In this document: piece after piece, positions 1 through 64,000 of the stretch
Numbering within the stretch: position 1 is the stretch's first letter
Layout: the number at the start of each line of letters is the position of its first letter
Assembly: GCA_016795065.1 (NCBI GenBank)
Contig: JAEUIU010000002.1
Span: 1 to 64,000, forward strand
Direction of reading: 5' to 3'
DNA length: 64,000 nt
DNA from: Phycisphaerae bacterium
Lineage (GTDB): Bacteria; Planctomycetota; Phycisphaerae; Phycisphaerales; SM1A02
Position numbers and translations under genes: made by a program
The notes under the pieces: model-generated
The model's input: the letters and a program-made list of their open reading frames with translations, nothing else
Told to the model about the DNA's origin: nothing
Database searches by the model: none

Positions 1-1
1 C

Positions 2-103
2 GCCTTGAACCGCGCAACGGCCCGGAAGGCGGGGAAGCGGTACGGGATCCTGACTCTGGCGTTCGGCGAGCTCGGTCGCGGACTCTGGCGTGCGGCGATG
101 TGA
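2..103 (+). CDS. Possible C-terminal end of an unidentified protein (partial)
   Basis: The second forward frame is open from the window edge to a TGA and encodes about 33 residues, including RYGILTLAFGELGRGLW, which looks more protein-like than the other frames. No family is recognised. The gene start lies outside the window, so this is only a tentative call. Confidence 0.25.
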   Translation, partial: ALNRATARKAGKRYGILTLAFGELGRGLWRAAM

Positions 104-691
104 AGCGACAGTCCGTCGTTGATCGAGCGGAGAAGGGCGGCGAAGGATGCAGCGGCGGCGATCCGGGAAGGGAGGGCGGCGCTAAAGCCCGGAGCCGAAG
201 GAGCGGGACCCAACCAGATGCCGTGAGTCAAGCTCTCGAACCCTCTGTCCGCGGCGGCGGTTACCCGGGCTGCGGAACGCGCTGAACCTGGAGCGACGAC
301 CGTGAGCGTCGCTGGGTGTCGTTCCGGATCGACATAACGACCTATTAGGCCGTGGGTGGGGGTGGCGGGGCGGGGGTTGGGGAATTCGGCGGCGGGGATG
401 GTTGCGAGATGCTAGCCCAAGAGGCCCTGGATTGGCTAGTTGACGTGGTGGCGAGGCGACATAAGGGAGTTTGCTGGTGGGGAAGCGTGATAAGAGCGAT
501 TACCGGTGGAGAGGGCTGTTTGATAGGTATCGCCGATCCGCTCGAGGCGGTGCCGGATCACGTACCGATGGATGGAGATGGGGATGAAGATGGGGATGGG
601 GATGGGTATGGCTCTGGGCCCAGACCTCTTGCGGGTCTCCGTTGCCGGTCTGGAGCCCATTCGCGTTCCGACGCTCGACAGTCGTCAGCCG
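104..691. other. Non-coding stretch left of the integrase gene, with a short GATGGG-type repeat
   Basis: No convincing gene is seen. Open frames here are shadows with poor composition. At about 567-611 there is a low-complexity run of GGGGAT/GATGGG units, and near 682-702 a short GTCAGCC repeat. The stretch lies downstream of the minus-strand integrase. It shows no recombination-site-like structure that I could identify. Confidence 0.5.
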
Positions 692-2014
692 TCAGCCGTC
701 ATGCGTCTCGCGGGCCTGGGGCCCGGGAATGTCCAAGGGGCTGCGGACCTCTTCCGCGGCTCGATCGCAAGCATGGAGGTAGCCGAGGGTTGTTCGCAGA
801 TCGGAATGTCCCAGAAGCTGTTGCAAGGTCCGGGGATCGGTGCCATGCCGCAGCGAATGCGTCGCGAAGGCATGCCGAAAGTCATGCGGTCTCACTTGTT
901 TGGGCATGTGCAATTGCCGACGGGCGGATGCGACCGCTTTCTGCACCACTGATTCGTGGAGGTGCCATCGCAGTCGTTCTCCGGTCTCGGGGTCGACGCA
1001 AGTCGAGCTCGCCGGGAAGACCCAGTGCCACGGCCACTCGGATGGGGCCGATGTGTACTTGCGAGCCAGCGCATACGGGACGGGAACGGTGGCCATACCT
1101 TGCGCGAGTCGCTGGTTGAACTCCCGACGAACCTCTCGCAAGTGTTCGGTGAGTTCGGGCACCAGCGCCTTTGGCAAAATGGTGGTCCGGTTCTTCTTCC
1201 CCTTCCCGTCGAAGACATAGATCTCACGACGATCCAGATCCATGTCCTTTACCCGCAGCGACAATGCCTCGCCGAGTCGAAGCCCGCTTCCATAGAGGAT
1301 CAGGCAAACCAGCCGTGGGCGCCCAGTGAGTTTGGCCAGCAATGCCTCCACCTCACGGCGAGAGAGGACGACCTGGATCCTCGCCGAGATCTTCGCCCGG
1401 GTGATGCCAGCGACCCTTTCGTATGGTTCGCCGAGAATGTCGCGATAGAGGAGAACGAGTGCCGCGCTGGCCTGGTTCTGTGTCGAGGGCGCCACTCGCT
1501 CGGAGATCGTGAGCGAATTGATGAAGTCAACGATCTCGCTGTTGCTGATGTCAATCGGATGCCGCCGTCCGCAATGGTGGATCAGCCGCCGCATCCAATA
1601 CACATACTGCTCAATTGTCCGGGGGCTATATCGTCTGGCCTGCATAAACGTCAAAACGTGGCGATAGAGCGTCGGCTCCCTCGTTCCGGGGATCAGTGGC
1701 AAGGGGCCGACCTGCCCAATCGGCGATGGCACCTCTGGGCCAGCCCTTGAATGGCCTTTCGCAAAGGTACGCTCCTGTTTGGCCTCTGGCTTCGTCGGAG
1801 ACTCACCGTGGGGAGTCTCGCGGACGGGATCGCGCGCGGTCGTCGGGCGACTGCCCAGAAGCGTTCCAGGGGCGAGATAGGCCGATTTCATGCCGTCACG
1901 GCGCGACGTCGGCCGGCCATCCCAAACGGGTGGATTGTCGAAGGTCGCGTCTTGCTCTCGTTGGCTCTGCCCTTCTGCGTTGGATTGCATCCGCTTCGGC
2001 GCCTCCCTGCACAT
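692..2014 (-). CDS. intI: Integron-type tyrosine recombinase (IntI family), apparently without cassettes
   Basis: A site-specific tyrosine recombinase that would join DNA at att-type sites. The core begins near residue 120 with a SAM-like N-terminal domain (YRHVLTFMQARRYSPRTIEQY). The catalytic domain contains GSGLRLGEALSL with the first Arg, RPHDFRHAFATH (His-x-x-Arg), LLGHSDLRTT and a Tyr in TTLGYLH. The insertion with LARKYTSAPSEWPWHWVFPAS, followed by RWHLHES, is the extra patch that separates IntI from XerC/D. At 440 residues it is about 100 longer than usual IntI. The extra N-terminus is low-complexity, and an ATG at 1891 is an alternative start. No attC-like repeats or divergent cassette genes are visible upstream (positions above 2014), so it looks like an orphan integrase. 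Confidence 0.85.
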   Translation of the reverse strand: MCREAPKRMQSNAEGQSQREQDATFDNPPVWDGRPTSRRDGMKSAYLAPGTLLGSRPTTARDPVRETPHGESPTKPEAKQERTFAKGHSRAGPEVPSPIGQVGPLPLIPGTREPTLYRHVLTFMQARRYSPRTIEQYVYWMRRLIHHCGRRHPIDISNSEIVDFINSLTISERVAPSTQNQASAALVLLYRDILGEPYERVAGITRAKISARIQVVLSRREVEALLAKLTGRPRLVCLILYGSGLRLGEALSLRVKDMDLDRREIYVFDGKGKKNRTTILPKALVPELTEHLREVRREFNQRLAQGMATVPVPYALARKYTSAPSEWPWHWVFPASSTCVDPETGERLRWHLHESVVQKAVASARRQLHMPKQVRPHDFRHAFATHSLRHGTDPRTLQQLLGHSDLRTTLGYLHACDRAAEEVRSPLDIPGPQARETHDG

Positions 2015-2177
2015 CGGTGTGGAACCTCAACGAGGTTACCGCGCGAAATCGCAGCGACCGTTCAGCGGGGGGGAGTTTCTGGACGCGTCAGGGATTCGTG
2101 CAGCCAGGGGCTGTCGTCGCGGCGTAACGAGCAGTGGGCTCGTGATCAATGGCTGAGAGGCACGTTCAGTGTTGGTC

Positions 2178-2681
2178 TCACATCCCCGACATGGCTCCCA
2201 ACACCAGCACAAGATCGACCGACTCCACCTTTCCGTCGCAGTTGATGTCGGCGAAACAACAGTCGCTACCCCAGGCGGAAAGGACCTCGGCGATGTCCGA
2301 GGCGGCGACATTCCCGTCCTGGTCGACATCGGGTGATCCTTGCACGAATCCCGTGAGCTGAATCCACTCTCCAGCCGGAAGGGTCACGGAAAACCGTTCC
2401 CCGATCCAAAGATGCGCGAAAGCCTCGGGCCGATTGCTGGGCTGGAAATCGATCACCATCGCCCTTGGCTGCGGCAGCGGATTCGTGGTGAAGATCAGAT
2501 TCCGGTCCCGCGCCAACTCTGGCAATCGCCATTCGACCTGAATATCACCCTCGATCGGATCGGGGGTCGTGTTCATGGCCGTAATGCACCACGCGAGCCC
2601 CTGGCTGTCGGTGTCGAGTTGCACCGACAGATGAACTGGCTGTTCCGTCGTGACCGCCGGATGAACTTCGAAGGTGAACAC
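2178..2681 (-). CDS. Dockerin-like domain protein, probably the remnant of a longer secreted protein
   Basis: The last 55 or so residues form two Asp-rich calcium-binding-like repeats (DVDQDGNVAASDIAEVLSAW and DINCDGKVESVDLVLVLGA), the dockerin type I pattern common at the ends of planctomycete extracellular proteins. The first 110 residues look like a beta-sandwich segment but have no signal peptide. The frame opens directly after an in-frame TGA and starts at a GTG, so the 5' part of the gene may have been lost. The function is unknown. It could alternatively be a short intact gene that starts at this GTG. Confidence 0.55.
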   Translation of the reverse strand: MFTFEVHPAVTTEQPVHLSVQLDTDSQGLAWCITAMNTTPDPIEGDIQVEWRLPELARDRNLIFTTNPLPQPRAMVIDFQPSNRPEAFAHLWIGERFSVTLPAGEWIQLTGFVQGSPDVDQDGNVAASDIAEVLSAWGSDCCFADINCDGKVESVDLVLVLGAMSGM

Positions 2682-2905
2682 GCGAGATCCTCATGGTCCC
2701 GGAGGACCGGTCTTGTCACAAGGGGTAGGTGAGTGCAATCCGAAATTCGTAGTGGCCGGCGGATTTCGAACGAAGCCCCTCCGCGGGCGGGCCACGTCCG
2801 TGCTTGCTCTTGCTTTCGCATTCGCTGTCGTGCTCGCAACCATGGACGTCGCGAGCGGCGGCTCGTTCCAACCGCACCTGCTTGTGCGGGCCGGGCCGCT
2901 GCAAG

Positions 2906-4183
2906 TCACTGGCCCCGCCGCGCGGCGACAATCGACACGCCACACGCGACGCCAGCCATAAAACCACTCGACCAGGCCCATTGGAAGTTGAATCCTCCGA
3001 TTCGGCCGTCAACGTCGCAAAGTTCCCCAACCACCCAGAGTCCCGCCTGACGCCGGCTTTCCATCGTGTCCAAGTGCAGCTCGGAAAGCGGAACCCCACC
3101 GGCAGTCGCTTCGGCGTGTGTGAAGCCGCGATCGCCGATCGGCTCGACTCTGAGTTCGGTCGCCGACCGAGCGAAACGCTGGCGGCTGGCTTTCGCGGTT
3201 TGCCGAAGATTCGCCCCCGGGTCGATTGACGCGATGCCGCAGAGTGCTCGAGCCAGACGCTCGGGCAGCCGCCCTCGCAGAGCAGAAAGCGGCGTGGCAC
3301 TGACGCCAGACGCCAATTCGCGATCGAACGCATCGGCGGTCATTCCCGGCAGGCAATTCATGAGGAGATGCGCAGTGGGGACATGAAGGCGGGCTTCCGT
3401 TAGGAAACGGCTCATGTTCAGGACACTCGGCCCCGAGAGGCCGAAGTGGGTACAGAGCGTCGAATCGCGGAAGCGAACATCGCTTCGTAGTCCGATCCCT
3501 GCGAGGCGGAACTCTGCGTCAAAGGTAATGCCGGCCAAGTCCCGAAGCGGATGCCCCTCGGGGAGGAGAAGCGGGACGAGCGCTGGAAATACCGCCTCGG
3601 TGACGGAATGCCCGAAAGCCCGCGCGAAGCGATAGCCCGCCCCATCGGAGCCGCTCTTTGGGAGTGCCTTTCCACCTGTGGCGAGCACCAGTCGCGGTGC
3701 ATGCGCGGCACCCCAGTTTCCCGAAACGACGAAGCCGCTCTCGTCGCGCCCAACGTTCTCGACGCGAGCGGGGTGAGTCAGCACGACCCCAAGCGATCGG
3801 ACTTCGTGGAGCAGGGCGTTCAGGACCGTTCGGGCGTCATCGGTCGTCGGAAAGAGCTTGCCTGTCTCCTCTCGCTTCAGGTCGACGCCCAACTCCCTGA
3901 ACAGCCGCACGGTTTCGGTTACGCCAAATCGTCGCAGCACCTTTCGAATCGCTGGCCCGGTCGAGCCGGCATAGTCTGACTCACTCACCGCATCATGGGT
4001 GACGTTGCATCGGCCGCCGCCTGCAACCAGGATCTTCGCGCCGAGCGTCCTCGCTCCCTCGAGGAGGAGGATCCTCGCGCCCGGTGCCGTGCGCCCCACC
4101 CATAGCGCGGTCATGAGGCCGGCCGCGCCTGCTCCGATGATGATCACATCGGCCTGCTGCTGATCCTGCTCACCGTCGGCCAC
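2906..4183 (-). CDS. FAD-dependent oxidoreductase of the HI0933/YhiN (BaiN-like) family
   Basis: A flavoprotein with an N-terminal FAD-binding Rossmann fold, seen in DVIIIGAGAAGLMTALW at residues 13-29. It is followed by the family signature GAKILVAGGGRCNVTH at about 48-63 and a C-terminal GGFNFQWAWSSGFMAG segment that closes the FAD site. The 425-residue length fits the family. Members are annotated as NAD(P)/FAD-dependent oxidoreductases, and the physiological substrate is generally unknown. It is the last gene of the six-gene minus-strand operon, starting 6 bp after the carboxypeptidase stop. Its link to peptide processing is by position only. Confidence 0.9.
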   Translation of the reverse strand: MADGEQDQQQADVIIIGAGAAGLMTALWVGRTAPGARILLLEGARTLGAKILVAGGGRCNVTHDAVSESDYAGSTGPAIRKVLRRFGVTETVRLFRELGVDLKREETGKLFPTTDDARTVLNALLHEVRSLGVVLTHPARVENVGRDESGFVVSGNWGAAHAPRLVLATGGKALPKSGSDGAGYRFARAFGHSVTEAVFPALVPLLLPEGHPLRDLAGITFDAEFRLAGIGLRSDVRFRDSTLCTHFGLSGPSVLNMSRFLTEARLHVPTAHLLMNCLPGMTADAFDRELASGVSATPLSALRGRLPERLARALCGIASIDPGANLRQTAKASRQRFARSATELRVEPIGDRGFTHAEATAGGVPLSELHLDTMESRRQAGLWVVGELCDVDGRIGGFNFQWAWSSGFMAGVACGVSIVAARRGQ

Positions 4184-4189
4184 GTTCGA

Positions 4190-6001
4190 TCACCTTGCTG
4201 CCGGTGGGGAGGCTGGCGTGCCTGTCGCAGCGGCGTTCGCCGTCGGTGCAAGCGATACGGAGGCCGAGATGGGGGATGCCTTCTCGGCCACGTAGCTGAG
4301 ACCGACGGTGTCGCCGGCGTTGCCGCGGACGACGAATCGGAAGAACCGGGACGATCGCCCCGGGATCCCATCCTCGACCTCGAGCGTTGCCGGCCGGAAT
4401 CGTTGCTCGCTGACCGTCTTGGCGAAGCGATTGGAGGCAAACCCACCTAACACAACGCTCGCGCCGGTCAGGCGCAGGCGGTCAGGCTGTCCGATGCCCC
4501 GGGCGGCGGCACGCTCCGTTCGGGTCGGGATCAGCCGATCGTTGGCGATCTCGACATCCACCTGCCAAAGCCCGTTGCCCAAGTCCTTCACCTCCGTCGA
4601 GGCGAACCGGATCTTCGGCATCTGAGCGGCATGGAACATGGTGAAGGCGAAGTTGCGGTGGTACTCCTCCTCGGCCATGAAGGGCGGGGGAATGCGAGAC
4701 GAATACTTCGATGAACCTCCGACAAGGACCTTCCCGAGCGTTGGGTGATCCACTTCCTTGAGCGGAAGGGATGTCTGCCCGAAGAGCACGTGCTCGCGCC
4801 AGAGCCGTTCCTGCTCCTCGTTGGGCGACGCCCCGTTCTGCATGATGCGGTTCTCCGACCACATTTCGTTGGTGAAGGAGACGACACCTAACGATTCGGC
4901 CAACCAGTTGACGAAGCCGCCGTGCACCGTGTAGAGGTCGGACCAGATCACCATCTTGCGGTAGAAGGGGAGCATCTGTTCGCCGGAGGTGGCGATCGCG
5001 TCGTAGGTGCTTCGGTCGCGTCCGCCGTAGACGCCCTCACGTTCCTGGGCGCCCGGGCCGCGCAGGATCATGCCTCCGGCGTTGTGATAGCTCTGGCCCG
5101 CGGCGATGTTGGGATGCCGCATGATGAATGCCGCAACGCAGCGCGACTCGGGCAGGGAGAGCGGATAGTCGCCCGCGCCATCCTGCACGTGGTTGGGCTG
5201 CCAGTCGGCGGGCCAGTTGCGGTTCGGGTCGTATCCTCCGGGGCCGTCCTCGTTAACGCTCCCGTCGCCGTCGTTGTCAATTCCTTCGCTGCCGGCGAAG
5301 CTCCACTCGCCGCGGCGCACGGTGCCGTCGGGCATGATCGCCGGCGTGACCGGCTCCATGCGGTTGGGGTCCGTCTCGCTTCGCTTGTGGGAGCCATTCG
5401 GGTCAGGCCGCCACATCGTGGTGATCGCGCCGTCACCGTCGAGGTCCTCGGGGCCATCCTCATCCGCCGCGCCATCGCGATCGTTGTCGGTGGGCTTCTG
5501 GCCTCCGCGGCTCGAGCTGGACGTGTTGGCGTTGTCGAACCAGAATTGCCGGCCATCTGGGTTGATCGACGGGATGAGGTAGAAGGCGCTTTCGTCGACG
5601 AGTTTCGTGATGCGCTCGACCTGGCCATACCCCGACGCGAGGTACCACGCGCTGTAGAGAACGACCTCGCCGGCCTGGATTTCGTTACCGTGGATGTTGC
5701 CATCGATGTACATCGCCGGCTTGCCTGAATCGGGGCCGGTCTTCGGGTTGTTGATGATGATGGCGATGAGCGTTCGCCCTTGCACCGACTGCCCAAGTTC
5801 CTCGATGCGGACGAGATCGGGGTAAGCCTCGGCAAGGCGACGGCACTGGGCGACGAGGGCGTCGTAGTCGTAATAGCGATTGAACGCGATATCGACCTTG
5901 CTTGTGAGTTGCTGTTGGGCGTGGGCGCCTTGCGTGGCGGCAAGGAACGATCCGACGATTGCCGTGGTAGCGGCCAGGAGCGAACGGCGTGTTCGGTTCA
6001 T
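4190..6001 (-). CDS. Secreted M14 family zinc carboxypeptidase
   Basis: Residues 1-28 are a signal peptide with a twin-arginine-like start (NRTRRSLLAAT), so the enzyme should act outside the cytoplasm. The M14 zinc site is intact: His104 and Glu107 in GNIHGNEIQ and His306 in GQSYHNAGG. The catalytic Glu is Glu379 in SFTNEMW, and an Asn-Arg pair (PNRNWP) fits the substrate carboxylate site. Two Asp-rich inserts (DNDRDGAADEDG and DNDGDGSVNEDG) look like calcium-binding loops. A C-terminal beta-rich region follows the catalytic domain. The start overlaps the stop of the upstream, inactive-looking paralogue by ATGA, indicating translational coupling. It should trim C-terminal residues from peptides; the substrate is unknown. 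Confidence 0.9.
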   Translation of the reverse strand: MNRTRRSLLAATTAIVGSFLAATQGAHAQQQLTSKVDIAFNRYYDYDALVAQCRRLAEAYPDLVRIEELGQSVQGRTLIAIIINNPKTGPDSGKPAMYIDGNIHGNEIQAGEVVLYSAWYLASGYGQVERITKLVDESAFYLIPSINPDGRQFWFDNANTSSSSRGGQKPTDNDRDGAADEDGPEDLDGDGAITTMWRPDPNGSHKRSETDPNRMEPVTPAIMPDGTVRRGEWSFAGSEGIDNDGDGSVNEDGPGGYDPNRNWPADWQPNHVQDGAGDYPLSLPESRCVAAFIMRHPNIAAGQSYHNAGGMILRGPGAQEREGVYGGRDRSTYDAIATSGEQMLPFYRKMVIWSDLYTVHGGFVNWLAESLGVVSFTNEMWSENRIMQNGASPNEEQERLWREHVLFGQTSLPLKEVDHPTLGKVLVGGSSKYSSRIPPPFMAEEEYHRNFAFTMFHAAQMPKIRFASTEVKDLGNGLWQVDVEIANDRLIPTRTERAAARGIGQPDRLRLTGASVVLGGFASNRFAKTVSEQRFRPATLEVEDGIPGRSSRFFRFVVRGNAGDTVGLSYVAEKASPISASVSLAPTANAAATGTPASPPAAR

Positions 6002-8163
6002 GAGTTCTTTCCCCCGACGACGGCACCTTGCCGGATGCGATAGGTCGTAATCCCGTACTCACCGTTACCGACCGTGAACTCGATCGTCTCATCGTCAGCG
6101 GCACGGACGATCCACTCGAGGCTCACTCGGGCGCCCGGTGCGATCGATTCGAGCTTCCGGACGCGATCGCCGCTCACGATTCGTTCGACGTCACTGGAGA
6201 GCCGAGCGATGACCGGGGCTCGAGCTCGGGTCATGACGCCCGTCGTCGTCATCGTCGGCAGGCGGCCGGCGTTGGTGACCGAGCTCTCAATCCGATAGAG
6301 ACCGGGCCCGAGGGTGGTGACGGTTGGCTGGACGACCACCAGTGAGGGCAGTCGATCGATGAGTTCAAGCAGGAAGGCTGTCTGCTTCGCGGCAAGCGCA
6401 TCGAGCTCGCCCGCCGGCGGGTTGAGCCGGAAGAGCGGATGGAAGCCGCCGATCTCGACCACACCGAAGAGCGGATGGACGGCCTCGTGCCAAGGGATGA
6501 AGCCAACGCCATTGCGGACCCGGTCGCTGTAGGCGAGCCATTCGCCGCTCTCGGCATCGCTGGTTGCCGAGGCTTGTGTGGGAGCGGGCCCGCCTCGGGG
6601 CTGGAAGTTGCCGCCGCCACCACCTCCTCGACGACCGCGTCCACCGCCGCCTGCTCCTCCCGGGAAGCTGCCCTGTCGACCACCTCCGGGCGGTCCGCCG
6701 GCACCTGGCGCGCCTTGAGGGGCACCTTGAGCGCCGGCAGGGCCTCCCTGAGTCGCTTGGCCTGTGGGGACGGTCTGGAATCCTGCGGGATGGATGTCCT
6801 CATCGTGAGGCTCCGCGTTGGGATTCGCTTCGGGAGGATCGTGGAGCATCCCGAGGCTGACGTTGAGTTCGCTCCATCCGCGCAGGATGTCCGGAGGTGC
6901 GTCTGCAGGTGGCGGAGGTGATGGGGGCGTCTCCGCAGCCGGCTGGGGCGCAGGTGCGGCAGCATCGGTCGGCGCGGCTGGTACCTCGGGCTTGGGGAGG
7001 TCGGGTCGCCCCCAGATCGTTGAGGCGACGCTCAGCAGGCCGCGGTGATTTGCGAGCCAGAGCCAGAAGGCGCCCTCATGGTCCGCGGAACCGCTACGAG
7101 CCTGCCCTGTGGTGTCGCGGTAGAGCTTCCCGATGCCTTGATACAGGTCGATGTCGCCGGCGCCGTGCACCAGCGGAGTGCGGCCGGTGGCGTCGTTGTC
7201 TCGGCCGTCCGGGACACGCACGAGCGAATCGTGTCGCCCGAAAGTGATCGCGGCGACGATCTCGGGGTGGGCCACGACGAATTCGGCGAGGGCCTTCGAC
7301 TCGGGCTCCGAGAGCTGATGCGGCCCCGCGTCGGAAGCGAACTCGGGGTAGCGGTGTGGGAAGTTCCGGTTGAGGTCGACCTCGCCGCGGCCGTCTTCGG
7401 CGATGCGGCCATCGCCATCACCGTCATCGCCTTCGGAAAAAACGGCGTAGGTCGGTGGCTCGAAGGGCTTCGCCGCAACGCCGGTCTCGGGAGTCTTCAA
7501 CAGCCGGTTGTCGGCGCTGTCGCTCACCAGCGTCGCGATGTAGGGGGCTGGCGGGTTCTTGACCCGCATCTCGACGACGACGCCGTCTCCGTCCATGTCA
7601 CGTGGCCCGTCCTCATCGGCCGTGCCGTCGCGGTCGTCGTCGGTCGGTCGCAGCGTTCCGCGTTGGGCCGAAGGTCCCTTGAGCGTCGCCTCGAGGGCAT
7701 CGGGGTTGGCGCAGGGAACGATCCAGATGGTGACTTTCGTGAGAAGATCCGGTCGCCGGGCAGCGAGATCGGCACCTAACAGTTCGTTCGCAACGCGGAG
7801 GGCAACCTCGGCTCCGGCCAGGTGCAGGCCGTCGAGGCCGGCGGTGATGAGGATCGCCGGGCGGCCGGCCGCTTCACCGGAGGCAAGACGGATGGCGAGC
7901 AGTTCGCGCCCCTCGCCGGATGTGCCGATCGGCACGATCTGGGCATTCGGGCCGACGAGCGAACGCAGCGCCGTGAGCAGGGCGGCGTGGTCGCGATAGC
8001 CGTCGAGAATGCCGACATTCGCCGACGAAGTGGGGCCCGCGCAGGTCGCCGGCGCGGGAGCAAGCCCTGCGAGTGCGCATGGGACGGCCCCCAATGTCGT
8101 CATCGCGACAAGCGCCGGTCCGAGGGAGAAGGGGGTTCGAACGGCGCTGTGGGACTTGAACAT
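5998..8163 (-). CDS. M14-like carboxypeptidase paralogue with degenerate active site (pseudoenzyme)
   Basis: It aligns along its length with the downstream M14 enzyme and shares the Asp-rich inserts (DDDRDGTADEDG and GDGDGRIAEDG) and the LNRNFPHR segment. The zinc site is gone: HGNE is replaced by DGLH (His to Asp111, Glu to His114), the third His lies where TFGRHD now reads, and the catalytic Glu of FTNEMW is Thr in VASTIW. A Pro/Gly-rich linker (about residues 420-550, including long Gly runs) is inserted before a C-terminal beta domain. The N-terminus looks like a signal peptide. Loss of all key residues while the frame and operon coupling remain intact suggests a binding or regulatory role. 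This is an inference. Confidence 0.85.
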   Translation of the reverse strand: MFKSHSAVRTPFSLGPALVAMTTLGAVPCALAGLAPAPATCAGPTSSANVGILDGYRDHAALLTALRSLVGPNAQIVPIGTSGEGRELLAIRLASGEAAGRPAILITAGLDGLHLAGAEVALRVANELLGADLAARRPDLLTKVTIWIVPCANPDALEATLKGPSAQRGTLRPTDDDRDGTADEDGPRDMDGDGVVVEMRVKNPPAPYIATLVSDSADNRLLKTPETGVAAKPFEPPTYAVFSEGDDGDGDGRIAEDGRGEVDLNRNFPHRYPEFASDAGPHQLSEPESKALAEFVVAHPEIVAAITFGRHDSLVRVPDGRDNDATGRTPLVHGAGDIDLYQGIGKLYRDTTGQARSGSADHEGAFWLWLANHRGLLSVASTIWGRPDLPKPEVPAAPTDAAAPAPQPAAETPPSPPPPADAPPDILRGWSELNVSLGMLHDPPEANPNAEPHDEDIHPAGFQTVPTGQATQGGPAGAQGAPQGAPGAGGPPGGGRQGSFPGGAGGGGRGRRGGGGGGNFQPRGGPAPTQASATSDAESGEWLAYSDRVRNGVGFIPWHEAVHPLFGVVEIGGFHPLFRLNPPAGELDALAAKQTAFLLELIDRLPSLVVVQPTVTTLGPGLYRIESSVTNAGRLPTMTTTGVMTRARAPVIARLSSDVERIVSGDRVRKLESIAPGARVSLEWIVRAADDETIEFTVGNGEYGITTYRIRQGAVVGGKNS

Positions 8164-8169
8164 GAACGG

Positions 8170-9006
8170 TCACATCTCCAGCTTGAGTCGGGCATCGTCC
8201 ATCGCGTACAGGCCATAGAGCCAGCCGTCGGCGAGGAGCGGGGCGACGTGCAGGATTCCCTCCACGCCGCCAAAAAGAAGTCCGTGCTTGCGGTTCACCG
8301 GAATGGACGAGGCGAGATTCACCTCGATCGCGTCATAGGCCGAGGGGGGAACGCCGATGCAGCATCCATCCCATTGGTTGAAGGTCAGCAGGCACTGCTG
8401 CGATTGCTGGACGATCAGCGGGAAGATGATGTAGCCATCGACTCGGACCCGCTTGCCGTCAAGGAAGGCGACCCGCTGCGGAATGTCGCGCAGTGCGCTT
8501 CGCGGCTGGTACGTGTCCATCGCGCTGACGAGCAGCTCCCATGGAACGATGTATGGGTTTCGCTCTGTCCCGTCACCGGTGATGAGCCATTTGCCGTCCG
8601 CGAGAATCGATCCGTCTGTCTTGCGGAGGAGGCGACCCGGGGCGACTTTCGCGTTCGGAAGAGTGACGTCGAGGCCGTCGGTCATGGCCACGCCCTCAGG
8701 TTCGGTGACCGCGGCCTTGGCGTTGGCTTCGCCGGCGAGCGGCTTCGAGGCCTCGTCCGCTCTCGGCGTCATGAGGTCCTTCACCAAGGCGTCGGCCTTC
8801 GCGTTGTTGGCCGGAGGCGTCGATGGCGGCGGGGAGGGCGCGGGCTCCGGCCTTGCCGGAACCGGCCCGGAACTCGTCGCCTCGTTGATGAGTGCCGCAT
8901 CCATGGCCGCGCCTTTGGCGTCATCGCGGGCTGCCCGAGGGGGTTGGAAGGCCACGATGATCGCGGTCGCGATGACGGCAGCGAGGATGGCCCAGAACCA
9001 CTTCAT
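8170..9006 (-). CDS. DUF3299 domain protein, membrane-anchored
   Basis: One N-terminal membrane segment (WFWAILAAVIATAIIVAF) is followed by a long Pro/Ala-rich linker to about residue 155. A C-terminal domain then contains GKRVRVDGYIIFP and QQCLLTFNQWDGCCIGVPPS, which I recognise as the DUF3299 pattern. DUF3299 proteins often sit beside FtsX/MacB-type ABC transporters, and here the gene overlaps the permease gene by 4 bp. The biochemical role is unknown. It may be a periplasmic partner of the transporter. Confidence 0.75.
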   Translation of the reverse strand: MKWFWAILAAVIATAIIVAFQPPRAARDDAKGAAMDAALINEATSSGPVPARPEPAPSPPPSTPPANNAKADALVKDLMTPRADEASKPLAGEANAKAAVTEPEGVAMTDGLDVTLPNAKVAPGRLLRKTDGSILADGKWLITGDGTERNPYIVPWELLVSAMDTYQPRSALRDIPQRVAFLDGKRVRVDGYIIFPLIVQQSQQCLLTFNQWDGCCIGVPPSAYDAIEVNLASSIPVNRKHGLLFGGVEGILHVAPLLADGWLYGLYAMDDARLKLEM

Positions 9007-10289
9007 GCGGAAGGCCGAAGAGTGTCGCCGACCGGCGTTCGATACGCCAGCAGGGCCGGGAGAATTCCTGCCACCGACGCCAGGACCACCGTGGCCGCGA
9101 CGACGATGATGCCCTGTCGCGGGTCGACGCCCAGCCCAAGCACCAGGCCGACCTCGTGCTTGAGGTAGGCCGCGGCGACCGCCGTGCCGATGGCGCTCAG
9201 GATCGCGCCGCTCGTCGCGCCGAGGACGCCGATGAGGGCCGACTCGGTCAGGACAAGACCGAAGATCCGGCCCCGGCTACAGCCCAAGACGCGGAAGATT
9301 GCAATCTGGCGGCGCCGTTCGTACATCGAGTTGTAGAGGGCCACCAGGATCGAGATCGCGCTCCCGACGAGGATGACGATCGCCATCGCCACGAAGAGAA
9401 TGTCGACGCGCGAGACGATCGCGAGGAGCTTCTGGATCTCGTAGGCGGGATTGGCGACCGTAATCGTCGGATCGCGGCGAAGGCGGTCGAACTCAGCCTG
9501 CATGGCGGTCGAGACATCGGAGCCGGGGCGCGTCGGCAGGCGAAGGAGGAGCCCGGTGACCTTCCGGTCGTCGTCGATCAGGTCTGCGGATGTCAGCGGC
9601 GGACCGTGCTCATGCCCGCCGCCGGCTTCGCTGCGCTCGCGTTCCTTGCGGTCGTGGGCGTGCAGAATCCAGCTTGACTCGAGCGAGCAGAAGATCGCCC
9701 GGTCGTGGGCCGAGCCGGTGGGCGCAAGAATGCCGACGACGTTGAACTCGTATTCGGTGTGGACGTGGCCGTGCTCATCGCCGGCCCCGTGCGTGAAGTG
9801 GAGCTTCGCGTTCAATCGAAGGCCCGTTTCGGCGGCGACGGCCGAGCCGAACACCGCTTCGAAGGTGGTGTCGAAGGCCCGCCCCTCCCGGAACTCCCAC
9901 GGTTCTCCGGGCACGGGCTGAAAGTCGCGTAGGAATGCCGGCGTGGTGGCGAGCGTGGGGAAGCCGCGATAGGAGTCACCCTGTTGCACGGGAATCACCC
10001 AAGTCCAAGGAAAGCTCTTGCTGAGCTCGCCGAGCTTCGCCTGGCCGATCGGACGGGCGGGGGCTCCGGAGTAGAAGAAGGCGTTCAGGACCGAGACGAC
10101 CGGACCGGCATCGGCGCTGACCAGAAGATGGGCGTTGCCGCTTCCGCGGATGAACGCGCTCGCCCCGGCGGCCTTGAGCGAAAGGAGCGTCAGGAGGAGA
10201 GCCACCGCGATGGCGACGGTGACGACCGTGACGACCGTTGAGAAGAGCCGTGCGCGGAGCGAGCGGAAAACGATGGTGAAGTCGTTCAT
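9003..10289 (-). CDS. FtsX/MacB-type ABC transporter permease
   Basis: Integral membrane subunit of an ABC transporter. From the ATG at 10289 the protein begins MNDFTIVFRSLRARLFSTV, an amphipathic stretch plus TM1. A large periplasmic domain with His-rich segments (HTHGAGDEHGHVHTEYE and GGGHEHG) follows, then three C-terminal TM helices (near ILFVAMAIVILVGSAISILV, LIGVLGATSGAILSAIG and IIVVAATVVLASVAGILPA). The motif RRRQIAIFRVLGCSR is typical of FtsX/LolE proteins. This start overlaps the ATPase stop by ATGA; an open frame extends 46 codons further upstream but has poor composition. The His clusters may bind metal. A role in lipoprotein or peptide export is possible but unproven. Confidence 0.88.
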   Translation of the reverse strand: MNDFTIVFRSLRARLFSTVVTVVTVAIAVALLLTLLSLKAAGASAFIRGSGNAHLLVSADAGPVVSVLNAFFYSGAPARPIGQAKLGELSKSFPWTWVIPVQQGDSYRGFPTLATTPAFLRDFQPVPGEPWEFREGRAFDTTFEAVFGSAVAAETGLRLNAKLHFTHGAGDEHGHVHTEYEFNVVGILAPTGSAHDRAIFCSLESSWILHAHDRKERERSEAGGGHEHGPPLTSADLIDDDRKVTGLLLRLPTRPGSDVSTAMQAEFDRLRRDPTITVANPAYEIQKLLAIVSRVDILFVAMAIVILVGSAISILVALYNSMYERRRQIAIFRVLGCSRGRIFGLVLTESALIGVLGATSGAILSAIGTAVAAAYLKHEVGLVLGLGVDPRQGIIVVAATVVLASVAGILPALLAYRTPVGDTLRPSA

Positions 10290-11071
10290 CGCGAGCCTCC
10301 GGTCGGGGCAGGTTCGGCGACGCTTCGCACCGCGAGGATGCTCGCGAGCTCGACGTGATGATCGAAGAGGGGAATGAGCGAGGGATCGTGACTCACGCAG
10401 ACCAGCGACGCGCCTTCCTCGCGACACGTCGAGCGAATGAGTTCGATCGACGTGCGGGCGTTCTTCGGGTCGAGACTCGCCGTCGGCTCGTCAGCGAGCA
10501 CGAGCGGCGGCTTGCAGGCGAGGGCGCGGGCCACGGCGACGCGCTGCTGCTGCCCGACGCTCAGCGTTTCGACCGGGGCATCGTGGCGCTCGATACCGAG
10601 GTGATCGAGCAACTCCTTGGCCCGCGCCGCATGACCACGCGGTGCGACCTCCTTGCGCGGTTCGGCGAAGAGGAGGGCCAGCAGGACGTTCTCCAGCGCC
10701 GAGAAGCCGAGAGCGAGATGGAAGGTCTGGAAGATCATCCCGATCGAACGGCCCCGAAAGCGATCGCGGGCGGCCCCTCGAAGTTGGTGGATGGCGGTGC
10801 CGGCGACGCGGATGGTGCCGGCAGACGGCTCGATGAGACCGGCGATGAGTTGCAGAAGCGTGCTCTTGCCGGTCCCGCTGCCGCCGGTCAGGAGCAACTC
10901 GCTGCCTGCGGGCACAGCGAAGGACTCGATGGCGAGTTCGAAGGACTCGGCCCCGCGCTGATCAAGCGCCGGCGCTGCTTCACCGCCGAAGCGGAATCGC
11001 AATCCCTGAATGTCCAGGGCGGCCAAGACGAGGGGAGAGGCAGGGGTGGGTTTCGTCATGGGAGCGAACAC
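10286..11071 (-). CDS. ABC transporter ATP-binding protein, MacB/LolD-like
   Basis: Cytoplasmic ATPase partner of the following permease. Walker A is GGSGTGKST at residues 63-71, the signature LSVGQ at 170-174, Walker B LVLADEPT with Glu195, and the switch His in SHD at 227-229. At 261 residues it fits the family. The first start is GTG at 11071, with an ATG four codons later at 11059. It is the first gene of the six-gene minus-strand operon. The operon promoter should lie in the intergenic region beyond 11071. Confidence 0.9.
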   Translation of the reverse strand: MFAPMTKPTPASPLVLAALDIQGLRFRFGGEAAPALDQRGAESFELAIESFAVPAGSELLLTGGSGTGKSTLLQLIAGLIEPSAGTIRVAGTAIHQLRGAARDRFRGRSIGMIFQTFHLALGFSALENVLLALLFAEPRKEVAPRGHAARAKELLDHLGIERHDAPVETLSVGQQQRVAVARALACKPPLVLADEPTASLDPKNARTSIELIRSTCREEGASLVCVSHDPSLIPLFDHHVELASILAVRSVAEPAPTGGSR

Positions 11072-11440
11072 ATGTGCTGCTCGCGAGCGCGCAGACTCGG
11101 AGCCGGCTCACGGACGCCGGACTATACAGGTGGCCTTGCTCTTCCTTTCCGATGCGAGATGGTTCCTGACTCGTGATGGACAGGGGGCATCTGCCCTATT
11201 CGTGGCGGTGCACCTCCACAGTTCTGAAGCAGCAGCACAACGATCCAATCGCCTGACTCACACAGCCGTCACAGTCGGGCGGCGATGTCATGTCTGCCAC
11301 GACTCTGGTTGCTTCCGGTGCATTCGTTGGATGCCCGCGTCGATCCCCGGTTCGCGTCGGGCTCCGGAATCGCGTGGTGACGAGAGGCCGACGGTTGAGT
11401 TGCCGCGTGCGATGGCTCGTCGGTGGCTCCGAGCACCTCT
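11072..11440. other. Divergent intergenic region between the ABC operon and the chemoreceptor gene
   Basis: This spacer must hold the promoters of both the minus-strand operon and the plus-strand chemoreceptor gene. On the minus strand a TATAGT hexamer lies at about 11118-11123 and is a possible -10 for the operon, but no good -35 stands 17 bp away. No regulatory palindrome or RNA element was recognised. Confidence 0.4.
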
Positions 11441-13426
11441 ATGCAGTTCAAGACCAAGCTTGGTTTGGCGTTCCTTGCGGCTGGCATCATTCCCTCCGCC
11501 GTCGTCGGTGCCGTCGCTTACCGGGCGACCACGTCGATTTCGGAGGGCATCGGCGCTCGCTTTGAGCAAAGTAGCCACGACCTGCTCGATAAGATCGATC
11601 GCTTCCTCTTCGAGCGATACGGCGATGTGCAGGCGTTCGCGGCGAATCGGACCGCCCTCGATCGGGCGAGTTGGTACGACAGCGAGAAGACCACACCGAT
11701 TCACGAGGCCATGAACACCTATGCCTCGCTGTACGGGATCTACGACCTGCTCGTGATGGTGGACCCGGACGGAAAGGTCGTCGCCTGCAACCAGCAAACG
11801 CCTGCGGGGAAGCCGGTTCAGTCCGAAATCGTGATGGGGCATTCGTTCCGCGACGAAGGCTGGTTCAAGGACGCCATGGCGGGTGCGTTTCTCTCGACGC
11901 CCTCGCTGACCGGTTCGGTGGTGCACGATCCGGTGCGCGACGCCTTCCTGGCCTCCGTGACCGCGTCGGACGGCCGTTGCATGCGCTTCGCCGCACCGGT
12001 GAAGGACGCCGATGGGACGGTGGTCGGCGTCTGGTGCAACTGGATGCGGTGGGACGCGGTGGAGGCGCTCGTCGACGCGACCTATCAGGGCTTCGCCGCC
12101 CAAGGGCTCGACAGCACCTCGATCACGCTCCTCAATCGCGATGGACTGATCCTGACCGACTGCGATCCAAGCGCCGTCGCGGCGGGATCCATTCCCACGA
12201 GCCCGTTCGCGTTCAAGACCAAGAGCCTCACCGAAGGCGGCTGGCAACCGGCCGTTGACGCCGTTGCGGGGCGTTCGGGCAGCGGCGAGTGGATTCCGCC
12301 GTCGAAGGCTGGTGCTCATCATGGCGGCTTCGCCAGTGAGGCGGGAGCCTGTGGCTACGCCGGACTTGGCTGGTCCGCCATTGTGCAGGCCGATGGGACG
12401 CAAACGATGTCGACCATTGCGGGGATTCGTACGCAGTTGGCCGGGACGTTGGGTGGTGGGGCGGTCCTGGTCCTCTGCGGGGCGTTGGTCCTCACCATGC
12501 GATTCGTCACGCCGATCCGCCGCATGACCGCCCGGATGCGGGACGTGGCGGAGGGCGAGGCCGATCTGACCAAGCGCGTTCACGATGGCCGCAAGGACGA
12601 ACTGGGCATGCTCGCACACTGGTTTGACGCGTTCGTGGAGCGGGTCGAGTCGACGATTGCCGAAGTTCGGAATGGTGCGATGCAGATCGACGCCGGCTCG
12701 TCGCTCGTCTCGTCGTCCACCCAGGCCGTCGCCGCCGACGCCACCGTGCAAGCGGCCAAGCTGGACACAATCACGAAGAAGCTCGCGACGTTGACCGCCG
12801 CGACGGAAGCAACCAACGCGACACTCCAGCGGGCGAGCGCGTTGGGCGAGGTCGCCCATGTCGCCAGCGAGAGCGGGCGAAGCGAAATGCAGCGGATGAG
12901 CGAAGCAATGAAGGCGATCCTGACCGGCTCGACCGAGGTGTCGCGGATCATCCGGGTCATCGACGACATCGCGTTCCAGACCAACCTGTTGGCCCTCAAC
13001 GCTGCGGTCGAGGCCGCCCGAGCGGGTGAGTCGGGGAAGGGCTTCGCGGTTGTGGCCGACGAGGTTCGGTCGCTCGCCCAACGCTCGGCGGAGGCGGCAC
13101 GCTCGACCACAACCATGATCGAATCAAGCGTCGAGCGAGCGAAGCGCGGCGCCGAACTCGCCACTCGGGTCGAGTCATCGCTGGGCGAGATCGGCGAAGC
13201 GGCGACCTCGGTCAAGGAACTCCTGACCGACATCGCCATGGCGAGCGCCCAGGAGGCAGAAGGCATCGCCGAGATCAGCCGGACTGTCAGTTCGCTCGAC
13301 GAGGTCACCAGCCGCACCGCAAGCCAAAGCGAGGAGATGGCGGCGGCTGCAGAAGAGACGGCTTCGCAAGCCGCGGCACTGCGGGAGCTCTCGGGCAGCT
13401 ACCGGCTGAGCGAACGTCTCGCATGA
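11441..13426 (+). CDS. Methyl-accepting chemotaxis protein
   Basis: Transmembrane chemoreceptor that signals to CheA/CheW. From the ATG at 11441 it has a TM helix at about residues 6-26 ([19 protein letters not shown]), a periplasmic double-Cache-like sensor, a second TM near residue 340 ([16 protein letters not shown]), then a HAMP domain ([20 protein letters not shown]). A long coiled-coil signalling domain follows, with the conserved tip [20 protein letters not shown] and [24 protein letters not shown] six codons upstream (11423) is an alternative start. No chemotaxis genes lie next to it. A hairpin terminator follows. The ligand cannot be predicted. Confidence 0.93.
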
Positions 13427-13458
13427 TCGGACGGGGTGGGGACTGCCCGCGACACGAC

Positions 13459-13516
13459 AAAACGCCCTCGTCGACGGCCAGTCCTTGCGACGGGCCGTCG
13501 AACGGGGGCGTTTCGC
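13459..13516 (+). terminator. Two-part hairpin terminator after the chemoreceptor gene
   Basis: The outer arms AAACGCCC and GGGCGTTT and the inner arms CGACGGCC and GGCCGTCG fold into a long interrupted stem starting 33 bp after the MCP stop. The downstream run has only three T residues, so it is a reasonable but not ideal intrinsic terminator. Confidence 0.6.
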
Positions 13517-13769
13517 GTTGCTGTCCTGGCGGCGGTCCTTCGCACGGTTGGGTGCGAAGGTCCATGCTCCGGATCGGCCCGCTACGCATGTGATGCATGG
13601 GCGCCGAGACAGGCTCGGTCAGGGGGTGCTCGCTCTCGCCATCCTGGATGGACTTCCCGTGTCGTGCCTCGATGGGAAGTTCCTCCGCGGCTGGTGCCGC
13701 AGGGACGAGGACCAGCGTCGCAACACCGCGGATACGCAGCGTGGCGGCCAACCTGACCGGCGACTCGAT

Positions 13770-14147
13770 TCAGTCGAGGTCGTCGGTGCCCTCCACCTCG
13801 CCGTGATTGCCGTGCTCGGACTGACGTCGACGACGCTCGGCCTCACGATTGCTCTGCTCGATCATCTTGCGAAGGTAGGCGTTCTCGCGACGGGTGGCCT
13901 CAAGGTCGAAGATGAGGTACTTGACGCTGAGTCGAAGGTAGTCAAGCGAATCCTGAAGCTCAGAGACCGACTTCGTGATGCGCTCCTTGCGGGCGCCGAC
14001 CGCCTCGGCCGCCTGGCCGGCCTTCTCGCGCTCCGATTCAGGAAGCTCGCGGATGCGGTTCATGATCTCGGTCATCTTCTGCTGAAAGCTCATCTCGTCC
14101 ATGGTGTGATCTCGTGTTCTGTGAGATCCGCTTCGTTCGGCGGTCAT
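13770..14147 (-). CDS. Small coiled-coil protein of unknown function
   Basis: It encodes 125 residues from ATG 14147, or 110 from ATG 14102 (MDEMSFQQKMTEIMNRI). The body is almost entirely helical with heptad-like patterning (SVSELQDSLDYLRLSVKYLI and EATRRENAYLRKMIEQSN) and a charged tail. It resembles small uncharacterised planctomycete proteins, but I do not know a function. A TACGCT hexamer at 14160-14165 is a candidate -10 giving a very short leader to the 14147 start. The 343-bp stretch between this gene and the chemoreceptor holds the terminator and nothing else convincing. Confidence 0.6.
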   Translation of the reverse strand: MTAERSGSHRTRDHTMDEMSFQQKMTEIMNRIRELPESEREKAGQAAEAVGARKERITKSVSELQDSLDYLRLSVKYLIFDLEATRRENAYLRKMIEQSNREAERRRRQSEHGNHGEVEGTDDLD

Positions 14148-14353
14148 GCGTGACCGTCTAGCGTAGGGATCGAATGTCCGGGCCTCCGAGGATCAGGAAT
14201 CACAATGGGTGTGCCAGCCGGTCGATGGTGCCTGTGCCAAAGGCCTCCCGACGCGCCGAGGCCGTGCGACAACGGTTCTTATCGGGGCGGGAACGAAACT
14301 GGGCGGCAGATTGCGCGGGATGAGGCGAGCCGGCCACGCGGTGTGGCGGAATC

Positions 14354-15079
14354 TCATCGCGACGCGGTGAGGCGTCGCATCGCCTTCTGAGCCGCGGGGC
14401 TCGCTTTCGCCAGCCGGGCCTCGATCGCCTCACCGATAAGCGGGTTGCCTTGGGCCTCAAGCCTTGCTTCTTGGACCACTCGAAGGAGTGCCAGGTCGCG
14501 TTCGTAAGCCCACCGCTCGAAGAAGGCCTCGAGCTGGTGGCGATTGAACCGGCTCAATGGATCGTCGAGACCGCTCTGGGCCACAGCCCAATCGATGAGT
14601 TTTCCACCGGTCGGCTCGAAGCGATAGAGACCGAGGACGAACTCAAGCCGCCGCTCGCTCGACAAGAAACGGTCGGAGGCCGTCGCCGGCAGGGAGGTCA
14701 TCGCGTCCTCGGGCTTGCGCTTGGCGATCTCGCCGAGCCAACCACCCTCGTGACGGGCTTCGCGTGCGACCAGGGTGTCCTCATCACCGGCCACCACGGG
14801 TGCGGCAGGGGCGGAATTGTTCCCGGCGCCGGCCGCATTCCCCGAACCCTTGGCGTCGGCCCGATCGAGGTCGGCCAAACTGGCGAGAACGGTCTTCAGG
14901 CCCGCATTGGGGAAACGGATCCAGATCCGCTGGTCACGCACGCCTTTCAGCGTCACCGTCTCGATCTTGGTCACGCTTCCGATGCCCCATTCGGGACGCT
15001 GTCGGTGGCGGACCTTGTCGCCGGTGGAATACGGTGTGGAAGGCGTTGCAGTCATGGTCGCGAACGGTCCGGCGGACAT
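14354..15079 (-). CDS. DUF3553 domain protein
   Basis: The N-terminal 60 residues (STGDKVRHRQRPEWGIGSVT then WIRFPNAGLKTV) match the DUF3553 pattern, a small beta-barrel-like module resembling the CarD/UvrD-tail type of protein-interaction domain. A Ser/Ala/Gly linker and a helical C-terminal domain of about 120 residues follow, which I do not recognise. Two starts are possible: 15079 and ATG 15055. The function is unknown. A link to transcription or repair is only suggested by the fold type. Confidence 0.7.
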   Translation of the reverse strand: MSAGPFATMTATPSTPYSTGDKVRHRQRPEWGIGSVTKIETVTLKGVRDQRIWIRFPNAGLKTVLASLADLDRADAKGSGNAAGAGNNSAPAAPVVAGDEDTLVAREARHEGGWLGEIAKRKPEDAMTSLPATASDRFLSSERRLEFVLGLYRFEPTGGKLIDWAVAQSGLDDPLSRFNRHQLEAFFERWAYERDLALLRVVQEARLEAQGNPLIGEAIEARLAKASPAAQKAMRRLTASR

Positions 15080-15231
15080 GAAAAGGAGGGAAGGTCAAAC
15101 GTCTCGCGCGAGCGGCGCGAGCCGATTCCCCACCAACGCATGCAGGCATGGGTCCGATCCGGTGCGGCGTGTTTGCCCGGCACACCAAGTTGGTGAGCAT
15201 CGATGGGCAAGCGCGTCGGAATCAGACAGGG

Positions 15232-15237
15232 TAGAGT
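15232..15237 (+). promoter_or_regulatory. Putative -10 element TAGAGT of the ymdB-like gene, close to the start codon
   Basis: The hexamer ends 9 bases before the ATG at 15247, so initiation would leave a leader of only about 3 bases. No clear -35 is seen. This is one of several genes here with the same spacing. Confidence 0.4.
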
Positions 15238-15246
15238 GTAGCCTTC

Positions 15247-16086
15247 ATGCGCATTGCGTTCTTGGGCGATATCAACGGGGCGCCGGGCAGGCAGGTGCTG
15301 ACTCAACAGTTGCCGCTGCTTCGCGAGCGGTTCCGCCCCGACTGCATCCTTGCGAATGCCGAGAATGCGAAAGCCGGTTCGGGCGTAACGCCCGAACAGT
15401 TCCAGCAGTTTCGCGCTTTGGGCATCGATGGCTGCACCTTGGGCGATCACGCCTTTCGGGAGCCGCGGATCATCCCGCTCCTGGAGTCGCCCAACGAGCC
15501 GATCATTCGGCCGGCCAATCTCTCGCGCAAGGCTCCCGGGAAGCGTTTGCTGCGCATCGCGCCGAACGCTGCGACCAGCGGCGGCGTCACGAGTGGGAGG
15601 CAGCGGGACGTCTGGATGCTGACCGTCCTCGGTCGGGTCTTCATGCCGCTGCCGGCCGATGATCCCTTCGCCGCCGCGGATGAACTCTTGGCCCAAATCC
15701 CCGAGCGCGATCCCATCGTGATCGTTGAGGCCCACATGGAGGCGACGAGCGAAAAGGTGGCGCTGGCCCACTATCTCGATGGGCGAGTCAGCGCTGTCCT
15801 CGGCACCCATACGCACGTGCCGACCGCCGATGAGCGCATCCTCCGCAAGGGGACGGCGTTTCAGACCGACGTCGGCATGTGTGGCCCTTACGAAACGGTG
15901 ATCGGCCGGGATATCGAGATGGTCGTGAAGGCGATGACGACGTCGCTCCATGTGGCCTATGCGATGGGCGAGGGTGGCGAGGCGGTCTCGGGGACGATCC
16001 TCGACATTGACGACGCCTCGGGCCGGGCCCGTTCGATCGAGCGGATCTTCCTGCCCGCCGACCAGAGCCGGGCGCCGTTTCGGTGA
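15247..16086 (+). CDS. YmdB-family metallophosphoesterase
   Basis: The protein belongs to the TIGR00282/YmdB family of calcineurin-like phosphodiesterases. Bacillus YmdB hydrolyses cyclic nucleotides and affects motility and biofilm decisions. Metal-site residues are seen in FLGDINGAPGR near the N-terminus, ANAENAKAGSGVTP at about 36-49, LGDHAFRE at about 63-70, VEAHMEATSEK and the terminal GTHTHVPTADERI block. Note GDHAF in place of the more usual GNH motif. The length (279) is a little over the usual 260-270. It is monocistronic with a possible leaderless start. Confidence 0.88.
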   Translation: MRIAFLGDINGAPGRQVLTQQLPLLRERFRPDCILANAENAKAGSGVTPEQFQQFRALGIDGCTLGDHAFREPRIIPLLESPNEPIIRPANLSRKAPGKRLLRIAPNAATSGGVTSGRQRDVWMLTVLGRVFMPLPADDPFAAADELLAQIPERDPIVIVEAHMEATSEKVALAHYLDGRVSAVLGTHTHVPTADERILRKGTAFQTDVGMCGPYETVIGRDIEMVVKAMTTSLHVAYAMGEGGEAVSGTILDIDDASGRARSIERIFLPADQSRAPFR

Positions 16087-16188
16087 GGCCCGCCTGCTTG
16101 GCAGAGGGCACGCCGATCGGGTCGGAGGAACCTCGCCAGATGTCTAGACTCCCTTCGGGCTCCCTTCGGCCAGTCTGAGGATCCCCGT

Positions 16189-16216
16189 TTGCCCGACCCA
16201 AGGTTGGGGGTACACT
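16189..16216 (+). promoter_or_regulatory. Candidate promoter for the P-domain protein gene
   Basis: TTGCCC at 16189-16194 and TACACT at 16211-16216 are separated by 16 bp. The leader would be about 100 bases and includes GAGAAGGAA just before the ATG at 16327. Confidence 0.45.
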
Positions 16217-16326
16217 CTCGACGCGGCAAAGGGCCGTGCGTTGCATTCGGGCCAAGTCCTGACGGCAGCGCGGAGGTTTGGGAGTTCCGCCGGGCGAAGG
16301 CCCGCTGCGGAGAGAAGGAACACACC

Positions 16327-17001
16327 ATGGCTCGTACCGGTTTCCGGCGGGGTTGCCCGTTGGTCGCTTTCGGCGCATTGGCTGCCCCAGCGGCGGCCTT
16401 GCTTTTCGCTGCTTCTGTCGCTCAGGCGGGCATCTACAACGGGATCGGCGGGTTCCTGCCTGACGCGCCGGACGAGGGACTCACCGGCGTGGCGAGCTTT
16501 GTGATCAACGTCGGGGATGCCGGGCAGGTCGGCAGCTTCAACAGCCTGACGATCACGGGTTTCAACCATGTCTTCCTTGGCGACCTCGGGGCGACGCTCA
16601 CGGCCCCCGACGGAACCGTCATCACGCTCTTTGAACGGATCGGCAAGACCAACCCTGATGCGGGTTTCGGCGACAGCTCGAACTTCCTGGGCACCTACGC
16701 CTTCGCCAACGGTGGCTCGGACATCTGGGCCGCGGCCGCATCGGTCCCGGGCTCAGGGAACGTCGCTCAGGGAACCTACTTTGCCTCGGCTGGGCTGACC
16801 GGCGCGGCGATCGATCTCCAAGCGGCGTTCGGCGGTAAGAACGCCTTCGGCAATTGGACCCTGACCATCACCGACTACTCGGTGGGCGAAGCAGGTGCCA
16901 TCACCGGCTGGAGCCTCAACATGGGCCTCGTGCCTGCCCCATCCGCGGCGGCGATGCTGGTTGGTGCGTTCGCTTCGGTCGGGCGCCGGCGTCGGCGCTG
17001 A
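16327..17001 (+). CDS. Secreted P-domain (proprotein-convertase P) protein with a C-terminal sorting-like tail
   Basis: A signal peptide ending near VAQAG (about residue 37) is followed by one P/Homo-B type beta-sandwich domain, seen in FNHVFLGDLGATLTAPDGT, SNFLGTYAF and NAFGNWTLTITDYSVGEAGA. The C-terminus, VPAPSAAAMLVGAFASVGRRRRR, has the Pro-x-Pro, hydrophobic helix and Arg cluster layout of PEP-CTERM-like sorting signals. No protease domain accompanies the P-domain. The good ribosome site GAGAAGGAA sets the start. It is likely an exported surface protein of unknown binding role. Confidence 0.82.
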   Translation: MARTGFRRGCPLVAFGALAAPAAALLFAASVAQAGIYNGIGGFLPDAPDEGLTGVASFVINVGDAGQVGSFNSLTITGFNHVFLGDLGATLTAPDGTVITLFERIGKTNPDAGFGDSSNFLGTYAFANGGSDIWAAAASVPGSGNVAQGTYFASAGLTGAAIDLQAAFGGKNAFGNWTLTITDYSVGEAGAITGWSLNMGLVPAPSAAAMLVGAFASVGRRRRR

Positions 17002-17028
17002 GTTGCACGCGTTTGAGCGTCGTTACGT

Positions 17029-20000
17029 TCAGCGATGCGATGCCGCGTCGGTGGTCGCACCGTAGCCGCCACCCCCAGGCGTCTCGATGCGAATCGCATC
17101 GCCTGGCTCGCAGTCGATGGCAGCAATGCCAGGGAGCGCGTGCCGCGTTCCATCTGCGGTGATGTGCCACTGTCGACCGACGGCACCAGGTGAGCCGTCG
17201 GCCAGGCCGTAGGGCTGCTCGATGCGGTGCTGGGCCAGAATCGATACCTGCGTCGCCTCGCGGAACTCGATCTCTCGCGCGACCCCGTCACCGCCGCGAT
17301 GACGTCCTTGGCCACCCGAACCGTGCCGCACGGCGAACGAACGCACGATGACCGGACAGCGCCGCTCGAGGACTTCGGGGTCGGTGATACGCGTGTTGGT
17401 CATGTGGGTGTGGACGGCGCTGGCACCGGGAGCGTCCGCGGTGGCACCGCTTCCCCCGCAGATCGTCTCGTACGCCCCGTAGCTGGCGTTGCCGAAGAGG
17501 AGGTTGTTCATCGTGCCTTGGCTGCCGGCGCACAGGCCAAAGGCTCGCAAGAGCGCGTCGGTCACACGCTGACTGGTTTCGGTGTTGCCGGTGACGACGG
17601 GGGGCGCTCGGTGAGGATCGCGACCGGCGGCGCCATCGAACGGAGGGTTGAGCATGCCCGTCGGGACGATGAGCTGGACCGGTCGCAGAAGACCCTCGTT
17701 CATGGGGATTTCCTCGCCGACGAGGAGCCGCAGGACGTACAGCGTCGCCGCCCGAACCACCGCGAGGGGCGCGTTGAGGTTTCGCGGGTGAACGCCGGCC
17801 GAGCCGGTGAAGTCGATCGTTGCCCGCCCATCGTCGAGCGTGATGCGCACCTCGATTGGTGAGCCATCGTCGAGCCGCTCGAGGGCATGGAAACGACCGT
17901 TTCCGCGGCGGCGAAGTGCTCCTTCAAGCGCCCGTTGGCTTCGCCGAAGGAGTTCTTCGCCTAGCTCCGCGAAGCGTTTCGCACCGGTGAGCCGCACGAG
18001 CCGCGTCAACTCGGCGGCGCCGAACGAGTTTGCGGCAAGCGAGGCTCGCAGGTCGGCGATGTTTTCCTCGACCGCGCGTGACGGCCACGGTCCCGCGCGA
18101 AGCAACGCCTCGATGCGCTCGAAGCGAGGAACGCCGGCCTCGACCAGGCGCATGGGCTCGATGACGACCCCTTCCTCGGCAAGCGTCTTGGCGTTCGGGG
18201 GAAATGATCCGGGGCGCGAGCCACCGATTTCGGCGTGATGGGCGCGATTGGCAACGTAACCAACGCGCATGCCGTCGATGAAGACTGGCGTGATGAGCGT
18301 GACATCGGGCAAGTGAGAGCCGCCATACGCCGGATGGTTCGTGATAGCCACGTCCCCCGGCCCAAGCTCAAGGGCCGCGGCCACGCCTCGCACGCAGACC
18401 CCCATCGCCCCAAGATGGACCGGTAGGTGCGGCGCGTTCTGGAGCAACATGCCTTGAGCGTCAAGCACCGCACAGGAGTAGTCCAGCCGCTCCTTGACGT
18501 TGGTGGAAAACGCGGTGCGGCGAAGGAGTTCCCCCATCGAGGTGGCAGTGGCCTCGAGTCGGCAGGCGAAGAGATCGAGTTCGGCGATGTCACCACCGGT
18601 GCGGGGAGCGCTCGTGGTCGCATCGGAGCCGATTCGCGTGGCGAGAACATCGCCATGATCGTTCACTTTGGCCTGCCAGCCTCGAGGCAGATAGGCCGTC
18701 GCGCCATCGTCGAGCAGCAGGCTGGGGCCGATGAGCGTGTCGCCAGGCTGAAGCGTGGATCGATCAAGGGTCCCTTGCCGTGTCGCGACGCTCACAGGGC
18801 GTTCTGTGACACGGGTGAGCGGAGACGCACTTGCCTCCAGGTCGCTCGGGGCGATGGCCGAGACGCGCAGGGCCTCGACGACCAACGGCCGCGACGGGGG
18901 GGCGTAGCCAAAGAGATTTCGGAAGGCGGCGGCGAAGGCGAGGGGAATCGATTCGGGACCTCGGAAGGGGAGGTCGAGGGCCTGATCCTGGCCGTCGAGC
19001 CGCACGCTCACGAGGCGCGTCCCGATTGCGATGCCTTGGGTGGGTGTCGGAATGTCGCGACGCACCGCCTGCATGGCCTCGTCGCCGAGACGTTCGGCGA
19101 TCGACATGAGTTCGGCGGTGCACGCCGTCAGGGGCTGGAGAATCGCCTCGGAGGCGAAGCGTTCGATTCTGGCGCCGAGGACACCGCGGGCCGAGAGGAT
19201 ACCTGCATCAGTCGGGAAGACCACCTCGGCGATTCCCAATCGTTGTGCGAGGGCGCAGGCGTGCTGACCGCCGGCCCCCCCGAACGCGACGAGGGCGTAG
19301 TCACGTGGATCGGCCCCTTCGCGCACCGTCACGTTGGCGATGGTTCCGGCCATCCGCTCGTCGGCGATGTCGATGAAGGCCTCGAGGAGCGCTCCGGGCG
19401 TGATCTCCTCACCGCGTTCCGTCGCGAGTTCGGCCCGCACCGCGTCGAGGGCCCGCCTTGATGCGGCGCTGTCGAGCGGAATGGAACCATGGTCGGGATC
19501 CATACGGCCGAGGAGGAGATTGACATCGGTGAGCGTGAGCGGTCCTCCGCGGCCATAACAGGCTGGTCCCGGGTTGGCCCCAGCGCTTTCCGGACCGACC
19601 TGGAGTTCACCACGACGGACTCGGCAGATCGAGCCGCCCCCTGCGGCCACGCTTTCGATCGCAATCGCCGGGGCCGCGACGCGGGCACCACCGACGCGCG
19701 TCTCAAAGCGATAGCGAAGTCCGCCGTCAAAGCGCGTGACGTCGGTACTCGTCCCGCCCATGTCGAATCCGAGCAGGGTTGAACGATTGATGCGGCCAGC
19801 GATCTCCGCGACGCCCGCAGCGCCGCCGGCTGGGCCGCTGAGAAGCGAATCACGAGCCAGATAGCGGTCAGCTCGCTGTAGCCCGCCGGCGCTGGTCATC
19901 ATGAAGGTCGAGGTCTGCTCTATCGACGGCGCGACGTTCTCGAGGTAACGACGGATGACCGGGGCGAGCGCGGCATGAACGACGGCGGTCTCGACGCGAC

Positions 20001-20853
20001 TGAGGAAGCGCCCGCTGTCAGAGAGTGACGCGGCGCCGACGACATCGATCTTCAAGTGAGTTCGGATCGCGTCGACGATCTCCGCCTCGTGCTCTGGGTG
20101 TGCGAGGGCATGGATCGATGCCACCGCCACGCTTTCGATGCCTTCGCTGCGAAGTTTCGGCAGGAGCGTCTCGAGCGACGTCTTGTTGAATGGCCGTCGG
20201 CGCGAACCATCGGCCAGAAGTCGTTCTTCCAGACCGAGGACCAGTTCGCAGAGCGGTTCACGCTTGCGAATCGCCACGGCGAAGAGATCCGGACGACTTT
20301 GGTCGCCGATCTCCAGGAGATCCTCAAAGCCATGGGTGATGAGAAGCCCTGTGCGGGCGCCACGCCGCTCGAGGAGGGCGTTGGTCCCGCGCGTCGTCGA
20401 AAGACGAAGTTCGATCGGAGGAAAAGCCGCGGTCGGGGCGATTCCCACGAGGGCCGAGATTGCGAGGACCGGCGCGTCGAGCCACGCGTCCGCCGTCGGC
20501 GAGGCGTTGCGTGCTGGGATACGCACGCGGATCACATGGGTGCCGGGGGGGATCTCGCCGTCGACCTGCCAGCCCTCGGCGGATGCCGATTGCAGCCGAC
20601 GGACGGTGCCATCGGGCCATTGGGCGAGGCCACCCAGTAACGTCGACTCCGGGGCAGGAAGCCACCATGGCGCCCGGACGAGGGCCAACTCCCGACCCAG
20701 CGCTTGCGAGACGCAGGGAATGGACCCGTCACTGGGGACCTTGCGGCGGTGCCAGCGTCCAGCGGGATCGATGGCGATCGCGTCGGTGAAGGTGCCACCC
20801 GTATCGAGGGCGATTCGCCAGCGAGGTTCGGATGGTCCTTGGGTGTCAACCAC
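17029..20853 (-). CDS. Fused hydantoinase/5-oxoprolinase (HyuA-HyuB type)
   Basis: A single 1,274-residue chain joins HyuA and HyuB, as in ATP-dependent 5-oxoprolinases that open cyclic amides. HyuA begins WRIALDTGGTFTDAIAID (phosphate-binding loop) and has FDMGGTSTDVTRF and GGAGGQHACALAQ. HyuB begins near residue 735 with LDLFACRLEATATSMGELL and includes NHPAYGGSHLPD and GGDGVAREIEF. The frame is open far upstream into the divergent thioredoxin gene. The GTG at 20853 is the sensible start because homology begins about 10 residues later and it clears the neighbour. The exact substrate (5-oxoproline or another hydantoin-like ring) cannot be told. Confidence 0.9.
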   Translation of the reverse strand: MVDTQGPSEPRWRIALDTGGTFTDAIAIDPAGRWHRRKVPSDGSIPCVSQALGRELALVRAPWWLPAPESTLLGGLAQWPDGTVRRLQSASAEGWQVDGEIPPGTHVIRVRIPARNASPTADAWLDAPVLAISALVGIAPTAAFPPIELRLSTTRGTNALLERRGARTGLLITHGFEDLLEIGDQSRPDLFAVAIRKREPLCELVLGLEERLLADGSRRRPFNKTSLETLLPKLRSEGIESVAVASIHALAHPEHEAEIVDAIRTHLKIDVVGAASLSDSGRFLSRVETAVVHAALAPVIRRYLENVAPSIEQTSTFMMTSAGGLQRADRYLARDSLLSGPAGGAAGVAEIAGRINRSTLLGFDMGGTSTDVTRFDGGLRYRFETRVGGARVAAPAIAIESVAAGGGSICRVRRGELQVGPESAGANPGPACYGRGGPLTLTDVNLLLGRMDPDHGSIPLDSAASRRALDAVRAELATERGEEITPGALLEAFIDIADERMAGTIANVTVREGADPRDYALVAFGGAGGQHACALAQRLGIAEVVFPTDAGILSARGVLGARIERFASEAILQPLTACTAELMSIAERLGDEAMQAVRRDIPTPTQGIAIGTRLVSVRLDGQDQALDLPFRGPESIPLAFAAAFRNLFGYAPPSRPLVVEALRVSAIAPSDLEASASPLTRVTERPVSVATRQGTLDRSTLQPGDTLIGPSLLLDDGATAYLPRGWQAKVNDHGDVLATRIGSDATTSAPRTGGDIAELDLFACRLEATATSMGELLRRTAFSTNVKERLDYSCAVLDAQGMLLQNAPHLPVHLGAMGVCVRGVAAALELGPGDVAITNHPAYGGSHLPDVTLITPVFIDGMRVGYVANRAHHAEIGGSRPGSFPPNAKTLAEEGVVIEPMRLVEAGVPRFERIEALLRAGPWPSRAVEENIADLRASLAANSFGAAELTRLVRLTGAKRFAELGEELLRRSQRALEGALRRRGNGRFHALERLDDGSPIEVRITLDDGRATIDFTGSAGVHPRNLNAPLAVVRAATLYVLRLLVGEEIPMNEGLLRPVQLIVPTGMLNPPFDGAAGRDPHRAPPVVTGNTETSQRVTDALLRAFGLCAGSQGTMNNLLFGNASYGAYETICGGSGATADAPGASAVHTHMTNTRITDPEVLERRCPVIVRSFAVRHGSGGQGRHRGGDGVAREIEFREATQVSILAQHRIEQPYGLADGSPGAVGRQWHITADGTRHALPGIAAIDCEPGDAIRIETPGGGGYGATTDAASHR

Positions 20854-20888
20854 GGAATCGCCGATGGTACTCGCACTCCGATGCCCGC

Positions 20889-20894
20889 TATCCT
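20889..20894 (+). promoter_or_regulatory. Putative -10 element TATCCT before the thioredoxin-like gene
   Basis: It lies 7 bases before the ATG at 20902, suggesting a leaderless mRNA, and argues for that ATG over the one at 20881. No -35 match is seen. Confidence 0.4.
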
Positions 20895-20901
20895 GTGTTT
20901 C

Positions 20902-21690
20902 ATGCCCATCCACCTCGCGGGCGTGGCCGCCGCTGCGCTCGCCGTCGCCATCAGCCTCGCTCCTCCAACCGAGCGAGACCCAAACGCAGCGCCGCCAGGC
21001 CCGGCACCGGCGACTGCGCCTCCCGCCAAAGAGGAGGCCAAGCGGGATGATGGTTCGGAGTCGACGAAGGCTCCCGCCGTCAAGACGGATGCGCCAGCCG
21101 TGCCACTCGGCCCGATGCACGCCACCCTCTTCACCGACTTGGACGGCAAGCCGGCCAACCTCGCCGACTCGGCGGGGAAGCCGATGGTGATTGAGCTGTG
21201 GGCGACCTGGTGCGGTCCTTGCCGCAAGCAACGGCAGACGATCCATCAAATCGCCAAGGACTTCCCCGACGTGGTCTTCGTCGCGGCGTCGACCGATGAG
21301 AAGGGCCCCTCGGTCGTCAAGGAGTTTCTCGCCAAGAGCGCTCAGGAGAGCGATCCTGACTCGCCGATTCGCGATCTGATGTCGACACCGCAGTTTCGGG
21401 CGATCCTCCGAAAGTTCCGCACCGAAAACACGATCCCGCAGACGGTGTACGTCACCCGCGGCGGCGAGGTCGCGGATGTCGCCATGGGTCAACAGGATCC
21501 TCGCTTCATGCGGGCCGTCCTGAAGAATCTTCTCAAGGCGCAGGTTCCCAAGGGGACCGAAACGAAGCCAGGCGCGACACCCCAGCCCAAGCCGAAAGCG
21601 CCAGCGGACGGCACCACGCCCGATCCGAATCCCGCTCCGAACGACTCGCCCACGGGCCCGCCGACTGACCGACCTGCCACACGCCCTTGA
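20902..21690 (+). CDS. TlpA-like thioredoxin-fold protein, exported
   Basis: An N-terminal hydrophobic signal (IHLAGVAAAALAVAISLA) and a Pro/Ala-rich linker lead to a thioredoxin fold of the TlpA/ResA type. The redox site is WATWCGPCRKQ and the cis-Pro is in TIPQTVYV. The C-terminal tail is Pro-rich. The domain should act as a thiol-disulfide reductant outside the cytoplasm, for example in cytochrome or protein maturation. It is the first gene of an overlapping operon: its TGA shares bases with the TTG start of kdtA. Confidence 0.85.
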   Translation: MPIHLAGVAAAALAVAISLAPPTERDPNAAPPGPAPATAPPAKEEAKRDDGSESTKAPAVKTDAPAVPLGPMHATLFTDLDGKPANLADSAGKPMVIELWATWCGPCRKQRQTIHQIAKDFPDVVFVAASTDEKGPSVVKEFLAKSAQESDPDSPIRDLMSTPQFRAILRKFRTENTIPQTVYVTRGGEVADVAMGQQDPRFMRAVLKNLLKAQVPKGTETKPGATPQPKPKAPADGTTPDPNPAPNDSPTGPPTDRPATRP

Positions 21691-23030
21691 GTTTGGCGTC
21701 CACAACCTTGACTCGCTTTGCCATTGATGCCGCCTACGGTTTCGCCGCTCTCGTTTCGAGTCCGGTGTGGCTGTGGCGCATGAGCCGCAACGGCAAACTG
21801 AAGACCGATTGGCCCGCTCGATTCGGGCGTGTGAGCGCACCTGTTCCGCGCACCGCGAAGCGCCGCATTCTTCTTCACGCAGTCTCGGTGGGTGAGGTCA
21901 ACGCCATTCGCCTGCTGGTGGAGGCGCTCTCGGCTGATCCCAGCCGGCCTGAGATCGTCATCGCCTCGACCACCGACACCGGCTGTGCCCGGGCCAAGGC
22001 GATCTTCGGTGACCGCCACCAGGTGGTGCGCTTCCCCTTTGACTTCTCTTGGCCGGTCGAGCGGTTCCTTGATTCGGTTCGCCCCGATCTGGTCGCCTTG
22101 GTCGAACTGGAGGTCTGGCCGAACTTCATGTCCAGTTGCCGGCGCCGCGGCATTCCGGTGGCGGTGGTGAACGGCCGCCTCAGCGAGCGGAGTTTCGCCC
22201 GCTACCGACGGGCCCGGCCCTTGGTGGCGCCGTCGTTTCGCCGCCTCACTGCCGTGAGCGCCCAGACCGATGCGTACGCCGAACGCTTCATTGCGTTGGG
22301 GGTTCCACACGGCAGCGTCTTCGTCTCCGGCACGATGAAGTGGGACACCGCCGAAATCGCCGACGAGGTGCCCGGCGCCGTCGAGCTCGCCTCGGCCTTG
22401 GGAATCGACCGAACGCAACCGATCGTCGTCGCCGGTTCGACGGCGTTAGGAGAAGAACGGCTGATCGCCGAGTCGCTGCCGCCCGATGTGCAACTCGTGG
22501 TGGCGCCGCGCAAGCCGGAGTGGTTTGATCGAGCAGCGACGGAGATGCCCGGTTGCGCCCGCCGGAGCCGCGGCGACCGTGGCAGCTCGAGCGGACGGTT
22601 TCTCCTCGACACGATGGGAGAACTCCGCAAGGCCTACGCGTTGGCGGACGTGGCGATCGTCGGCCGCTCGTTTGGCACCTTGCATGGATCCGACATGATG
22701 GAGCCGGTCGCTCTGGGGAAGGCGACGATCATCGGCCCCCGGTGGGGGGACTTCCGCGAGACGATGGATGCTCTTCTGGCGGATCGCGGAATCGTCCAGA
22801 GTTCGGTCGAGAACCTCAAGGCGGATCTGGCCCGACTGCTCAACGACGCCGGTGAGCGGGCGGCGCTGGCGGCACGCGGCAGGGCGGTCATTCGGCGACG
22901 GCAGGGGGCGACGAGGCGGAACGCGGAACTGCTTCTCTCGATGATCGGTTCCGACGACACGACGGTCGAGAACGAGCTTGGTGGGGCCGCGACGGCCGGG
23001 AGCGAGGAGTCGAGGCATGCGAGAGTCTGA
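21687..23030 (+). CDS. kdtA: 3-deoxy-D-manno-octulosonic acid (Kdo) transferase
   Basis: A GT-B glycosyltransferase that adds Kdo from CMP-Kdo to the lipid A precursor at the inner membrane. The N-terminal hydrophobic anchor (YGFAALVSSPVWLWRM) is followed by HAVSVGEVNAIRLL with the expected catalytic Glu. The C-terminal half has VAGSTALGEERLI, VVAPRKPEWF, VGRSFGTLHGSDMMEPVALG and the helix after it. The start is TTG, overlapping the previous stop (TTGA). The C-terminal end overlaps thiL by 14 bp. Its presence implies a Kdo-containing outer membrane. Confidence 0.95.
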   Translation: MSLASTTLTRFAIDAAYGFAALVSSPVWLWRMSRNGKLKTDWPARFGRVSAPVPRTAKRRILLHAVSVGEVNAIRLLVEALSADPSRPEIVIASTTDTGCARAKAIFGDRHQVVRFPFDFSWPVERFLDSVRPDLVALVELEVWPNFMSSCRRRGIPVAVVNGRLSERSFARYRRARPLVAPSFRRLTAVSAQTDAYAERFIALGVPHGSVFVSGTMKWDTAEIADEVPGAVELASALGIDRTQPIVVAGSTALGEERLIAESLPPDVQLVVAPRKPEWFDRAATEMPGCARRSRGDRGSSSGRFLLDTMGELRKAYALADVAIVGRSFGTLHGSDMMEPVALGKATIIGPRWGDFRETMDALLADRGIVQSSVENLKADLARLLNDAGERAALAARGRAVIRRRQGATRRNAELLLSMIGSDDTTVENELGGAATAGSEESRHARV

Positions 23031-23943
23031 CCTACTCCGTCGCGTCTACGCGGCTAACGGGCTCTTGCCGTCGTGCGTGAAGATTCCGCCCGGCGACGAT
23101 ATGGCGGCGATCAGCGTCGACGGAGGGTCGATCCTCGTCGCGGTGGATCAGGTCATCGAAGGTCGGCATGTCATAGTCGATGAGGATCCGGCCATGGTCG
23201 GTCGGAAAGCGATTGTCCGGAACGTCAGCGATGTCGCGGCCATGGCTGCCCGTCCGCTGGCGACGCTCGCCTCGGTGGTTCTGCCGCGCCGCTATGGCGA
23301 AGGCCGGGCCCTACAACTCTTCGATGGGCTGCGCTCGACAGCGGATCTCTACGGCTGTCCGTTGATCGGCGGCGACACCGCGATCCATGCCGATGCCAAC
23401 GGGCCGCTGGTCGTTTCGGTCACGATCCTCGCGACCCCTGCCTGGTCCGGCGCCCGAGTGGTCACCCGGCGGGGGAGTCAGGTCGGAGATGGGCTCTTCG
23501 TCACCGGTCGCCTGGGCGGGAGCCTCGAGTCCGGCGGCGGCGGACGGCACCTCACCTTTGAGCCGCGGCTGGAAGAGGCGATCGCCCTGCTCGAACTGTT
23601 AGGTGATGGGCTCCATGCAATGCTTGACCTGAGCGACGGCGTTGGCCGCGACGCCGCCCGCCTCGTGGATCACCCGGATTCGGAGCTTGGGATCGAGATC
23701 GACGCCGCCGCGGTACCAACCAACGCGGGACTCCCTTGGCAACGGGGTCTCGGCGACGGCGAGGACTACGAGCTCCTGTTTACGGCAAGCGGCCCGGTGC
23801 CCGAGGCTCTCTTCGGTCTCTCGGTGACGCGCATCGGTTCCGTCGTTGCGCGGCCCGGCGGGCGCGGACCGGCGGTTCTGGTGCGCGACGGTGATCGTCA
23901 CCTCGACGCCAGCGACTTCGGCTGGGAGCATGCCGCGACATGA
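23017..23943 (+). CDS. thiL: Thiamine-monophosphate kinase
   Basis: Phosphorylates thiamine monophosphate to the diphosphate cofactor. Motifs: IPPGDDMAAI (first metal site), IVRNVSDVAAMAARPL, GGDTAIHADANGPL, LDLSDGVGRDAARL and the C-terminal GLGDGEDYELLFTA. The ATG at 23017 has GAGGAG upstream and gives a normal 308-residue protein. An upstream in-frame start would overlap kdtA more. Its stop overlaps the next start by ATGA. Confidence 0.95.
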   Translation: MRESDLLRRVYAANGLLPSCVKIPPGDDMAAISVDGGSILVAVDQVIEGRHVIVDEDPAMVGRKAIVRNVSDVAAMAARPLATLASVVLPRRYGEGRALQLFDGLRSTADLYGCPLIGGDTAIHADANGPLVVSVTILATPAWSGARVVTRRGSQVGDGLFVTGRLGGSLESGGGGRHLTFEPRLEEAIALLELLGDGLHAMLDLSDGVGRDAARLVDHPDSELGIEIDAAAVPTNAGLPWQRGLGDGEDYELLFTASGPVPEALFGLSVTRIGSVVARPGGRGPAVLVRDGDRHLDASDFGWEHAAT

Positions 23944-24656
23944 ACGACTCGAACGAGTGCCTGACCGTCGTCACAGCAAGCGAGGACGACACGCGCCGGC
24001 TGGGCGAATGTCTCGCCGCGGCGCTCAGACCAGAGCAGGCCGCCGAAGCCGTGATCGTCGCCATCAGCGGAGACCTCGGAGCGGGCAAGACCCGTCTCGT
24101 TCGCGGTCTCGCCGGCGGCCTTGGCGTGGACATGCAGGCGATCGCCAGCCCGACGTTTGTCCTGTGCGTCGAACACCGTGGCGCCGACGGCGTTCGGCTC
24201 GCCCACATCGACGCCTGGCGGGTGCGCTCGGCCGATGACCTTGAGACCATCGGATGGAGCGAACTGTTAGGTCGTCCGCGGACGGTCGTGGCTGTCGAGT
24301 GGGCCGAGCGCGTGACCGAAGCGATGCCCACGAAGCGGATCGACGTCCTCATCGAACATGTCGGTGAACAGGAACGCTCGATCACGATCACCGATCGCCG
24401 GTCTCCGGCCGACGATCGCGAGGCGCTGCTGCGAGCGATGGCGCTCTATGAGCCGGCGCCGATTCGACCCGTCGACACTGGCCGAGTCCATCGTTGTCCG
24501 GTCTGCGGATCCGCGACCACCGATGCCAATGGGTCGGAATCGGCAGCCTTCCCATTCTGCTCATCGCGCTGCCGGATGGCCGATCTCCATCGCTGGTTCG
24601 GTGGCTCGTACACGATCTCGCGGCCGACGGAGCGGGACGAAGAGTTGACGGACTGA
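23940..24656 (+). CDS. TsaE (tRNA t6A biosynthesis ATPase) fused to a YacG zinc finger
   Basis: Residues 1-165 are TsaE/YjeE, the ATPase that works with TsaB and TsaD to make N6-threonylcarbamoyladenosine in tRNA. The Walker A is GDLGAGKT (44-51), then SPTFVLCVEH and HIDAWRV, and VAVEWAERV. Residues 184-229 match YacG, the small zinc protein known to inhibit DNA gyrase: HRCPVCGS (Cys186, Cys189), then FCSSRC (Cys207, Cys211) and MADLHRWFGGSYTISRP. The two are normally separate genes. There is no frameshift between them. The start overlaps the thiL stop. Confidence 0.88.
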   Translation: MNDSNECLTVVTASEDDTRRLGECLAAALRPEQAAEAVIVAISGDLGAGKTRLVRGLAGGLGVDMQAIASPTFVLCVEHRGADGVRLAHIDAWRVRSADDLETIGWSELLGRPRTVVAVEWAERVTEAMPTKRIDVLIEHVGEQERSITITDRRSPADDREALLRAMALYEPAPIRPVDTGRVHRCPVCGSATTDANGSESAAFPFCSSRCRMADLHRWFGGSYTISRPTERDEELTD

Positions 24657-24674
24657 TCGGATGCCTTCGCCAAC

Positions 24675-25259
24675 TCACTCGACGGTGTCGTCGGTATCGC
24701 CGGCGTCGGTGGTCTCGGGACTGATGGCGTAGATCTGGAAGCGATGACCCACGGGTTGCCAGCCCAACTCGCGGCAGATCCGGTCCCGGACCGCAACGAG
24801 TTCGGCGCTCGCGAACTCGATCAGCTTGCCGGTCTTCATGCAGACCATGAAGTCGCGCGGCGTCTTTCCGTAGATGAGCTGGTAATGAGCCTGCTTGGCG
24901 TCGAAGAGCGCCTGGGTGATGATCCCGGACTCCTGAAGGAGATGGATCGTTCGGTAGATCGTTGCCTTCGAGACGTCGTGGCCTTGCTGACGCATCGTCA
25001 GGAGGAGTTCCTCGGCTTCGAAGACGTCGCCCATGTCGATGATGGCATTTAGGATGTCCGCTCGCTCCGGCGTGTACTTCAAGGACTTGCTCTTGAGGAA
25101 CCGACGAAAGACCGAGCAGATCGGGGCCATGACCCGGATCTCTGGGAGCGGCGGAGTGGGCGATGGCTGGATCGGAGCTGGGGTTCCCAGGGGTGCTTGG
25201 ACCGTCGGCGCGTGCTTGGGGGACGGGCGGTTCGGGGGCTGGGACGGCATCGGTCGCAT
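24675..25259 (-). CDS. Fur-family transcriptional regulator lacking the usual metal-binding residues
   Basis: The winged-helix domain of the Fur family is clear: LKYTPERADILNAIIDMGDVFEAEELL, SKATIYRTIHLLQESGII and the dimer-domain start HYQLIYGKTPRDFMVCMKTGKLIEF. In canonical Fur, Zur and PerR this last segment reads roughly HHxHxxCxxCGK. Here the His cluster is GKTPRD and only one Cys of the pair remains. A Pro-rich N-terminal extension precedes the core; the start could be at 25259, 25250 or 25130, the last giving a normal-length protein. It is convergent with the tsaE fusion gene. Metal sensing is doubtful. Confidence 0.85.
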   Translation of the reverse strand: MRPMPSQPPNRPSPKHAPTVQAPLGTPAPIQPSPTPPLPEIRVMAPICSVFRRFLKSKSLKYTPERADILNAIIDMGDVFEAEELLLTMRQQGHDVSKATIYRTIHLLQESGIITQALFDAKQAHYQLIYGKTPRDFMVCMKTGKLIEFASAELVAVRDRICRELGWQPVGHRFQIYAISPETTDAGDTDDTVE

Positions 25260-25340
25260 GGTACGGATGAGGCGAGGCCGATTGACCTGGGTCGTCGATG
25301 AGGTTGGAGCCCTGCTCTGCCCCAATCTGGGGAAACGTCC

Positions 25341-25359
25341 TATAATGCCTGTTACGTAA
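25341..25359. promoter_or_regulatory. Forward -10-like TATAAT and adjacent palindrome TTACGTAA
   Basis: TATAAT (25341-25346) reads rightwards into the gap between fur and the aspartate kinase end, and TTACGTAA (25352-25359) is a perfect palindrome just upstream of the Fur-like gene on the other strand. It could be a regulator site or chance. No gene follows in the forward direction. Confidence 0.3.
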
Positions 25360-25405
25360 AATCGTGTTGCAGCCGGCGTTCGGCGGCTGAACAGGTCGCT
25401 TGCGG

Positions 25406-25432
25406 AAGCCGACCGGCGGTCGCCGGCGGCTT
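25406..25432 (-). terminator. GC-rich hairpin after the aspartate kinase gene
   Basis: The arms AAGCCGACCGGCG and CGCCGGCGGCTT form a strong stem about 42 bp past the aspartate kinase stop. The T-tract is poor in both directions, so termination is likely but not certain. Confidence 0.45.
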
Positions 25433-25473
25433 TCGCACGCTTGGTGAAGCCGGGCGGCGTCGCTGCGCTCGCC

Positions 25474-26775
25474 TTATGCCCTGGTGGCGATTCGGTTGGT
25501 TGGGTGGTCGGTTTGGAGCTCGGGCTTCACTTGGTCGCCCAGTTCCAGGTTGAAGGCGTCGTGGACCGTTTGGAGTGCCCGTTGGCCGTGCTCCTTGGGG
25601 ACGATGCAACTGATCTTGATCTCGCTCGTCGTGATGTTGTGAATCGGGACGGCGGCGTCACCCAAGGCCCTGAACATCCGGCTGGCGACGCCCGTGTGGC
25701 TCTTCATGCCGGTGCCGACAGCCGAGACCTTCGCCAGACCGATCTCGATAGCCAGCTCGCCGGTACCGATGGCGTCGAGCACCTGGCTGGCCGCGATCTT
25801 CACGTCGGCCAGATCGCCGTGATCCACGGTGAAGGAAATCGACGCCATGTCGCCGAACTCGGTCTGGACGATGTCGTCGACCATGATGTTGGCCTTCGAG
25901 ATGCAGTCGAAGATCATCCCCTGAACGCCGACGTTGTTGGGGATGCGTCGAAGACTCACGCGACCGAGATCGGGCTTGAGGGCCGCGCCGACAACAACGA
26001 TGTCTTCCATACCGTGCTTCTCCCGCACGGACTGTTCGTCCGTGATCATGGTGCCGGTGTCCGGCTTCTGGCTGTGGCGAACGTGAATCGGTACGCCGTA
26101 CTTCTCGCCAAACATCACCGCTCGGGCGTGCATGACGCCGGCTCCGAGGGCGGCAAGTTCGAGCATTTCCTCGTAGCTGATCGCAGCGAGCTTGGCGGCA
26201 TTCTTCACGATGCGCGGATCGGCGGTGTAGACGCCGTCGACGTCGGTAAAGATGTCGCAATAGCCCCCGTCGCAGGCGACATCGAGGGCTGCCGCCAACG
26301 CTACGGCTGTCGTGTCGGAACCGCCTCGGCCCAAGGTGGTAATGTCACCGTTGTCGCAGATCCCCTGAAAGCCGCAGACGACGGGAACGCGGCCGAGTGC
26401 GAACTCGCGACGCAGGCGCTGGGGATCGATCGACGTGATGCGGGCCTTGCGATGGGCATCGGTCGTGCGGATGCCGACCTGGCCGCCGGTGAGTGACACG
26501 GCGGGTACGCCGAGCTTCTGCAAGGCCATGGCCATAAGGGCCACCGAAACCTGCTCACCCGTGGACATGAGCATGTCCATCTCGCGGCGATCCGGCTCGG
26601 TGTTGATGGCTTCGGCGAGGGCGATCAGGTCATCAGTGGTGTCGCCCATCGCACTGACGACCACAACGAGGTGATGACCCGCGGCTTTGGTCTCCGCAAC
26701 CCGTTTGGCGCAACGCATGATGCGCTGGGGATCACCGACGCTCGTACCGCCGAACTTCTGAACGATGGTTGCCAT
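25474..26775 (-). CDS. lysC: Aspartate kinase
   Basis: First enzyme of the lysine, threonine and methionine pathway, phosphorylating aspartate. The kinase domain begins VQKFGGTSVGDPQRI and includes VVVSAMGDTTDDLI, TTLGRGGSDTTAVALAAAL and IFTDVDGVYTADPRIV. Two ACT domains follow (around residues 280-420) with FDCISKANIMVDDIVQ and the classic VPIHNITTSEIKISCIV. This layout predicts feedback control by lysine and/or threonine. The ATG at 26775 has GGAGG at suitable distance. A TACACT hexamer 13 bases upstream may be its -10. Confidence 0.95.
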   Translation of the reverse strand: MATIVQKFGGTSVGDPQRIMRCAKRVAETKAAGHHLVVVVSAMGDTTDDLIALAEAINTEPDRREMDMLMSTGEQVSVALMAMALQKLGVPAVSLTGGQVGIRTTDAHRKARITSIDPQRLRREFALGRVPVVCGFQGICDNGDITTLGRGGSDTTAVALAAALDVACDGGYCDIFTDVDGVYTADPRIVKNAAKLAAISYEEMLELAALGAGVMHARAVMFGEKYGVPIHVRHSQKPDTGTMITDEQSVREKHGMEDIVVVGAALKPDLGRVSLRRIPNNVGVQGMIFDCISKANIMVDDIVQTEFGDMASISFTVDHGDLADVKIAASQVLDAIGTGELAIEIGLAKVSAVGTGMKSHTGVASRMFRALGDAAVPIHNITTSEIKISCIVPKEHGQRALQTVHDAFNLELGDQVKPELQTDHPTNRIATRA

Positions 26776-26972
26776 AGGAGGACGTTCGAGTGTAGTCGAT
26801 GGAATGGGCCGTAGCCGCGTGGCGCGAGGGCGTCGAGACGAGGTCAGCTTCGGGTCGGTGCCCCCCCGCCGGGGAACGTTCGCAAACTGGGTCGGTCGCT
26901 CGATCGACCGGGCATGTGTGCGATCGACCCCCTACTATCTCGAACCCCCGCTTCGCACGACGAGCCCCACCC

Positions 26973-28187
26973 ATGCCGACCCACGCAGTCCTTCTCGGTT
27001 CCCTGGTCGCCTTGGCGCTTGCCTCGTCCCAGGACGCTTCACCGATCGCGCCCGCTTCAGCACCACCACCGACGCCCGCTGCCACGGGCACGAAACGCGT
27101 TGAGGGGACCTCGAGTTGGAAGGAGATCGATGCGGCGGCGATCGGTCCCATCCGGCCACTGCTGGTGGACCGACCAGAGCTGAGGGTTGCAGCGGGCGCT
27201 CACGTCGCCGTCGATCCGGTGGCGGTCGGTCAGCCGGGAGCGATCGTCACGCTCTCCTCCGCCCCCTACTGCGCGTTCCTCTCGTTTCGCGCCGGGCGCG
27301 TGGAGCTGCGTTCCATTCAACGCTCCAATCGGGTGGTCAGCGAGCCGATGACGGTCTTCGCGTTGCGCACCCCGCCGGTGATGTTCGACGAGGGGCCGGA
27401 CGGAAAGAGCGTTCTCTTCCGTGCAGACCTCGACTCTCCGATTCTGCTGGTCGATGTCCCGACGGGCGCGATTCGAACCACCCTCGACTCCACCACCGCC
27501 GGGCCGGGCAAGGTGATGGTGTTGGATGAACGCTCTTTCGCCGTCATCTCACCGAGCGGATCGCTTCGGCGTTTCAGCGGAAGCGATGGCGCCCTTCTAG
27601 GCGAAACGCAGCTCCCACCCAGTTTCCCGATCGCGGCAGGACGGGGGCATGTAGTCGGGCAGATGCACATGGATCCGCCGACCGCGTCAGGAACACCGCT
27701 TGAGCGTCGCATGATCGTGGCGAGTTTCGATGCGGTCACCGGCAAGGAAAGCGGACGGGCCGACTTGCCGGCGGGTCCGGTCGCCTGGTCACTGAACTCG
27801 GGGACGATCTGCGTCGGCGAAGTGACGACCGGATGGTCGGCGATTCGCACTCTCGACATCGTGACGATGGAGGAGCGACCGCGAGTCCTTCTGAGTCCGA
27901 ACGTCTCAAGTCTCCGGCTGGAAATGAGTGCCGATGGACGGTTCCTCTACTTCCAGGAGTACATAGCCCAACCGATCATCGCCTGGGAGGTCGCTACCGG
28001 CACAGCGAAAGCCGTGTTCGGGCCCGAACTCGGCGGGTTCCTCCGCTTCGATGTCTCCAACGACGGAAAGACCCTTGGTGGGATCGTCGGGCCGTGGGTG
28101 AAGGGAACGCTTTCCCCAGACGCCTTCGAATGGACCGACCTCGAGAGCGTGCCGCAGCTCAAGGCTCCTGCTGACGCGACCCGCTAA
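26973..28187 (+). CDS. Secreted beta-propeller-like protein of unknown function
   Basis: From the ATG at 26973 a signal peptide (THAVLLGSLVALALASSQDA) is followed by repeated beta-strand units typical of propeller folds: VDVPTGAIRTTLD, FSGSDGALLGETQL, FDAVTGKESGRADL and WEVATGTAKAVFG. These resemble WD40/PQQ-like blades but I cannot assign a family. The open frame extends 58 codons upstream of this start with poor composition. It is flanked by aspartate kinase (divergent) and bipA (convergent). Confidence 0.72.
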   Translation: MPTHAVLLGSLVALALASSQDASPIAPASAPPPTPAATGTKRVEGTSSWKEIDAAAIGPIRPLLVDRPELRVAAGAHVAVDPVAVGQPGAIVTLSSAPYCAFLSFRAGRVELRSIQRSNRVVSEPMTVFALRTPPVMFDEGPDGKSVLFRADLDSPILLVDVPTGAIRTTLDSTTAGPGKVMVLDERSFAVISPSGSLRRFSGSDGALLGETQLPPSFPIAAGRGHVVGQMHMDPPTASGTPLERRMIVASFDAVTGKESGRADLPAGPVAWSLNSGTICVGEVTTGWSAIRTLDIVTMEERPRVLLSPNVSSLRLEMSADGRFLYFQEYIAQPIIAWEVATGTAKAVFGPELGGFLRFDVSNDGKTLGGIVGPWVKGTLSPDAFEWTDLESVPQLKAPADATR

Positions 28188-28224
28188 TCGAGCCGACGGC
28201 CCTCGTTCTTCCAGGCGATGTCAC

Positions 28225-30111
28225 TCAGACGTCGGCTGACGCCATGCGATCTCGTCCGGAGCGCTCGGAACGCTTGCGTGCGTTCTCTTCGAGGATGCGC
28301 TTGCGGAGCCGGACGCTTTGCGGCGTGATCTCGACCAACTCGTCGGACTCGATGTACTCGATGGCCGACTCGAGCGTGTACAGGCGGGCGCCCTTGAGGA
28401 CGATCGTCGCTTCCTTGCTCGTCTCGCGGAAGTTCGTAAGCTGCTTGAGCCGGGTTGCGTTCACGATCAGGTCGTTGTCGCGATTGTGTTCGCCAACGAT
28501 CTGCCCCATGTACACGTTGTCGCCGGGGCGAATGAACATGATGCCGCGGTCGGAGAGGCCTTCGATCGCGTGCGATGTCACGCGTCCGGCCTCCATCGCA
28601 ATCATGACGCCGTTCTGGCGCTTCTTGAGGTCGCCACGGCGCGGCTTGTAGGCCGAGAACGTGTGGTGCATAACGGCGTCGCCGCCCGTGGCGTTGAGCA
28701 TGCGGGTGCGCAGGCCGATGAGCCCTCGAGCCGGGATCTCCGCCTCGATATGCATACGCTCGCCGCGGCCGTCCATCGAGAGGATCTCGGCGCCGCGCGA
28801 ACCGAGGAGTTCCAGTGCCCCTCCCATGCCGGTGGTGTCGACGTCCAACGACAAGCGCTCGAAGGGTTCGCAGACCACGCCGTCAATCTCTCGTTCGATG
28901 ACCTCGGGCTTGCCGACGGTCAGCTCGTAGCCCTCGCGACGCATGTTCTCCAGCAATACGCCCAGGTGCAGCAGACCGCGGCCGCTGACGTGGAACTCGT
29001 CGGAGGTGTCGCCGGGCGAAACGCGCAGGGCGACGTTGGACTGAAGTTCCTTCTCAAGCCGTTCGGAGATCTGCCGGCTGGTGACGAACTTGCCTTCCTG
29101 ACCGCCGAAGGGGCCGTCGTTGATCCGGAAGACCATGTGCAGCGTCGGCTCATCGACCTTTACCCGCGGGAGTGGCGAGGGGCGATCGGGATCGGCGATG
29201 GTGTCGCCGATGTCAATGTCGGCGATGCCCTCAATTGCGCAGAGGTCTCCTGCCTCGATGACCTGGACTTCGCGTCGGCCGAGGCCCTCGAAGCGGTTCA
29301 CCTTCTGAATGCGGACCTTCTTGGTGGAGCCGTTGGACTTGCAGACTGCGACCTGTTGGCCGGAGACGATCTTTCCCGCGAAGACGCGGCCAATGGCGAT
29401 GCGGCCGACGTACTCGGACCAGTCGAGGCTCGTGACCAGCATCTGAAGCGGTGCCGAGACGTCGTCCTTCGGAGCGGGAACGCGTTCCACGATCGTCTGG
29501 AAGAGGTCGTCAACGCCGCGTGACTGATCGTTCAGGATGCGCGACGCCCAGCCCTGTCGGCCAGATGCGTAGATGATCGGAAAATCGAGTGCCTCGTCCG
29601 GGGCGCCGAGGTCGACCAGAAGATCGAAGACCTCGTTGATGACCGCGTCGATGCGGGCGTCCGGACGATCGCACTTGTTGATGACGACGATCGGACGGAG
29701 ACCGAGCTCAAGGGCCTTGGAGAGAACGAACCGCGTCTGCGGCATCGGGCCTTCCGCGGCGTCGACCAGAAGCAGGCAGCCATCGGCCATGCGCAGAACG
29801 CGTTCCACTTCGCCGCCGAAGTCGGCGTGGCCCGGGGTGTCGATGATGTTGACGCGATAGACCTCGCCGCGGCGCGGGCCCTCGCGGAGGGTGTAGGTGA
29901 CGGCGCAGTTCTTTGCCAGGATGGTGATGCCGCGCTCGCGCTCGAGCGGGTTCGAATCGAGAACGCAGTCCTGACCGCCCTCGGTGAACTTGATGACGCC
30001 CGACTGCTGGAGCATCGCATCGACCATGGTGGTCTTGCCGTGATCGACGTGGGCAATGATCGCGACGTTACGGTGGCGGATGTCGGCGTTGGCGTCGGAA
30101 GGTGGGGGCAT
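28225..30111 (-). CDS. bipA: GTP-binding translation/ribosome factor BipA (TypA)
   Basis: A translational GTPase related to EF-G and LepA, involved in 50S assembly and stress response. G1 [12 protein letters not shown]2 [13 protein letters not shown]3 [16 protein letters not shown]4 NKCDRPDAR and G5 YASGRQG are all present in the first 190 residues. The EF-G-like domains and the C-terminal BipA-specific domain follow ([17 protein letters not shown] and [20 protein letters not shown]). At 628 residues it is about 15 longer than usual. The long leader may start at a TAGACT hexamer near 30236. Confidence 0.97.
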
Positions 30112-30310
30112 GCGAGGACTCGCCCGGCGAGGAATGGGGAGGAGAACGCCGACATCGGCGGGCCGCGACCCGCACCGCCAGAGTTGGGGTACGACCGCGG
30201 GGCCTGCTGGAAGGTCCGCTGGAACGAGCCCCGCAGTCTAGCAGGATTCCCGTTTGTTCGGGAGACCCTAACAACTTGGTCGCCCAGGCTCATCGCCTCC
30301 TCTGTCCTCA

Positions 30311-30988
30311 TCAACCGAACAGGGCCACGTAGCCCACCCCCATGATGGCCAGATCGACGAGCACATGGCTAGCCCACGATGGCCAGATGCAACCGCTTCG
30401 GCGGTAGAGCCACGACCAGATCAGGCCGCCCACGAAGATCCCGATGCTGGCCAGCACGGTGGTCGGAACCGGGAGGTATTTCGCGAGCACGATGACGTGG
30501 TGGAGCGTGAACGCACTTGCCGAAAGCCACGTGGCCCAGCGCGGCGTGATTGCCTCGAAACGGCTGGTGATGAACCACCGGAAGACGTACTCCTCGAGGA
30601 GCGAGTTGACGAACGAAAGCCAGAGCGCGGCGACAACGAACTTGGCCGGCGTGGAAAGCCCGTTCTCGTTGAGGACCCCGTGAAAGGTGTTCATGTCGAT
30701 GGCGCGGTCGCCCAGCAGCCAACGAGTCAACACCACGAGGACGCCCACGGCGACCCCCACGCCGATGCCAATGCCCCACCCGTTCTTGCCAAACCCGGAG
30801 ACCTTCCAACGTTCGCCATCCACCCATCGGGACCAGATCGCCGGCGTGAGGTAGAGGACCGCCTTGCACAGGGCGTAGACGGCGATGCCGATCGTGCCCG
30901 GGGCGATCCAGAACGAGACGAGGGCGCCGATTGAGGGCGCCGGAATCACGATGGCGAGGGCGATGGCAGCGCTACGGCGGGAGATCAC
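30311..30988 (-). CDS. CPBP-family intramembrane metalloprotease (CAAX/Abi type)
   Basis: Polytopic membrane protein of 225 residues from the GTG at 30988, which overlaps the DUF1573 stop (GTGA). Motif 1 is NSLLEEYVFRWFI (Glu-Glu-x3-Arg), motif 2 contains SAFTLHHVIVL, and the final motif is WPSWASHVLVDLAI. These are the CPBP metal-site residues. Substrates are unknown. Relatives cleave or process prenylated proteins, peptides or bacteriocin precursors. The open frame starts far upstream but inside the neighbouring gene. Confidence 0.85.
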   Translation of the reverse strand: MISRRSAAIALAIVIPAPSIGALVSFWIAPGTIGIAVYALCKAVLYLTPAIWSRWVDGERWKVSGFGKNGWGIGIGVGVAVGVLVVLTRWLLGDRAIDMNTFHGVLNENGLSTPAKFVVAALWLSFVNSLLEEYVFRWFITSRFEAITPRWATWLSASAFTLHHVIVLAKYLPVPTTVLASIGIFVGGLIWSWLYRRSGCIWPSWASHVLVDLAIMGVGYVALFG

Positions 30989-32202
30989 AGGGGCTTCGTC
31001 GGGTTGGCGGCGGGAATGGCAGGCACGGTGCCGCAGATCTCCACTCTCTGGGGAGGGGCATCCTCCAATTGCACCATGTAGGGCATTCTGATGCGCCTCG
31101 GTTCGCCTCGGGCCTCGGGGGCCCTCAGAACGCACTCGATCGTGACCGACCCCAGCGGTTCGATCGGCTCGGTTGGCCATGGCGGGAGGGTGCCGGTGCC
31201 ATGGAAGGTCACCTTTTGGATCCGGATCGGCCGGCCGCTCACGTTGATCGCCCGAAACGCTCGCACCGCGGCCTTGCCGGGTTCGATCTCCCCGACGTCG
31301 ATGACGTCGGACTCAAACAGAAGTGCCGGCGGTGGAGCCAGATCGGCGGTGAGGAGGAACATCTCCTGGCCTCCGTCGTCGAAGCGGACGGTCCAGCCTT
31401 CCGTCACCTTCGGGATGCCCCGGGCGAATCGCGGCGCGAAAAACGCAACATGCAGAAGCCGGGCCTCGCCAGCCTCGAGCGTTGCGGCGCCATCGACCCA
31501 ACCGGGGACGTCATGCAGGTCCGATCCGATCGAGGTGATGGTGCGGGGTTCCTCGGAGTCGTTGGTCACCACGACCGTCACGTCGTAGGCGTTGCCGGGA
31601 GCGAGATGTCCGAGATCGAGCGTCGGACCACGGCGGGCGGCGCGGAGGAGTTCCGCGGGGCCGGGAGCGTCGATGATCTCAGGCACGATGCGAACGGCCT
31701 CGATGGTGCGGCCCACCACGTCGTACACCACCGGCGGATGGTAGAGGCGCTCGTCCGACGTCTGGCTGTCGGTAAGGCGCTGGATCTGAAAGGTGATCCT
31801 CTTGCGGAAGTCCAGCCCCTGCCTTTGCGGCGGACGGATCCCAAGCGTGAGCTCCACGCACGCGAGCGGCTCAAGCCGGACGGGACCTCCCCCGCTCACG
31901 GAGTCCATCGTCGAGACGGCCTTGATGATCACGATCGGCTCATCGATCGCATTGGCGATGCGGAAGCGTCGTGAAACCAATTCCCCTGCCGTGACCAAGC
32001 CGAAGTCGGTCACCGGCGGATCGCACAGGAGCACCGGATCGCCTTCGGCCCGCGCGGCGATGGCCTTCCGCAGCGGGTCGTCCTCGGCCAGTGCCTTCAC
32101 CGAGCCAAACTCGAGTTGGGCGACGGCGGCCGAGTTCACGATCGCAACGATGAGGAGAACCAACGAAGCTCGAAAGCCCAGCGTCATCGAGGTCCTGTGC
32201 AT
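30985..32202 (-). CDS. Secreted DUF1573 protein
   Basis: A signal peptide (TLGFRASLVLLIVAIVNSAAVA) follows the ATG at 32202, which has AAAGGAG upstream. A DUF1573-like immunoglobulin fold follows, with DFGLVTAGELVSRRFRIAN and the LGIRPPQRQGLDFRKRITFQ strand pair. A second similar module starts near VIDVGEIEPGKAAVRAFRA. The cysteine-Gly-Cys motif usual in DUF1573 is not obvious. It is paralogous to the DUF1573-ankyrin protein encoded two genes away (compare GLDFRKRITFQ with GLDLHKRVTFQ) and is translationally coupled to the CPBP protease gene. Confidence 0.8.
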   Translation of the reverse strand: MHRTSMTLGFRASLVLLIVAIVNSAAVAQLEFGSVKALAEDDPLRKAIAARAEGDPVLLCDPPVTDFGLVTAGELVSRRFRIANAIDEPIVIIKAVSTMDSVSGGGPVRLEPLACVELTLGIRPPQRQGLDFRKRITFQIQRLTDSQTSDERLYHPPVVYDVVGRTIEAVRIVPEIIDAPGPAELLRAARRGPTLDLGHLAPGNAYDVTVVVTNDSEEPRTITSIGSDLHDVPGWVDGAATLEAGEARLLHVAFFAPRFARGIPKVTEGWTVRFDDGGQEMFLLTADLAPPPALLFESDVIDVGEIEPGKAAVRAFRAINVSGRPIRIQKVTFHGTGTLPPWPTEPIEPLGSVTIECVLRAPEARGEPRRIRMPYMVQLEDAPPQRVEICGTVPAIPAANPTKPL

Positions 32203-32283
32203 CGGGCACGCTCCTTTCGGTGCGTGAAATGGACGAGGCGTCATGCCATTGCACCGGACTCGTTCCGTACCGGCCGTATCGAC

Positions 32284-33849
32284 TCACAGCCCATAGAGCG
32301 GCTTGAGCTTCCCTTCGAGGTGCCGCATAAGCGGTTCGGCGGAGAGCGGCTTGCCGGTCACGACCTTGCAGAGGTCGGCCGAGCGGTAGCGCTTCCCTTG
32401 CTGGTGGATCTTCCCGTTGAGCCACATGCGTAGCGGAGCGAACTCGCCTCGCGTGAAGCCGTCTTCCAGGCCCGGGATCTGCTCGCGAGCCGCTTCGAAG
32501 AACTGGGCTGCGAAGAGGTTGCCGAGGGTATAGGTCGGGAAGTAGCCCATCGCGGCCATCGACCAATGGATGTCCTGGAGGCAGCCTCGACGGTCGTCCG
32601 GCACGGTGAGGCCGAGGTACTCCTTGTAGGCCTTGTTCCAGACCTCAGGGATACCGCCGACCTCGAGGTCGCCGCGCAGGACAGCCCGTTCGATCTCGAA
32701 GCGGATCATGATGTGCAGGTTGTAGGTGGCCTCGTCGGCGTCGACGCGAATGAAGCCCGGCTCGACGACGTTGGCGGCGCTGTAGAGCTCGTCCAGCGAG
32801 AACCGCTTCACCGAGTCGCCGGCGAATTGCGGAAGCTCCCGGATGGCCCACGTCCAGAACGCCCGGCCGCGGCCGACCTGGTTCTCCCACATCCGCGACT
32901 GGCTCTCGTGAATGCCGAGGGAAACGCTCTCGCCCATCGGCAGGCCGATCTGATCGGCTCGGAGCCCCTGCTCGTACATCCCGTGCCCGGTCTCGTGCAT
33001 CGCGCTGCCGAGGCCGTCCAGGAGCACCCGCTCGTTGTAGCGGCTGGTCATGCGCACGTCATTGCAGTGTGAGCCGCCGCAGAAGGGATGGGTCGAACGG
33101 TCGAGACGACCTCGCTCGTAATCGAAACCGAGCTTGGCGGTGACGTGCTTCGCGAAGGCCTCCTGGGCGTCGATCGAAACCGGGAAGTCGTTGAACGCAT
33201 CGGCCGGCTTGCGGCCCTTCGCCTGGGCGTCAAGGATCGCGTGGACCAGTTTCGTGAGCCGCTCGCGAAGCGGCGTGAAGACGGTCTCGACGTAGGCAGC
33301 CGTGCACCCCGCCTCGTAATCGTCGGCGAGGGCGTCCCAGGCCTCGCCACCCGCGGCCCAACCGAAGCACTTCGCCTTGTGCCGGAGGAGTTCGATGATC
33401 CTGGCCAGATGCGGCTTGAAGCGGTTGAAGTCCGATGCCTTGCGGGCCTCGGCCCACTCGTGCTGACCGATCGAACTCGCCTCGGCCAGTTCGGAGACGA
33501 GAGAGGTCGGGAGCTTGGTCGCCCGGTCGTAGGCGCGGCGGATCTCGCGCACGTTCACCGCTTCGACCGAGAGCGGGTCAGCCATGAGCGAACGGTCGCC
33601 CTCACACGCTGCGAGCCAGTCGCCGATGCGCTTGTCGGTGGCCATCTCATGGGCCATGCGGGCGAGTTGGGCCAGTTGCTTCGAGCGCAGGTCGAGGCCG
33701 CCGGCAGGCATCATCGTCTCTTGGTCCCATCCCAGAATGCTCCCGGTCGCGCCGAGGAGCGACGCATCAGCGATCTGGCTGACCAATTGGTCATACGCCG
33801 CCGAAACCGATTGGCTCTTGCCTTGGGATGACATGGATGCGGTGGACAT
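32284..33849 (-). CDS. M32 family carboxypeptidase (Taq-type)
   Basis: A cytoplasmic zinc metallocarboxypeptidase that removes C-terminal residues from peptides. The zinc site is SAMHETGHGMYEQG (HExxH), with the downstream Glu in GIHESQSRMWEN. The family-specific HPFCGGSHCNDVRMTSRY lies just before. The helical N-terminal region (ATGSILGWDQETMMPAGG) is also characteristic. The 521-residue length is normal. The first ATG is at 33849, with others at 33834. Confidence 0.95.
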   Translation of the reverse strand: MSTASMSSQGKSQSVSAAYDQLVSQIADASLLGATGSILGWDQETMMPAGGLDLRSKQLAQLARMAHEMATDKRIGDWLAACEGDRSLMADPLSVEAVNVREIRRAYDRATKLPTSLVSELAEASSIGQHEWAEARKASDFNRFKPHLARIIELLRHKAKCFGWAAGGEAWDALADDYEAGCTAAYVETVFTPLRERLTKLVHAILDAQAKGRKPADAFNDFPVSIDAQEAFAKHVTAKLGFDYERGRLDRSTHPFCGGSHCNDVRMTSRYNERVLLDGLGSAMHETGHGMYEQGLRADQIGLPMGESVSLGIHESQSRMWENQVGRGRAFWTWAIRELPQFAGDSVKRFSLDELYSAANVVEPGFIRVDADEATYNLHIMIRFEIERAVLRGDLEVGGIPEVWNKAYKEYLGLTVPDDRRGCLQDIHWSMAAMGYFPTYTLGNLFAAQFFEAAREQIPGLEDGFTRGEFAPLRMWLNGKIHQQGKRYRSADLCKVVTGKPLSAEPLMRHLEGKLKPLYGL

Positions 33850-33950
33850 GCGAACCTCAAGAATGCGATGGAGTCCGTCGAGGTCGGCGCCGACGCGATG
33901 CCGGGCACAACCCGATGTGCGAGCGCCATGATACGGATCGCAGGCGCGAG

Positions 33951-33990
33951 AAAAAAAAGGGCCCGCGTCCGGGAGTGCCGGGCGCGGGCC
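33951..33990 (-). terminator. Intrinsic terminator of the DUF1573-ankyrin gene
   Basis: On the minus strand a GC-rich stem (GGCCCGCGCCCGG with CCGGACGCGGGCC) is followed by a run of eight T residues. It lies 66 bp past the stop of the ankyrin gene. This is a textbook rho-independent terminator. Confidence 0.88.
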
Positions 33991-34056
33991 TTGGATGTTC
34001 AGACGGGGAGATCGAAGGTCTTCCTTCGAAGCTGTCCTCGAATCTTGCTTGGTGTC

Positions 34057-35946
34057 TTACTTGGAGTCTGGAGCCTTCGGGGTCGCCGGAGCGGCGGGCT
34101 TCACCGGACTATCGCCGGTGGGCGTCGTCTTTGGCGTCGCGCCTGCTTCGGGCGAGGCGATCGCGCCGGATGCCGGAACGAACTCCTTGAGATAGGCCAC
34201 GACCGGGTTCTTGCCGGCGTCGATACGGTTGTTCGCGTAGTCAAGTGCGTTCCAACCACGAGCGTCCTTCGCGGCCACGTCGGCGCCCGCTGCCTTGAGG
34301 GCCTCGAGCTTCTTCACGTCGCCGTTCATGGAAGCGAACATGAAGGGGGTGTGCCCGAGGTTGTTCTTGGCGTTGACGTCGGCCTTCGCGTCGAGGATCG
34401 CCTTCATTGATTCGAACTTGCCGGTGCGGGCCGCACGCATGAGGGCGGTATCGCCGCTCATCTTGTCCTGCACATCGACCTTCGCGCCAGCGGAGAGGAG
34501 AGCGGTCACCGCTTCAGGCGAGCCAATGCTGGCCGACCAGAGGAGCGGTGAAAGTCCGTTCACGTCGATCACGTTCACGTCAGCCTTGTGTTGGATGAGG
34601 TACTTCACCACATCCGGGCTGCCGAGGCCGGAGGCCCAGAGAACGGGGCTGCCGCCGATCTGGTCACGGGCGTTCACATCAGCGCCCTTCTCAACCAACA
34701 GCTTCACGATCTCGATGTCCTTCCCTTCGGCCGCCAAGGTCAGCGGAGTCTTGCCGACCCTGTCCTTCGCCTCAAGATTGGCCTTCGCCTGCAGCAGCAA
34801 CGGAATCATTTCCTTGCGGCCTTCCTTCACGGCCCAGTGAAGGGCCGTGCGGCCACCGCTCACCGGATCGGCAACATTCGGATCCTTGCCGTCTGCAAGA
34901 AGCAGCGGAAGCGTCTGAAGGTCATTGGCTCGCACGGCCTGGATGACCGGATCCATCGGTTGGGATGGCTTGACGGCCTGTTCCGGCTGGGGTCGGGCCT
35001 GATCACCGAGCGTCCGCTTGATGATCACGGTCAGGTTGCCGGCCTTCGGGTGATCCGTGGTGAAAGCGAGCTTGGCTGACTTGCCGCTCTCGGCCCAGGT
35101 AGCCCAGTCGACATGCACTTGGTGCTCGGCCTTTGCCTCGGCGGAGATGTCCTTCACGAGGGGCGGATTGGCCCCAAGGATCTTGAAGGGCTTGCCATCA
35201 ACCGAGGTAAGGGTGATCAGCCCATCCTTGGCGCCATCCTTCTCGTCCTTGCCCGGACCTTCCATCATCTCAGGGCTGATCTTGATGAACTCGGCGACAT
35301 GTCCCTTGAGGTCAAGCACAACCGGCGAATGCCCATCCAACTGGAAGGTGACCCGCTTGTGAAGGTCGAGTCCCTGCTTTTCCGGTGGCTTGAGGGTGAT
35401 CTCGGCCTCGGCGGATCCGCCGACGGGAATTGGCTCCTTCGGCCAGGTCGGAATCGTGCATCCACAGCTCGCGACGGCCTTCGTCACGGTGACGGGCTGG
35501 TCAATGATGTTGACGATCTTCACCTTGAGAGTTACCGCCACGCCGGCAGTCATTTCGCCGAAGTCCAGAACGGCAGGGTCGAACTTGATTGCCGCCTGTT
35601 GGTTCTGTGCCGCCGGTTCGCCGGGAGTGACCGCCCGTGCCGGCGCCGTTCCTCGAGTTGGGGTGAGATCGCCGTTCTGCGGACGTGCCCGGTTCGAGAT
35701 CGCCGGGGCAACTGGGTTCCGCTGGTCGCGGGCATCTCGCTTGGCCTGGTCTGCTGGGGCTGTTGCGGGCGGTGCAGCTGGCTTCTGGGTTTGATTGGTG
35801 CTCGGGTTCGTATCCTGGGCAACGGCATACGCCATTCCCAAGGCTGGGGCGGCGATGACCGACGTAACGAGCACCGCGATTGGTGCAATGAACATCCAGC
35901 CCTTTCGGCTGGCCTGCTGCAGACGGAGATTGCTGGTGTGACTCAT
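34057..35946 (-). CDS. DUF1573 domain fused to ankyrin repeats, exported
   Basis: A hydrophobic N-terminal segment (MFIAPIAVLVTSVIAAPALG) acts as signal or anchor. A Pro/Ala/Gln-rich linker runs to about residue 115. The DUF1573 domain follows (KFDPAVLDFGEMTAGVAVTL, ASCGCTIPTWPKEPI, GLDLHKRVTFQL) and keeps the SCGC motif. From about residue 345 come seven ankyrin repeats (for example GRTALHWAVKEGRKEMIPLL and GKTPLTLAAEGKDIEIVKLL), then a Pro/Ala tail. The SCGC motif may bind metal or form a disulfide. The repeats predict protein binding in the periplasm. It ends in a strong terminator. Confidence 0.88.
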   Translation of the reverse strand: MSHTSNLRLQQASRKGWMFIAPIAVLVTSVIAAPALGMAYAVAQDTNPSTNQTQKPAAPPATAPADQAKRDARDQRNPVAPAISNRARPQNGDLTPTRGTAPARAVTPGEPAAQNQQAAIKFDPAVLDFGEMTAGVAVTLKVKIVNIIDQPVTVTKAVASCGCTIPTWPKEPIPVGGSAEAEITLKPPEKQGLDLHKRVTFQLDGHSPVVLDLKGHVAEFIKISPEMMEGPGKDEKDGAKDGLITLTSVDGKPFKILGANPPLVKDISAEAKAEHQVHVDWATWAESGKSAKLAFTTDHPKAGNLTVIIKRTLGDQARPQPEQAVKPSQPMDPVIQAVRANDLQTLPLLLADGKDPNVADPVSGGRTALHWAVKEGRKEMIPLLLQAKANLEAKDRVGKTPLTLAAEGKDIEIVKLLVEKGADVNARDQIGGSPVLWASGLGSPDVVKYLIQHKADVNVIDVNGLSPLLWSASIGSPEAVTALLSAGAKVDVQDKMSGDTALMRAARTGKFESMKAILDAKADVNAKNNLGHTPFMFASMNGDVKKLEALKAAGADVAAKDARGWNALDYANNRIDAGKNPVVAYLKEFVPASGAIASPEAGATPKTTPTGDSPVKPAAPATPKAPDSK

Positions 35947-36337
35947 GGTTCTCGTTTCCTCAATCGGACATGCCTGATCTGGACATGGCTCGTTCGGTAT
36001 GCCTTGGACCGTCCGACGGTCGGCTCCCTGGTTGAGCGCTCGGCAGCCTTACCCGTACTGATGTCGGCTGGCTTTCGCCTTCGAACATCAGTCCTCGCCG
36101 GACAAAGGAGTACTCGTCATCGGCGCGGCATGGGAGGTCGTTCGAACGTCGCCTCCTGAACGATGATTGCGTCCAAGTGGCAGACTTCGATCACTCCGAT
36201 CGCGCGGGTCGCGCGGCTCCCTCCGGAGCATTATCGGCGAACAATCGATCGTACCCGGAGCAGGGACTGGAAGCGAGTTCCAACCTCATCCGAGCCAAAC
36301 CCAGCCACCCCCTACGCGACGCTGGTACAGTGCCGTC
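35947..36337. other. Divergent intergenic region (DUF1573-ankyrin and Memo-like genes)
   Basis: About 390 bp with no gene. It must contain the minus-strand promoter of the ankyrin gene, which I could not pinpoint. The plus-strand start has a -10-like TACAGT at 36326-36331, 6 bases before the ATG at 36338, suggesting a leaderless mRNA. No riboswitch or repeat was recognised. Confidence 0.4.
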
Positions 36338-37561
36338 ATGCCGTCCGTCGAGGAACTTCCCTCCCACCTTCGCACGCCCCAAGTCCGCCCCATTCAGCCG
36401 CTTCCGCTTCAGGCGCAGAACAAGGAAAGCGGTCAAACCGCGGTCCTGATCGGCCTTCGCGATCCGTCGATGCTCACCAACCAAATGATGGTGGTGCCGC
36501 CGCAGGCGCTCCAGGTCATTCAGCATTTCCGGGGCGACCGGGCGCTAGAGGACATCGCGGCCCTGTTCAAGACCGAGGTGCAGCCGCTGGTGGAGCTCGT
36601 GACCAAGATGGACGAGTTCGGCCTTCTCTGGGGACCGACCTCCGAGCGGCTTGAAACCGAGATGAAGGAAAAGCTCAGGACCGAAGGCTACTTCCCAGTG
36701 ACCGCTTCGGGTTCCTTGGGGAAGGACGAGGCCGAGTGCCGAAGCCGCTTGGATGGGTGGCTCGAGAAGACGGAGGACCCGGAGCTGGAGACCCCCGCCA
36801 CCGGCATCATCGCACCGCACCTGGACTATGGCCGTGGCTGGCCGGTTTATGCATCGAGCTACCGTTGCTTTGATCGAGCAGCTCGCCCGGACCGGGTCGT
36901 CATCCTTGGTACCAACCACTTCGGCGTCGGTGATGGCGTCGTCATGACCGATCTCGGTTTCCGCACGCCTTTGGGGGCGGTGCCGGCAGACCAAGGCTTG
37001 ATTGGCCGTTTGCGGTCGTCGCTGGGTGACCGGCTGTTCATCGATCAGCTGGACCACTTGCCAGAGCATTCCATTCAGCTCCACCTTCCTTGGATTCAGC
37101 ATCGCTGGGGCGACGTCCAGGTTGCAGCGGCTCTGATTCCCGACCCGTTGACCCCCATGATCGCAAACGATGGCGCTCGGGTTTCCAGGCCGGAGTTCGT
37201 CTCGGCGATGGTTGATGCACTCGCGGCCGAAGGAGGCGTCACGTATGTCGTTGCCTCCAGCGACCTGAGCCACGTGGGACCGCAGTTTGGCGAGCCTGTT
37301 GCCGTGAACGACCAGCGCAAGATCGAAGTGGAACGGCATGACCGCGAGTTGATGGGCAAGTACCTCTCTGCCGACCCGAAGCAGTTCCTCGAAGCGTGCG
37401 AGTGGACGAAAAACCCGACTCGCTGGTGCAGCATCGGAAACATGACGGCAGCCCTTGAGATCGTGCGCCCCTCCGTTGTTGAGTTGGTGGACTATCGCCA
37501 AGCCTGCGACCAGCAGGGCTCAGCTATGGTCACCAGCTGCTCCATGGCTCTGGTTCGCTGA
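36338..37561 (+). CDS. Memo-like protein (AmmeMemoRadiSam system protein B) with PqqD-like N-terminal domain
   Basis: The C-terminal 270 residues match the Memo family: GIIAPHLDYGRGWPVYAS, VILGTNHFGVGDGV, EHSIQLHLPWIQHRW and VASSDLSHVGP, whose His residues form the metal site in relatives. Bacterial Memo proteins are often linked with AMMECR1 and radical-SAM proteins. Neither partner is in this window. The first 110 residues (IGLRDPSMLTNQ through ALEDIAALFKTEVQPLVELV) look like a PqqD-like helical domain. The 36338 start is supported by the close -10 and by homology. Confidence 0.82.
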   Translation: MPSVEELPSHLRTPQVRPIQPLPLQAQNKESGQTAVLIGLRDPSMLTNQMMVVPPQALQVIQHFRGDRALEDIAALFKTEVQPLVELVTKMDEFGLLWGPTSERLETEMKEKLRTEGYFPVTASGSLGKDEAECRSRLDGWLEKTEDPELETPATGIIAPHLDYGRGWPVYASSYRCFDRAARPDRVVILGTNHFGVGDGVVMTDLGFRTPLGAVPADQGLIGRLRSSLGDRLFIDQLDHLPEHSIQLHLPWIQHRWGDVQVAAALIPDPLTPMIANDGARVSRPEFVSAMVDALAAEGGVTYVVASSDLSHVGPQFGEPVAVNDQRKIEVERHDRELMGKYLSADPKQFLEACEWTKNPTRWCSIGNMTAALEIVRPSVVELVDYRQACDQQGSAMVTSCSMALVR

Positions 37562-37647
37562 TAGCTGTTCGATAGCTCGTTTGGTGGCTTCGCGCTCGCG
37601 GCACGCAGCGCGCCTCGCTGCCTCATGCTGCTCGGGGAAGGACCGCC

Positions 37648-38154
37648 GTGATTGCCGTTGTCCAACGTGTGTCCAAGGCAAGTGTCAGCGTCGCCAGAAC
37701 GCCTTTTGATGGATCGGGCCTTCCTTCCGGGCCTGATCGGGCGGCGGAGCATGAAATCGTTGGGGAGATCGGCCGAGGCTTGTGCGTTCTCCTTGGCGTC
37801 GAGCAAGAAGACGGTGAGCGAGAAGCGGACGCCATGGCGGCAAAGCTCGTGAAGCTGCGGATCTTCCCCACCAGTGACGGCCCCGACCGAGACGGCAAGA
37901 TGAATCGCTCGGTGGTCGACGTGGGCGGCGGAATCCTGGTGATCAGCCAGTTCACGCTTGCCGGTGATACGTCCGGGGGAAATCGCCCAAGCTTCACGAA
38001 CGCGGCCCCGCCAGCGATCGCCGAGCCGCTCTATGAGCGAGTGGTGCGCGGCATTCGGGCGACCGGCGTCCCGGCCGAGACGGGCCGCTTTCGCACGCAC
38101 ATGGTGGTGTCGATCGTGAACGACGGGCCGGTCACGATTCTCGTCCGTGCGTGA
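37648..38154 (+). CDS. dtd: D-aminoacyl-tRNA deacylase
   Basis: Removes D-amino acids wrongly attached to tRNA. Diagnostic motifs are VISQFTLAGDT (Ser-Gln-x-Thr type) and GNRPSFTNAAPP (Gly-cis-Pro loop region). The N-terminus MIAVVQRVSKASVSV (start codon GTG) is typical. At 168 residues it is about 20 longer than the usual 145-150, because of an insertion at about 17-36 (ARTPFDGSGLPSGPDRAAEH) in the second strand region. It stands 87 bp after the Memo-like gene, probably in the same transcript. Confidence 0.92.
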   Translation: MIAVVQRVSKASVSVARTPFDGSGLPSGPDRAAEHEIVGEIGRGLCVLLGVEQEDGEREADAMAAKLVKLRIFPTSDGPDRDGKMNRSVVDVGGGILVISQFTLAGDTSGGNRPSFTNAAPPAIAEPLYERVVRGIRATGVPAETGRFRTHMVVSIVNDGPVTILVRA

Positions 38155-38235
38155 GCGGCTTCAAATGTGCGTGAGCGGGGCCAGACGGCGGGCAGGTTGG
38201 TGCCGTGCCAAGCTCGGCTCACGCCTGTCAGCGCC

Positions 38236-38278
38236 AAAAAGAAAAAGAGCCCGTCACAGATTGAACCGCGACAGGCTC
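38236..38278 (-). terminator. Intrinsic terminator downstream of the uracil-DNA glycosylase gene
   Basis: On the minus strand the arms GAGCCTGTCGC and GTGACGGGCTC pair (two G-U wobbles) and are followed by TTTTTCTTTTT. It lies about 160 bp beyond the glycosylase stop and faces the end of dtd, so it may serve only the minus-strand gene. Confidence 0.75.
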
Positions 38279-38435
38279 CTCGTGGGGGGCTCGTAACCGC
38301 TTGGCCTTCGAAGGCATCGGCGGGAGGCGTCGGCCTCGCAAGGAAGTTCGCAGAAACCAACGTGGCGGTTCCTGCCCGCCGTCAAAAACATGCACGTTTC
38401 TGCTCAGGAGGGGGCAGGTTTACCCAATGCCACAG

Positions 38436-39473
38436 TCAGTCCGCTGCATCCGTCGTCATGCCGGACTTCGCTCCGTCTCTCGACTCCCGTAGCTTCCCTA
38501 GAACTGCCTGTAGATCGGACCAGACCTGCCGACGTGTTTCTGGGGTGTAGTTTCGCAAGAGGTAGGCCGGATGGAAGGTGGGCATGACTGGTATGGAAAG
38601 ACCCGAGTCCAAGAGATCGCCGGTCCGTGCCTCTATCGACTGGGGTGATCTCGCCCCGTCCCGCTGGTTGAGTGGGACCGTGAAAGTTGCCCAGATTCCG
38701 CGCAAACGGGTGATCCCCAACTCAGTCGCCAGCAGGAGTTTCGTCGCCGGTCCGCCCAACGTGACGATCACTGCCGGCCGAATGATCCTGATCTGCTCGA
38801 TCAGATAGGGGCCGCACCGTTCCACCTCCTGTTGCAGGGGCGTTCGGTTCTCCGGCGGACGACTCTTGAGGACGTTGGCGATGTAGACATCCGAGCGAAC
38901 GAACCCCATCGCCTTGATCATCTCATCGAGTTTCAGTCCTGCTTTCCCAACGAATGGACGCCCAAGCTGATCCTCTGTCTCGCCGGGAGCCTCGCCGATG
39001 AACATGAGTTGGGCTTCACAGTTGCCCTCACCGAACACGGTCCTGCTGTGGTAGGTCGAAGCCGTGCAGTGTGGACACTCCCGATCGTGCCGCTCGCTGA
39101 GCCGAGCCAAGGCGTCCATGCGCGAGGCTGTGTCGAGCACGGTTTCGAGATCCACGCCGCCGCAGAGCATCGGAATCCGGGCGGGCTCGATCCGGCTGAT
39201 CTCGATGCGACTCGGGGATGTGGCTGGATGTGAGTGATCGCGCGGTGGTGGCTTCGGTTCAATAAGAGGCTCGACGCGACTTGAGTTGGCGATGGGAGGC
39301 GGAAGAACGGCCCCTTCGAACTCGACGTTCGCCTCTACCGGCGTTGCATCCACGCAGGTCTGGCTGGGGGAATCGCTGGCGGTCGCGACGCGAACGCTCT
39401 CAAGCCCAAAGTAGCGATCCGTCGCCACGGCCTGCCGTGCCCACCGGTGGAGGTCCATTGACGTTTCAGGCAT
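38436..39473 (-). CDS. Uracil-DNA glycosylase, family 4-like
   Basis: Excises uracil from DNA. The catalytic domain (from about residue 130) has MFIGEAPGETEDQLGRPFVG, NVLKSRPPENRTPLQQEVERC, VTLGGPATKLLL and TFHPAYLLRN. An upstream Cys pair CPHCTAS plus the Cys in EVERCGPYL fit the 4Fe-4S cluster set, with the last Cys not identified. The N-terminal 120 residues are unrecognised and partly low-complexity. The ATG at 39473 has GGAG 7 bases upstream, so I prefer it over 39530. Confidence 0.85.
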   Translation of the reverse strand: MPETSMDLHRWARQAVATDRYFGLESVRVATASDSPSQTCVDATPVEANVEFEGAVLPPPIANSSRVEPLIEPKPPPRDHSHPATSPSRIEISRIEPARIPMLCGGVDLETVLDTASRMDALARLSERHDRECPHCTASTYHSRTVFGEGNCEAQLMFIGEAPGETEDQLGRPFVGKAGLKLDEMIKAMGFVRSDVYIANVLKSRPPENRTPLQQEVERCGPYLIEQIRIIRPAVIVTLGGPATKLLLATELGITRLRGIWATFTVPLNQRDGARSPQSIEARTGDLLDSGLSIPVMPTFHPAYLLRNYTPETRRQVWSDLQAVLGKLRESRDGAKSGMTTDAAD

Positions 39474-39490
39474 GCAGGTCTCCGTAACGA

Positions 39491-39523
39491 CGACGCGGAC
39501 CCGTTCAACTCGGGTCCGCGTCG
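39491..39523. terminator. Perfect 13-bp hairpin between the glycosylase and the next minus-strand gene
   Basis: CGACGCGGACCCG and CGGGTCCGCGTCG are perfect arms around a 7-base loop, about 70 bp past the 39597 gene stop and 18 bp before the glycosylase start. There is no T-run, so it could be a weak terminator or a leader structure. Confidence 0.4.
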
Positions 39524-39596
39524 CTGGCATTCAAGGATCTGAGTGATCAACCGGCAACCAGGCCTCGAAAAGGCCTCCGTGCGTCAGGTTGCCGAT

Positions 39597-40208
39597 TCAG
39601 TCGAGGTCGTCGCCACGCGAGACGCGGCTGGGCTTCGCGCCAGCCTTCTTCTTGCCCTCGGGCTCGCGCACGATCTGAAACATCGACTGGGTTCGGAGGA
39701 CAAGTCCACAGTCGCTTCGCAGGTGATAGCCCTGGAGGTGAAGCTCGCTGCGGGTCGCCTGCACGTCAAGTACCGAGAGATTGGGCTTGCCGTACTCGTC
39801 GGTCCACATCGAGACAAGTGAGTCGCTGTCCCGCGAATGCTGGAGCATCTCCTTATAAGTCCCGATGTAGAGGTGATCGGAGAGGGTCTCGGTCTGCATC
39901 GTGGTCATGTAGACCAGTTGCTCGCCGAAACGCTCTTCGTGATCGCGCTCGCCGGCACAGGGCAACGTCGCGACCAGACCACGGTCCGGAATCTGCTCGA
40001 CAGCCTCAAGAACGACTTCGACAACGCACAGGCCATTGTGTTGGAAACGAAGACTATGCCCCCCTCGGAAGATCCAGCTTTCGGCCTCGTAGTCCTCGTG
40101 GCGAATGCGATTCCGTCCCTCGATCCCGAAGAACTCCGGGTGAAGGGCCTTTCGGAACACGAGCATGTGGTACGTCTGAAGGCTCGTCGCTTTGGTTGGG
40201 TTACTCAT
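39597..40208 (-). CDS. Conserved-looking protein of unknown function
   Basis: It encodes 203 residues from ATG 40208. The pattern (TYHMLVFRKALHPEFFGIEG then a beta-rich body with WIFRGGHSLRFQHNGLCVVE) looks like a real globular protein, with a Lys/Arg/Asp-rich tail. It ends with KKKAGAKPSRVSRGDDLD. I do not recognise a family. It may be in the same transcript as the downstream glycosylase, separated by a hairpin. Confidence 0.6.
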   Translation of the reverse strand: MSNPTKATSLQTYHMLVFRKALHPEFFGIEGRNRIRHEDYEAESWIFRGGHSLRFQHNGLCVVEVVLEAVEQIPDRGLVATLPCAGERDHEERFGEQLVYMTTMQTETLSDHLYIGTYKEMLQHSRDSDSLVSMWTDEYGKPNLSVLDVQATRSELHLQGYHLRSDCGLVLRTQSMFQIVREPEGKKKAGAKPSRVSRGDDLD

Positions 40209-40840
40209 GGAAGTGCTCGCTCTCGGTCTCATTCGGAGTGTTACGCGCCGAATGACTGAACAGGGCCTGAACTGGGCCTAAGCAGGGGTTGGCTGTCGTG
40301 AGGAGAGCCGCGGAACTGTCGAGCAATCGCGATATTGGGTGGGTCGAACCGGTCCATCTGGGCACTGCTGAGAGCAGTTCGCCTCAAAGAGGGCCAGCAG
40401 AGGGAACACCAGTTACCGCAAAAGCACTCAACCGGACCATGTTCGGGCGACGATCGCCCGAACGGACTCTTCGACCCCACAAGCGTCCACCCGGACGGGC
40501 AGTTCGATCCAGACATCCAGCCAAGGCCAGGCTCCAAGGCGGTAAGCCTCAAAGCCCTACCCATCGCCGGACGATCAGCTGAACAACCGGTCAAACCCCC
40601 GCGATGTCCCCGGCACGGTGGCGTGCTAAGGAGGCCTGATTGTGGCGAGCGGAGTGCGAAAGGCAACAGTCTCACGTGAAATCCGTCGCAATTCGATCAG
40701 TTGTGGATGTTTCTCGGTGATCCACGATGCGTCGTATGCCGCAAGGCAATCACCTACTCGGCAGTGCATCCAACCCATTCGCCTCTGGCATTCCCTTGCG
40801 GGGTTTGCGCACGGCACCCCCTCGCGGGGATGCCGTGGTT
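40209..40840. other. Gene-free stretch between the unknown gene and the RNase P RNA
   Basis: About 630 bp. Short frames on both strands lack family features. A perfect hairpin (GTTCGGGCGA, loop CGA, TCGCCCGAAC) lies at 40441-40463. Just past the RNase P RNA 3' end, at about 40810-40838, the arms ACGGCACCCC and GGGGATGCCGT form a stem that may end that RNA. Nothing else was recognised. Confidence 0.5.
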
Positions 40841-41231
<391 letters not shown>

Positions 41232-41261
41232 AGGAGTCTACGCCACACACGCCGGAACAGG

Positions 41262-41289
41262 TTGCGAACATCGGCTGATTCGCTACACT
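41262..41289 (+). promoter_or_regulatory. Candidate promoter of the bL21 gene
   Basis: TTGCGA (41262-41267) and TACACT (41284-41289) with a 16-bp spacer sit divergent to the rnpB promoter. The leader to the GTG start would be about 90 bases. Confidence 0.5.
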
Positions 41290-41387
41290 GCCCGATCCCC
41301 TCGCGCCCACCGGTTTGGACTCGGAACGCGATGAAGTCAGGGTCCCAATGAGGATCTTTTCGCTTTGGGGACTTAGGAGTCACGACC

Positions 41388-41711
41388 GTGTACGCGATCA
41401 TCGAGGACAGCGGAACGCAGATCAAGGTTCGACAGGGCGACATCGTTGACATCGATCTCCGCGACCTCCCTGCCGACACTCAGACCGTGGTTCTCGACAA
41501 GGTGCTTGCCATTGGCGACGCCGAAGGCAAGGCTGCGGCCAAGATCGGCCTCCCCTACCTCACCGGCGCCAAAGTGACGGCCTCCGTCTTAGGCGAAGCG
41601 GTCGGCCCGAAGCTGACCGGCCTCAAGTACAAGCGCCGCAAGGGAAGCCGCAAGAAGTACGGCCACCGCCAGTCCTACCTCCGCGTGAAGATCGAATCGA
41701 TCGCGGCCTGA
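41388..41711 (+). CDS. rplU: Ribosomal protein bL21
   Basis: Large-subunit protein, 107 residues, starting at GTG: MYAIIEDSGTQIKVRQGDIVDIDL. The C-terminal GLKYKRRKGSRKKYGHRQSYLRVKI is diagnostic. In most bacteria rpmA (bL27) follows directly, often with obg. Here an intrinsic terminator follows and bL27 is not in the window, so the operon is split. AGGAGT precedes the start. Confidence 0.96.
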   Translation: MYAIIEDSGTQIKVRQGDIVDIDLRDLPADTQTVVLDKVLAIGDAEGKAAAKIGLPYLTGAKVTASVLGEAVGPKLTGLKYKRRKGSRKKYGHRQSYLRVKIESIAA

Positions 41712-41757
41712 CGTCGGTCTCAGCCGAGAACGGCGCTGCGAGCGTCCAGACAACACC

Positions 41758-41796
41758 CAACGCGCGCCGAGTCACATCGGCGCGCGTTGTTCCTTT
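41758..41796 (+). terminator. Intrinsic terminator of rplU
   Basis: A perfect 13-bp stem (CAACGCGCGCCGA and TCGGCGCGCGTTG) with a 6-base loop, followed by TTCCTTT. It begins 46 bp after the stop. Confidence 0.85.
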
Positions 41797-41844
41797 GGGG
41801 CGAGCGTTGTTCATGTTGCCGAAGGTGACGCGATAGCTGGTCGC

Positions 41845-42948
41845 TCAGGGCCGGGCCGCAAGTTCCTCGACGCTTGCCGGGCTCTCTGCGTTGCCGGTCC
41901 GAACGCTGAGCCGCGTCGCGTCCGCGAAGGCCAGTCGCGAGACTTGTCGCGGAGAGCTCTCCCGAGATCCTCGGGTGCGGGCGAGGGTGCGCATCGACTC
42001 AATAATCGCCCCGATGCAATCGGTCGGCCCGGCGAGGTCCATGCGCTCAAGCAGCACGCCCGCTCGGTTCCACCGCAACGCCACGCTGTCGTTCACCACG
42101 AGCCGACCTCCGGGACCCGTGAGTTCGACGCTTCGCTCCCAACCACCCACGTCGGCGATGTCGATCGAGACGATGCCACCATCGGTGCCCCTTCCGATCG
42201 CAGAGAGGACCCGCACATCAGTCATCGTCGCCGGCGATCGCCCGATCGCTGAGACGCTTTCGACCGACGGCACAAACTCGAGGGCGAGGTCACAGGCATC
42301 CAGCAACATCGCGTCGACGCCGCGGAGCCCCATCTCGTCATCAGCGCAGCGCATTCGAATCGAAACCGAACTTGGCGCCCCTTCGGTCAGGAACTCCTCC
42401 ATCAGGGATTGGGCCGTTCTCATTGCGTCCGACCAGCGGAACAACGCCACCGTCCGGAGTCGCGCCGCCCGCTCGCCCAAACGTTGGCCTTCCAAAGTCG
42501 AGGCCGGAAGCGGTGCCGTTCCGATGACGATCGCGTCTCCTTCCAGCAGCGCATCCAGATCCGCTGGCCCCGGCATGTCACGACCGACAATCAGATGCAC
42601 GCCAACCGGAAGTCGAGTCCCATCGCGCTGCACATCCTGAGGAAGTTCCCGAATGGAGCCCACCTCCGCGGCCCCGACGCGGGCGGCGCACGCGCTTGCC
42701 GTCGCGCGTCGATCTCCGCCCACAGCGACAAGCTTCCATCCCCATGCCGAACAAGACCCCGCTGAGCACGAGGCACCGTTCGCGTCGACCGCCGTGCCAC
42801 CTGCCATGGCCGCTACCAAGGCCATCGCGACGCCATCCCCCCCGCTGCCGACCCAGAGCGTGGCTCCGTTCGTTGAGGCGGAGAGAGCATCAGGCGATCC
42901 CGCAGCATCCGCCTGGGACGCATTCGCGCGATCCGATCGTGAGGACAT
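41845..42948 (-). CDS. Divergent Gfo/Idh/MocA-like oxidoreductase (tentative)
   Basis: It encodes 367 residues from ATG 42948. A weak N-terminal nucleotide-fold pattern (LWVGSGGDGVAMALVAAM, LVAVGGDRRATASACAARVG) precedes a C-terminal half with beta-strand order typical of Gfo/Idh/MocA proteins: TDGGIVSIDIADVGGWERSV and LTGPGGRLVVNDSVALRW. The signature EKP lysine motif is not seen and the N-terminus is unusually Ala/Gly-rich. A degenerate member or an unrelated protein are both possible. TACAAT at 42956-42961, with GTGACC 17 bp further up, is a candidate promoter giving a leaderless mRNA. Confidence 0.5.
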   Translation of the reverse strand: MSSRSDRANASQADAAGSPDALSASTNGATLWVGSGGDGVAMALVAAMAGGTAVDANGASCSAGSCSAWGWKLVAVGGDRRATASACAARVGAAEVGSIRELPQDVQRDGTRLPVGVHLIVGRDMPGPADLDALLEGDAIVIGTAPLPASTLEGQRLGERAARLRTVALFRWSDAMRTAQSLMEEFLTEGAPSSVSIRMRCADDEMGLRGVDAMLLDACDLALEFVPSVESVSAIGRSPATMTDVRVLSAIGRGTDGGIVSIDIADVGGWERSVELTGPGGRLVVNDSVALRWNRAGVLLERMDLAGPTDCIGAIIESMRTLARTRGSRESSPRQVSRLAFADATRLSVRTGNAESPASVEELAARP

Positions 42949-42955
42949 GCCGCCG

Positions 42956-42984
42956 ATTGTACGGGCGAGAGGTTCTGCGGTCAC
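42956..42984 (-). promoter_or_regulatory. Candidate promoter (GTGACC / TACAAT) of the Gfo/Idh-like gene
   Basis: On the minus strand TACAAT ends 7 bases before the ATG at 42948, and GTGACC lies 17 bp upstream of it. Transcription would start at or next to the ATG. Confidence 0.45.
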
Positions 42985-42999
42985 CGGCGCTCACCCATA

Positions 43000-44211
43000 T
43001 CAGTCGGATCGCAATCGGGACCGAAGCGGCCGCATGCGCTCGATGGCAGCGTTCAAGGTTTCATCCCTCTTGCAGAACGCGAATCGAACGAGCTTTCGCC
43101 CCTCCGACCGATTGCAGTAGAAACTCCCGGGCGGAATCGCCGCCACGCCGATCTCGCGCACCAGAAACCGACAGAACGCCAGGTCGTCCTCGAATCCGAA
43201 GCGGGAATGGTCGCACATGACGAAATAGGTGCCCTCTGGCGCGAAGACCTCGAATCCTGCTTCCTTCAGGCCGCCGACCAGCAGCTCGCGACGAGCCCGG
43301 TATTCGGCGATGAATTGTCGGTCGTACTCGGCACCGGTCCGCAGCGCTTCGATCGCTGCCATTTGGAGGGGCGTCGCCGCGCAGAAGGTGAGGAATTGAT
43401 GTGCCGCCCGCACGCCTGCCGTCAAGTGCGCCGGCGCAATAGCCCATCCGATCTTCCAGCCCGTGAAGGAGAAGGTCTTTCCTAGGCTTGAAAGCGTCAC
43501 CGTTCGCTCCCGCATGCCAGGCAGCGTGGCGATCGAGATGTGTTCACCCTCGAACACCAGCCGGTCGTACACCTCGTCCGCGATGCAGATGAGGTTGTAA
43601 CGCTCACAAAGGTCAGCAATCGCCTCGAGTTCGGCGCGACGAAAGACGTGGCCGGTCGGGTTGTGCGGCGTGTTGACCAGGATGGCCTTCGTTCGTGACG
43701 TGACGGCTGCCTTCAGGGCATCGACATCAAGCGAGAAGTGCGGCGGGCGCAATGTCACCGGGCGAACCGTCCCGCCAGCCACGGCGACCATCGCCGGATA
43801 GCTGTCATAGAAGGGTTCGATCAGGATGACCTCGTCGCCCGGATTGACCAGCCCCAAGAGCGTGGCCGCGATTGCCTCGGTACAACCGCAGGTCACCGTG
43901 ATTTCGGCATCAGGGTCCACGCGAAGGCCGCAATCGCGAGCGAAGCGATCGGCGATGGCGACATTGAGGTCTGGAGCGCCGAAACTCCGCGAGTACTGGC
44001 CATACCCATCGCGAATCGCCCGGTAGGCCGCCTCCTTCAGGAAATCCGGGCCATCGAAGTCTGGGAAGCCCTGACCGAGATTGACGGCTCCATGCTTGCG
44101 GGCAAGGAGGCTCATCTCGGTGAAGACACTCGAACCGAACGGCGACAGCACTGCGCTGGTTCGTGAAACGAAAGGGTGTTCGACACTGCCGGCACTGGAC
44201 GCGGAGCTCAT
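43000..44211 (-). CDS. PLP-dependent class I/II aminotransferase
   Basis: Transfers amino groups between amino and keto acids. It resembles methionine/kynurenine/glutamine aminotransferases of the YbdL type: NLGQGFPDFDGPDFL, TVTCGCTEAIAATLLG, ILVNTPHNPTGHVF, CIADEVYDRLVF and the PLP lysine in SLGKTFSFTGWKIGW. The C-terminal Arg for the substrate carboxylate is in KLVRFAFCK. The 403-residue length from ATG 44211 is normal; the frame extends 103 codons further upstream but overlaps the divergent gene. TACGCT at 44218-44223 ends 6 bases before the ATG. Confidence 0.92.
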   Translation of the reverse strand: MSSASSAGSVEHPFVSRTSAVLSPFGSSVFTEMSLLARKHGAVNLGQGFPDFDGPDFLKEAAYRAIRDGYGQYSRSFGAPDLNVAIADRFARDCGLRVDPDAEITVTCGCTEAIAATLLGLVNPGDEVILIEPFYDSYPAMVAVAGGTVRPVTLRPPHFSLDVDALKAAVTSRTKAILVNTPHNPTGHVFRRAELEAIADLCERYNLICIADEVYDRLVFEGEHISIATLPGMRERTVTLSSLGKTFSFTGWKIGWAIAPAHLTAGVRAAHQFLTFCAATPLQMAAIEALRTGAEYDRQFIAEYRARRELLVGGLKEAGFEVFAPEGTYFVMCDHSRFGFEDDLAFCRFLVREIGVAAIPPGSFYCNRSEGRKLVRFAFCKRDETLNAAIERMRPLRSRLRSD

Positions 44212-44217
44212 GGGCGC

Positions 44218-44223
44218 AGCGTA
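44218..44223 (-). promoter_or_regulatory. Putative -10 TACGCT of the aminotransferase gene
   Basis: It ends 6 bases from the ATG at 44211. A possible -35 TTGAGA lies about 20 bp upstream, a poor spacing. Confidence 0.35.
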
Positions 44224-44274
44224 TCGCCTGCGGATGGGGCCTGTCTCAAGCCAACGATAACGCTCGCCTGCGAG

Positions 44275-44280
44275 TAGAGT
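44275..44280 (+). promoter_or_regulatory. Putative -10 TAGAGT of the pseudouridine synthase gene
   Basis: Seven bases separate it from the ATG at 44288. It faces the divergent aminotransferase promoter within a 76-bp spacer. Confidence 0.35.
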
Positions 44281-44287
44281 GTCTTCG

Positions 44288-45043
44288 ATGCCGGTGCCCC
44301 GCCCTAACTCACGCATTCGGATCCACCTGGTACACGAGGACGCCAATACGGTGGTGATGAACAAGATGCCCGGTGTGGTGACCGAGCCGGGACGCTCGCA
44401 TCGCGACGATTCTCTTCTCAACGGACTCTTCGCCCACGATGGGCAGCGACTTGCCCGGCAACTGACCCAACTGGGAGAAGGCCGCGACTGGGGCCTTCTC
44501 CATCGCCTTGATCGCCTCACAAGCGGCTTGGTTCTTGCTGCGTTGGACGGCGCGGCGTGGGACGCGCTCCGGTCCGATTTCGAGGCCCGCCGCGTCGAGA
44601 AGTCCTACCTGGCGATCGTTCGGGGCGATCTCACGGCCGAGTCCGGTGAGATTCGGACCCCGCTCAGCGAGCGATTGGACGGCGACTATCGGGTGAGCGT
44701 CCTCGATCCGCACGGCAAGGATGCCCACACCCGTTATCGCGTGCTCGAGCGGGCCGGCCGGTATGCCCTCGTCGAGTGCGATCTCATCACCGGCCGGATG
44801 CATCAGATTCGCGTGCACCTGGCCTCGATTGGAGCCGTCGTGGCGGGCGAGCCCATCTACGAGATTGGCGGGCGAGCGAAGCCCAACGCCGGGCGTGCGA
44901 AGGACCCGCAGTTGCACCTTCATGCGTGGCGGCTGGCATTCACGCACCCAGTTTCAGGTGAGCGGCTTAGGCTGACCGGCGAGCCGCCCCGGCGATTCGC
45001 GGAGTTCGCGACCTCACACGAACTCACGCTGCCGACGAGTTGA
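44288..45043 (+). CDS. RluA-family RNA pseudouridine synthase
   Basis: Isomerises uridine to pseudouridine in rRNA or tRNA. The catalytic Asp is in LLHRLDRLTSGLVLA; the conserved RVEKSYLAIVRG and LITGRMHQIRVHLASIG follow. At 251 residues from ATG 44288 it lacks an N-terminal S4 domain, as in RluA/TruC-type members. A GTG at 44279 is an alternative start. The target site cannot be deduced. Confidence 0.92.
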   Translation: MPVPRPNSRIRIHLVHEDANTVVMNKMPGVVTEPGRSHRDDSLLNGLFAHDGQRLARQLTQLGEGRDWGLLHRLDRLTSGLVLAALDGAAWDALRSDFEARRVEKSYLAIVRGDLTAESGEIRTPLSERLDGDYRVSVLDPHGKDAHTRYRVLERAGRYALVECDLITGRMHQIRVHLASIGAVVAGEPIYEIGGRAKPNAGRAKDPQLHLHAWRLAFTHPVSGERLRLTGEPPRRFAEFATSHELTLPTS

Positions 45044-45071
45044 CGAACCCGTCTATCACGAACGGAAATGA

Positions 45072-45107
45072 ACAAGGGCCGAAGCGTGATGCTTCGGCCC
45101 TTGTTTC
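45072..45107. terminator. Bidirectional terminator between the pseudouridine synthase and hppA
   Basis: ACAAGGGCCGAAGC and GCTTCGGCCCTTGT form a perfect 14-bp stem with a 5-base loop and TTTC beyond. It lies between two convergent genes and can serve both. Confidence 0.85.
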
Positions 45108-45127
45108 GTGTCAGATGTGGGCTGGAA

Positions 45128-47692
<2,565 letters not shown>

Positions 47693-47988
47693 GGAGTCGG
47701 CCCTTTGGACCCTCCGGACCAATCGCTGGCCAGAGGGGTCGGCGTGGAAGATCGCGGACGCCCACGCGTCCGCCGTCCTAAGGCGGGCGATCGACTCGGC
47801 GGGAACCCTAGCGGAGCGAACCGACCATCGAAAGACCGACGGCCAGACCGATATCGCATCGGGGCATCCACCCGAACACCACCCAACCTAGAAGGGGCGA
47901 GAGTGTAGCAGGACTTCGCCACCTGTGGGGAGGCCTTGGACGCGCCGAGGCGACCACTTCGGCACGGGTCGGAACAGGCCGGGTTGTC

Positions 47989-48025
47989 AAAGCGGGCGAC
48001 GAGACTTGAACTCGCGACATTCAGC
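47989..48025. repeat. Truncated extra copy of the tRNA-Gly attachment core
   Basis: 37 bp identical to the start of the 48-bp core at 48042-48089, and preceded by the same GGGTTGTC. The two copies are offset by exactly 53 bp. It may be a remnant of an earlier insertion or a tandem duplication of the attachment region. Confidence 0.8.
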
Positions 48026-48041
48026 CCAGAGTTGGGTTGTC

Positions 48042-48089
48042 AAAGCGGGCGACGAGACTTGAACTCGCGACATTCAGCTTGGAAGGCTG
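48042..48089. repeat. Left attachment site of the integrative element
   Basis: A 48-bp perfect copy of 57680-57727, covering the 3' end of tRNA-Gly from the anticodon stem outwards. Everything to the right belongs to the element and the left flank is chromosome. The partial tRNA here lacks its 5' half. Confidence 0.92.
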
Positions 48090-48273
48090 CAAGCGAGACT
48101 CTGCAACTGGCGATTCGTCAACGGCTTCTGTGAGCCCCGCCCCGAACGACCGCGCAACGGGCCCACTAACGCCACCCGAAGCAGTCGCCGCTTGGCTCGA
48201 TGCCTGCCCCGTCGACCTGGCCGCGAACCTGAGGACGGCGATTGCGGCTCTCCTCGGAGGACCGACGCCATGA
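48088..48273 (+). other. Displaced 3' segment of the integrase gene (61 codons)
   Basis: Reading on from the attachment core in the integrase frame gives 61 codons ending in TGA at 48271-48273, including LTPPEAVAAWLDACPVDLAA and LRTAIAALLGG, a plausible amphipathic helical tail. After excision the core at 57680 would be joined to this segment without a frame change, replacing the TGA used in the integrated state. In the integrated state it has no start of its own other than a TTG at 48037, so it is probably silent. The join is deduced from the two core sequences. Confidence 0.7.
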
Positions 48274-48549
48274 CCACCTGGCCTACACTGCCGACCGAGA
48301 CTCTTGGCGCGCGAAGGCCGGCGAGGCTCTCGGCAACCCCTTCCCCTACGCCCCCAGCACCGAGGGCGGGCGAGCCCCCCGCCACCGCCTCACGGACGGA
48401 CGGCCGCACCCCTAGACGCCCTGACCCCATCGCCCGCTCTCGTCGCCAGTCGCTAGGGAGATCGCCCACCCTACCGCCTGTTACCCCCTGCCGAGGGTGC
48501 ACTCGATTCCCGGATTCGGTCCCGATTTGGTTGGCTGGCTCTCATTCTG
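48274..48549. other. Spacer between the displaced integrase end and the serine recombinase
   Basis: The frame of the serine recombinase is open upstream to an ATG at 48270 that overlaps the preceding TGA, but composition (Pro/Arg/Thr-rich) suggests it is not coding. Another frame encodes HLAYTADRDSWRAKAGEALG and could be part of a small gene with a TTG start. Neither is convincing. Confidence 0.35.
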
Positions 48550-48575
48550 TGTTACCATTGGACCGAAGGGTAACA
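48550..48575. promoter_or_regulatory. Inverted repeat just upstream of the serine recombinase start
   Basis: TGTTACC and GGTAACA are perfect 7-bp arms with a 12-base centre, ending 3 bases before the ATG at 48579. Its position suits an operator or autoregulatory site. Confidence 0.5.
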
Positions 48576-48578
48576 ACA

Positions 48579-49310
48579 ATGGCGAAGCGAATCACCAAGA
48601 CCAGCGGCCGAAACACCTCCGAGCGAATCGCCTTCGGCTACGTCCGGGTGTCGACCGAGGGGCAGGCCACCGACGGAGTGAGCCTCGATGCCCAGCGGAC
48701 CGCCATCACCGCCTACTGCCAGATGAACGGGCTCCGGCTCGTCGCGATCGAGGCCGACGAGGGGATCAGCGGCAGCAAGACCAGCAACCGGCCGGGGCTC
48801 CGCAAGGCCGTCGACGCAGCGTGCGAGGCCGGCGCGGTCCTGATCGCCTACAGCCTCTCCCGCATCGCCCGTAACACGATCGAAACCCTTGAACTGGCCG
48901 AGCGGCTCGAGGATGCCGGGGCCGACCTGGCGAGCCTCTCCGAGCGGATCGACACGAGCGGCGCCTGCGGCCGCATGGTGTTCCGGATGCTGGCCGTCCT
49001 CGCCGAGTTCGAACGCGACCAGATTGCCGAGCGGACCCGCATGGGCCTCGCCGAGAAGCGACGTCGCGGCGAGAAGACCGGAGGCCAAGTCCCCTTCGGC
49101 TTCCGGGCCGAGGACCAGGGCGGCACGCTCATGCTCGTCGAGGACGCCTCCGAGCAGGCAACGTTGGCCGAGGCTCGCCGGCTCCATGCTGCCGGGCTCT
49201 CGCTCCGAGCAATTGGCGCGGAACTCGACGCCAAGGGCATGGCACCCAAGGCCGGCGGCAAGTGGCATGCGAAGACGCTGCGGGATGCGATGGAGCGACC
49301 AACGGGGTGA
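48579..49310 (+). CDS. Serine recombinase (resolvase/invertase family)
   Basis: Cuts and rejoins DNA through a serine-linked intermediate. The N-terminal catalytic domain has FGYVRVSTEGQATDGVSLDA with the nucleophilic Ser, then DEGISGSKTSNRPGL, LSRIARNTIETLEL and LAEFERDQIAERTRMGL. The C-terminal 75 residues (GGQVPFGFRAEDQGGTLM through LDAKGMAPKAGGKW) resemble the start of a recombinase DNA-binding domain, ending short at 243 residues. It lies next to the left attachment site and could act as a resolvase, inversion enzyme or second integrase. Confidence 0.9.
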   Translation: MAKRITKTSGRNTSERIAFGYVRVSTEGQATDGVSLDAQRTAITAYCQMNGLRLVAIEADEGISGSKTSNRPGLRKAVDAACEAGAVLIAYSLSRIARNTIETLELAERLEDAGADLASLSERIDTSGACGRMVFRMLAVLAEFERDQIAERTRMGLAEKRRRGEKTGGQVPFGFRAEDQGGTLMLVEDASEQATLAEARRLHAAGLSLRAIGAELDAKGMAPKAGGKWHAKTLRDAMERPTG

Positions 49311-49313
49311 GGC

Positions 49314-50120
49314 TCAATCGCTGGCGTCATGCTTCGCCCGGGCCTCGCAAACCTCACGGTAAGTCTCGTCTGTCCAGTTCAGATCGGGGCGGATCTTGTA
49401 CCGCATCGCCCAGACTTCGGGCCGCCGATGCGTTCCCGTTCGCTCATAGTGTCTCAGGTCCTCGATTCCCTCACGTCGGAAGTCGCACCCAAAGCCCCAC
49501 TTCTCGATGAACGCTTCGATTTCGGCAGCGGTTGCGGGCGCGTCGAGAGGCTTCCGAGCAAGAGCTTTCCACTCCTCCCGAAACTCGGGATTCTTGCGGT
49601 GGCTCCGAACGTCGAGGCTGAGGCCGAGCAGCCTTCGGCCGTAGGCCTTTCTGATTGGCGGATGCCACGACTCATCGAGCACCTCGCGGATTCTGGCCTC
49701 GCTGCTCCCAAGGACGCGCAACGAGTCGCACAATCGATCGCGCTCCCGTTCCAGTTCTTCATCCCGCCATGGACGCAAGTACTCCGCGCGAACGAACTGC
49801 CCCAAGGAAGCCACGACGACGCTCTCCGCGAGCTTCTGTACCTGAGCGAGTTTGACCTCTGCCTCTTGGGCGGTGCGCCGCAGATCCGCTTCGACGCCCT
49901 TTAGCGTGAGCGAGAAGCGAGCCATGCGATCGAGTTGGGCGAGCAGCGCGGCGCTCACAGCAACGGCGAGAGCCGAGAGCGTTGTCTTCCACTCGCCATC
50001 GATCGCGTGCAATCCAGCAACGACGAACGTAGCCAACGCCACCAACCAAAGCGATGCCTTGAGGCTTGCGCTTGCCACCGGCGAGTATCGGTCCACCCAC
50101 TCATTCGATCGACGCACCAT
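49314..50120 (-). CDS. Membrane protein with two TM helices and a coiled coil, unknown function
   Basis: From ATG 50120: a short cytoplasmic start, TM1 (LKASLWLVALATFVVAGLHA), TM2 (TLSALAVAVSAALLAQL), then a coiled coil (GVEADLRRTAQEAEVKLAQV) and a globular, charged C-terminal domain with several Trp residues. The open frame continues 123 codons upstream with poor composition. It is convergent with the serine recombinase, with only 3 bp between stops. No family is recognised. Small membrane proteins of this type in mobile elements are sometimes defence or entry-exclusion proteins, but nothing here proves that. TACGGT 6 bases upstream may be its -10. Confidence 0.6.
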   Translation of the reverse strand: MVRRSNEWVDRYSPVASASLKASLWLVALATFVVAGLHAIDGEWKTTLSALAVAVSAALLAQLDRMARFSLTLKGVEADLRRTAQEAEVKLAQVQKLAESVVVASLGQFVRAEYLRPWRDEELERERDRLCDSLRVLGSSEARIREVLDESWHPPIRKAYGRRLLGLSLDVRSHRKNPEFREEWKALARKPLDAPATAAEIEAFIEKWGFGCDFRREGIEDLRHYERTGTHRRPEVWAMRYKIRPDLNWTDETYREVCEARAKHDASD

Positions 50121-50513
50121 GCTTGAACCGTACCGCGCGGTCAGTAGGGCGACCGCCCCCCGGGTCCTCCCTCCAGCGCAGCGCCGTGGCTGGCCCGCGT
50201 GAGGAGCGGCATGCCGTGAGAGTCTTTCTTTTCGCTCCGGGCCCGTTGACCCGTTCGGCTGAACCTGGAATTTGAGCCCGGATCGATCGAGCCGCAATTT
50301 TCGGGAAACAAAGGCAGGCAAACCCCCCAGCTTCTCGTCTAGTCCGAGGGTCGCCGCGCCTCGCCGGAAGGACCCGTGAGGCGGCAACAAGCGGCGATTG
50401 TGGAAGCGAACGCCGACACCACCCGCTCTCGGCCGCTCCAGGCCCCAGCGAGGCCGGCGCTGACCAGGGAAGACAGCCGGCGAGCCCATCCGACCCTCTG
50501 TCGCTCCCGCCGA
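50121..50513. other. Gene-free spacer in the element
   Basis: About 390 bp with no supported gene or structure beyond one copy of the dispersed 9-bp motif at 50476. It lies between the membrane protein start and the first zinc-ribbon gene stop. Confidence 0.4.
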
Positions 50514-50831
50514 TCAGCGAGGCTCTCCGTGGCTCAGGCCTGCACCGAGGGCGTTGGCGGGCCCGGTCACCTCGCCGGCCGACGGCGCTTGCGACGGGCC
50601 GACACACTTGGAACGCCTCAGTGGCCGTCCGATGCTCGGGTCGAAAGCCTGCCCCACGGGTACCTCGATCGTCTTGGTTCGCTCTCCGCAGCTCGAGCAC
50701 CGACGGGAGCGAACGGCGCCGTTACCTCGGTGCTTTGTGGAGAGCACCCGATTCAGGGCACCACCGCACGAGGCGCAACGTGGCCCGTTCAACGTCCAGG
50801 CGGGAGGGACCGACCGCGGCTCGGAGGGCAT
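50514..50831 (-). CDS. Small zinc-ribbon protein (first of three related units)
   Basis: 105 residues from ATG 50831. A four-Cys ribbon is clear: RCASCGGALNRVL, a basic linker, then RRCSSCGERTKTIEVP. The pattern CxxCGGxL ... RxCxxCGxxxxT recurs in the two neighbouring units. It resembles the zinc-ribbon halves of NrdR or phage Ogr/Delta regulators without any further domain. The tail is low-complexity. Likely nucleic-acid or protein binding. Confidence 0.55.
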   Translation of the reverse strand: MPSEPRSVPPAWTLNGPRCASCGGALNRVLSTKHRGNGAVRSRRCSSCGERTKTIEVPVGQAFDPSIGRPLRRSKCVGPSQAPSAGEVTGPANALGAGLSHGEPR

Positions 50832-50897
50832 TGATCGCAGGGTACCCGAGGCCCTGGCCGCGACCGCATCGCCGGCCTTCTGTGCGGTGAGCCAGTG

Positions 50898-51080
50898 TCA
50901 GCGCCGATCAATCTCGACGTTCGGGCCGGGCCGCTCCCGGGCCGGCGAGCGGTTTTGAGGTTCGATCGTCTCGGCCCTGGCTCCGCAGCTCCGACGCATT
51001 CGGCCCCTTCGCACCCCTTGGGCGAGACGTCGGCTCTGCCTCACGCGGTCCAGTGAACAGCCGCACGAGGGGCAGGCGAG
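50898..51080 (-). pseudogene. Degraded zinc-ribbon unit
   Basis: Between two in-frame stops the minus strand encodes ACPSCGCSLDRVRQSRR and then RMRRSCGARAETIEP, clearly related to the units on either side. The third Cys is Arg and no start codon precedes the first Cys, so it looks decayed. Confidence 0.5.
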
Positions 51081-51172
51081 GCCTCAAGGCTCCCGCCCAA
51101 GCGTCGGAGAGCCTCCGTGGTCAATCGCTCCGGTTGCTGGTGCATGGGCTCATCCAAGGCACTCCCGACGCC

Positions 51173-51391
51173 TCATGCCGAACCGTGGACCGCTGGGCGT
51201 GGAGCCTCGCCGGCCATCCGTGAGAGCGTGACGACGACACCGCACACCATGCATTCGCGCCGGATTCCCTCGCCGGCCCGTCGCCCCAGGTAGGTGATTC
51301 GGGCGAGCGAGCCACCGCAGGCGCCGCAATGGGCCGGCGATGCTCGAGTGCCCTCGATCGACGACCGCCTCTTGGCTCGCTTGGCTCTCAT
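51173..51391 (-). CDS. Small zinc-ribbon protein (third related unit)
   Basis: 72 residues from ATG 51391, or 80 from GTG 51415. Basic N-terminus (MRAKRAKRRSS), then HCGACGGSLARITYL and RRECMVCGVVVTLSR, the same ribbon plan as the 50514 protein. It directly follows the helix-rich regulator gene that ends at 51424 and could be in its transcript. Function unknown. Confidence 0.55.
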   Translation of the reverse strand: MRAKRAKRRSSIEGTRASPAHCGACGGSLARITYLGRRAGEGIRRECMVCGVVVTLSRMAGEAPRPAVHGSA

Positions 51392-51423
51392 CCGGGGAGT
51401 ATCCCCCCGCCACACCGATCGGC

Positions 51424-52143
51424 CTACCGCTTCGTTCGCTTTCCCGTCTTGGCAGGCACCGAGCGCGCCGAGGATTCCGGCTTCGCTTTCGAACGGCCCT
51501 CTGGCTTCGGCGGCTTGGGTTCGTTAGAACTCGGTGAGCGGCCGGCGGCTTCCGGGACCGCACCATGCTCGGGGCCGCCAGCCGTTCCTTGCCTAGCCAG
51601 CCAGCCGAAAACCCGATCCAGTGTCGCTCCGACTTCCTCGGGATTGTCATGAACCGCGTCGGGAAGCGCCTTGCCTCGTTTCGGCCCGTTTGAGGCACTC
51701 GCGCCTGCGGCCCCCTTCGAAACCGGCCGCTGCCAAGACCGCCCTTGTTCCTCTTCAAGTCCCAACGCCTTCGCGACGTTCGCTCGAAGCTCAGCGAACC
51801 GCTTCGGCCGCATGCGATTGACGTGTCCGTAGCGTCGGACCATCTCTGCATCCACTGGCTGCGAGCTCTTCGACAGCAACTCGGCAAACTGTCCACGCTC
51901 CTCGTCGTAGCCCGAAGGAGCATTCTGAATAATCGCTCGGATCGCCCCGATTGGTACGAACGCGTCGCCCCTGCCAGCCCACACGATCGCTAGCTGAACT
52001 TCTGGTGGTTGCCACGAGAGCCACTCTAGAAGCCCGGAGACTATCGCGGTGCCTGACATGCCCAATGCGCGCCGAAGTTCATCAAGAGCCGAGATCCCCT
52101 CTCCATCGATGCGCACCATTCGACCGGGCTTCGTTGTCGGCAT
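51424..52143 (-). CDS. Small DNA-binding-like protein with basic tail (RHH-like N-terminus)
   Basis: 239 residues from ATG 52143. The N-terminal 50 residues (RMVRIDGEGISALDELRRAL then GMSGTAIVSGLLEWLSW) have the strand-helix-helix plan of ribbon-helix-helix regulators, which is an inference from pattern only. A helical middle (RRYGHVNRMRPKRFAELRAN) and a Lys/Pro/Ser/Arg-rich tail follow. It diverges from the next small gene across a 99-bp spacer, a layout typical of a regulatory switch. The open frame extends further upstream but into the neighbour's promoter. Confidence 0.6.
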   Translation of the reverse strand: MPTTKPGRMVRIDGEGISALDELRRALGMSGTAIVSGLLEWLSWQPPEVQLAIVWAGRGDAFVPIGAIRAIIQNAPSGYDEERGQFAELLSKSSQPVDAEMVRRYGHVNRMRPKRFAELRANVAKALGLEEEQGRSWQRPVSKGAAGASASNGPKRGKALPDAVHDNPEEVGATLDRVFGWLARQGTAGGPEHGAVPEAAGRSPSSNEPKPPKPEGRSKAKPESSARSVPAKTGKRTKR

Positions 52144-52206
52144 GTCGATTGAGGTTAGCACATCAACAGTCAAGCAGAAAGTTGCGACATCTTCTACAAC
52201 CTCTTG

Positions 52207-52235
52207 TTGACACCTATAGGCTCTCCGGTTTATAC
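52207..52235 (+). promoter_or_regulatory. Strong promoter of the rightward element operon, leaderless
   Basis: TTGACA (52207-52212), a 17-bp spacer and TTATAC (52230-52235). Initiation 7 bases later falls on the ATG at 52243, so the first mRNA would be leaderless. It is the best sigma-70-like promoter in the window. Confidence 0.75.
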
Positions 52236-52242
52236 ATCTCGC

Positions 52243-52515
52243 ATGCCTCCGAAGATCGCCACTACCGCCGCCCCCCAGAACGGCACTGTTCAACTCGCTC
52301 GCGATGACTTTGACCTTGCTCACGACATTGCTGGACGCCAGCGATGGAGCATGAAAACAACGCTTGGGATCGCGATTCGGCGACTGGCTACCGAGTTCGG
52401 GGTTAACTCGGCATCGCAATCAGGAGAGGCGGTTCGGCCGCGACGCAGACTACACAACAAGTCGACGCCACATGGGCGTTCGTCGCCATTGACTCGGCGC
52501 ACTGGAGTCGTTTGA
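52243..52515 (+). CDS. Small regulator-like protein, first gene of the element's rightward operon
   Basis: 90 residues. The N-terminal half (NGTVQLARDDFDLAHDIAGR then MKTTLGIAIRRLATEFG) has the same short strand plus two-helix pattern as the divergent 51424 protein, suggesting a ribbon-helix-helix fold. The tail is basic. The next gene starts within its stop codon. Likely a repressor or activator of the operon, by position and size only. Confidence 0.55.
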   Translation: MPPKIATTAAPQNGTVQLARDDFDLAHDIAGRQRWSMKTTLGIAIRRLATEFGVNSASQSGEAVRPRRRLHNKSTPHGRSSPLTRRTGVV

Positions 52516-53813
52516 TGGATCGCCAACGGCTTCGCGCCGCATTCGTCGAAGTCGATCGCGCCTACGCGCACCGTGGCCCACCGCGCGGCAAGCAACGGGC
52601 GTTCGACGAGCCCGCCCGAGAGCGCATGGCGTGGCGGCTCGCGATGTCCAGCCGCAACCTGGTCAGCCTCCCAACCGCGGCCGAGCGCCTTGGCCTCTCA
52701 GTCGATTCCCTCAACGAGCTCGTGGCTCGCAACGGGATCACGGTCTACGTATCGCGCGGATTCGTGTTCCTGAACGCGAGCACCGTCCTCGAGGAACTGG
52801 CCTCGGACCGGGTGCGATTCAGCGTGCGCCACCTCACCGACCTCTACCGCACGCCAGACAGGAGAGCTTGCGCGGACGTCCAGTCGAGGCCCGCCCCGCC
52901 CTCGCCGGCGATTCCAACGCCATTTGACGAGGCCAAGGAATGGACCGAACTCGATCGCATCGCAGCGGTCCGGGCCGATTGCCTGGCCTCGGCCGACGTC
53001 AACAACGATCGGCTCGCCTTGGCCCGCGCCGGCTTCCTCAACCGTATCGCGACCTCGGATGCCCTCGTCGGGCTTCCCCCTCGCGCCTCGGACATCGTGT
53101 CGCCGTTCGGTATGGCCATCTGGACGACGATACTCGTCGAGGGGTGGCGCTCGTGCGATGCCGAAGGATCCGACTACATCGAGCGAAGCGCGGGTGACGG
53201 CAAGCGTGCGAGTCCTCCTGCAGGACCGTGGCCAACTGCACTAGCGATCTTTCGGGCCGAGCACCGCCAAAGGAGGCGGCCGCCGAGCGAGTGGCGACGG
53301 ATTGCCGGCGTTCCGGTCGCGAAGGCGTTCTACGGGTACAAGCGCTACATCGCCAACGCGACCAAGCGGCTGGGTCCGTGGGAGTTGACCGACGACGAGG
53401 GGCGCACATGCGTCCCAGCACACATTGCCGAGGCGGTCTATCGCGCAAGCCTCGAGGGCTGGCGGGCCGACCGCGAAGTGAACGAGGCGATGCGGAAGTG
53501 CGAAATCCGGGGGCGGATGGAGGACGCGTTGAGCAGCGAGAGCATTGAGGATGCGACGCAAGCCATCCTCGCCGGCTCCCGACGCATCGCGGCAGCCCCA
53601 ACGGCAGCGACGCTCCTGGGGATCGGCGAGCGGGAACTGCACTTGCTCAGAAGCAGGCGGCTCGTGCCGTCGCTTGTGCACGGTCCGCTCGTGTTCTTTG
53701 ACCTCATCGCGTTGCGTGACGCACTGGCCGACCTCTCTCGGCGGTCCGAGGCTGGGTTGCCCGACGCGCTCTTTGCCCCCGAGGACCTCGTGTCGAGGGA
53801 CCGGGCAACTTGA
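52515..53813 (+). CDS. Element protein with two winged-helix-like segments, unknown function
   Basis: 432 residues. An excisionase/MerR-like helix-turn-helix pattern occurs twice: SLPTAAERLGLSVDSLNELV (about residues 50-95, ending FVFLNASTVLEEL) and AAPTAATLLGIGERELHLLR near the C-terminus (ending LVFFDLIALRDAL). The middle region is helical and unrecognised. Duplicate DNA-binding ends suggest a protein that bridges two sites. Start ATG overlaps the previous TGA by one base. Confidence 0.6.
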   Translation: MDRQRLRAAFVEVDRAYAHRGPPRGKQRAFDEPARERMAWRLAMSSRNLVSLPTAAERLGLSVDSLNELVARNGITVYVSRGFVFLNASTVLEELASDRVRFSVRHLTDLYRTPDRRACADVQSRPAPPSPAIPTPFDEAKEWTELDRIAAVRADCLASADVNNDRLALARAGFLNRIATSDALVGLPPRASDIVSPFGMAIWTTILVEGWRSCDAEGSDYIERSAGDGKRASPPAGPWPTALAIFRAEHRQRRRPPSEWRRIAGVPVAKAFYGYKRYIANATKRLGPWELTDDEGRTCVPAHIAEAVYRASLEGWRADREVNEAMRKCEIRGRMEDALSSESIEDATQAILAGSRRIAAAPTAATLLGIGERELHLLRSRRLVPSLVHGPLVFFDLIALRDALADLSRRSEAGLPDALFAPEDLVSRDRAT

Positions 53814-53908
53814 ATGAACGGGCACCCGCGCCGGCCGACGCGCGGTCCCTGCCCAATCCACCGTCGGCCGGACCTTTCACCGAGCATCGCTCGGAAGGCA
53901 TGGTGCAC

Positions 53909-54574
53909 ATGGCCACGACAACGCGACAGACCCGACACGCCCGCCCCGCAGCTCGCAAGGCCTCGCCCCAGGCGGGACCTCGCCAGCCAAACCGCATGAA
54001 CAGGACGGAGAGCTCTCCCGACGCGAGGACGCCTAGGGCCCGGATCCTCACTCCCAACGCGGCAGCCGCGGCCCTCGGCTTGGACGGTGACCGCGGGGCC
54101 GCATGGCTCATCGAGCAGGCAAACCGCTACCGCATCGACCACGTCCGTCATGGGAACTCGGTGTACTTCGTTGCCGAGGACCTCGCCGAGTCCATCGCCT
54201 GGCTCTGGTGGCTGAGCGATCACGTTGGCGCGACAGAGCGGCACCGCCTGCGCGTTGAGGCGTTCGACGATCGCATCGCCATGCTCGACCGCGACATCGC
54301 CTCGGCCCCCCCGTCGCTGCGGATCTGCAAGGCCCTGGAGAACCGTGGCCATCGCTACGGGATCGGTCAGTACGTGCGAGCGGTCGACGTCGACCAGGCC
54401 AGCGCCCTCGGATGCGACGTCGGTGAGGATCGGTGGCCCGTTGAGATTCGTGCGGGGCAGGTCGACGCTTCCGTGGCGATGGCCTTGTGGTTCCGGATGC
54501 CCGAGGCCGCTCGCCGAAAGGCGGCGCGAACGCTCTGTGATGACCCGAAGGGAGCGACCCGTGGCCAGCACTGA
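53909..54574 (+). CDS. Element protein with one winged-helix-like segment
   Basis: 221 residues from ATG 53909 (GGAAGG 10 bases upstream); an in-frame TTG at 53810 would overlap the previous gene. After a basic N-terminal tail, ILTPNAAAAALGLDGDRGAA and SVYFVAEDLAESIAWLWW repeat the pattern seen in the preceding gene. The rest is helical. The stop overlaps the xis-like start. Unknown function, likely DNA binding. Confidence 0.55.
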   Translation: MATTTRQTRHARPAARKASPQAGPRQPNRMNRTESSPDARTPRARILTPNAAAAALGLDGDRGAAWLIEQANRYRIDHVRHGNSVYFVAEDLAESIAWLWWLSDHVGATERHRLRVEAFDDRIAMLDRDIASAPPSLRICKALENRGHRYGIGQYVRAVDVDQASALGCDVGEDRWPVEIRAGQVDASVAMALWFRMPEAARRKAARTLCDDPKGATRGQH

Positions 54575-54839
54575 AGCCACCACAACCTCGAGGAACCGAC
54601 ACCGGGGGCCCGGGGCCGGCGAGCCTCCCCCCCGACGCGAGGACGCGACCTCGCCGGCCTCTCTCCTCTGGAGCGTGAAGCGGACGGCCGAGGCGCTCTC
54701 GATCAGCGTGCGGCTCCTCTACTCGCTCACCCAGGCCGGCGAGCTTCCCGCGGTTCGCATCGGGCGAATGGTCCGCTACCGCGTGGCCGACGTCGAGGCG
54801 TTCGTCAACCGACATGGGGTGAAGGGCGGGCCCGGGTGA
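54561..54839 (+). CDS. Excisionase-like helix-turn-helix protein
   Basis: 92 residues from GTG 54561, with GAAGGGAG at good spacing. The C-terminal 50 residues are a clear excisionase/MerR-type wing-helix: LWSVKRTAEALSISVRLLYS and LPAVRIGRMVRYRVADVEAF. Such proteins direct the integrase toward excision. It is coupled to the gene before and after (GTGA overlap). The N-terminal 40 residues are disordered. Confidence 0.78.
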   Translation: MASTEATTTSRNRHRGPGAGEPPPRREDATSPASLLWSVKRTAEALSISVRLLYSLTQAGELPAVRIGRMVRYRVADVEAFVNRHGVKGGPG

Positions 54840-56236
54840 GCGGCCCCCGCCACGGACGGAACCGAAGCCACGGCAAGGACGCCGACCAGCGGGGATCAAG
54901 GCAACCCGAAGCGACGAGCCAGCCGCCGACGGCGTCCCCAATGAACGTGTGGAAGATCGCCGTTCGGATCGGATGCGATCTGCCTCCGGACGCTTCCGCG
55001 AACGAAGTGCTCGTGCTCATCGTCGTGGCGAGCTACATGCCGCCTCCGCGCTTCGTCGCTTTTGTCGGACTCGAACGGCTTGCTCGGGAGTGCCACCTCT
55101 GCCCCGACACCGTGAGGAAGTTCCTCCGGAAACTTGAGGACCGCGGCGTGCTGGATGGCGACCCGCCAATGGCGCGACGGCGCGGTGGCCGCTCGGCTTC
55201 GGTGCTCTGGCGCCGAGGACCTAACTGGCCGAAGGAACTCGCTGGTGGCACCCCGTCGGAAACCCCCGATGCGGTCGGGGGTTTGGACTCAGAAACCCCC
55301 GATGCGGTCGGGGGTTTCGGTCACACGAACCCCCGAGAAACCCCCGAGAAACTCCCGACAAACCCCCGACAAACCCCCGACGGTTTCGGGGGGAGTATGG
55401 AGTATGGAGATATGAGCGCTAAGCGCCCCCCCGTCGTGGCGCCCGCTCCCCCCCAACCGCGGGGGAGTCGCGATCGCGACGGACCGCCCGACGCGACGCC
55501 GAGGGCGTCGGTCGGTCCGTCGCTCCCCAACCGATTCGACGAGGCTCCGAGTTGTACAGCTCAGTCGCTCGCTGCCAAGTTCGGCGTTCTGTCCCCAAGC
55601 ATGGCCCTTCTGCGAACGATCGACTCCGCCCTGGACGAGGTTCGGGCCGAGCTAACGGCATCAGGGCGATCGATATCGGTTCCTGCCCTCTGTGAAGCGG
55701 CGCGCCAAGAACCTCCGGGAGTGCTTCCGGTGGATCTGGCCGACTGGATCAGGCGGCAACTGGGAACGGCCTCGCCGGCCCCACCTGCGCCGAGCATCGG
55801 ACCTCTGGACCAGGGCCCTCCCGCCAAGCGACAGGGAAGGCCGGCGAGTCCACCGCTCAGGCTCACAGGGACCGCAGACCCCCCGCTTCCTCCGATGCCC
55901 CCAGCGAGCCCCACGAAGCTCGGGGCAGAGGCTGCCCAGCTAGCTCGCCGGCTCATCGACGATGGCAGACTGAACGAAGAGCAGCTCGCCTTTCTCACCG
56001 ACGAGGCGAATCGAACGGCCGACCCGCAAGCCCACAAGCTCGAGCGGCTCCGACGAGTCGAGGCCGGCGGCTCGGTCGAAGTGACCGAGGCATGGAGAGC
56101 CGCCCAGGCGGTCGCCCGAAGCGAGAGGGAGACGGACCTGGCCAAGCAGGTGGCGACGCTCCGAAAGGCCTCACCGTCGACGCCGAGGCAGGCCGGCGCG
56201 GGTGAGCCGGCGACGGGACGGCCCATCGCCGGTTAG
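54836..56236 (+). CDS. Replication-initiator-like protein with internal iterons
   Basis: 466 residues starting at GTG. Residues 36-110 form a helix-turn-helix domain of the kind found in phage and plasmid replication proteins: MNVWKIAVRIGCDLPPDA, LERLARECHLCPDTVRKFLR and KLEDRGVLDGDPP. The middle (140-185) is encoded by iterated DNA and reads as Pro/Glu/Thr repeats. The C-terminal half is Pro/Ala-rich with a final helical segment. By position (after xis, before int) and by the iteron array it is likely the element's replication initiator, as in phages whose origin lies inside the initiator gene. No polymerase or helicase motif is seen. Confidence 0.6.
   Translation: MSGPRHGRNRSHGKDADQRGSRQPEATSQPPTASPMNVWKIAVRIGCDLPPDASANEVLVLIVVASYMPPPRFVAFVGLERLARECHLCPDTVRKFLRKLEDRGVLDGDPPMARRRGGRSASVLWRRGPNWPKELAGGTPSETPDAVGGLDSETPDAVGGFGHTNPRETPEKLPTNPRQTPDGFGGSMEYGDMSAKRPPVVAPAPPQPRGSRDRDGPPDATPRASVGPSLPNRFDEAPSCTAQSLAAKFGVLSPSMALLRTIDSALDEVRAELTASGRSISVPALCEAARQEPPGVLPVDLADWIRRQLGTASPAPPAPSIGPLDQGPPAKRQGRPASPPLRLTGTADPPLPPMPPASPTKLGAEAAQLARRLIDDGRLNEEQLAFLTDEANRTADPQAHKLERLRRVEAGGSVEVTEAWRAAQAVARSERETDLAKQVATLRKASPSTPRQAGAGEPATGRPIAG
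55260..55317. repeat. Two identical hairpins in the replication-like gene
   Basis: AAACCCCCGA, loop TGCGG, TCGGGGGTTT occurs at 55260-55284 and again at 55293-55317, a 33-bp period. Each is a perfect 10-bp palindromic stem and contains the same core as the iterons that follow. Confidence 0.9.
55327..55391. repeat. Five 11-bp direct repeats plus an inverted copy (iteron-like array)
   Basis: Units AAACCCCCGAC/G follow each other without gaps at 55327, 55338, 55349, 55360 and 55371; the first has G for its first A and the third has one T. An inverted copy (TTTCGGGGG) follows. The 11-bp period puts every unit on the same helix face. It resembles a replication-origin or regulator binding array. 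Confidence 0.85.
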
Positions 56237-56249
56237 CTTGGGATCGATT

Positions 56250-56287
56250 CAACCTCCGCACGTTCGGTGCGGATCAATCGGAGGTTG
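56250..56287 (+). promoter_or_regulatory. Hairpin that would hide the integrase ribosome-binding site
   Basis: CAACCTCCG (56250-56258) is perfectly complementary to CGGAGGTTG (56279-56287), which contains the GGAGGT Shine-Dalgarno 6 bases before the integrase ATG. An inner stem CCGCAC/GTGCGG competes for the first arm. The leader can therefore adopt open and closed forms. Confidence 0.65.
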
Positions 56288-56291
56288 CGGC

Positions 56292-57728
56292 ATGCGACGA
56301 GCGAAGGAACGCGGACGCGAGAGGCGAAGGGCCCGCGGAGCGGGCTCCATCTTCAGGCGGCGAGAGGGCTCGCCCTGGCTTGTCGCCTGGGTTGATCACG
56401 ATGGGCGGCGACGCGAACTCAACACCAGGACGCTCGATCGGGCGACGGCGGCTCGGATCCTCGCCAAGCGGATCGAGGCCGCGGCGGTCCGACGTGAGGG
56501 CCTCGTCGATCCCGCAATGGACCGCATCGCCGAGGCCTCTCGCTCACCGCTCACCGATCACGTTGCGGCCTACGTCACCCACTGCCGCAACGTTGGGCAG
56601 GATGCCCACTCGCTCAACCAGAAGGAGCGGCACTTGCTGCGATTCGTCGAGGCCAGCGGGGCGAAGCGGATCGCCGACCTCAACGCCGAAGCCCTCGCCT
56701 CGCACATGCGACGCTTCCTCGAGCGTGGCCGCTCAGCCCGAACGGCGAACTTCATCCGACAAATCGCGATCGCCTTCGGCTCGTGGCTCGTTCGCACCGG
56801 GCGCGCCGAGGCCAACGCCATGCGGACGGTCCCGAAGCGCGACGAGCAGATTGACCGACGCCGACGGAGGCGAGCTCTCACCGACGACGAGCTTGAGAGA
56901 CTCCTCAACGTGGCCCGGAGCAAGGGCCGAGAGGCTCTCTACCTTGCGGCCGGGTTCGCCGGGCTGAGGCGAGGCGACCTCGAGTCGATCACCTGGGCCG
57001 ACGTCGACCTCACCGCGGGGACGCTCACGATTCGGGGAGGCAAGGCGAAGCGACTCGACGTCCTTCCCATCCACCCGCAACTCGCCGACGCCCTGGCCAC
57101 CCTCCGGGTGACCTCGCCGGCCCTTCCCACCGTGAGGGTGTTTCCCGACGCCAACAGCCTGGACCGCATGCGACGGGAGGACTTCATCGATGCGGGGCTT
57201 GCGCATTGGGAAACGGTGACCGACGCCAAGGGCGAACCGCTCCGCTATGCGTGCGGTGCCTTGCGGAGGCGGTTCGTGGCCATCGACGAGAACGGGGACG
57301 CGATCGACCTGCACGCCCTTCGGACGACCCTGGGCACGAAACTGGCCCGGGCCGGCGTGGCTCCCCAAGTGGCTCAGCGGGTGATGCGGCATGGGGACTA
57401 CCGGACCACCCTGCGGCACTACACCGTTCTTGGGCTCACCGACACGAGCAAGGCGGTTTCGGCTCTCCCAGCGATCGGGGCCGGCGAGGCGCGGGCGACG
57501 GGCACCACCGACGCGGCTCCGGACGGGAGCGCCCGCTTAACAGCCAGCGTACGGCCCGCCACAAGCGGGCGCGGCGTGCCTGAGCGTGCCGATAAGACGG
57601 CCCCGCCGCACAACTCACGGGGCCGCGCTAAAGGCCTAATGGATGCCGACTTGTGCCGTTCGGTGCCGGTCGGTTCTGAAAAGCGGGCGACGAGACTTGA
57701 ACTCGCGACATTCAGCTTGGAAGGCTGA
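56292..57728 (+). CDS. Tyrosine integrase of the element; C-terminus encoded by the attachment core
   Basis: 478 residues. N-terminal basic region and arm-binding-like domain (GSIFRRREGSPWLVAWVDHD), core-binding domain (LTDHVAAYVTHCRN), then the catalytic domain: FAGLRRGDLESITW (first Arg), DLHALRTTLGTKLA (His-x-x-Arg), RVMRHGDYRTTLRHY with the catalytic Tyr. The C-terminal tail after about residue 400 is disordered. The last 15 codons (KRATRLELATFSLEG) are the antisense of the tRNA-Gly 3' half, and the stop is supplied by the chromosome. On excision the frame would run into 61 further codons. SD GGAGGT, ATG 6 bases later. Confidence 0.92.
   Translation: MRRAKERGRERRRARGAGSIFRRREGSPWLVAWVDHDGRRRELNTRTLDRATAARILAKRIEAAAVRREGLVDPAMDRIAEASRSPLTDHVAAYVTHCRNVGQDAHSLNQKERHLLRFVEASGAKRIADLNAEALASHMRRFLERGRSARTANFIRQIAIAFGSWLVRTGRAEANAMRTVPKRDEQIDRRRRRRALTDDELERLLNVARSKGREALYLAAGFAGLRRGDLESITWADVDLTAGTLTIRGGKAKRLDVLPIHPQLADALATLRVTSPALPTVRVFPDANSLDRMRREDFIDAGLAHWETVTDAKGEPLRYACGALRRRFVAIDENGDAIDLHALRTTLGTKLARAGVAPQVAQRVMRHGDYRTTLRHYTVLGLTDTSKAVSALPAIGAGEARATGTTDAAPDGSARLTASVRPATSGRGVPERADKTAPPHNSRGRAKGLMDADLCRSVPVGSEKRATRLELATFSLEG
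57680..57727. repeat. Right attachment site of the element, inside tRNA-Gly
   Basis: Second copy of the 48-bp core, here continuous with the rest of the intact tRNA gene. The element therefore restores the tRNA 3' half, as usual for tRNA-targeting integrases. Confidence 0.92.
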
Positions 57729-57753
57729 CGCTCTACCACTGAGCTACGCCCGC
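57682..57753 (-). tRNA. tRNA-Gly (anticodon TCC)
   Basis: On the minus strand a complete cloverleaf: acceptor GCGGGCG with CGCCCGC, D-arm GCTCAGTGGTAGAGC, anticodon loop CTTCCAA (TCC), T-arm GCGAGTTCAAGTCTCGT. It is 72 bases with no encoded CCA. The integrative element lies at its 3' side. Confidence 0.95.
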
Positions 57754-57796
57754 GGATCCCTACCTCTGCGGTAAGGAAGGTCGGAATCGTACCCTG

Positions 57797-58264
57797 TCAG
57801 GGGGCATTTCGCACGGCGGTTTGGACCGCATCAAAGTCCACCTGATTGCCTGGGTTTTCGGAGATCCAAGCGTAGGCGACCTTTCCGTCGCGCCCGATCA
57901 CAAAGGCAGCTCGCTTGGTGACGCCCTTCATCCCCTTCAGGTCTTCATGCAGGGCGTCGTATTGAGGGGCGACGCTCTTGTTGAAGTCAGAAAGGACCGG
58001 GAAGGGAATCCGTTCCAACTCACGAAACTTGTCGGTCACAAAAGGGCTGTCGATGGAGATGCCGAAGACTTTCGCTCCAAGGTTCTCCCATTGGTTCCAA
58101 GAGTCCCGGAAGTGGCACATCTCCGCAGTACATACCGAACTGAACGCCAGCGGGATGAACAGGAGAACGACCTTCTCCTTCCCAAAGAGGGATCCGACAT
58201 CGATGACCTCGCCCGGCTTGGAGGGAAGTTGGAACGCGGGTGCCTTTGAGCCAACACTGATCAT
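57797..58264 (-). CDS. Peroxiredoxin (AhpC/TSA, AhpE-like)
   Basis: Thiol peroxidase of 155 residues from ATG 58264, preceded by AAGGA. Motifs: VGSKAPAFQLPSKPGEVIDV, then PLAFSSVCTAEMCHFRDSW with the peroxidatic Cys in place of the more common TGVCTKE. The resolving Cys could be the second Cys of CTAEMC or be absent (1-Cys type). VFGISIDSPFV, FPVLSDFNKSVAPQY and AAFVIGRDGKVAYAW follow. The open frame extends 41 codons upstream with poor composition. It starts 44 bp after the tRNA-Gly on the same strand orientation. Confidence 0.93.
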   Translation of the reverse strand: MISVGSKAPAFQLPSKPGEVIDVGSLFGKEKVVLLFIPLAFSSVCTAEMCHFRDSWNQWENLGAKVFGISIDSPFVTDKFRELERIPFPVLSDFNKSVAPQYDALHEDLKGMKGVTKRAAFVIGRDGKVAYAWISENPGNQVDFDAVQTAVRNAP

Positions 58265-58593
58265 GGGAAAGTCCTTATGGGGTCCGGGCCTCATGGCCCG
58301 GTTGGGCTGGGAGGGAACTGGCTTGCCATCCAGGCGAACCGACAGTCCTTTCGCCCTCATCACCTCGGACAATAACGTCGCCATCACGGTCCGGCCACCG
58401 GTTTGCTGACGCTCGCCATGGGAACAACGCGGACGCTCCTGATGGGATCACGGGAACTCACGCAGCTGCCGCAAATCACCTGCTTTGAAGAATTTGCCCT
58501 CGCGACCGAGTTTGTTCGGCAGTAGATTGGCGGTGTGGTGTCGCCGGTCCTCTGCGGTCAGGGGGCCGCCCCTATTGCGTGCGCCGCTTGCTG

Positions 58594-58607
58594 ATCTCGA
58601 TCGAGAT
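58594..58607. promoter_or_regulatory. 14-bp perfect palindrome before the Cys-rich protein gene
   Basis: ATCTCGATCGAGAT lies 17 bases upstream of the ATG at 58625, just before the GAGGAG ribosome site. It may be an operator or a chance palindrome. Confidence 0.35.
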
Positions 58608-58624
58608 TGTTGAGGAGAAACGAA

Positions 58625-61342
58625 ATGCGCGTGAGTCACTGGTCCTTTGTGGCCACCGTGGCGACCGCCTCGATGCTTGCCGCTTCGACGGCGAGCTTCG
58701 CTGGTGATCCCTGCTCTGTTTCGGCAAACGATTGCTGCATCGCGGGCGTGGGCCCGGGCTGCAGCGACTCCGAATGCTGCAACGCCGTGTGTGCGGTCGA
58801 CTTCTTCTGTTGCTCCGTCGAATGGGACGGGAATTGCGCGAGCGAATCAGCGGCCATCTGCGTTGGCTGCGGCGCTGGCTCCTGCATCGTCGATTGCAAC
58901 CGAGCAACGACCGAGGAGGTGGAGCCGTGTGGCGCCGACCTCAACGGTGGATGCAATGACGTCATTAAGGGCGCCGTCTCGTTCGCCGACGTTGGTGACA
59001 TCATTTGCGGCAACTACTGGGCCGACGGCAGTACTCGAGACACCGACTGGTACGAGTTCTCCCTCAGCGAGAACAAGGTGCTCTCGTTCTCCGTCACCGG
59101 TGAGATCCCCACCACGCTCTTCGTCCTGAGCGGCGGGTGCCCAGCGTCGATCCTCGCTTCCGCAACCACCGTCCCCGGCGCCTGCGATCCGGCGATCATC
59201 AGCGACCTCTGCCTCGTGACAGGTACCTATCGCGTTTTCGTCGCCCCGTCGGACTTCGTGGGCACTCCCTGCGATGTCGATGCCGGATACCTGCTGAGCA
59301 TCATTGACACCGGGAACGTCTGCACTTCGATTCCGGGAGACACCTGCGAAGACGCTCTGCCCGTCATCGAAGGTCTCAACCCGGTCTCTACCCTTGGCGC
59401 GTTCACCGGCGGTGACCCGCTTCCGGAGGAGTGCCTGTCGTTCGGTTCGGTGACCATGTTCAACGACACCTGGTACGTGTTCACGGCCAGCCAGTCCGGC
59501 CTGTACCGAATCTCGACCTGCGACCTGGTCGACTTTGACAGCCGACTCGCCTTGTACTCGGGCGAATGCGACAACCTGACGTTCCTCGCTTGCAATGACG
59601 ACGGCGGAAGCTGCGGCGGCTTTACCTCCGAGATGCTCACCAACCTCGAGGCGGGAGTGGAGTACCGGGTTCGCCTCGGCGGATTCGGTGCCACCGCGTC
59701 GGGAAGTGGCGACCTCCTCATTGAGCCGTTTGTCGGCTGCGACATCGCTTGCCCTGAAGGCGGCGTTCCAGAGGCCGAGCTCTGCGGCGAGGACCTCAAC
59801 GGCGGCTGCAACGGCGGCGGCACGTACGAGGATATCGCCACGGGTACCTCGATCTGCGGCACGTTCTGGGCCGATGGGTCGACGCGTGACACAGACTGGT
59901 ATCGGTTCAACCTCGCGGAGGCGAGCAACGTCACCATGACGGTGCACGCGAACATCGACGTCACAATCGGCATTCTCAGTGCCACGTGCGACCCGGTCAT
60001 CTATGTGATCGAGGTTCAGCCCGGCTGCGGCGCGACGCTGTCGTTCTGCCTCCCTGCTGGCGACAACGTGGCGTTCGTCGCCCCGGCTAGCTTCTCCTCG
60101 CCGCCGTGCGGCAGCGGGATCCTCAACGACTATGTCCTGACCGTCGATCTCGGGGATGCGTGCGTCCCGATCACGTGTGGTTCACCCGAGACCGGTGATT
60201 GCTGCGTGGCCAGTGCGACACCCTACTGCAACGACGAGGAATGCTGCAGCATCGTCTGCGGCCTTGATCCGTGGTGTTGCTCGAACAGTTGGGACGGCAT
60301 CTGTGCAGACGAAGCTGCGGACTTCTGCGCTCTCTGCGCGGTTGATCCACCGGCCAATGACGAATGCCCAGGTGCTCCCGAGATCTTCGATGGTGAAACG
60401 GAGTTCTCGACGCTTGGCGCAACCACCAGCCCGCCTGCACTCGATCCGGCGTGCGACGAGGGCTTCGGAACCGCCTTCGTCCAGGACATCTGGTACTCCT
60501 ACACCGCGACATGCGACGGGACGGTGAATTTCTCCACCTGCGGTACGGTCGACTTCGACACCCGTCTCGCTCTCTACAGCGGTGATTGCGACAACCTCGT
60601 CTTGGTGGCCTGCAACGACGACGGTCTTGGCTGCCCGGGCTTCTCGTCCTCGATGGACGCCGAACTCTCCAAGGGTATCACCTACCTCTTGCGGATCGGT
60701 GGCTTCAGCGGCGACGGCACCGGCACCATCAACATCTCGTGCGGCGGCGGCGGTGGTGGCATCGAGAATGACGAGTGCGCTGACGCTCTCGTTGTGAACC
60801 TCGGAGCCAACGGCTTCACCAATGTGGGCGCCACAGGCGTGACCGTGTTGGCGGCTGAATGCATCTCGGCCGGCTCTGTCAACGTCAACAACGACATCTG
60901 GTACACCTACACAGCGACCGCAACTGGCCTTGCCACCATTTCGACGTGTGGCGCGGCGAATTTCGACACCCGTCTGGCCGCCTTCACCGGAGCGTGTGAC
61001 GACCTTACCCTCGTCGCCTGCAACGAGGATGCTTCGGGTTGCACCGGATTCACGTCGATCATGACCTTCGCGGCGACCTGCGGCGAGACCTACACGATCC
61101 TCGTAGGCGCCTTCGGGGCGGCGGGCTTCGGCACCGGGACGATCACCGTCTCGCAAGATGGCACCTGCCCATCGCCATGCCTAGGTGACCTGAACGACGA
61201 CGGCCAGGTTGGGGCTGTCGACCTCGCCCTCCTTCTCGGAGCGTGGGGTACCGCAGGCGGGCCGGCAGATCTCAACAACAATGGCTTGGTCGCCGCCGAG
61301 GACCTCGCCCTCCTGCTCGGCGCATGGGGCGATTGCCCATAA
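58625..61342 (+). CDS. Large secreted Cys-rich protein with PPC-like domains and C-terminal dockerin repeats
   Basis: 905 residues. Signal peptide (VATVATASMLAASTASFAG). Two Cys-rich modules share GDCC...CCS...WDG.CA (near residues 30-80 and 520-570). Beta-sandwich domains like bacterial pre-peptidase C-terminal domains alternate with them, marked by GTFWADGSTRDTDWYRFNL and DTWYVFTASQSGLYRISTCD. The C-terminus is a dockerin pair: GDLNDDGQVGAVDLALLLGA then DLNNNGLVAAEDLALLLGAW. It has a good ribosome site (GAGGAG) and a terminator. Likely cell-surface or released; no enzyme domain seen. Confidence 0.88.
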   Translation: MRVSHWSFVATVATASMLAASTASFAGDPCSVSANDCCIAGVGPGCSDSECCNAVCAVDFFCCSVEWDGNCASESAAICVGCGAGSCIVDCNRATTEEVEPCGADLNGGCNDVIKGAVSFADVGDIICGNYWADGSTRDTDWYEFSLSENKVLSFSVTGEIPTTLFVLSGGCPASILASATTVPGACDPAIISDLCLVTGTYRVFVAPSDFVGTPCDVDAGYLLSIIDTGNVCTSIPGDTCEDALPVIEGLNPVSTLGAFTGGDPLPEECLSFGSVTMFNDTWYVFTASQSGLYRISTCDLVDFDSRLALYSGECDNLTFLACNDDGGSCGGFTSEMLTNLEAGVEYRVRLGGFGATASGSGDLLIEPFVGCDIACPEGGVPEAELCGEDLNGGCNGGGTYEDIATGTSICGTFWADGSTRDTDWYRFNLAEASNVTMTVHANIDVTIGILSATCDPVIYVIEVQPGCGATLSFCLPAGDNVAFVAPASFSSPPCGSGILNDYVLTVDLGDACVPITCGSPETGDCCVASATPYCNDEECCSIVCGLDPWCCSNSWDGICADEAADFCALCAVDPPANDECPGAPEIFDGETEFSTLGATTSPPALDPACDEGFGTAFVQDIWYSYTATCDGTVNFSTCGTVDFDTRLALYSGDCDNLVLVACNDDGLGCPGFSSSMDAELSKGITYLLRIGGFSGDGTGTINISCGGGGGGIENDECADALVVNLGANGFTNVGATGVTVLAAECISAGSVNVNNDIWYTYTATATGLATISTCGAANFDTRLAAFTGACDDLTLVACNEDASGCTGFTSIMTFAATCGETYTILVGAFGAAGFGTGTITVSQDGTCPSPCLGDLNDDGQVGAVDLALLLGAWGTAGGPADLNNNGLVAAEDLALLLGAWGDCP

Positions 61343-61404
61343 GCCTAACTTGAGACCTTTCGATGACTTGTTGGGGGCCGAAGGGCCCCCACGGTGAACA
61401 AGTG

Positions 61405-61444
61405 CGGGCCCCCTCGAACGAACCGAGGGGGCCCGTTTCCTTTC
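61405..61444 (+). terminator. Intrinsic terminator of the 58625 gene
   Basis: CGGGCCCCCTCG and CGAGGGGGCCCG form a perfect 12-bp stem with a 7-base loop, followed by TTTCCTTTC, 63 bp past the stop. Confidence 0.88.
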
Positions 61445-61749
61445 ATCACAAGTCTCGAGGGGAGCCGTTCCCGCTTCGGCGCGAAGATGGGCAAGCTGCG
61501 CGAGACGACCCGCCTGGGTCTTCTGTGAGCTCGTCGGGAGCCACCAGTCTGGATCGGCTGCGACGATCGCCCGAGCCGGAGGGGAAAATCGGGGATCAGT
61601 TTCGGCCAAAGCCTCCCTAACCCGTTTGGAAACCTGCGGTCCGCTGTTATCTTCAAGGTGGGTCCAACCGCGCCGTGAGGTCGGCGCTGGTTTCGTTGGC
61701 CGGGAGACCCACCTTCCGTCGTCCCGGCGGCGGACAAGGAGATTTTGAG
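61445..61749. other. Spacer with candidate promoter of the last gene
   Basis: About 300 bp. TTGGAA (61626-61631) and TATCTT (61648-61653), 16 bp apart, are a candidate promoter; AAGGAG lies 8 bases before the ATG at 61750. Nothing else recognised. Confidence 0.45.
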
Positions 61750-64000
61750 ATGCGCGTGAGACCTTTCTTCTTTATCTGCACGATGGCGACCGCGGCACTT
61801 TGTACCGCTTCTACCTTCGCTGGCGGCGATCCCTGCAATCCCGGCTGCCCCGAAGGCGCTCTGATTGAGGCTGAGGCCTGCGGCGCTGACACCAACGGTG
61901 GCTGCAACGCCCCGTCGGGTGGCACCAGCAACTGCTGCACCGCTTGGTTCGGCCTTGGCTGCGATGACGTGACCTGCCAGGACATCGTCTGCGGTCTCGA
62001 CTCGTGGTGCTGCACCACCTCGTGGGACGGCCTCTGCGCCGCTTCCGCGGCCACGAACTGCCCCGAACTCTGCCCGCCCCCCGCTGACCCGTACGAAGCC
62101 ATCGCCTGCGGCGACAGCGTCTGCGGCACCTTCTGGGCCGACGGCAGCTTCCGCGACACCGACTGGTACACCTTCAGCCTCGACACGACGACCGAGGTCA
62201 CTTGGTCGGTCGCGAGCCTGACCGGCGTTGCTGCGTTCATTCTTGACAGCAACTGCCCGCCCTTCGTGATCGCCGTCGGCCAGGGCGCTTGCCCGACCTC
62301 GGTGACCTACTGCCTCGATGCCGGCTCCTACGTTGCCTTCGTTGCTCCGAACGTCTTCGCTGGCGTTCCGTGCGGCTCGGGCGACGCCAACAACTACGTC
62401 GCGACCCTGACCTGCGGTGGCGCTTGCGTCCCGCCGGCCTGCGGTGGCGAGACGACCGGCGATTGCTGCGTCGCGAGCGCGACCCCGTTCTGCAACGACG
62501 CCACCTGCTGCGAAGCGGTATGCGCCGCTGATCCGTTCTGCTGCAGCAACTCGTGGGACGGCCTCTGCGCCTCCGAGGCTGCTGGCATCTGCTGGCAGAT
62601 CTGCGGACCGGACTGCGACCTCACCTGCCCCGAAGGCGCGAGCCTTGAGGGCGAGGCCTGCGGCGAGGACACCAACGGTGGCTGCAATGCTCCTCCGGCT
62701 GGCACCAGCAACTGCTGCACCGCTTGGTTCGGCCTTGGCTGCGATGACGTGACCTGCCAGGACATCGTCTGCGGCCTCGACTCGTGGTGCTGCACCACCT
62801 CGTGGGACGGCCTCTGCGCCGCCTCCGCGGCTGCGAACTGCGGCGAGCTCTGCGCTCCGGCCGGTGATCCGTACGAAGCCATCGCTTGCGGCGAGACTGT
62901 CTGCGGCACCTTCTGGGCCGACGGCAGCTTCCGCGACACCGACTGGTATTCGTTCACGCTCGAAGCGGCGACCGAAGTCACGTGGTCGGTCCGTTCGGTG
63001 ATTCCAGCGGCTCTCTTCCTCCTCGACAGCGCTTGCCCGCCGTTCGTCTTCGCGAGCGCGGCTGGCGCGAACTGCCCCACCGAAGTGACCTACTGCCTCG
63101 AAGCCGGCTCCTACGTCGCCTTCGTTGCACCGAACATCTTCGCGGGCGTTCCGTGCGGCTCTGGTGAAGGCAACAACTACGTTGCGACCCTCACCTGCGG
63201 TGGAACCTGCGTTCCGCCGGCGTGCGGTGCAGAGGGAACCGGCGACTGCTGCGTCGCTGGTGCAGCTCCGTACTGCAACGACCTGACCTGCTGCGAAGCG
63301 GTCTGCGCTACTGATCCGTTCTGCTGCTCCGTCGCGTGGGACGGCCAGTGCGCCAGCGAAGCAGGCGCGATCTGCTTCGAACTCTGCGGACCGGACTGCG
63401 ACCTCACCTGCCCCGAAGGCGCGAGCCTTGAGGGCGAGGCCTGCGGCGAAGACACCAACGGTGGCTGCAACGCCCCGGCTGGTGGCAGCAGCAACTGCTG
63501 CACCGCTTGGTTCGGCCTTGGCTGCGATGACGTGACCTGCCAGGACATCGTCTGCGGTCTCGACTCGTGGTGCTGCACCACCTCGTGGGACGGCCTCTGC
63601 GCCGCCTCCGCGGCTGCGAACTGCGGCGAGCTCTGCGCTCCGGCTGGCAATCCGTTCGAAGCCATCGCTTGCGGCGAGACTGTCTGCGGCACCTTCTGGG
63701 CCGACGGCAGCTTCCGCGACACCGACTGGTACGAGTTCACCCTTGAGTCGGCCGCCGAAGTCACCCTCTCGGTGAAGTCGGTTGTTCCGGCCCAGCTCTT
63801 CTTCCTCGACACCGCTTGCCCGCCGGCGATCCTCGCCAGCGTTGCTGGCGCGTCGTGCCCGACCGAGCTGACGTTCTGCTTCCCGGCCGGTGGTACCTAC
63901 CGCGCCTTCGTCGGTACGACGATCTTCAACGGCCTGCCGTGCGGTTCGGGTGAAGGCAACAACTACGTTGCTACCCTGACCTGCGGCCCGGCCTGCGACG
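61750..64000 (+). CDS. Very large secreted Cys-rich repeat protein (5' part only)
   Basis: Open from ATG 61750 to the window end, at least 750 codons. Signal peptide (MRVRPFFFICTMATAALCTA), then a repeating block of about 260 residues: CPEGA...EACG.DTNGGCN, a module with NCCTAWFGLGCDDVTCQDIV and CCTTSWDGLCAASA, a PPC-like domain with CGTFWADGSFRDTDWY, and a second GDCCVA...CCEAVCA module. Two full blocks and most of a third are present. It is a paralogue of the preceding gene. The Cys spacing implies many disulfides, so it should fold outside the cytoplasm. Confidence 0.9.
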   Translation, partial: MRVRPFFFICTMATAALCTASTFAGGDPCNPGCPEGALIEAEACGADTNGGCNAPSGGTSNCCTAWFGLGCDDVTCQDIVCGLDSWCCTTSWDGLCAASAATNCPELCPPPADPYEAIACGDSVCGTFWADGSFRDTDWYTFSLDTTTEVTWSVASLTGVAAFILDSNCPPFVIAVGQGACPTSVTYCLDAGSYVAFVAPNVFAGVPCGSGDANNYVATLTCGGACVPPACGGETTGDCCVASATPFCNDATCCEAVCAADPFCCSNSWDGLCASEAAGICWQICGPDCDLTCPEGASLEGEACGEDTNGGCNAPPAGTSNCCTAWFGLGCDDVTCQDIVCGLDSWCCTTSWDGLCAASAAANCGELCAPAGDPYEAIACGETVCGTFWADGSFRDTDWYSFTLEAATEVTWSVRSVIPAALFLLDSACPPFVFASAAGANCPTEVTYCLEAGSYVAFVAPNIFAGVPCGSGEGNNYVATLTCGGTCVPPACGAEGTGDCCVAGAAPYCNDLTCCEAVCATDPFCCSVAWDGQCASEAGAICFELCGPDCDLTCPEGASLEGEACGEDTNGGCNAPAGGSSNCCTAWFGLGCDDVTCQDIVCGLDSWCCTTSWDGLCAASAAANCGELCAPAGNPFEAIACGETVCGTFWADGSFRDTDWYEFTLESAAEVTLSVKSVVPAQLFFLDTACPPAILASVAGASCPTELTFCFPAGGTYRAFVGTTIFNGLPCGSGEGNNYVATLTCGPACD
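61846..64000 (+). repeat. Tandem repeats of 780-783 bp in the last gene
   Basis: The block starts TGCCCCGAAGGCGC at 61846, 62626 and 63409. Long stretches, for example around 61940-62040, 62720-62820 and 63500-63600, are almost identical in DNA, with few synonymous changes. This implies recent duplication or ongoing gene conversion. Confidence 0.88.

Follow-up and report, generated by a model that had tools for sequence, protein, structure and literature searches.

A pair of adjacent genes for M14 carboxypeptidases, one active and the other without its zinc site, is the conserved unit of the locus described here, and the six-gene order in which the pair lies is a local arrangement. Far from being a decaying duplicate, the inactive copy is an old gene kept by purifying selection, and the two products probably form an exported heterodimer or fused complex made of one catalytic and one pseudo-M14 subunit. 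The window (the whole stretch that was analysed, 64,000 nucleotides of a Phycisphaerae contig) carries the block on its minus strand. From upstream to downstream, the block consists of an ABC ATPase of the LolD/MacB type in the ZrgC/PA4064 position (10286..11071), an FtsX/MacB-type permease that resembles ZrgB/PA4065 and has a His-rich periplasmic region (9003..10286; the listed reading frame opens at 10427, with the start probably near 10286), a ZrgE/PA4066-like DUF3299 protein with an N-terminal membrane anchor (8170..9006), the pseudo-M14 or 'dead' copy (5998..8163), the active or 'live' carboxypeptidase (4190..6001) and, as the sixth and last gene, an HI0933/BaiN-like flavoprotein (TIGR00275; 2906..4183). 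The ATPase, FtsX and DUF3299 genes that a first-pass annotation had placed upstream of the pair are indeed present, with the DUF3299 match falling below the Pfam cut-off (18.1 vs 22 bits) and the gene order being that of ZrgE operons. The same is true of the 4-bp overlap it had reported between the two M14 reading frames, which run from 8163 to 5998 and from 6001 to 4190, both on the minus strand, with the stop-start overlap at 5998..6001 pointing to translational coupling. Past the flavoprotein lie a dockerin-type protein (2178-2681) and a tyrosine recombinase (Phage_integrase, with an N-terminal SAM-like domain; 692-2014, minus strand), and a methyl-accepting chemotaxis protein (11423-13426, plus strand) is divergent from the operon.

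Both proteins match the Pfam family Peptidase_M14 (148 bits for live and 72.4 bits for dead, cut-off 21.6), and they align with each other much as had been claimed, with 366 residues at 31% identity (E 9e-32) and a further segment at the C-terminus. The live protein (603 aa, with a signal peptide) has all of H104, E107, R165, N260, R261, H306, Y357 and E379, among them the four catalytic residues named in the first-pass annotation (H104, E107, H306 and E379). These features extend to its orthologs. The M14 zinc ligands H69-x-x-E72 and H196 and the general base E270 are found in all 108 deduplicated pairs where they can be read, and the equivalents of H69, E72, H196, E270, N144 and R145 are complete in 103 of the 108, the other 5 being only gapped or N-masked. 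Residue V364 lies at the position of Ile255 in carboxypeptidase A, and Y357 at that of Tyr248, as judged from the alignment to carboxypeptidase T and general knowledge of the family; V364 at this place suggests that the live enzyme may prefer hydrophobic C-terminal residues.

The dead copy (721 aa) has a signal peptide, as had been claimed, and the live copy has one too. It also retains the M14 fold and the Asp-rich inserts reported for it, which are of the calcium-type DxDxDG form and are conserved in both copies. Each Asp checked in the dead inserts is kept in 104-108 of the 108 pairs, and calcium binding by these inserts may be inferred from the motif. What the dead copy has lost is the active site. 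The reported replacements D111, H114 and T382 are correct, but the 'non-His' third zinc ligand depends on the alignment, because the position is occupied by G309 if the alignment is left ungapped and by H311 if it is gapped. Among the 108 deduplicated pairs, the window and every readable ortholog never have E270 and never have H69 and E72 together, and an Asp stands at the H69 position in 96/108. As an enzyme, the dead copy lacks the zinc ligands and general base that M14 catalysis requires, in the window and in its readable orthologs alike.

It is highly improbable that the dead copy is instead catalytic through a rebuilt metal site, composed in the window of D111, H114 and H311. A D-x-x-H motif in place of H-x-x-E, together with a nearby His, occurs in the window and in 39/108 dead copies, and E-x-x-H is found in the dead copies of most pairs from other phyla, but the general base is absent from every one of them. 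Moreover, H114 and H311 are present together in 41/108, against 42.6 if the two were independent (63 x 73 / 108). This reading is weak because the two His co-occur just as independence predicts, and an alternative metal site was on these grounds rejected as a conserved unit.

A predicted structure indicates what has been retained. In the structural alignment that the first-pass annotation had proposed, the AlphaFold2 model of the dead copy (core pLDDT ~95) has the M14 fold, with carboxypeptidases B and T as its best PDB matches (Z 30.8, about 270-290 residues aligned). The long Gly/Pro linker described earlier is real as a stretch, a disordered loop of residues 385-541 (6541..7011, minus strand) with pLDDT <50 for most of its length, but it sits inside the dead M14 domain and does not join two domains. 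In the AlphaFold2 model it follows the strand that bears the pseudo-E270 position, and it can be called intradomain because the structural match to carboxypeptidases extends past it (model range about 50-608). In dead orthologs this loop spans 25-203 residues, in live ones 18-22, and a long Gly/Pro stretch is therefore no constant feature of the protein.

The history of the two genes can be read from their sequences. A tree of 40 pairs separates the dead and live proteins into two groups, each on one side of a branch with a support of 100. Between close pairs, dN/dS is 0.09-0.26 for dead and 0.05-0.20 for live, so the dead copy is constrained, if somewhat less than its partner. Conservation of the dead copy among relatives, on which the first-pass annotation had made its reading depend, was assessed in a sample of 101 related genomes, taking E below 1e-100 as a strong live match; dead accompanies live in 59 of the 59 relatives with such a match, these counts coming largely from metagenome-assembled genomes, many of them incomplete. 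Two candidates for a live gene without a dead one (G012 and G038) were rejected, since C-terminal dead fragments are present at contig ends; G012 has two further genes between dead and live. A dead gene that seemed to lack its partner (L162) was likewise rejected, as its genome, G380, carries the live gene (L220) on a different contig. With dead and live on separate contigs, linkage has been lost in G380, and neither gene has. Pairs are also present in assemblies named Gemmatimonadota, Acidobacteria, Aminicenantes and Bacteroidales, names that rest on binning. When 294 genomes from the phylum were searched by alignment, 80 gave matches at E <= 1e-20, where a single listed match may be either dead or live, the two being indistinguishable in such a case.

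The two genes are also closely tied in their arrangement. At all 121 loci that have both, they are on the same strand with dead upstream of live, and the dead stop overlaps a start codon by 4 bp in 85/108 deduplicated loci. In one genome (G016, L086:8504-12211), dead and live form a single in-frame reading frame of 1235 aa from which the second signal peptide has gone. A congener (G052, L212:943-3333) has the same fusion across its readable part, again with the second signal peptide absent; the fusion was seen in this one genus only, in two species. Together, co-retention and fusion suggest that the dead twin serves as a functional subunit. The evolutionary distances of dead and live are correlated with r 0.91, the highest among ten pairwise comparisons within the six-gene set, a value that is not specific to contact because joint inheritance of linked genes also raises distance correlation.

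Coupled translation and the dead-first order would equally suit a dedicated folding partner or inhibitor. The dead copy could then be a chaperone, an inhibitor or a pro-domain-like regulator that binds live only during folding or export. Pro-domains are common among M14 enzymes, and it is in line with this explanation that the live protein has no apparent N-terminal pro-domain while many of its relatives in the family do. We nevertheless consider it unlikely, given that both parts stay on a single exported chain in the genus of G016, and that the dead copy retains an entire M14 fold and a C-terminal domain, which is more than an inhibitor needs.

Less likely still is that the dead copy is an independent binder of C-terminal peptides or of another ligand, a decoy or solute-binding protein that shares only substrate and regulation with live. 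Its pocket is retained as a fold in the predicted model, the window's copy has N-R at the carboxylate position, and eukaryotic pseudo-M14 proteins work through binding (PMC11266112). The residues that would hold a carboxylate vary among the orthologs, however: N144 is replaced by D in 53/108, R145 is a residue other than R in 40/108, and R127 is mostly lost. Peptide binding by the dead copy is doubtful for this reason, and strict co-retention and fusion point to a partner rather than to an independent binder.

In the heterodimer or fused complex that we favor, the homologous active and inactive proteins, with coupled and co-retained genes, would be subunits of one carboxypeptidase exported to the periplasm or the extracellular space. 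The downstream gene would supply the catalytic zinc subunit, and the upstream gene a pseudo-M14 subunit that has kept its fold and calcium-type Asp-rich inserts and lost the zinc site. This dead subunit may be a structural, docking or allosteric partner, and coupled translation, along with fusion in one genus, would yield equimolar subunits. In one lineage of Planctomycetota, the pair lies downstream of a metal ABC module of the Zrg/PA4063-66 type, which would be a later neighbor, most likely owing to a shared demand or regulation under metal limitation, with the enzyme either needing the metal itself or acting on peptides that bind metal. The physical complex, which the fusion in two species supports, the role of dead, the substrate and the metal link are all points that we infer. 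An AlphaFold2 model of the fused chain from 11 paired rows was poor (pTM 0.46), two wider alignments having been left out as MAFFT placed dead rows on the live half. A more ambitious version of the proposal is tentative and somewhat short of an even chance: that the pair is an obligate bacterial M14 active/pseudo heterodimer, old enough to span several phyla, in which dead shapes substrate entry or regulates live, an M14 counterpart of the M16B and MPP enzymes, which one lineage has wired into metal homeostasis for the trimming of metal-binding peptides.

The ABC transporter is a module separate from the M14 pair. The first-pass annotation had joined the two into a single peptide-binding and trimming system, a proposal that is not supported, as the transporter is a Zrg/PA4063-66-type module, a kind known from zinc/cobalt homeostasis, and can be separated from the pair in both directions. 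Its assignment follows from the order of ATPase, FtsX permease and DUF3299 protein (the last with a match below the cut-off) and from a permease that is homologous end to end to a DUF2796-linked permease of Phaeobacter, with 26% identity over 418 residues (E 1e-43). In Phaeobacter, that permease stands in a row comprising a Fur-family regulator, DUF2796 (ZrgA), ATPase, permease and DUF3299, and a Pseudomonas plasmid has the same DUF2796-ATPase-permease-DUF3299 order. A Zrg-type module is under Zur control in Vibrio (PMC9817125), and the PA4063-66 module of P. aeruginosa has been credited with exporting a pyochelin-cobalt complex (PMC11481552). Orthologs of the window's permease (L213:1649-3070, L124, L122 and L150) have periplasmic His/Asp repeats with up to 22 His per 40 residues, which are highly variable between relatives.

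The triad of ABC genes is found in places that lack the pair, and the pair in places that lack the triad. Among the 101 relatives, 35 have both, 11 the triad only, 24 the pair only and 31 neither, which is above the co-occurrence expected (odds ratio 4.1, p 0.001, by a test that ignores the kinship of the genomes). The module is missing near most pairs, and the six-gene set that was to be sought across Planctomycetota is present in part of the sample and confined to that part. Among the neighbors of the pair, the ABC triad and the flavoprotein alone are widely recurrent; recG, an epimerase, MFS and other genes near it in some loci are local synteny. In G006 and G048 (L110 and L114), the flavoprotein directly follows the triad with no M14 pair between them, and this looks like either a six-gene block that has lost the pair or an arrangement that predates the pair's insertion. 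Upstream of the operon and its orthologs, no Zur box was found near the proteobacterial consensus, which may not be the motif of this phylum, and a search for ZrgA (DUF2796) in the window's genome gave no match, with control genomes also yielding none. As no Zur-like box was found and the ABC module is missing near most pairs, the metal link is weak, a lead and not a result. Care must be taken here, since a gene beside an ABC transporter need not belong to that transporter.

With the pair in 59/59 genomes and a natural fusion at hand, this is a simple system for asking what service a dead peptidase does its active twin, and because both proteins are exported and moderately sized, the question is directly testable. 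The literature searched, from which most subscription journals were absent, yielded no account of an active/inactive M14 pair in bacteria, and a 2024 review of pseudo-metallopeptidases covers animal and fungal pseudo-M14 proteins and names no bacterial case (PMC11266112). Several known systems can be compared with the pair. The live protein shares its fold and all catalytic and carboxylate-binding residues with carboxypeptidases T and A/B, but its two Asp-rich inserts, its extended C-terminus and its dead partner set it apart from them. Gene order links the block to the Zrg and PA4063-PA4066 modules (PMC9817125, PMC11481552), through the succession of ATPase, FtsX/MacB permease and DUF3299; here, however, the M14 pair and the flavoprotein lie downstream, and neither ZrgA/DUF2796 nor a recognizable Zur box was found. 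By family, the nearest relatives are the eukaryotic pseudo-M14 proteins, which include domain III of CPD, AEBP1/ACLP, CPXM1, CPXM2 and yeast Ecm14 (PMC11266112). Like the dead copy, they have the M14 fold and have lost ligands or the general base or changed carboxylate-binding residues, and in CPD active and dead M14 domains even share one chain. They are animal or fungal proteins, however. The dead copy is bacterial, has a gene of its own and is constantly accompanied by an active partner, and it differs from them further in its Asp-rich inserts and in the loop within its M14 domain. By its proposed working mode, the nearest known system is the M16B pair, bacterial members of which, such as SPH2681/SPH2682, TTHA1264/TTHA1265 and AlbF/AlbE, are heterodimeric (PMC12731061). 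These pairs and the mitochondrial MPP beta/alpha likewise combine a catalytic subunit with a homologous one that is free of a zinc site, encoded by adjacent or separate genes. Their fold and motif are unrelated (M16, HxxEH, endopeptidase), whereas the proteins described here have the M14 fold, are both exported, and would form a heterodimer by analogy.

Follow-up and report, generated by a model that had tools for sequence, protein, structure and literature searches.

Integrases whose coding sequence extends across the attachment site of their own element are treated as an exception by the authors of the Islander study of tRNA-targeted islands, who cite the myxophage Mx8 and the archaeal SSV-type elements (PMC4383910). 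In Mx8 the attP site is part of int (AF396866), and the new 3' end that integration gives the gene reportedly alters the activity of the enzyme without eliminating it (PMC6070905, which with PMC4383910 cites Tojo 1996 and Magrini 1999). A 2021 review nonetheless describes recombinases that disrupt their own gene as exclusive to archaea (PMC8371274). In the integration-dependent immunity of mycobacteriophages it is a repressor gene that contains attP.

The locus reported here lies in a 64,000-nucleotide stretch of Phycisphaerae DNA (hereafter the window), in which a 48-bp exact direct repeat, AAAGCGGGCGACGAGACTTGAACTCGCGACATTCAGCTTGGAAGGCTG, occurs at 48042-48089 and 57680-57727 (spacing 9638) and bounds a mobile element of 9,638 bp inserted in tRNA-Gly(TCC). 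The repeat, or core, corresponds to nucleotides 27-72 of the tRNA plus two bases; the right end of the element is the intact tRNA gene and the left end a displaced 3' fragment, with the crossover placed by inference in the anticodon region. With an intact tRNA at one end, a displaced fragment at the other and an integrase between them, the element meets the criteria for a tRNA-targeted integrative element. The features concerned are as follows.

48042-48089, plus strand: left core copy (48 bp), displaced tRNA-Gly 3' fragment (exact repeat; tRNA nt 27-72)
48088-48273, plus strand: split-off integrase C-terminal tail, 61 codons (CKRD...GGPTP) and stop (in-frame join; weak family-profile match)
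48192-49310, plus strand: serine recombinase of resolvase/invertase type, at the left end of the element (PF00239, E=2.8e-40; PHROG 95, 7e-63)
54225-54839, plus strand: excisionase-like helix-turn-helix protein, candidate directionality factor (HTH_17, E=4.1e-10; PHROG excisionase/transcriptional regulator, 7.5e-9)
54836-56236, plus strand: replication-initiator-like protein, weak (PHROG replication initiation O-like, E=0.00098; HTH_36 below cut-off)
56292-57728, plus strand: tyrosine integrase, integrated form, 478 aa, catalytic Tyr377 (PF00589, E=1.8e-13; PHROG integrase, 1e-40)
57680-57727, plus strand: right core copy (48 bp), within both the integrase ORF and the tRNA gene (exact repeat)
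57682-57753, minus strand: tRNA-Gly(TCC), intact target gene (ARAGORN)

No recognised virion genes were found among the ORFs scanned in the 9.6-kb element. The open frame of the serine recombinase starts within the integrase-tail region in a different frame, its domain beginning at about 48630. CCCCCGA-type repeats at 55256-55392 (a 33-nt unit x2.3 and an 11-nt unit x4.9) lie inside the ORF at 54836-56236, and might be iterons lying, as in lambda O, within the gene for an initiator. A second, shorter tRNA-Gly fragment, missed in the first-pass annotation of the window, lies at 47981-48025, 53 bp left of the left core, such that two tandem copies of a 45-bp tRNA-Gly 3' fragment with trailer (47981-48025 and 48034-48078; 53-bp period) adjoin the left side of the element. 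Because the outer fragment is without the anticodon-loop part, 48042-48089 is the likely core partner; the outer fragment could have been left by an earlier occupant or have arisen by local duplication.

The integrase belongs to the tyrosine recombinase (phage integrase) family, with the catalytic R...K...HxxR...H...Y set present (R226, K251, H341, R344, H367 and Y377, invariant in 16 relatives); searches with it of plasmid and phage collections gave no match. Its ORF enters the right core in frame and terminates at 57726-57728, a stop whose TG belongs to the core and whose A is chromosomal. When the right core is joined to the left flank the frame is kept, adding 61 codons (48088-48270) before a stop at 48271-48273, and from the ATG at 56292 the predicted protein is 478 aa in the integrated state versus 539 aa in the excised state. 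The first-pass annotation had proposed that integration splits this gene at the 48-bp core, that excision would rejoin it, and that only a C-terminal tail is switched. Its coordinates for the core, the stop and the 61 codons are correct; the excised junction, which it had set as a test, is in frame and open to the stop; and the complete catalytic domain, including the catalytic Tyr, is contained in the 478-aa form. We consider it very likely that attP lies within the integrase gene and that the two DNA states encode two C-termini, with the reservation that excision is inferred from sequence and not from experiment.

The weak point of this locus is its own tail. Open stretches of 62 codons are common by chance in this DNA, making up 39-45% of those in the window or the element, so that an open frame of 61 codons carries no significance by itself and was not used as evidence. 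The tail matches the family tail profile (see below) only weakly (4.3 bits, E=0.0019 for one sequence), has no strong relative among 181 family genomes, and has a GC3 of 0.66, lower than that of the integrase (0.82). Aligned with the family consensus, its Trp and LRTAIAAL correspond, with a spacing 5 residues longer. One explanation is that the extension is merely a chance open frame in GC-rich DNA, not homologous to the family tail; the proportion of stretches open by chance (about 40%), the weak profile match, and the overlap of the tail region by the serine-recombinase open frame in another frame are in its favor. Against it, the extension occurs at the exact position of the tails of relatives and in the correct frame; it ends in AVAAW...LRTAIAALL, resembling by eye the C terminus of an integrase without a tRNA insert (L085, GWLDICPIPLSDPHRRAISGLLAVG); and the integrases closest to that of the window, L056 and L057 (56% identical), both have clear tails. 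We consider the chance-frame explanation unlikely and that the window tail is probably a divergent copy of the family tail, the profile support being weak and the case resting on the comparative evidence.

Relatives came from searching the family (151 genomes) and from scanning 84,980 species genomes (43 loci); nearly all are from Planctomycetota, mostly Phycisphaerae. Of 62 related regions, 50 have an integrase ORF that extends into a tRNA gene, ending within it in 34 and running through it in 16 (47 of 58 when four genomes that were fetched twice are counted once). The targets include tRNA-Gly, Ala, Val, Lys, Asp, SeC, Cys, Thr, Ser, Met and Ile, in both orientations; because so many targets are reached, and from both sides, the ends of the integrated integrases are arbitrary chromosomal sequence. 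In seven elements (L060, L062, L066, L070, L077, L080 and L090) the integrase is co-oriented with the tRNA-Gly gene, such that the element supplies the tRNA 5' half and replaces its upstream region; close relatives use the same tRNA-Gly in the opposite orientation. A second tRNA-Gly fragment (37 nt) is present in the region of one of them (L060:2472-2508), with no tail after it. In a genome of the same genus as the window (G026) the far end is absent from the assembly, and two tRNA-like fragments there are without a tail.

In relatives whose second core copy was present in the sequence examined, that copy is followed in the same frame by a tail with the consensus DxxLxxVVDAWPxLPxAVRxAILAMV, the motif of which (an invariant Trp, an LP turn, R/K and G/A) is kept across many tRNA targets. 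Leave-one-out profiles recovered five of seven seed tails at E<=4e-11 and the other two at 1.4e-6 and 3e-4. The tail profile matches 67 of 392 Planctomycetota genomes, with nearly all of the tails lying outside any full-length integrase frame. Among 18 elements with both ends identified, the tail follows the far core in frame in 16, as compared with 6 expected (p=1.7e-6; binomial, 1/3), i.e. in the window, G122, G009, L056, L057, L060, L066 and G015, and in eight whose ends were paired via a shared core (L172, L173, L175, L177, L183, L184, L189 and L192, in tRNA-Ala, Asn, Gly, Lys, Phe and Val); the tails of L171 (tRNA-Ser) and L073 are out of frame. In a set of 49 tails collected separately, a tRNA fragment lies no more than 330 nt upstream in 39, inside the open frame of the tail in 38 cases, compared with none in 147 control windows; no recognisable tRNA fragment was found at the other 10, and many tails lie in 20-kb regions without a paired integrase. 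The codon-position entropy of the tail (1.06/0.76/1.56) is highest at the third position, with the caveat that conservation and entropy are partly selected for, the profile search itself favoring conserved residues. The first-pass annotation had also held that a lack of coding conservation in the left segment would refute its proposal; on this it is supported, the far-end tail being conserved as coding sequence family-wide, although the copy in the window is divergent, with weak profile support.

Two candidates were rejected: a pairing for L197, for which the shared 20-mer is not tRNA, and a 608-aa frame with a tail (G174:C54), which is not an integrase. In one region (L186; G156:C14:27500-32005) three short tail peptides follow one another, at 475, 1201 and 1895, and might be accumulated remnants of repeated integrations. 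The tail-less relative L082 is from a MAG titled Actinomycetes (genome G588) that has two strong tails elsewhere; transfer, contamination or mislabelling are all possible.

These data bear on the proposal that the overlap is incidental, i.e. that attP lies in a dispensable 3' extension, loss of which has no effect on recombination. Consistent with this view, the window tail is poorly conserved, three relatives (L082, L232 and L235) stop directly after the catalytic domain without any tail, and the linker is predicted to be disordered (see below). By contrast, conservation of the tail motif over many tRNA targets, with divergence at the third codon position, and the preservation of frame in 16 of 18 elements are not readily explained if the tail is dispensable, and we regard incidental overlap as unlikely. 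The reading that we prefer is that the tail is a part of the integrase which integration removes.

Evidence from forms in which core and tail are joined is in accord with this reading. A 9,542-bp IMG/VR contig (L127) has an 87-bp direct terminal repeat, indicating a circle of 9,455 bp, and its integrase is a single ORF that runs through 46 nt of the tRNA-Gly 3' half into a C-terminal extension. The junction has the same frame and boundary as that predicted for the window (...KRAKGIEPSTFSLEG|CGGVAEN... versus KRATRLELATFSLEG|CKR), as had been anticipated for free homologues in the first-pass annotation. The L127 tail has no significant profile score, its likeness being positional and structural. 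A tandem array (G479) contains two copies of the same tRNA-Ser core. An integrase truncated at its N terminus continues in a single frame through core and tail at the inner junction, and the outer integrase extends into tRNA-Ser. Five viral contigs (L126, L232, L233, L234 and L235) showed neither a terminal repeat nor a continuous tailed integrase in the sequence examined, and further scans of viral contigs for free forms found none, leaving L127 as the only circular relative found.

An AlphaFold model of the L127 integrase (mean pLDDT 67.8) is folded to about residue 357, in a region matching the folds of lambda Int, XerA and Tn1549 Int, and disordered from 358 to 479, a segment that includes the tRNA-encoded peptide, i.e. 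the att site. The predicted tail has helices at 481-491 and 495-510 joined by LPPG, the pLDDT of the hairpin being only about 58-67; the family consensus has the same helix, PxLP turn, helix pattern. The disorder of the linker leads us to infer that any tRNA, in either orientation, may be tolerated there.

Overall, attP very likely lies in the 3' part of the integrase gene such that integration removes the tail and excision would restore it; the core, the frame, the tail, its presence across the family and the continuous gene of L127 rest directly on sequence, excision and the function of the tail being inferred. In the circle the gene would encode a full-length enzyme comprising an arm/core/catalytic unit, a long disordered linker containing the tRNA-derived core, and a short C-terminal tail, predicted from relatives to be a helical hairpin. 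On recombination between attP and the tRNA-Gly anticodon region, the tRNA would be regenerated and the tail codons shifted 9.6 kb to the far end; the integrated chromosome would then encode only a tail-less integrase, with its catalytic domain intact, until excision rebuilt the full-length gene. The tailed form may be the integrating enzyme and the tail-less form may mainly excise, together with the excisionase-like helix-turn-helix protein, or may be attenuated, so that DNA state sets protein form, as is reported for Mx8.

An alternative is a suicide model, in which the tail-less integrase is inactive and the element is locked in place until another copy supplies the full-length enzyme, as in the archaeal SSV-type elements. 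The suicidal integrases of archaea are believed to need a complete integrase supplied from outside (PMC8371274), integrated copies are normally without a tail in the 392-genome search (nearly all tails lying apart from a full-length frame), and tandem arrays such as G479 could provide a continuous C terminus. However, SSV types lose the N-terminal part, whereas here the whole catalytic domain, including the Tyr, is in one ORF; the excisionase-like gene is retained; and in Mx8, which has the same geometry, the change is reportedly not inactivating (PMC6070905). The suicide model is possible but less likely.

Under the preferred reading, in which the tail-less enzyme retains activity, it may be that loss of the tail switches the direction of recombination. 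In the absence of a recombination assay this effect is an inference that could as easily prove wrong as right; the suggestion in the first-pass annotation that the tail alters direction, oligomer state or stability likewise has no activity data behind it. A bolder reading, which we put forward tentatively and would not yet favor, is that integrases across Planctomycetota host attP in a sequence-tolerant disordered linker, allowing nearly any tRNA to serve as target, that integration is licensed by a conserved C-terminal helical hairpin which only the circular form carries, and that integration itself switches direction without a separate regulator.

In this layout the enzyme itself registers, by simple means, whether its element is integrated, and a tolerant linker is a possible route by which integrases change tRNA targets. 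Many natural pairs are available for testing the role of the tail in recombination direction. For annotation, integrated copies are called with arbitrary chromosomal C-termini, and isolated tails are missed.

With respect to described systems, the first-pass annotation had compared the locus with SSV-type integrases and mycobacteriophage repressors; this requires correction, as a precedent for a C-terminal-only swap already exists in Mx8 (PMC6070905, PMC4383910). The archaeal SSV-type elements (pTN3 and pT26-2 families) similarly have attP in the integrase gene, partition that gene on integration and target a tRNA, but there Int(N) is cut from the catalytic Int(C), which is thought to be inactivating (PMC8371274), whereas here only the tail after the catalytic Tyr is removed. 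The window integrase, with a complete catalytic domain in the integrated ORF, fails the SSV-type criterion of an N-terminal part split from the catalytic part. In mycobacteriophage immunity DNA state also changes the C terminus of a regulatory protein at the att site, but it is a repressor that is split rather than an integrase. Islander islands likewise have a displaced fragment and an intact tRNA as their ends, with anticodon and T-region crossover classes; an integrase running across attP is the exception among them but the rule in the Planctomycetota family.

The closest likeness is to Mx8, which also has a tyrosine integrase with attP towards the 3' end of int, exchanges that end upon integration and keeps the catalytic domain; the window meets the Mx8-type layout, the attP core lying within the coding sequence of int on the 3' side of the catalytic Tyr and giving two C-termini. 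Mx8 Int, too, has a tRNA-antisense-like peptide, RSTGLEPV, between its catalytic domain and C terminus. It is only a distant relative (34 bits against the family integrase profile), its C terminus matches none of the tail profiles, giving no tail homology, and Mx8 is a 49.5-kb tailed phage, whereas the element here is 9.6 kb long and its scanned ORFs include no recognised virion genes. The literature searched contained no account of this Planctomycetota class. An integrase spanning attP is thus already known from Mx8 and archaeal SSV-type elements; what is likely to be new is the scale of a bacterial family, a tail that is conserved in it and an acceptance of many tRNAs. A bacterial example had already been supplied by Mx8, and the present results indicate a common bacterial class, contrary to the restriction to archaea (PMC8371274): a layout for which Mx8 is the single known precedent is here family-wide, over many tRNAs.

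Follow-up and report, generated by a model that had tools for sequence, protein, structure and literature searches.

The window, a 64-kb stretch of Phycisphaerae DNA (contig JAEUIU010000002.1, positions 1 to 64,000), carries an integrative element of ~9.6 kb that is bounded by two 48-bp att repeats. attL (48042-48089) is a copy of the 3' part of a tRNA-Gly(tcc) gene and an exact direct repeat of attR (57680-57727), which overlaps the tRNA-Gly(tcc) gene itself (57682-57753, minus strand). A tyrosine integrase gene is located on the plus strand at 56292-57728 (Pfam Phage_integrase, E 2e-13; PHROG_1, E 1e-40). It probably starts at ATG 56292 within an ORF that opens at 56202, and it ends at attR. 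With a tyrosine integrase adjoining att repeats of a tRNA 3' end, the element has the hallmarks of a tRNA-targeted integrative element. Further upstream lies a probable excisionase gene, xis (54561-54839, plus strand, within ORF 54225-54839), which matches Pfam HTH_17 (E 4e-10) and the PHROG_66 excisionase family; its start codon was deduced from the sequence and its last 4 bases overlap the start of the following gene, rep. No helicase, helicase loader or primase was recognised in the element, no phage structural gene was recognised among the ORFs searched, and PADLOC identified no defence genes.

The replication-initiator-like gene rep (54836-56236, plus strand) occupies the interval between xis and the integrase gene, the place to which the original prediction had assigned an HTH protein with a repeat array in mid-gene. 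It encodes 466 aa when read from GTG 54836, or 431 aa from ATG 54941, with an N-terminal winged helix at about aa 55-104. Matches to known families are weak: Pfam HTH_36 (PF13730) scores 22.5 bits (E 1e-4), which lies below the gathering cut-off of 25 bits, and PHROG_391 'replication initiation O-like' is matched with E 1e-3 over aa 55-181. Pfam Phage_rep_O (PF04492) was not listed for the protein even at E 1, whereas lambda O scores 6e-36 in the same test. Searches of viral contigs, genome contigs and plasmids yielded no close relative of the protein; genomes of the class gave one marginal match only, and sequence searches of the PDB returned no relative. A structure predicted for the N-terminal part from the single sequence was of poor quality (pLDDT 53) and was set aside.

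The array begins 113 bp behind the winged-helix domain and is located in the DNA that encodes the linker joining the protein's two halves. Two palindromic iterons of identical sequence, AAACCCCCGA-TGCGG-TCGGGGGTTT, form perfect 10-bp-stem hairpins at 55260-55284 and 55293-55317 (plus strand), their starts 33 bp apart, exactly as originally described. They are followed by five direct repeats at 11-bp steps (55327-55380, plus strand; starts at 55327, 55338, 55349, 55360 and 55371). The number and spacing of these repeats had been predicted correctly; the shared core is exact in three copies only, whereas the other two carry one mismatch each (copies include GAACCCCCGA at 55327 and AAACTCCCGA at 55349). 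Together with TCGGGGGGAG, the last direct repeat (55371) makes up a third palindrome, which is imperfect with 3 mismatches (55371-55395, plus strand). Seven exact AAACCCCCGA cores are present in 55260-55380, compared to a mean of 0.14 per window in 100 dinucleotide shuffles of the window. When the 4.99-Mb genome was scanned for tandem core pairs (at most 1 mismatch) and palindromes (at most 3 mismatches), this array was the single location found. One 3-mismatch match to the tandem pattern occurs elsewhere in the genome, and no comparable array or palindrome was found outside the locus.

Directly behind the array follows the stretch with the highest A+T content of rep (55391-55422, plus strand), a candidate DNA unwinding element within which GGAGTAT is repeated. 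Its A+T content is modest, reaching up to 56% over 25 bp compared to a rep average of 31%. Further downstream, a strong palindrome (55476-55523) has 19-nt arms, of which 18 of 19 positions pair, and a 10-nt loop. It is the sole palindrome of its strength in the window, none of 200 synonymous shuffles produced one, and it may be part of the proposed origin.

Repeats within a coding sequence might simply mirror a repetitive protein, and the original prediction had named conservation as protein only as a finding that would speak against it. The linker peptide is indeed rich in proline and threonine (ETPDAVGG, NPRETPEK), and ETP recurs in it. The repeat copies are, however, spread over codon phases 0, 1 and 2, so a repeated peptide does not account for them. 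Repeated 9-mers cover 116 bp of rep, whereas 2000 synonymous-codon shuffles, which preserve the peptide, give 3.5 bp on average and 69 bp at most (p = 0.0005). As all three codon phases are used and 0 of 2000 shuffles reach the observed coverage, the repeats are kept as DNA, not as protein. We rejected a protein-only origin of the repeats on these two grounds and regard the chance that the linker peptide explains them as negligible.

We examined HTH_36 genes as a family. Matches with E ≤ 1e-6 were collected from 397 genomes of the class and gave 60 complete genes. For each gene, the coverage by 9-mers occurring at least 3 times, on either strand and within 300 bp, was compared to 300 synonymous shuffles, and genes with p < 0.01 were scored as passing. 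Arrays were detected in 36 of the 60 genes; leaving out the window gene and another whose 'array' is masked N gives 34 of 58. Only 1 of 114 control ORFs from the same loci passed. Outside the class but within the phylum, 8 of 15 HTH_36 genes passed, and the lambda O positive control did so as well (p = 0.002) with its annotated iterons recovered. About 40% of the HTH_36 genes have no array by this test. Where present, the arrays mostly start 50-150 bp behind the HTH_36 domain, and their sequences differ between genes. Genes related to rep often share its layout across the phylum, with repeat sequences of their own. Same-strand repeats tend to be spaced 22-24, 33-36 or 44-47 bp apart and less often 11-12 bp, which corresponds to whole helical turns, in multiples of ~11 bp. 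Compared with the gene, the 50 bp after the arrays have a higher A+T content (median +12 points, p = 9e-8). The most A+T-rich 30-mer of the gene is found near the array end in 19 of 36 genes, with 4.0 expected; array-negative HTH_36 genes show a smaller A+T rise in the same part of the gene, the linker. The window gene fits the family pattern in the distance of its array from the domain, in its steps of 11 and 33 bp and in the A+T peak behind the array. Recognition of the iterons by the winged helix finds no support in covariation, as the similarity of the iterons did not correlate significantly with that of the winged helices (Mantel r 0.07, p 0.08) in this highly divergent set of proteins.

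Integrases about 50% identical to that of the element are present in other genomes of the class. In several related elements, the slot upstream of int is taken by a large DUF3987 or AAA-type protein, some of which match CHC2 zinc-finger or Toprim domains. Two elements with related integrases, L042 and L053, carry an HTH_36 gene upstream of int, each with an array of its own directly behind the winged helix: palindromic AACCCGCCA repeats in L042 and AAACCCCGTCA repeats in L053, whose integrase is about 32-35% identical. The proteins of L042 and L053 match PHROG replication-initiator families with best E values of about 2e-16 and 2e-17, respectively, and PHROG_391 with 6e-15 and 5e-13. L053 (genome G154) combines the HTH_36 initiator and its in-gene iterons with a DnaB-like helicase of its own before int and resembles a fuller version of the module; a search of phage records gave no match to L053.

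In-gene origins are already known from lambda, where palindromic iterons lie within the O gene (PF04492, PHROG_277) behind the winged-helix N-terminus and are flanked by an A+T-rich tract (PMC7466680). The window gene likewise has palindromic in-gene iterons in several codon phases behind a winged helix, with an A+T tract adjoining. Distant PHROG families such as PHROG_391 are shared as well, the window protein's own match to PHROG_391 being weak. The lambdoid comparison drawn in the original prediction is supported by the use of all codon phases, the helical spacing, the place behind the winged helix, the A+T tract, the recurrence of the architecture in 34 of 58 related genes and the behavior of lambda O as a positive control. 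There are differences, however. The window protein is of HTH_36 and not of Phage_rep_O type, its G+C-rich iterons are spaced 11 bp whereas lambda has four 18-bp iterons at 20-24 bp, and the window element has neither a recognised P-like helicase loader nor a phage structural gene. HTH_36 Rep initiators with iteron-like direct repeats and a predicted oriV beside rep have been described for the Paracoccus plasmids pAES7, pMARC3, pMOS2 and pAES1; in pAES7 a partial iteron overlaps the rep start codon, and in pKL1, a relative of pAES1, oriV lies upstream (PMC3832669). The window gene shares the HTH_36 type and the iteron-like repeats with these plasmids, but its array is located mid-gene and the element is integrated. 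In phage-inducible chromosomal islands (PICIs), the ori directly follows the 3' end of rep and has an iteron set on either side of an A+T region, and the module includes a primase homologue (PMC6092414). Like them, the window element is a small integrative element with int, xis and a replication module comprising iterons and an A+T-rich region. In contrast to PICIs, the array lies within the gene, no primase is recognised between xis and int, and the gene order deviates from that of PICIs. On the best-supported reading, the proposed origin would work like ori-lambda, but the protein is not a member of Phage_rep_O. In a small, partial literature search, in-gene iteron arrays were not seen described as a general feature of HTH_36 initiators, nor was their breadth in planctomycetes.

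We consider it likely that the array is the replication origin of the ~9.6-kb element, located inside the gene of its own lambda-O-type initiator. According to this model, Int and Xis would excise the element from the tRNA-Gly gene. The winged-helix N-terminus of Rep would then bind the AAACCCCCGA iterons, i.e. the two palindromes and the 11-bp-phased repeats, on one face of the helix to form an O-some-like complex, and the adjoining A+T-rich tract at 55391-55422 would open. The C-terminal part of Rep might recruit the host replicative helicase, which we propose because the element itself has no recognised helicase, loader or primase, and the excised element would be replicated. Placement of the iterons in the linker-encoding stretch would leave the peptide there free to follow the DNA. 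This reading builds on what was observed: repeats that are kept as DNA, the place they occupy in the gene, the A+T tract behind them, the att sites and a layout that recurs in relatives; as described for in-gene iteron origins, several iterons within the initiator gene are conserved as DNA and an A+T-rich tract, modest at 56%, adjoins them. Weighing against it are the weak family matches of the protein itself, the lack of a close relative, the modest A+T tract, the missing covariation and the array-negative HTH_36 genes.

Could the array act as something other than an origin? HTH proteins often autoregulate and in-gene binding sites can be roadblocks, so the array might be an operator from which the HTH protein represses rep and int from within its own gene, without any origin function. 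Operators are normally located at promoters, however, and a limited scan of 54500-56400 revealed no sigma-70-like promoter. The 22/33/44-bp phasing, the A+T tract and the fixed place behind the winged helix resemble known in-gene origins instead, and related proteins match replication-initiator families. We therefore regard a pure operator as unlikely.

Position and composition might also suggest a role in recombination or termination, as Int/Xis arm sites or as transcription terminator hairpins, given that the array lies between xis and int and that its G+C-rich hairpins end in TTT. Such a role appears very improbable: attR is 2.3 kb away from the array, a scan found no terminator-like site, and the same layout occurs in HTH_36 genes of many other genomes. 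A similarly slim chance is given to the idea that a REP/MITE-like palindromic repeat of the dispersed kind, or an array made by local slippage, landed in the linker by accident. Duplication could yield two identical 25-bp palindromes 33 bp apart, but no further copy with at most 3 mismatches was found in the genome, and many other HTH_36 genes have unrelated arrays in the corresponding position, which calls for a functional cause. The dispersed repeat was rejected on the basis of the genome scans.

Should the origin reading be correct, the initiator gene alone would suffice to locate the origins of dozens of mobile elements in planctomycetes, and these elements would provide candidate replicating vectors as well as natural initiator-iteron pairs for the study of site choice by winged helices. 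Beyond the window, we lean slightly towards the view that mobile elements throughout Planctomycetota share a very broad class of HTH_36 initiators, each a self-contained 'initiator plus origin' cassette, with the 11-bp-step array of the window as a compact variant of the usual 22-bp layout. If so, origin and initiator would travel together and the linker peptide would be dictated by the DNA; the sites could be read from the gene, and the specificity of the initiator could be predicted from sequence.

Several further observations concern the element and its surroundings. At the tRNA-Gly site of the same-genus genome G371 (L137), the element sequence was not detected; the right flank has been retained, and the left-flank gene lies about 25 kb away. 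Because of this distance, we regard the site as variable rather than as a clean empty site, which was not found in G371, and it seems to be a hotspot for change. attL is doubled, with a 37-bp copy of the att core (47989-48025) preceding the full 48-bp copy, the starts 53 bp apart, which may be what an earlier integration at this tRNA left behind. Besides the tyrosine integrase, the element encodes a serine recombinase with a resolvase domain (48192-49310). An inverted repeat, AACCTCCG...CGGAGGTT, occupies 56249-56286 in the gap that separates rep from int and could be an attenuator or a recombinase site. To the right of the element (58607-63812) lie repetitive cysteine-rich ORFs that probably encode extracellular proteins, one of them with a dockerin-like end.
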